DNA of 12,850 bases from Thalassiosira profunda (Eukaryota; Bacillariophyta; Thalassiosirophyceae; Thalassiosirales; Thalassiosiraceae), in assembly GCA_036939355.1 (NCBI GenBank), contig JALLAP010000446.1:1-12850 (forward strand), written 5' to 3'. The position numbers were made by a program, and so were the translations under genes. A model generated the notes under the pieces. That model saw only the letters and a list, made by a program, of their open reading frames with translations, ran no database searches and was not told where the DNA came from. This document shows, piece by piece, positions 1 through 12,850 of this stretch (positions are counted from its first letter, which is position 1; every line of letters starts with the position of its first letter).

Positions 1-195
1 TTGTCGGAGAGGTCGAGCTCCTCGCAGCAGAGGGGGCATATTTCGTTCTGGAATAGAGGGGGGTGGTGCGCGAGGAAGGGTGAGTGGGATCGAAACGCAA
101 GCTTTTGTTGCAAAGGGTAAAGGCCGTAATCAGGCCGCAGACCGCCGCCGCGGCGAGACATGACGACCCCTAGGACTCACCTCATCATCGCTCAT
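1..195 (-). CDS. NOT4/CNOT4-like RING-finger E3 ligase, N-terminal exons (partial, leaves window)
   Basis: On the minus strand an ATG at 195-193 opens a short exon encoding MSDDE (195-181), followed by a GTGAGT donor. An acceptor (CTCTATTCCAG) joins in phase 0 to an exon at 47-1 that reads NEICPLCCEELDLSD and runs off the window. CPLC followed by EELDLSD is the start of the unusual C4C4 RING of NOT4/CNOT4, the ubiquitin ligase subunit of the cytoplasmic CCR4-NOT complex in mRNA decay and translation quality control; the rest of the RING lies outside. Reading through the intron meets TGA at 132-130, so splicing is needed. An in-frame upstream ATG at 351 would add 52 residues, but the start at 195 has a purine at -3 and gives the short acidic N-terminus common before this RING. 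Only 20 residues are visible, so another CPLC-type RING protein is possible. The gene lies head-to-head with the retrotransposon. Confidence 0.7.
48..180 (-). other. Spliceosomal intron of the NOT4-like gene
   Basis: The intron is 133 nt long and phase 0. Its donor is GTGAGT (180-175) directly after GAG. Its acceptor is a pyrimidine-rich CCACCCCCCTCTATTCCAG ending at 48. Branch-point candidates matching YTNAY are CTCAC with A at 81, about 33 nt from the acceptor, and CTGAT with A at 130. The joined exons give a RING start, which supports the splice call. This is direct sequence evidence for a eukaryotic host. Confidence 0.72.
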
Positions 196-554
196 CGCGG
201 GGGTGGAAGGCCGCTGGAATCGGCTAATAGAGCACCAGCCGTGGGGAAGTCTGGCGGCTGCTGGTTGCAGTTGTGAAAATGACGGAATTTTGGGAATTTT
301 GCTGGCAAAAGTTAGGTGTCCCAATTGGCGTGGACAATCTTGGGACAACATTCCAGAAGCGGACAGACGACAATCTGAGAAGAGGTTAAGGGAAGCAACG
401 CAGCTTTGGCAGAGAGGATGGATACAATCGGCTCATGTGGGGTTCGGTCAGAGTGCATGGTTCGATTGATACATTATTATTGTTTGTTTGATAGGGGTAG
501 GTTCAGGTGAAGAGTATAAAGCACGTAGCGTAGTCCGTAAGTAGGCTCTCAACC
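196..554. other. Intergenic region between divergent NOT4-like gene and retrotransposon
   Basis: About 360 bases without a supportable gene. The 88-codon ORF at 203-469 on the + strand has no recognisable motif and overlaps the expected leader of the minus-strand gene, so it is not called. The region should hold the NOT4-like promoter and the 5' end of the retrotransposon, but no target-site duplication or sharp composition change fixes the junction. A T/A-rich patch at about 467-490 and a TATAAA at 515-520 are the only visible landmarks. Confidence 0.5.
515..520 (+). promoter_or_regulatory. TATA-box-like element upstream of ORF1
   Basis: TATAAA within GAGTATAAAGCAC, about 150 nt upstream of the ORF1 ATG. 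If used, transcription would start near 545 and include the short uORF at 555. LINEs usually need an internal promoter, so this may instead be host sequence or a chance match. The call rests on the hexamer alone. Confidence 0.25.
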
Positions 555-572
555 ATGGCGTCCGCGCCGTAG
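555..572 (+). promoter_or_regulatory. Minimal uORF (MASAP) ending in three tandem TAG stops
   Basis: ATG GCG TCC GCG CCG TAG, in a strong AACCATGG context, followed directly by two more in-frame TAG codons (573-578). It is the only ATG I find between the TATA-like element and the ORF1 start. The next 90 nt are A/C-rich with no ATG. In a scanning model ribosomes would translate five codons, stop and reinitiate at 669, damping ORF1 output. That role is inference. Confidence 0.4.
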
Positions 573-668
573 TAGTAGCCAGCAGATCGGACCACAGCGA
601 CCACTAAGAAGTCACCCACAACCCATCCCAACCACTAGCCATCACTATTGCAAGCAGTACGGCGAAAA

Positions 669-3600
669 ATGACCAACGACAAGCAGAGATTTGCCTCCAG
701 AAAGGGAGACAAGCGGCGGACCACCCCCCAGGGCCATGGAGGGCGAGGACGCGGGCGAGGGCGCGGACGCGACCGCAGCCTAAGCCGGACCAAACCCCGA
801 GGACGATCGTCATCGGTCACCAGGGGACCGGGCTACCAAGGAGGCGGAGCGAATCAGCGACGCACAGAGGGGACGCAAGCACCACCTGCACCACATGCAC
901 CACATGCCGATGGTGCACGTGCAAGTGCTGCTGGACCCTCCGTCCATGACCTTATCGGACCGCCCGTCCCTAATAACGGAGCAGAACAGTCAAATCGACA
1001 GGGGGGGCGGGGGAGCGCGCAGGACGGGCCACCGCCGCCGCCGCCCCGGCAACCACCCAAAAATAACGACGATACAAATAACGAGACGCACGCCAACGCA
1101 GCAGGAGGACCCCTTCCCCATAGGGAGGGAATCCACAACGCCAGCGGGGGACACGGCGAGCACGCCGAGAGCGTACCTGGCGGGGGACATGGGAATAACT
1201 ACCACGGACAGCATGTACAGGGACATTACCACCAATATCCCCATCACGGGGGGAACGGAGGGAATGACACGTATACGCATGGACAATTTGGCATCCCACG
1301 AGGCACCCTCCAGTATGAAGCGACATACGGGGGGATGGGCATCAGCTATGGGGGAATCCCCGCGGCCCAGCCCTACCCGCAGCTCGGCCCGCCGCCTCCC
1401 ATGCAAGGTTACGAACCAGCACTGGGAGGCACATATGGGGGATACCCCCAATACCCCCAAGCAGCGGGATGGAACCATCACCAGCCGACGAATCATTACC
1501 AGCACCCCCCACCTAACAACCAAGGGGAGCACCTACCGCACCCCGCCCATCACGGAGGCCACCACGAGGAACAGCAGCAAAAGCCAACTGACCAACGAGG
1601 AGACGTTAGTGGAGAGGCGCAGAGTTCTCAGACGATGATCACTCCTGAACAAAAGTCCAAGAAGAACGAAGACGAGGGCAGCAGCAAGACCATCCTCAGC
1701 TCCCATGGGCACGTAGAAGTTGTCGAACCAACGGCATCCATGGCGAGACTGGCGCGAGGGCTGCCAAGCCGGAACGACGAAATGACAGGAAAGTCCTTCA
1801 ATGGACCAGAGGGAACGATACTACTGATCTCATTTGTGGCGGAGGCGATGGTGCGGCGTCACAATGAAAGCAACCACGAGAATGGGGGTACGAGAACTGG
1901 ACTGGATCTAACGAAAGCGGCATCCACAGCGTGGAGGAAACCGACACACGCTCTGTTGCGAGCCCTACAGCAACCCGAAGTGCTTAGGGAACTGCACCTC
2001 GAAGCAGTCAGCTCGAATTGGCCAGACACCACAGAGCAATCGATTGTAGTGCGACAGTGGGCAGATCTGGCAGGCAGCAACAAAGTGCAGAAGGGGTTCC
2101 ACGCTCTCGGGAAAGTCCAACTCACCAACATTCTGCTCAACATAGCCTCTCGACACTACCCAGGGAATGGGAAAGAGATCAAAGACGCAGCTATGGAGAT
2201 GGAAGTCGACGACCTGAGGGAGCTCATTGCCAGGCCCGGGCCACTTCTGGCCTTGAAACAGAGAGTCGGCGCAACGTGGAAGTTCGTGCACCCTCGAGTG
2301 GTGCGAATGGAGGACGTGCGCGCCCTGACTGCGAAGCAAGCAGCAGAGGATGAAGACGACGATGGCGAGCTGCCAAAGGAGAATGACGTACCTGACAACG
2401 ACGCTGACAGCAAGCTGCAGGAGAAGGAGTACAGCTGCACCATCGAGGGACTCCCCACCGAGCTAGACCTCGACGTGGTGCCAGAGGAGGTAGAAACGAG
2501 CGGCAGCGTGAAGACGAATGCGCTCCCAGCGAGCGAACTATTGACGAGAGTGCCCTACAGAGTAGACGAGGAGCTAATGGACAACCCCTTTCATCGCAAG
2601 ACGATCGAAGTCGAGGGAGATAGCAAAACGCTTCGACTCTACGGCACGGACGCTAGGAGAATGCAGCTGGTTGGACCCATGATCGCAGCCCATATCCAGA
2701 AGTGGGCCAAACCGCTTGAGTTCAGCCCTGCATTTCGGATGAGCGAAGAGCTCCCAGAGCAGAACGAAGAGACGATCTCATCAGCAGTCATCTCGGCGAT
2801 GGACAAGGAACCATGGCGCGAAATGGGCATCGAACTGAGAGAATTCCAGCTGATGGATGACGAATCTAAGCGCAGAGCAGTGCAAGCCAATCTGCCATCG
2901 GTCCTCTCAAAGCTCACACCAGCGAGAGTCCAGCAAGCGACGACGCTGGTATCGAGCATGCGCAAGACGGAGCTAGACGATTTGATGCAGCGCGAGGGAT
3001 TTGAAGCCTTCCTGGATAAGCTGGGAGCAGCTCCCAATCGGCATCGCCATGGGAAAGGGCGACACGGCTCCAACGTCGAGTACCATCACAGGCTCAAAAT
3101 CTCAGCGAGACGCCAAGACGACCAGCGGATGGACTTGCCGGGCACCCCAGGCGACTACATTCGACAATGGGTGGGGAGAATCTGGCAGGTGACGTGGCAC
3201 CACAGGCACACCCTCATGATCGCAGGAGCAGACGCGAACGACTCTTCCCTCCCAGCGATAGACCTCAACAGCGCTGCGATTCCAAGTGGCGACGACCTCA
3301 ACGCTTATGCGTACGAAGTCGAGTACGACGACGATCGTAACACCTTCATCTCGGCCGAGTTCTACATGATCTCGTCCTACGAGCCATTGGGGCAGCGACC
3401 GGCCAACATGCTGATTGGGAATGGGGACGACTACTTCTCGAAATACCGCGAGTGGTACGGCGGATCCTCCACCAGCGTCGCTCAAATGGAACGCAAGCCC
3501 ACAGGCCTGACGCCATGCATCGTCTTTGCGAATAGCACAGCTGACGCAGACGAGACCAGAGGATTCCTCGAAGTGGTCGAGCGGTTTGGTGTTGAAGGGC

Positions 3601-6395
3601 AGCTTGTCAGGAGGGTGGCCCATCTCGCGTGGGCTACAGCTCGTTGCAGCGTTGGTAAATACAAGCGTGTGGCCATCATGTGCTTGCTCGCAGAAGACGA
3701 ACACCACAGCCAGATCCACGACGCATTCCGCAGGACCTATCGCACCAACGCGCCGCTCAGAGACTTTCCAGTCACAGGCGAGTGGGAGGCAGCAGTAGTC
3801 GACCACGACGACAGGGACTCGGAATGGAGCCGAGCTGAGATCAACACGCGACATGTCGAATATGGACATCAGCACATCTTCTCTGAACTTCGTGGGCTGC
3901 ACGGCATCGATCTTGGAGACGTGCGCCCAAAGACGAACTCTCTTGTGGCTGGACCGTCTATTGACACTCAGAACACGCTATCGATTGTCCAGATTATCAT
4001 TACCGCCACCTGGACAGAGGAAGATGGAGAAACAGTGGTCGAGTCGCCAGTCACATCAGTCACCCACCACTCTAATGGAGGGTACCGATTATATGCGCAC
4101 ATTGACGATGGAGAGGCACTCATTACACTCACCCGGTCTCTGGTCGACTTCCTCCCATCCATGCTCAAAGGGGTGCGAGGGGCAGGGAGAGTCAGAGTGA
4201 AGGCGGACACAACGGGCGCACGGAGAAGAATAGACGAACGCAGGGACGCAATGGCGCACCAGTCGCCAGATGCCAAACCAGAGCCGTCTCGAAAAAAGAA
4301 GGGCAGACGAGATGGCAGCCTGGAACGACGCTTGCCACCAGTGGAAGAGGCAGAGAGGACCAACTATTATGGTCTGCTACGCGATGCTGCAGACGAGCAA
4401 GAGGACCACGCTGGCGAGGACGAGACCGATCGGACTGCCATCGAGGACCCAACCGACCAGAGCAGTGGGGCCCCAGACCAAAGGGCTGGATTCGACGAGC
4501 AACATCGAGATAGCGTCGACCATCAACCAACGGAGCAGAGTGCAGAGCGGCAGGAGAGCCCAGGTGGACAGCCCCCTGCCGATTCAACCCTGGGCCAGGG
4601 CCGCCCAAGTGGGGAGCGCCCCCAAGGGCTCTTTGGAACATCGGATTTGTTGATGCTGTATACAGACAAGACGAAGGAGAACGTAGCCCAGGAGCTCGAG
4701 ATCGCCCAGCTCAAACAGCAGATAGAGACGCTGCAGAATGACCAGACGCAGAATACTACAGCCACTCCAGGGCTGGAGACAACGATACTCGAGCAAGGAC
4801 GGACGCTGATCACGAGAGTGGAGTCGACGCTCACCTCGAGCAGCGACAAGCAGCTGAAGGAAATTGTCGACTCGATGAAACGACTGGAAGCCATGCACCA
4901 GGAGCAGAATGCATCATTGGTAGCCATGCACCAAATGCACCTCGAGAAGGTCGAAGCCAATTACGACGCAAAAGTGGAGGCGATGCAGGCCAACCTCGAA
5001 CGCATCTCCCAGAAAATGCTGGGGATGGAGTACGCGTACTCTACAACCATGCACATGGTAGGAGGCGAAGTGCTGCTGAATCGAGCACAGAGCGACAGAA
5101 TGCTGATTCGGTTCGACCACCTCCACCACACGGTCCGTAGAATCCAGCGACGTGAGCCTCCCAACCCAGACGAGGAGCAAGCGTGGGAGACGAGAGTGGA
5201 TGCAGCAGACGCGCAGTATGCCTATGCGTATGAGTTGCGCCGCGATGGGCGTATAATGGACGAGATAAAGGAGGACATCCAACAGGTGGTTGCAGAAAGG
5301 TGCAGCAAGGAAGGCATCCCACTGCCTGATCTCAGCTTCGACATCCCAGCCAGTCAGGGAGTGCGAGCAGAGGGCAACGCTGCTCGCCAGCACGCTGTCC
5401 GACCCGATCCTGCTCACGACGAAAACGAGCCTGGAGTCGGACCAGATGAGACCAGCGCCGCTGAACAGCCTGCAGTCGAAGCCGCGCCGTCCCTGTACAG
5501 ACGTAAGACGAGCGATACCATGGTGGGAGCCCCACTCAGAGTGCAAGGAGAGGGCGAAACGGCAGAGGGAGACGATGACCCAGATCCCCCTTCGACTAAG
5601 GGACCCGCGACGCAAGTGCAGACCCCCCCGATCGAGCCAGAAGGGACGTCACCCCCTCCCACCCCTGCCAAGACGCCCAGGGAGAACTTGTCAGCTAAGC
5701 TGACTGCAGCGAGCAAGCCAACTGACACAGTCGACCTCACTGCGCTGCCCACATCTGATGCGCAAATCTTCGAGGAGCCAGAGGACGAAACCCAGACTAT
5801 ATTGGGCACGCAGGAGTCTAACGACGAGGATCGGAAGAGCATGCCGCCACCGCAGCCCAAACCTTCTTCTCTGGAGGCCAAGCCAGACGAGAACGTCCAC
5901 TCTTCATCTCCATCCTCTTCGTCCTCCTCTACCTCCAGCGATGGCCCTTACGAAGTGCGTAAGGGCAAATGCGGCAAGACTGGATGTAAACGAACCGGAC
6001 CTCTCAGCAAGTGCGAGATATGCGAAGCCTGCTTCCACGAAGAATGCTTGCACAAGGATGGCGAGAGTGCGGCGGACACGTGCCTGAATTGCGCGCAGGA
6101 GCTGACCCGCAAGCGAAACGAAAAGGCCGAATCGAACGAGGCAGAAGCTACCAGCCCAGACGTGAGCTCGTCACCCACTGAGTCGAGCGAGGAGGAGGAG
6201 AACGACTCGGACGCGTATGATCCAATGGTGGAAGAGGCGAAGAGGAGGCAGTCGAAGCCAACGAAGGGACCCAAAGCGAAAGCCAAAGCACCAGAGGAGG
6301 AATTGAGGCGGAGCGTTCGCCTAACGAGAGACAAAACCAAGCCCAAGGGTCAACCGACGGGCAAGGGCGCCCCCAACCAAAAGAAAAATGAATAG
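669..6395 (+). CDS. Retrotransposon ORF1 protein (gag-like RNA-binding, PHD finger), 1908 aa
   Basis: Start ATG at 669 (context AAAAATGA, purine at -3); an in-frame TAG at 636-638 limits extension, and the TTG at 648 is not needed. Visible order: RG-rich box (residues 24-34), Gly/His/Pro/Tyr/Gln-rich disordered region (about 146-308), a probably folded segment (about 350-555), an acidic linker, a large unassigned middle (about 640-1195), a Lys/Arg and Gln/Glu-rich linker, a coiled coil (about 1329-1455), Pro/Glu/Ser-rich sequence, a Ser run, a PHD-like C4HC3 finger (1768-1808), an acidic Ser stretch and a basic tail. By analogy with other LINEs it should bind and package element RNA, probably as multimers through the coiled coil. 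At 1908 residues it is several times longer than usual ORF1 proteins (about 300-800). The last 8 nt overlap ORF2. That it belongs to the element is strongly supported by the overlap; its biochemical role is inferred. Confidence 0.88.
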   Translation: MTNDKQRFASRKGDKRRTTPQGHGGRGRGRGRGRDRSLSRTKPRGRSSSVTRGPGYQGGGANQRRTEGTQAPPAPHAPHADGARASAAGPSVHDLIGPPVPNNGAEQSNRQGGRGSAQDGPPPPPPRQPPKNNDDTNNETHANAAGGPLPHREGIHNASGGHGEHAESVPGGGHGNNYHGQHVQGHYHQYPHHGGNGGNDTYTHGQFGIPRGTLQYEATYGGMGISYGGIPAAQPYPQLGPPPPMQGYEPALGGTYGGYPQYPQAAGWNHHQPTNHYQHPPPNNQGEHLPHPAHHGGHHEEQQQKPTDQRGDVSGEAQSSQTMITPEQKSKKNEDEGSSKTILSSHGHVEVVEPTASMARLARGLPSRNDEMTGKSFNGPEGTILLISFVAEAMVRRHNESNHENGGTRTGLDLTKAASTAWRKPTHALLRALQQPEVLRELHLEAVSSNWPDTTEQSIVVRQWADLAGSNKVQKGFHALGKVQLTNILLNIASRHYPGNGKEIKDAAMEMEVDDLRELIARPGPLLALKQRVGATWKFVHPRVVRMEDVRALTAKQAAEDEDDDGELPKENDVPDNDADSKLQEKEYSCTIEGLPTELDLDVVPEEVETSGSVKTNALPASELLTRVPYRVDEELMDNPFHRKTIEVEGDSKTLRLYGTDARRMQLVGPMIAAHIQKWAKPLEFSPAFRMSEELPEQNEETISSAVISAMDKEPWREMGIELREFQLMDDESKRRAVQANLPSVLSKLTPARVQQATTLVSSMRKTELDDLMQREGFEAFLDKLGAAPNRHRHGKGRHGSNVEYHHRLKISARRQDDQRMDLPGTPGDYIRQWVGRIWQVTWHHRHTLMIAGADANDSSLPAIDLNSAAIPSGDDLNAYAYEVEYDDDRNTFISAEFYMISSYEPLGQRPANMLIGNGDDYFSKYREWYGGSSTSVAQMERKPTGLTPCIVFANSTADADETRGFLEVVERFGVEGQLVRRVAHLAWATARCSVGKYKRVAIMCLLAEDEHHSQIHDAFRRTYRTNAPLRDFPVTGEWEAAVVDHDDRDSEWSRAEINTRHVEYGHQHIFSELRGLHGIDLGDVRPKTNSLVAGPSIDTQNTLSIVQIIITATWTEEDGETVVESPVTSVTHHSNGGYRLYAHIDDGEALITLTRSLVDFLPSMLKGVRGAGRVRVKADTTGARRRIDERRDAMAHQSPDAKPEPSRKKKGRRDGSLERRLPPVEEAERTNYYGLLRDAADEQEDHAGEDETDRTAIEDPTDQSSGAPDQRAGFDEQHRDSVDHQPTEQSAERQESPGGQPPADSTLGQGRPSGERPQGLFGTSDLLMLYTDKTKENVAQELEIAQLKQQIETLQNDQTQNTTATPGLETTILEQGRTLITRVESTLTSSSDKQLKEIVDSMKRLEAMHQEQNASLVAMHQMHLEKVEANYDAKVEAMQANLERISQKMLGMEYAYSTTMHMVGGEVLLNRAQSDRMLIRFDHLHHTVRRIQRREPPNPDEEQAWETRVDAADAQYAYAYELRRDGRIMDEIKEDIQQVVAERCSKEGIPLPDLSFDIPASQGVRAEGNAARQHAVRPDPAHDENEPGVGPDETSAAEQPAVEAAPSLYRRKTSDTMVGAPLRVQGEGETAEGDDDPDPPSTKGPATQVQTPPIEPEGTSPPPTPAKTPRENLSAKLTAASKPTDTVDLTALPTSDAQIFEEPEDETQTILGTQESNDEDRKSMPPPQPKPSSLEAKPDENVHSSSPSSSSSSTSSDGPYEVRKGKCGKTGCKRTGPLSKCEICEACFHEECLHKDGESAADTCLNCAQELTRKRNEKAESNEAEATSPDVSSSPTESSEEEENDSDAYDPMVEEAKRRQSKPTKGPKAKAKAPEEELRRSVRLTRDKTKPKGQPTGKGAPNQKKNE
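738..770 (+). other. RG-rich RNA-binding box in ORF1
   Basis: Residues 24-34 alternate Gly and Arg (GGRGRGRGRGR), followed by a basic Arg/Ser-rich segment to about residue 50. RG/RGG boxes bind RNA, often G-quadruplexes, and are methylated by arginine methyltransferases. Here it is the most obvious nucleic-acid-binding feature of ORF1's N-terminus. Composition is seen directly; RNA binding is inferred. Confidence 0.6.
1105..1590 (+). other. Low-complexity Gly/His/Pro/Tyr/Gln-rich (prion-like) region of ORF1
   Basis: About 160 residues (146-308) built almost entirely of G, H, P, Y, Q and N, with short motifs such as GGHGEH, HYHQYPHH, YGGYPQYPQ and PAHHGGHH. It has few charged or aliphatic residues and is almost certainly disordered. 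With the RG box it resembles proteins that form condensates; many LINE ORF1 proteins condense with their RNA. Long spurious ORFs appear in other frames here because the G/C-rich codons lack stops. Confidence 0.65.
2590..4260 (+). other. Large unassigned region in middle of ORF1, probably folded
   Basis: Residues about 640-1195 have mixed hydrophobic patterning, aromatic residues and few repeats, unlike the disordered flanks, so one or more folded domains are likely. Conspicuous strings are YIRQWVGRIWQVTWHHRHT, EFYMISSYEPLGQRPANM and YRTNAPLRDFPVTGEWEAAV. The segment from about 3118 to 4180 alternates beta-like stretches with helices. I recognise no RRM, CCHC knuckle, esterase or transposase signature. 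It could be a lineage-specific gag or RNA-chaperone domain, but that is only a guess. Confidence 0.45.
4653..5030 (+). other. Coiled-coil region in ORF1
   Basis: Residues about 1329-1455 show long heptad-like runs rich in L, M, I, E, Q and K, for example VAQELEIAQLKQQIETLQND and later repeats around MKRLEAMHQEQNASLVAMHQ. A less regular Thr/Ser stretch interrupts it near residue 1365. Coiled coils trimerise ORF1 proteins in vertebrate L1; multimerisation here is inferred. Confidence 0.6.
5970..6092 (+). other. PHD-like C4HC3 zinc finger in ORF1
   Basis: Residues 1768-1808 carry C-x4-C-x8-C-x2-C-x4-H-x2-C-x11-C-x2-C, with the core SKCEICEACFHEECL matching the C..C....H..C centre of PHD fingers, including the aromatic before His. 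PHD fingers usually read histone H3 tails. They have been described in ORF1 of CR1-like non-LTR elements, so one here is plausible. The first pair has a four-residue gap rather than the usual two. It is preceded by a Ser-rich run and followed by acidic Ser clusters and a basic tail. Chromatin targeting or RNA binding are both possible roles. Confidence 0.65.
6388..6395 (+). promoter_or_regulatory. ORF1/ORF2 stop-start overlap (ATGAATAG)
   Basis: The ORF2 ATG (6388-6390) lies 5 nt before the ORF1 TAG (6393-6395), in the +1 frame, inside the A-rich stretch AAAAGAAAAATGAATAG. Such tight overlaps support translational coupling by termination-reinitiation, as shown for the silkworm LINE SART1. Many ATGs upstream in ORF1 make leaky scanning to ORF2 implausible. 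The ORF2 frame is open from 6325 (TAA at 6322-6324), so a +1 frameshift fusion within 6325-6395 cannot be excluded. Confidence 0.6.
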
Positions 6396-9300
6396 TGCTA
6401 AGATATCTGGGAATGGAAGGGGGGCGAAACGAAGAGAGAAGAAACGATGGACGCAGCTGAAGCTGTACGGGTACGCCACCCAAGATGACAAGGCGCAACG
6501 ATACAAGAACATCCCACCAGCGGGCGACCCCTTAGTGGAACGCCAGGATGGCGATGGAATTTTACGACAGAGCTACCAGAACATTTACGGCACCAACCTC
6601 GGCCAACACCTCGATGTGGCAACCGAAATCGAAGTCCTGCTGGAACTGGGCATCGACCTTATGGGAATGTCAGAAACCAACAGGCCATGGACTGCGAAAA
6701 ACAAAGCTCTTTACGATATGATGATGGAGAACATCTTCGATGGCACGGTGCGAACGACGTACGCATCTGCCAAGGCAGATTATAACTGCAATTACCAACC
6801 AGGAGGCAACCTCCTTACAGTGAATGGACCAGCGGCAGGGCGAGTCAAGAAGATGGTCAGCGACGAGCTGGGCAGATTTTGCTATGCACTGCTGCGAGGG
6901 AAACGCGACGAAGGCCTCGCTGTCATTACAGCTTATCGATGCTGTCGAAGCACTGGCCCCACTACAGCGTGGGCCAGGGAGCGAAGCGCACTGCGAGCTA
7001 AAGGGCAAGTCAACCCTAACCCCAGGAAGCAGATCCTCACCGACCTGGCAGAGACCATCCAAAACATGCGCACGCTGGGATATCGACCAATCGTGATGAT
7101 GGACTGCAATGGAGACCCATGGCATGAAAAGGATCCAGATGTCGACCTCCTCCGCTTCATGAATGATGCGAACTTGATTGACATCTACCATGAACGCCAT
7201 GGCGACCACCCCCGCACTCACATGCGAGGTACGAAATGCATTGATCGTATTCTCATCGATCCTGCACTTGAACCCTGCGTCAGGAGAGTGGGATATTTGG
7301 GAACCCACGAGGGAGCACCATCAGATCACGTGCTTGCGTACATCGACTGGGACGAAACGATGCTCTTCCAAGGAATCATCAACCGCCCATCGACTACCCA
7401 CACGCGCGAATTTCGTCTGCAGCAAACCGACAAAGTCAAGGGATTCCTGGAGGAGTTGATACCAGCGACGCAGAACTGGGAGCTGCAAAGACGCACCTTC
7501 GAGCTCATGGAGAAATTTGCTTCACGAGGACGAACGCCTCGCAACATGCGAGAGTACTGCACGATATATGGCAAGTTCATCGAAGTAGCACGCACTGTGC
7601 TGGAGAAGGTTGGAAGGCGAAAGTACGCCTACGAACGCTCCCCAGACTTGACGACAGCCGGGCGATGCCTGGGAGTGGTGTTGCAGACAATGGACTGCCA
7701 GACGAGGGGAGCCCCAATTACGCCAGCACTGCGAAAGAGAGCAGGCCTTACAGACCTCGACGTGGACGAGCTGTATAGCAAGAGCAACCGGCAACTACGA
7801 AAAGAGGCGAGGGCAATGCGAACGAACCTGCGCAAAGTGCAATATAGAGCAGCAGAGAAACGCATCGAGTGGCTCGAGCAGATAGCCCAGAACAGAGCAC
7901 GAGCGAAAGGCAACCCTGAATGGGCCAACGAATTAAAGGAGATGAAGAAAACGACGAAGGATAGAGCAATGAACAGGAAGCTTAATGGCGTGACCAAAGG
8001 AGCCAGAGGGACACTGGATCGAGTTCAAGTGCCCACCTCAGATTGGTACTATTCAGACTCTGCTCTCGAGATCTACCATTACGACAAGGGCTCGTTTGAG
8101 GCCCACCCATCAGATGGCAGCGGGAGATTCTTCCGCCACCACGTGATCAAGGTGCTACCAAACGACGCGGTGCTAGTGGCAGTGAGAGTGGACGAGATAG
8201 CTAACAGAATTGAGGTGGTTGGAACGCTCCCTCGCCCAGCAGAGATGTGGAAGAACGTGACGGCGCCAACCGAAATCGAGGCGATTATGCTGGAACGCAA
8301 CAAGAGGCATCTGCAGCAAACCGAGCTGGAAGGTAGCGCGAGCCTCCAACCGCCCCTCCCCGAACTACGCGAAGACTTTGGACTCTCGCCAGCAGCAGAC
8401 AGGGTGCTAGCAGGAGAACCCCTCACGGACATGGAGATTCCAGACACTCTCGCGACCTGGCTTCGAATGATCAAGCGAACGGACAAGGAGAAGGAAGTGC
8501 CGCCATGTGTTGGAGCGATCGATCTCGCAGAGTTCCAACTCATGTTCAAGACGGCAGACGAAAATACAGCCAGCCACCCAAACGCTCTCAATTACACTGT
8601 GTGGAAGGCCATAGCACGAAGCCGATTCCTGTCGAGCTTCATGAGCATCCTGTTCAGCCTACCTTTCATGTATGGGTTCTCAAACCCCTACTGGGAATTC
8701 ATGACCGACTTCATGCTGGAGAAGAAGAAGGGAGACGTGCGAATACACAGACTGCGACTGATTGGATTGGTGTGCCCAGAGCTGAATACCTGCCTCAAGT
8801 TCTTCTCGAAGCAGATCCTACGAAACTACGAATCGTGCAACCCAATAACGACGCAGCACGGGTGCAGGCCCAATCGGCAGGCGATCGACTTGGCCATCAT
8901 CAAATGCTGCACATTCGAAACTGCCAGGATGGCATACAGGGACATGGCGTCAATATTACACGACCTCGCCGCCTGCTTCGACCGGATATGGCACGAAATA
9001 ACGAACGTGCTCCTGCAGAAGTATGGAGTCAGCAAGAACGTGCTACGAGCCAGATCACTCGCCATTTCGCGGATGAAACGCCACGTGTGCACTGGGTTGG
9101 GAGTCTCTGAGGCGCACTACAGCCAAAAGGCAGATGAGCCCAATATTGGAGGCGAAATCCAGGGGAAAGCAGACGTGCCTGCGGCGTACGTTATCCAGAG
9201 CGACACGGTCCTGCGAGCCCACGACGAACTCGCCCCAGGCCTCCACCTCGACAGCCCTTGGCTTGGACGTTGCATCGAGCACACGAGCCTTGCGTATGTG

Positions 9301-12300
9301 GACGACACAGACGGCCATGTCACTGACCCTCCAATGGCACCTCGATCGATCCCAAACCTGGTTGCTAAGCTCGAGGAGAGTGCGCAGATTTGGAACGACG
9401 TGCAGAATTGGACGGGCCAGTCCATTGCGTATCACAAAGTCAACTGGCAGATACTCGCATGGCAATTGGTGAAGGGAGAGCTGCAACTCGTGCACGAGAC
9501 AGACGAACAATTGGTGATGAAGGATGGAAAGGGAGGAGTGGCAGTGATCAACTTCCTGGCACCCAACGAGCCGAACGTCGGATTGGGGTACAGGCTCTGC
9601 CCAGATGGGAACCAGAAGCCTCACCACGAAGCCACACTCGACGGCCTGCGGCAGGTGTGCAACTCGATTAAGGGCGCATACCTCACAGAGGAGGAGGCGC
9701 ATACAGCACTCTACCGCCGCGTCATCCCCAAACTGTCCTACGCCCTCCACTTGACGAGCTGGAACGAAAAGGAATGCAAACCATACAACACAATGTTGAG
9801 GCAAACATTCCTGCCCATCCTTCGTATGAATCGCAACATGCCCAACGCAGTTATATTTGGGCCGCTCGAATTCGGAGGGATGGCCTTCCCGGACTTAATG
9901 ACGCTGCAGGACCAGGTTCAGATACCATACCTCCTAAAAGAGGCTCGCTGGGACAGAGACGTCGCCAACGCGATGCTCACGACGATTGACAATGTCCAAT
10001 TGAGAACAGGTTTTGTGCGACCGATCATGGAGCACACAGACCTACCCATCGACTATGTCGGCAACAGCTTCTTCCTCAGTGTACGCAGGAGGCTTGGTGA
10101 AATCGAAGGATCGATGTGGCTCGAGGACGCATGGACGCCCAAACTCCAGCGCATTGGAGACGAGAGCATAATGGAACGCCTGGTCGCGTCTGGACTCTTC
10201 TCGAAGGCAACGCTGAGGAAAGCAAACTACGTTCGCCTCTACTTGCGTGTGGTAACGATCGCAGACATGGCGAGCCCCTCTGGAGATTACATCCCAGATG
10301 GGCACTTCGATGGCAGCTGGCAGGCAGGATCTGATCTCTTATGGCCAGACCTGCCTCAACCGCCGACAGCCTACTTCAAGCTTTTCAAAGCGTGCATTCG
10401 ACGAACATTCGGAGTCTTCTCCCCAGAACACCAGCGATTGTCCCACAGCATGGCACTTGACCAACCGCTGGGCAAGTGGCACCCTGTCGAACGCAATACC
10501 TGGTGGTACTGCTATAGAACAGAGACGAGCCTCATCTTTCGAACGCTCGAAGGCGAGCTGCGCGAGCACCGGCAACGAGTGCCAGGCACTGGGTTCTACC
10601 ATTTCCAGCGCGTGATCGACGCACTGCCAATCGAGAGCCACCCAGTGCAATATCGCCAGGTGGGCAAGTCGATATGGACGCAGAGACCCCTCGATCTGTC
10701 AGTGGAATTGAACGAATCCAAACCCCCTCCGGGGCATCTGATGGTGAATACAATCACAGACCCCCAACGAGAAGTAATCACGCTGGGCAGCGACGGATCG
10801 GTGCACATCAACGAGCAGGTATCGTCAGCAGCGTGGTTGGGAACCAGTGGCTCCGGCGACGAGCACTTCATTGCGACAGTCCTGCTCGACGACGTTGACA
10901 TCACCAATGGGACGTCGTCGTATAGAGCAGAGGCCAATGGAGTGTACCGCAGCCTCGAGCACGTCGACTATTTGGGCATGACGCCCAAAGAGGTGGAACA
11001 ATGGTGCGACAACGAGCAGGTTGTGATCAACAGCGAGACGCCTCTTCAGTCCCCAAAGCAGATGCTGCAAGCACACGCCGACATGATCCTCGCCATCCAC
11101 CATCTCAGAAATCGAGTCGACTTCCATGTCACGTGCCGTCACGTCTATGGGCACCAGGACACGAAGGGCAAGCAGGAGGCGAAGGAGGAGAAGGAGCCCA
11201 AACGTCAACAGGGAATGGTCATCGATTGCGAGGAGGAGAAAGCGATGCGCCAGCCAGCCGACGCCAACCCCCAAACCCTCGACGAGCTCGACGACCGCTC
11301 CTCCCCTGACAGTAGTTACAGCGGAGGGAGCGATACGATACAGTCGGAGGACATGTGGGACGACGACGAGGCCTCGACCGCAGAGAACAGCGTGAGCACC
11401 AGCAGCGTGGAGTCAGACAGCGATGCAGAGGGTGACGACAAAAAGCGCCTCCAGGACGAACTGGCACCCGGCGAGCAGCAAGTGATTGACCTCATTGCTG
11501 GCAGTATGGCCAAACCGCGACCTCTCAATCCATACGAGAGAATCATGGAAAAGCCCAAGCCACTCAGCAAGGAGGCCCAAATCAACGTGGCATGCGATGC
11601 AGTGGCCAGCGAGACGACGAGGCTTCGCCTCGAGCAGGACACGATGCCAGCTCTCCCAGCGACGCAACGACTCCCACTGCCAGGGCAGAAGGCGCAGCTG
11701 ATCATAGGAGGGAGGTACGTGACCTCGAAATGGAAGCGAGAACTGCATCGTGCCAGAAACTCTGAGCCAATGCGAGAGTACATGAGGCAGAAGTATGAGT
11801 GGACTGACGACGAAATCGACTCTGTTAATTGGGCATCGATCGGAAGGGTACGAAGGCGGCTGACTTACGTTAAGCAAATGCAGACGTGCAAGACGATGCA
11901 CGGCTGGCTGCCCACAATGCACATGCGCCGCCACATCAGTGGCGTTTCACAGTGCCCGGGATGCAAACACAAGGACGAGACCATCGACCACATGCTCAGA
12001 TGCCCGCACGAGCTGATGAAAAAGCGACGAAAGGAAACGATAGCATTGCTACGCAAGAAAGGCATCGCCTCGAAGATCCCGAAGGTCGTGGTTAGGGCCT
12101 TCTGCGAAGTCTTCCGAAAATACTTCAGAGGAGACGATGCATTCGTTTCCCCGTGCTACGCACGCGATATACGAGAAGCCATCGAAGACCAGATGAAACT
12201 GGGCATGAAGTTCATGTTTCGAGGCTTCCTTTCGAAAAAGTGGGAAGCTGCAATTGCAGCGACAGGAGCAGAGCACCCTCGACGGAAAGTGGACGCCCTG

Positions 12301-12660
12301 CAGCGCATGATTTGGGACACAATAGTGGACCCACTGTGGACAGCACGCAACGATATCCTCCATCGGCAGCAGAATCAGTTCGATGCAGCGGAGGAGGAGC
12401 GGATGGCGGAGCGAATGCAGTGGTTTATGCAGCACAGACAGGACGTTTTGGCAGCCTCTGATCAAACCCTTGCAGGGTACGACGAGGCCACCATACACAG
12501 CCTCAGTCGCCGCGCGAAGCGCGAGTGGCTTCGGCAACTCGACGTCGCCAAGGCGGCGTACGAGAGGGAGCGAAACACCGCGGTGGAGCATCGCGACTCT
12601 ATCCTGCGGTACCTCGTGCCAGTCCGCCCACAGATACCAGCCAATGAGGCCGCCGAGTAG
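6388..12660 (+). CDS. Retrotransposon ORF2 polyprotein: EEP endonuclease, reverse transcriptase, RNase H, zinc knuckle (2090 aa)
   Basis: The catalytic protein of the element, expected to nick chromosomal DNA and copy element RNA from the nick (target-primed reverse transcription). Domain order: basic NLS-like start (RGAKRREKKR, residues 11-20); EEP endonuclease (about 55-320); charged helical linker (about 395-545); unassigned segment with the RN..HLQQ motif (about 545-720); RT (about 784-1030) with thumb and connector to about 1450; RNase H (about 1460-1745) holding a large insert; zinc knuckle (1856-1872); helical C-terminus with a LWTARNDILH motif near 1983. Catalytic residues are present in all three enzymes. 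At 2090 residues it is long for a LINE ORF2 (about 900-1300), due to the linkers, the RNase H insert and the C-terminal tail. The start is the ATG overlapping the ORF1 stop. The stop TAG is at 12658. Confidence 0.93.
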   Translation: MNSAKISGNGRGAKRREKKRWTQLKLYGYATQDDKAQRYKNIPPAGDPLVERQDGDGILRQSYQNIYGTNLGQHLDVATEIEVLLELGIDLMGMSETNRPWTAKNKALYDMMMENIFDGTVRTTYASAKADYNCNYQPGGNLLTVNGPAAGRVKKMVSDELGRFCYALLRGKRDEGLAVITAYRCCRSTGPTTAWARERSALRAKGQVNPNPRKQILTDLAETIQNMRTLGYRPIVMMDCNGDPWHEKDPDVDLLRFMNDANLIDIYHERHGDHPRTHMRGTKCIDRILIDPALEPCVRRVGYLGTHEGAPSDHVLAYIDWDETMLFQGIINRPSTTHTREFRLQQTDKVKGFLEELIPATQNWELQRRTFELMEKFASRGRTPRNMREYCTIYGKFIEVARTVLEKVGRRKYAYERSPDLTTAGRCLGVVLQTMDCQTRGAPITPALRKRAGLTDLDVDELYSKSNRQLRKEARAMRTNLRKVQYRAAEKRIEWLEQIAQNRARAKGNPEWANELKEMKKTTKDRAMNRKLNGVTKGARGTLDRVQVPTSDWYYSDSALEIYHYDKGSFEAHPSDGSGRFFRHHVIKVLPNDAVLVAVRVDEIANRIEVVGTLPRPAEMWKNVTAPTEIEAIMLERNKRHLQQTELEGSASLQPPLPELREDFGLSPAADRVLAGEPLTDMEIPDTLATWLRMIKRTDKEKEVPPCVGAIDLAEFQLMFKTADENTASHPNALNYTVWKAIARSRFLSSFMSILFSLPFMYGFSNPYWEFMTDFMLEKKKGDVRIHRLRLIGLVCPELNTCLKFFSKQILRNYESCNPITTQHGCRPNRQAIDLAIIKCCTFETARMAYRDMASILHDLAACFDRIWHEITNVLLQKYGVSKNVLRARSLAISRMKRHVCTGLGVSEAHYSQKADEPNIGGEIQGKADVPAAYVIQSDTVLRAHDELAPGLHLDSPWLGRCIEHTSLAYVDDTDGHVTDPPMAPRSIPNLVAKLEESAQIWNDVQNWTGQSIAYHKVNWQILAWQLVKGELQLVHETDEQLVMKDGKGGVAVINFLAPNEPNVGLGYRLCPDGNQKPHHEATLDGLRQVCNSIKGAYLTEEEAHTALYRRVIPKLSYALHLTSWNEKECKPYNTMLRQTFLPILRMNRNMPNAVIFGPLEFGGMAFPDLMTLQDQVQIPYLLKEARWDRDVANAMLTTIDNVQLRTGFVRPIMEHTDLPIDYVGNSFFLSVRRRLGEIEGSMWLEDAWTPKLQRIGDESIMERLVASGLFSKATLRKANYVRLYLRVVTIADMASPSGDYIPDGHFDGSWQAGSDLLWPDLPQPPTAYFKLFKACIRRTFGVFSPEHQRLSHSMALDQPLGKWHPVERNTWWYCYRTETSLIFRTLEGELREHRQRVPGTGFYHFQRVIDALPIESHPVQYRQVGKSIWTQRPLDLSVELNESKPPPGHLMVNTITDPQREVITLGSDGSVHINEQVSSAAWLGTSGSGDEHFIATVLLDDVDITNGTSSYRAEANGVYRSLEHVDYLGMTPKEVEQWCDNEQVVINSETPLQSPKQMLQAHADMILAIHHLRNRVDFHVTCRHVYGHQDTKGKQEAKEEKEPKRQQGMVIDCEEEKAMRQPADANPQTLDELDDRSSPDSSYSGGSDTIQSEDMWDDDEASTAENSVSTSSVESDSDAEGDDKKRLQDELAPGEQQVIDLIAGSMAKPRPLNPYERIMEKPKPLSKEAQINVACDAVASETTRLRLEQDTMPALPATQRLPLPGQKAQLIIGGRYVTSKWKRELHRARNSEPMREYMRQKYEWTDDEIDSVNWASIGRVRRRLTYVKQMQTCKTMHGWLPTMHMRRHISGVSQCPGCKHKDETIDHMLRCPHELMKKRRKETIALLRKKGIASKIPKVVVRAFCEVFRKYFRGDDAFVSPCYARDIREAIEDQMKLGMKFMFRGFLSKKWEAAIAATGAEHPRRKVDALQRMIWDTIVDPLWTARNDILHRQQNQFDAAEEERMAERMQWFMQHRQDVLAASDQTLAGYDEATIHSLSRRAKREWLRQLDVAKAAYERERNTAVEHRDSILRYLVPVRPQIPANEAAE
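6550..7347 (+). other. EEP (APE-like) endonuclease domain of ORF2
   Basis: Residues about 55-320 show the EEP motif series: SYQN (N65), GMSE with E96 as the metal ligand, GGNLLTVNG, TAYRCC, VMMDCNGDPW (D239, N241), THMRGTKCIDRIL (D286) and PSDH (D313, H314). These are the acidic and histidine residues of the APE1/DNase I fold that LINEs use to nick target DNA. All key positions are intact. The PNPRKQIL segment before the D-x-N motif recalls algal/stramenopile LINE endonucleases (from memory). Confidence 0.88.
8737..9477 (+). other. Reverse transcriptase domain of ORF2
   Basis: Residues about 784-1030. The fingers motif RLRLIGLVCPELNTCLKFF is followed by QHGCRPNRQAID, motif A HDLAACFDRI (catalytic D859), a RMKRHVCTGLGVSEAHY helix, motif B GGEIQGKADVPAA and motif C AYVDDTD (catalytic D972, D973). 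The three catalytic Asp are present, so the enzyme looks active. Motif B, QGKADVPA, departs from the common QGDPLSP of most LINEs. A thumb-like region with FGPLEFGGMAFPDL follows at about 1157-1170. Confidence 0.93.
10765..11622 (+). other. RNase H domain of ORF2, split by an insertion
   Basis: Residues about 1460-1745. The motifs are GSDGS (D1469), YRAEA (E1515), CDNEQVV (D1541), HVYGHQD (H1589) and NVACDAVA (D1737), the full DEDD plus His set. Normally only a few residues separate the GH motif from the final N..AD; here about 140 residues intervene. RNase H in I-like LINEs degrades the RNA strand after cDNA synthesis. Activity is expected only if the insert loops out. Confidence 0.82.
11161..11577 (+). 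other. Charged, Ser/Asp/Glu-rich insertion in the RNase H domain
   Basis: Residues 1592-1730: first Lys/Glu-rich (KGKQEAKEEKEPKRQQ), then an acidic Ser/Asp stretch with DELDDRSSPDSSYSGGS and MWDDDEASTAENSVSTSS, then a more ordinary segment with PLNPYERIMEKPKPLSKEA. It is probably disordered and phosphorylatable (many S/T followed by acidic residues). It has no stop, GT-AG intron signature or codon change that marks it as recent. Confidence 0.7.
11953..12003 (+). other. C-terminal CCHC zinc knuckle (zf-RVT type) of ORF2
   Basis: C1856-x2-C1859-x8-H1868-x3-C1872 (CPGCKHKDETIDHMLRC), preceded by the conserved KTMHGWLPTMHMRRH. This is the zinc-binding segment found after RNase H or RT in many plant and protist LINEs and is thought to bind nucleic acid during integration. 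Confidence 0.8.
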
Positions 12661-12850
12661 AGCGGCCTCCCACCCCCCCCCCAACCGAGGGGGCAAGTGA
12701 TGGTTTTAACCAGCCTCACCTTACCATCAGACCACGGCTATAGTGGCAAAAGCCTTGTGCATGCCAACAGCGCCTCCCAACCGGGAGCCCGAGTATGCGC
12801 GGGGAGTGCGATCTATGTCAAGCACCATACAGACGTTGGTGTGATCGTCC
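12661..12850 (+). other. 3' UTR of the retrotransposon with small hairpins
   Basis: 190 bases after the ORF2 stop. It has a C10 run (12673-12682) that can pair with G5 (12689-12693), a TGGTT/AACCA hairpin (12701-12712), CCAC/GTGG (12732-12746) and CTCCC/GGGAG (12774-12787). There is no AATAAA and no terminal repeat. The first and last hairpins share an AACC-containing loop. LINE RTs often recognise 3' UTR stem-loops, but here the structures are short. Where the element ends is unknown. Confidence 0.4.

Follow-up and report, generated by a model that had tools for sequence, protein, structure and literature searches.

Non-LTR retrotransposons (LINEs) of the I-type have two ORFs and the domain order endonuclease, reverse transcriptase (RT), RNase H and knuckle, and LINEs combining an APE endonuclease with an RNase H, I-type and others, usually measure ~5-7 kb. 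A single ORF and a restriction-like endonuclease characterise R2, L1 is devoid of RNase H, and the Drosophila element TART is a telomeric LINE of ~10-13 kb with a long 3' UTR. The stringent-type LINEs UnaL2 and zebrafish ZfL2 display a stem-loop in the 3' tail that is bound by the ORF2 protein (PMC4176376), and ORF1 of CR1/L2 elements is described as carrying a PHD domain (PMC4120745).

The stretch of DNA analysed here (the window, 12,850 nt) very probably carries an autonomous, coding-intact and bicistronic giant LINE, ~12.4 kb long, from the nuclear genome of a eukaryote, likely an alga. At the level of sequence this reading is based on two intact ORFs with full endonuclease, RT and RNase H motifs, to which are added an RT whose predicted fold is of the LINE type, relatives that are cut short at the 5' side but have the 3' end in common, and an RNA structure at the 3' end that shows covariation. 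The only other near-full-length element in the genome assembly (21.8 Mb, 1366 contigs) is a sister, C1254, with the same layout and an ORF2 that is 62% identical. The coding part is arranged as follows:

669-6395, plus strand: ORF1, 1908 aa from the first ATG (1915 codons from an upstream TTG), with the preceding in-frame stop at 636
6388..6395, plus strand: ORF1/ORF2 overlap of 8 nt, ATGAATAG, where C1254 has TAACACGATG
6388-12660, plus strand: ORF2, 2090 aa, encoding endonuclease, reverse transcriptase, RNase H and zinc knuckle, with no internal stop

From base composition, the chance of such open frames is minute (log10 P(open) of -28.3 for ORF1 and -36.1 for ORF2), and when the window was shuffled 50 times by mononucleotides, the longest open stretch had 322 codons. 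An earlier note had described a LINE with two giant uninterrupted ORFs (1908 and 2090 codons) and complete catalytic motifs, and these claims are borne out: neither frame has an internal stop, the endonuclease, RT and RNase H columns are identical in every alignment row, and fold, motifs, truncated copies and the common structured 3' end mark the element as a LINE. No long terminal repeats were seen in the window, whose element has an incomplete 3' end, among the 20 largest of at least 60 direct-repeat families, and neither ORF has a Pfam match above cut-off; a virus or an LTR element was dropped on these grounds. Besides, none of the 6 and 41 pattern stretches examined in viral contigs encodes a relative, no tRNA was found in the window, and nothing in it reaches an Rfam gathering score.

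The domains of ORF2 were delimited with an alignment of the window protein and 28 of its 29 database homologues (29 rows; P0022, 1329 aa, left out), in which we take the following endonuclease, RT and RNase H residues to be catalytic:

6565..7347, plus strand: APE-type endonuclease, residues ~60-320, with N65, E96, D239, N241, D286, D313 and H314 identical in 29/29 rows
8260..10110, plus strand: reverse transcriptase and thumb, residues ~625-1241, with D859, Q925-G926, D972-D973 and K1017 identical in 29/29 rows, and with a structure model and structural matches
10765..11622, plus strand: RNase H, residues ~1460-1745, with the D-E-D-H-D set D1469, E1515, D1541, H1589 and D1737 in 29/29 rows
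11953..12003, plus strand: zinc knuckle C1856-C1859-H1868-C1872 (zf-RVT E 0.051)

The window endonuclease itself has no Pfam match, and Exo_endo_phos passes the cut-off in the relatives P0027 and P0028; similarly, RVT_3 is found in P0011 and P0013. The RNase H holds a 142-aa acidic insert (~11158-11583), and within the knuckle C1859 is kept in 29/29 rows and C1856, H1868 and C1872 in 28/29 each. The RT model (pLDDT 86.6, pTM 0.85) retrieves R2 or human L1 ORF2p as the first 14 Foldseek matches (E 2.1e-17 to 1.9e-14) and as the 13 highest Z scores (26.4-19.5), the next being group II intron RTs with 18.3, and a PDB profile match to R2 is observed at E 4.5e-4. By its motifs, its structural matches and this profile match the RT is of the LINE type, and the APE endonuclease lies in the same polyprotein as the RT, as it does in LINEs.

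Within the same genome, a DNA search with 648-12850 retrieved only C1254 (65-68%; one 42-nt piece at 83%) and C685, a 5'-truncated 3' fragment of the same family, 128 nt long and 94% identical. Further 5'-truncated copies, C628, C1035 and C903, belong to a related family, so that 5' truncation is variable while the 3' end is common, as is characteristic of LINEs. The search for target-site duplications gave only a 6-mer at C685 and none evident by eye at C1035, the window being devoid of 3' flank. The ORF2 of C1254 carries a frameshift, and the sister differs from the window element by dN 0.32 and dS 2.2 (dN/dS ~0.15). No near-identical full-length copy occurs in the assembly, where collapse of repeats is possible; repeats are often collapsed in fragmented assemblies. 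The missing copy, the want of a target-site duplication beyond that 6-mer and the C1254 frameshift weigh against the main reading. The earlier note had also proposed an exceptional size and a recent transposition or selection, and this interpretation is supported with two refinements. Both ORFs are giant and intact, but an ORF2 of ~2,000 codons is normal in its own lineage (28/29 homologues at 1826-2154 aa), and the copy is therefore not exceptional there. Since the only other near-full-length element is as distant as C1254, the case for a recent transposition draws on the unbroken frames together with the 94% 3' fragment, and not on near-identical copies. As a side observation, a 16S-tRNA-23S operon of bacterial type lies on another contig of the assembly, C26, along with secA and a gene for a LysR-type regulator; this gene content fits a red-lineage plastid but may also stem from foreign DNA in the assembly.

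The 3' end of the element displays a structured module:

12661..12850, plus strand: 3' UTR, cut by the contig end
12723..12850, plus strand: structured 3' module, with a long helix pairing 12753-12765 with 12791-12804 and a terminal hairpin at 12815-12848; C685 is 94% identical

The contig stops at 12850, ~40-45 nt before the 3' end as found in C685. An RNA model made from the window and C685 alone matches just 3' of the ORF2 remnant in C628, a remnant that had been selected by protein similarity, and also in C1035. With these four sequences the fold is paired in 80/80 cells, with a covariation of 0.725 versus 0.382 in shuffles (0/500 shuffles reach it), while pairs changed on both sides were reached by 17/500 shuffles and pair types by 189/500. 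With two sequences the covariation count is not above shuffles (259/500), and single-sequence folding energies lie no more than 1.2-1.6 SD below shuffles. Covariation in the four sequences thus supports a conserved 3' RNA structure, and its recognition by the ORF2 protein is putative.

At the other end, the element lies beside a host gene and begins without a sharp border, its 5' end being fixed only to ~430-520:

1..195, minus strand: start of a NOT4-like host gene, with exon 1 at 195-181 (MSDDE), an intron at 180-48 (GTGAGT...CAG) and exon 2 from 47 (NEICPLCCEELDLSD)
430..668, plus strand: 5' UTR of the element, with weak to strong similarity to the C1254 5' UTR and a start between ~430 and 520
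521..580, plus strand: conserved 5' UTR block kept in C1254, with the uORF MASAP* at 555-572
2805..4208, plus strand: best-conserved core of ORF1, residues 713-1180, 31% identical to C1254
5970..6092, plus strand: C-terminal Cys/His finger of ORF1, residues 1768-1808, with PHD-like (C4HC3) spacing and cysteines common with C1254

The PDB match of the host gene is weak, NOT4 chains (E 1.3 and 1.7) coming behind Tax1-binding protein (E 0.47). For the conserved 5' UTR block, the exact motif occurs at 2 sites in the assembly, in the window element and in C1254. The ORF1 proteins of these two elements are 29-31% identical, and a model of the core from both sequences (pLDDT 48.5, pTM 0.31) gives no resolved fold, with its first ~70 residues helical at higher confidence. 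A PHD-bearing ORF1 of the CR1/L2 kind was considered and dropped: Pfam PHD has no match at E≤1 in ORF1 of the window or of C1254, the likeness to C4HC3 consists of cysteine spacing only, and the finger histidine of the window element is a cysteine in C1254. Homologue searches, able to detect relatives sharing 5-residue words, scored the best 7977 and best 7989 candidates with none at E≤0.001, and in these and the Pfam searches ORF1 corresponds to no described ORF1 type. Its product is presumed to be an RNA-binding coat protein.

We propose that one RNA would be made from an internal 5' promoter, with the MASAP uORF tuning translation of ORF1 and ORF2 being translated by termination-reinitiation at the ORF1 stop. 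The ORF1 protein would coat the RNA, and the ORF2 protein may bind the structured 3' end in the stringent manner. The APE domain would then nick DNA for target-primed reverse transcription of the RNA, which the RNase H of the ORF2 protein would remove; early stopping could yield 5'-truncated copies, and slippage microsatellite-like tails.

The element may, tentatively and at somewhat less than an even chance, represent a LINE lineage of its own that branches deeply and is found in diatoms and their relatives, having an ORF1 of its own kind (~1,900 residues, fast-evolving, of an undescribed fold). In this reading both ORFs would be expressed together from a single RNA of ~12.4 kb, with a five-codon uORF and termination-reinitiation governing translation, and this RNA would be selected for reverse transcription through a two-part structured 3' end finishing in microsatellite tails. 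Profile and structure searches, run outside Repbase and Dfam, matched no described LINE family, and the RT tree comprises the homologues and own-genome LINEs rather than reference elements of the named clades (I, Tad, R1, CR1, RTE, L1, Ambal, others). A serious alternative, to which we give a lesser chance, is that the element belongs to an already catalogued clade or family, such as one recorded from stramenopiles in Repbase, in which case only the long ORF1 would be new. The homologues are 21-46% identical to the window ORF2, and all 29 share with it the order endonuclease, RT, RNase H and zinc knuckle, which matches the I-type. They are named only predicted protein or reverse transcriptase domain-containing; P0021, a predicted protein of Thalassiosira pseudonana CCMP1335 (1850 aa), is present in public databases, has the latter name in one source and shows 42% identity across 97% of the query region. 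However, RVT_1 is absent from the window at E≤1, from 4/4 relatives scanned at E≤0.1 and from the precomputed Pfam domains of 29/29 homologues; passages of the literature on T. pseudonana name RTE-like non-LTR elements only, and a literature search partly aimed at other questions found no giant diatom LINE.

It is very improbable that the ORFs form a domesticated host locus kept under selection after loss of mobility: the intact frames, the dN/dS of ~0.15 against C1254 and the single locus of the window sequence would suit it, yet all mobility enzymes are retained, including the endonuclease, the 3' RNA fold is conserved, this family and a related one have left truncated 3' copies, and databases contain many families, different ones occurring within a single genome. 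Least probable of all is that the giant size partly reflects two elements, or a host gene and a LINE, joined in this fragmented assembly of 1366 contigs, since C1254 independently pairs a 1931-aa ORF1 with an adjoining ORF2 of the same family and the ORF2 length agrees with 28/29 homologues.

If the separate deep lineage is real, few LINEs with intact coding regions would be as long as this element. In a 21.8-Mb assembly, a single LINE accounts for ~12 kb of uninterrupted coding sequence. Its uORF, ORF1/ORF2 coupling and covarying 3' RNA offer testable parts that bear on the translation and copying choice of a very long retroelement RNA. The Pfam RT model misses the RT of this lineage, so pipelines that depend on RVT_1 will pass it over, even though T. 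pseudonana and numerous further public contigs contain it.

Compared with APE LINEs that carry an RNase H, the I-type among them, the element displays the same domain order and two ORFs, a likeness of layout, but its ORF1 by itself spans 5.7 kb and is devoid of any above-cut-off Pfam domain. The predicted RT and thumb fold like the R2 and human LINE-1 ORF2p structures over ~490-530 residues (rmsd 3.0-4.3 Å, 12-16% identity). Its 3' structure, inferred from four sequences, is larger than that of UnaL2 and ZfL2, and its binding is putative. The element is similar in length to TART but, in contrast to it, is nearly all coding.

The window, one whole contig (C445, 12,850 bp) from the assembly of 21.8 Mb and 1366 contigs that we searched, carries the start of a host gene and two long open frames.

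First 195 bases, opposite strand: host gene start, with MSDDE, a 133-nt intron (GTGAGT ... CAG), then NEICPLCCEELDLSD
669-6395, same strand as ORF2: ORF1, 1908 codons without stops
6388-12660, same strand as ORF1: ORF2, 2090 codons without stops

ORF1 and ORF2 overlap in ATGAATAG. In 50 shuffles open stretches reached 322 codons at most, so chance is excluded as the source of these frames, and the claim of the earlier note that this is an intact LINE with two giant ORFs is confirmed. Its claim of exceptional size is upheld in part: the element is giant and coding-intact, but the giant size is common to its lineage, at least for ORF2. The window thus holds a real, coding-intact giant LINE having recognisable relatives; long LINEs are also known elsewhere, as with Drosophila TART. 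The element lies head-to-head with the neighbouring gene, whose intron indicates a eukaryotic chromosome and whose start resembles the RING beginning of NOT4. This name is likely, not proven, because the PDB matches of 20 residues are weak and a Tax1-binding protein (E 0.47) ranks ahead of NOT4 chains (E 1.3, 1.7 and 3.3). A separate 77.5-kb contig, C26 (L048, L049, L050), is plastid-like, with a 16S-tRNA-Ile-tRNA-Ala-23S operon, secA and a LysR-type regulator, a content that presumably fits a red-lineage plastid. The host is probably a diatom or something closely related.

A search of the host genome for other copies, as proposed in the earlier note, returned relatives and no near-identical copy among the assembled contigs. 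DNA matches to 648-12850 were limited to C1254 (12,057 bp), which carries a second element of equal layout, and a 128-nt piece in C685. The C1254 ORF2 shares 62% (residues 16-1465), 67% (1465-1608) and 62% (1681-2009) identity with that of the window; it has a single frameshift near residue 1465 and is cut by the contig end. Over 1452 codons the two differ at 32%, 21% and 57% of first, second and third positions (NG86 dN 0.32, dS 2.2, saturated); both lineages are old and constrained. The C685 fragment (927-1054) is 94% identical (8 transitions, 0 transversions, K2P 0.067) and begins within the 3' UTR, as expected of a 5'-truncated copy. The window contig stops just before the shared 3' end, so that collapse of copies during assembly is possible.

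One block of the 5' UTR (521-580) is common to the window and C1254 and contains a five-codon upstream frame, MASAP (ATG GCG TCC GCG CCN TAG). The motif ACCATGGCGTCCGCGCCNTAG occurs exactly at two places in the assembly, one in each element, and at a third with 2 mismatches; its backward control gave 2 matches with up to 2 mismatches allowed. Retention of the block despite the divergence of the two elements suggests a function, perhaps in ORF1 translation. Directly before the upstream frame, both elements have GTAAGT, a possible splice donor (window 521-572; C1254:11854-11874, minus). In C1254 the ORF2 ATG lies 4 nt after the ORF1 stop (TAACACGATG) while the window frames overlap, hence the junctions are close in both; ORF2 would be translated by termination-reinitiation, which needs such a junction.

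At the 3' end, 5 of the 8 differences between the window and C685 lie within predicted helices; none of the five breaks a pair, and one pair is altered on both sides. For these two sequences alone the pairing-preserving count does not beat shuffles (259/500 reach it). A covariance model built from the two only, run over 67,653 bases of chosen loci, gave one further match, C628:664-813 (E 0.0035, calibration rough). Directly upstream of this match lies an ORF2 remnant (residues 2015-2083, 35% identity, interrupted by one TAG), picked beforehand by protein similarity. DNA search with the C628 region returned C1035 (92%) and C903 (93%), with differing start points, and three short pieces of 29-47 nt lying beyond the 3' module; the model picks up C1035 as well (E 0.0024) but gives no match at the C903 locus. 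RNAalifold on the window, C685, C628 and C1035 gave 20 pairs, 9 changed on both sides, with 80/80 cells paired. The covariation score of these four sequences, which really represent two lineages and from which the tested structure was itself derived, is 0.725 against 0.382 in shuffles (0/500 reach it) and at most 0.175 in slid alignments. As many pairs with changes on both sides arise in 17/500 shuffles and as many pair types in 189/500, and single-sequence folding energies are only 1.2-1.6 SD below shuffles. C685, C628 and C1035 continue into GTACTYTAAMATTTCTRTT and TC or TA repeats, probably the element's end and tail, absent from the window. In stringent LINEs the ORF2 protein binds a 3' stem-loop (excerpt of PMC4176376). 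On C685 (L018) the truncated copy (927-1118, plus) stands tail to tail with a broken minus-strand LINE of another family, separated by a (TC)n stretch that is either the tail of one element or a microsatellite target common to both.

A quick 33-row tree (homologues and own-genome LINEs only, some flagged long branches) unites the window with C1254 (SH-aLRT 100) and groups this pair with 20 other homologues (SH-aLRT 99), with T. pseudonana further out in the same group and three other own-genome LINEs outside, at the chosen root. Judged from listings, the open-access literature searched does not describe any giant LINE from diatoms. Published reports mention RTE-like non-LTR elements in T. pseudonana (PMC2806351), a higher number of RT genes in Chaetoceros tenuissimus compared with two other diatoms, and a virus-like fragment flanked by a LINE-type target-site duplication (both PMC8613185), and treat the RNase H of oomycete and plant L1 (PMC5348765).

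By analogy with LINE ORF1s in general, we infer that ORF1 is an RNA-binding coat protein. Its N-terminus is rich in G/P/Q/N/H with RGR repeats, and its centre, of ordinary composition, gave no usable structure model. Database searches found no ORF1 homologues; the C1254 ORF1 (1931 aa) is 29-31% identical. A 200-aa open frame at C872:2703-3179 (L019) matches residues 525-688 (28%, E 6e-9) and may be what is left of another family. The C-terminal Cys/His finger of the window's ORF1 has the spacing C-x4-C-x8-C-x2-C-x4-H-x2-C-x11-C-x2-C. ORF1s of CR1 and L2 carry PHD fingers (PMC4120745), but neither the window nor the C1254 ORF1 matches a PHD profile. A further LINE, on C468 (L016:1341-8780, minus), has a single 2479-aa ORF. 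It encodes an APE-type endonuclease (Pfam E 4e-8), an RT whose RVT_1 match (E 5e-6) falls slightly short of the cut-off and, at the C-terminus, a Ulp1-type cysteine protease (Peptidase_C48 E 4e-21). In nematode Utopia and NeSL elements, by contrast, the Ulp1 domain is N-terminal, the sole placement found described (in the available part of PMC4640811), and the C-terminal arrangement may be new.
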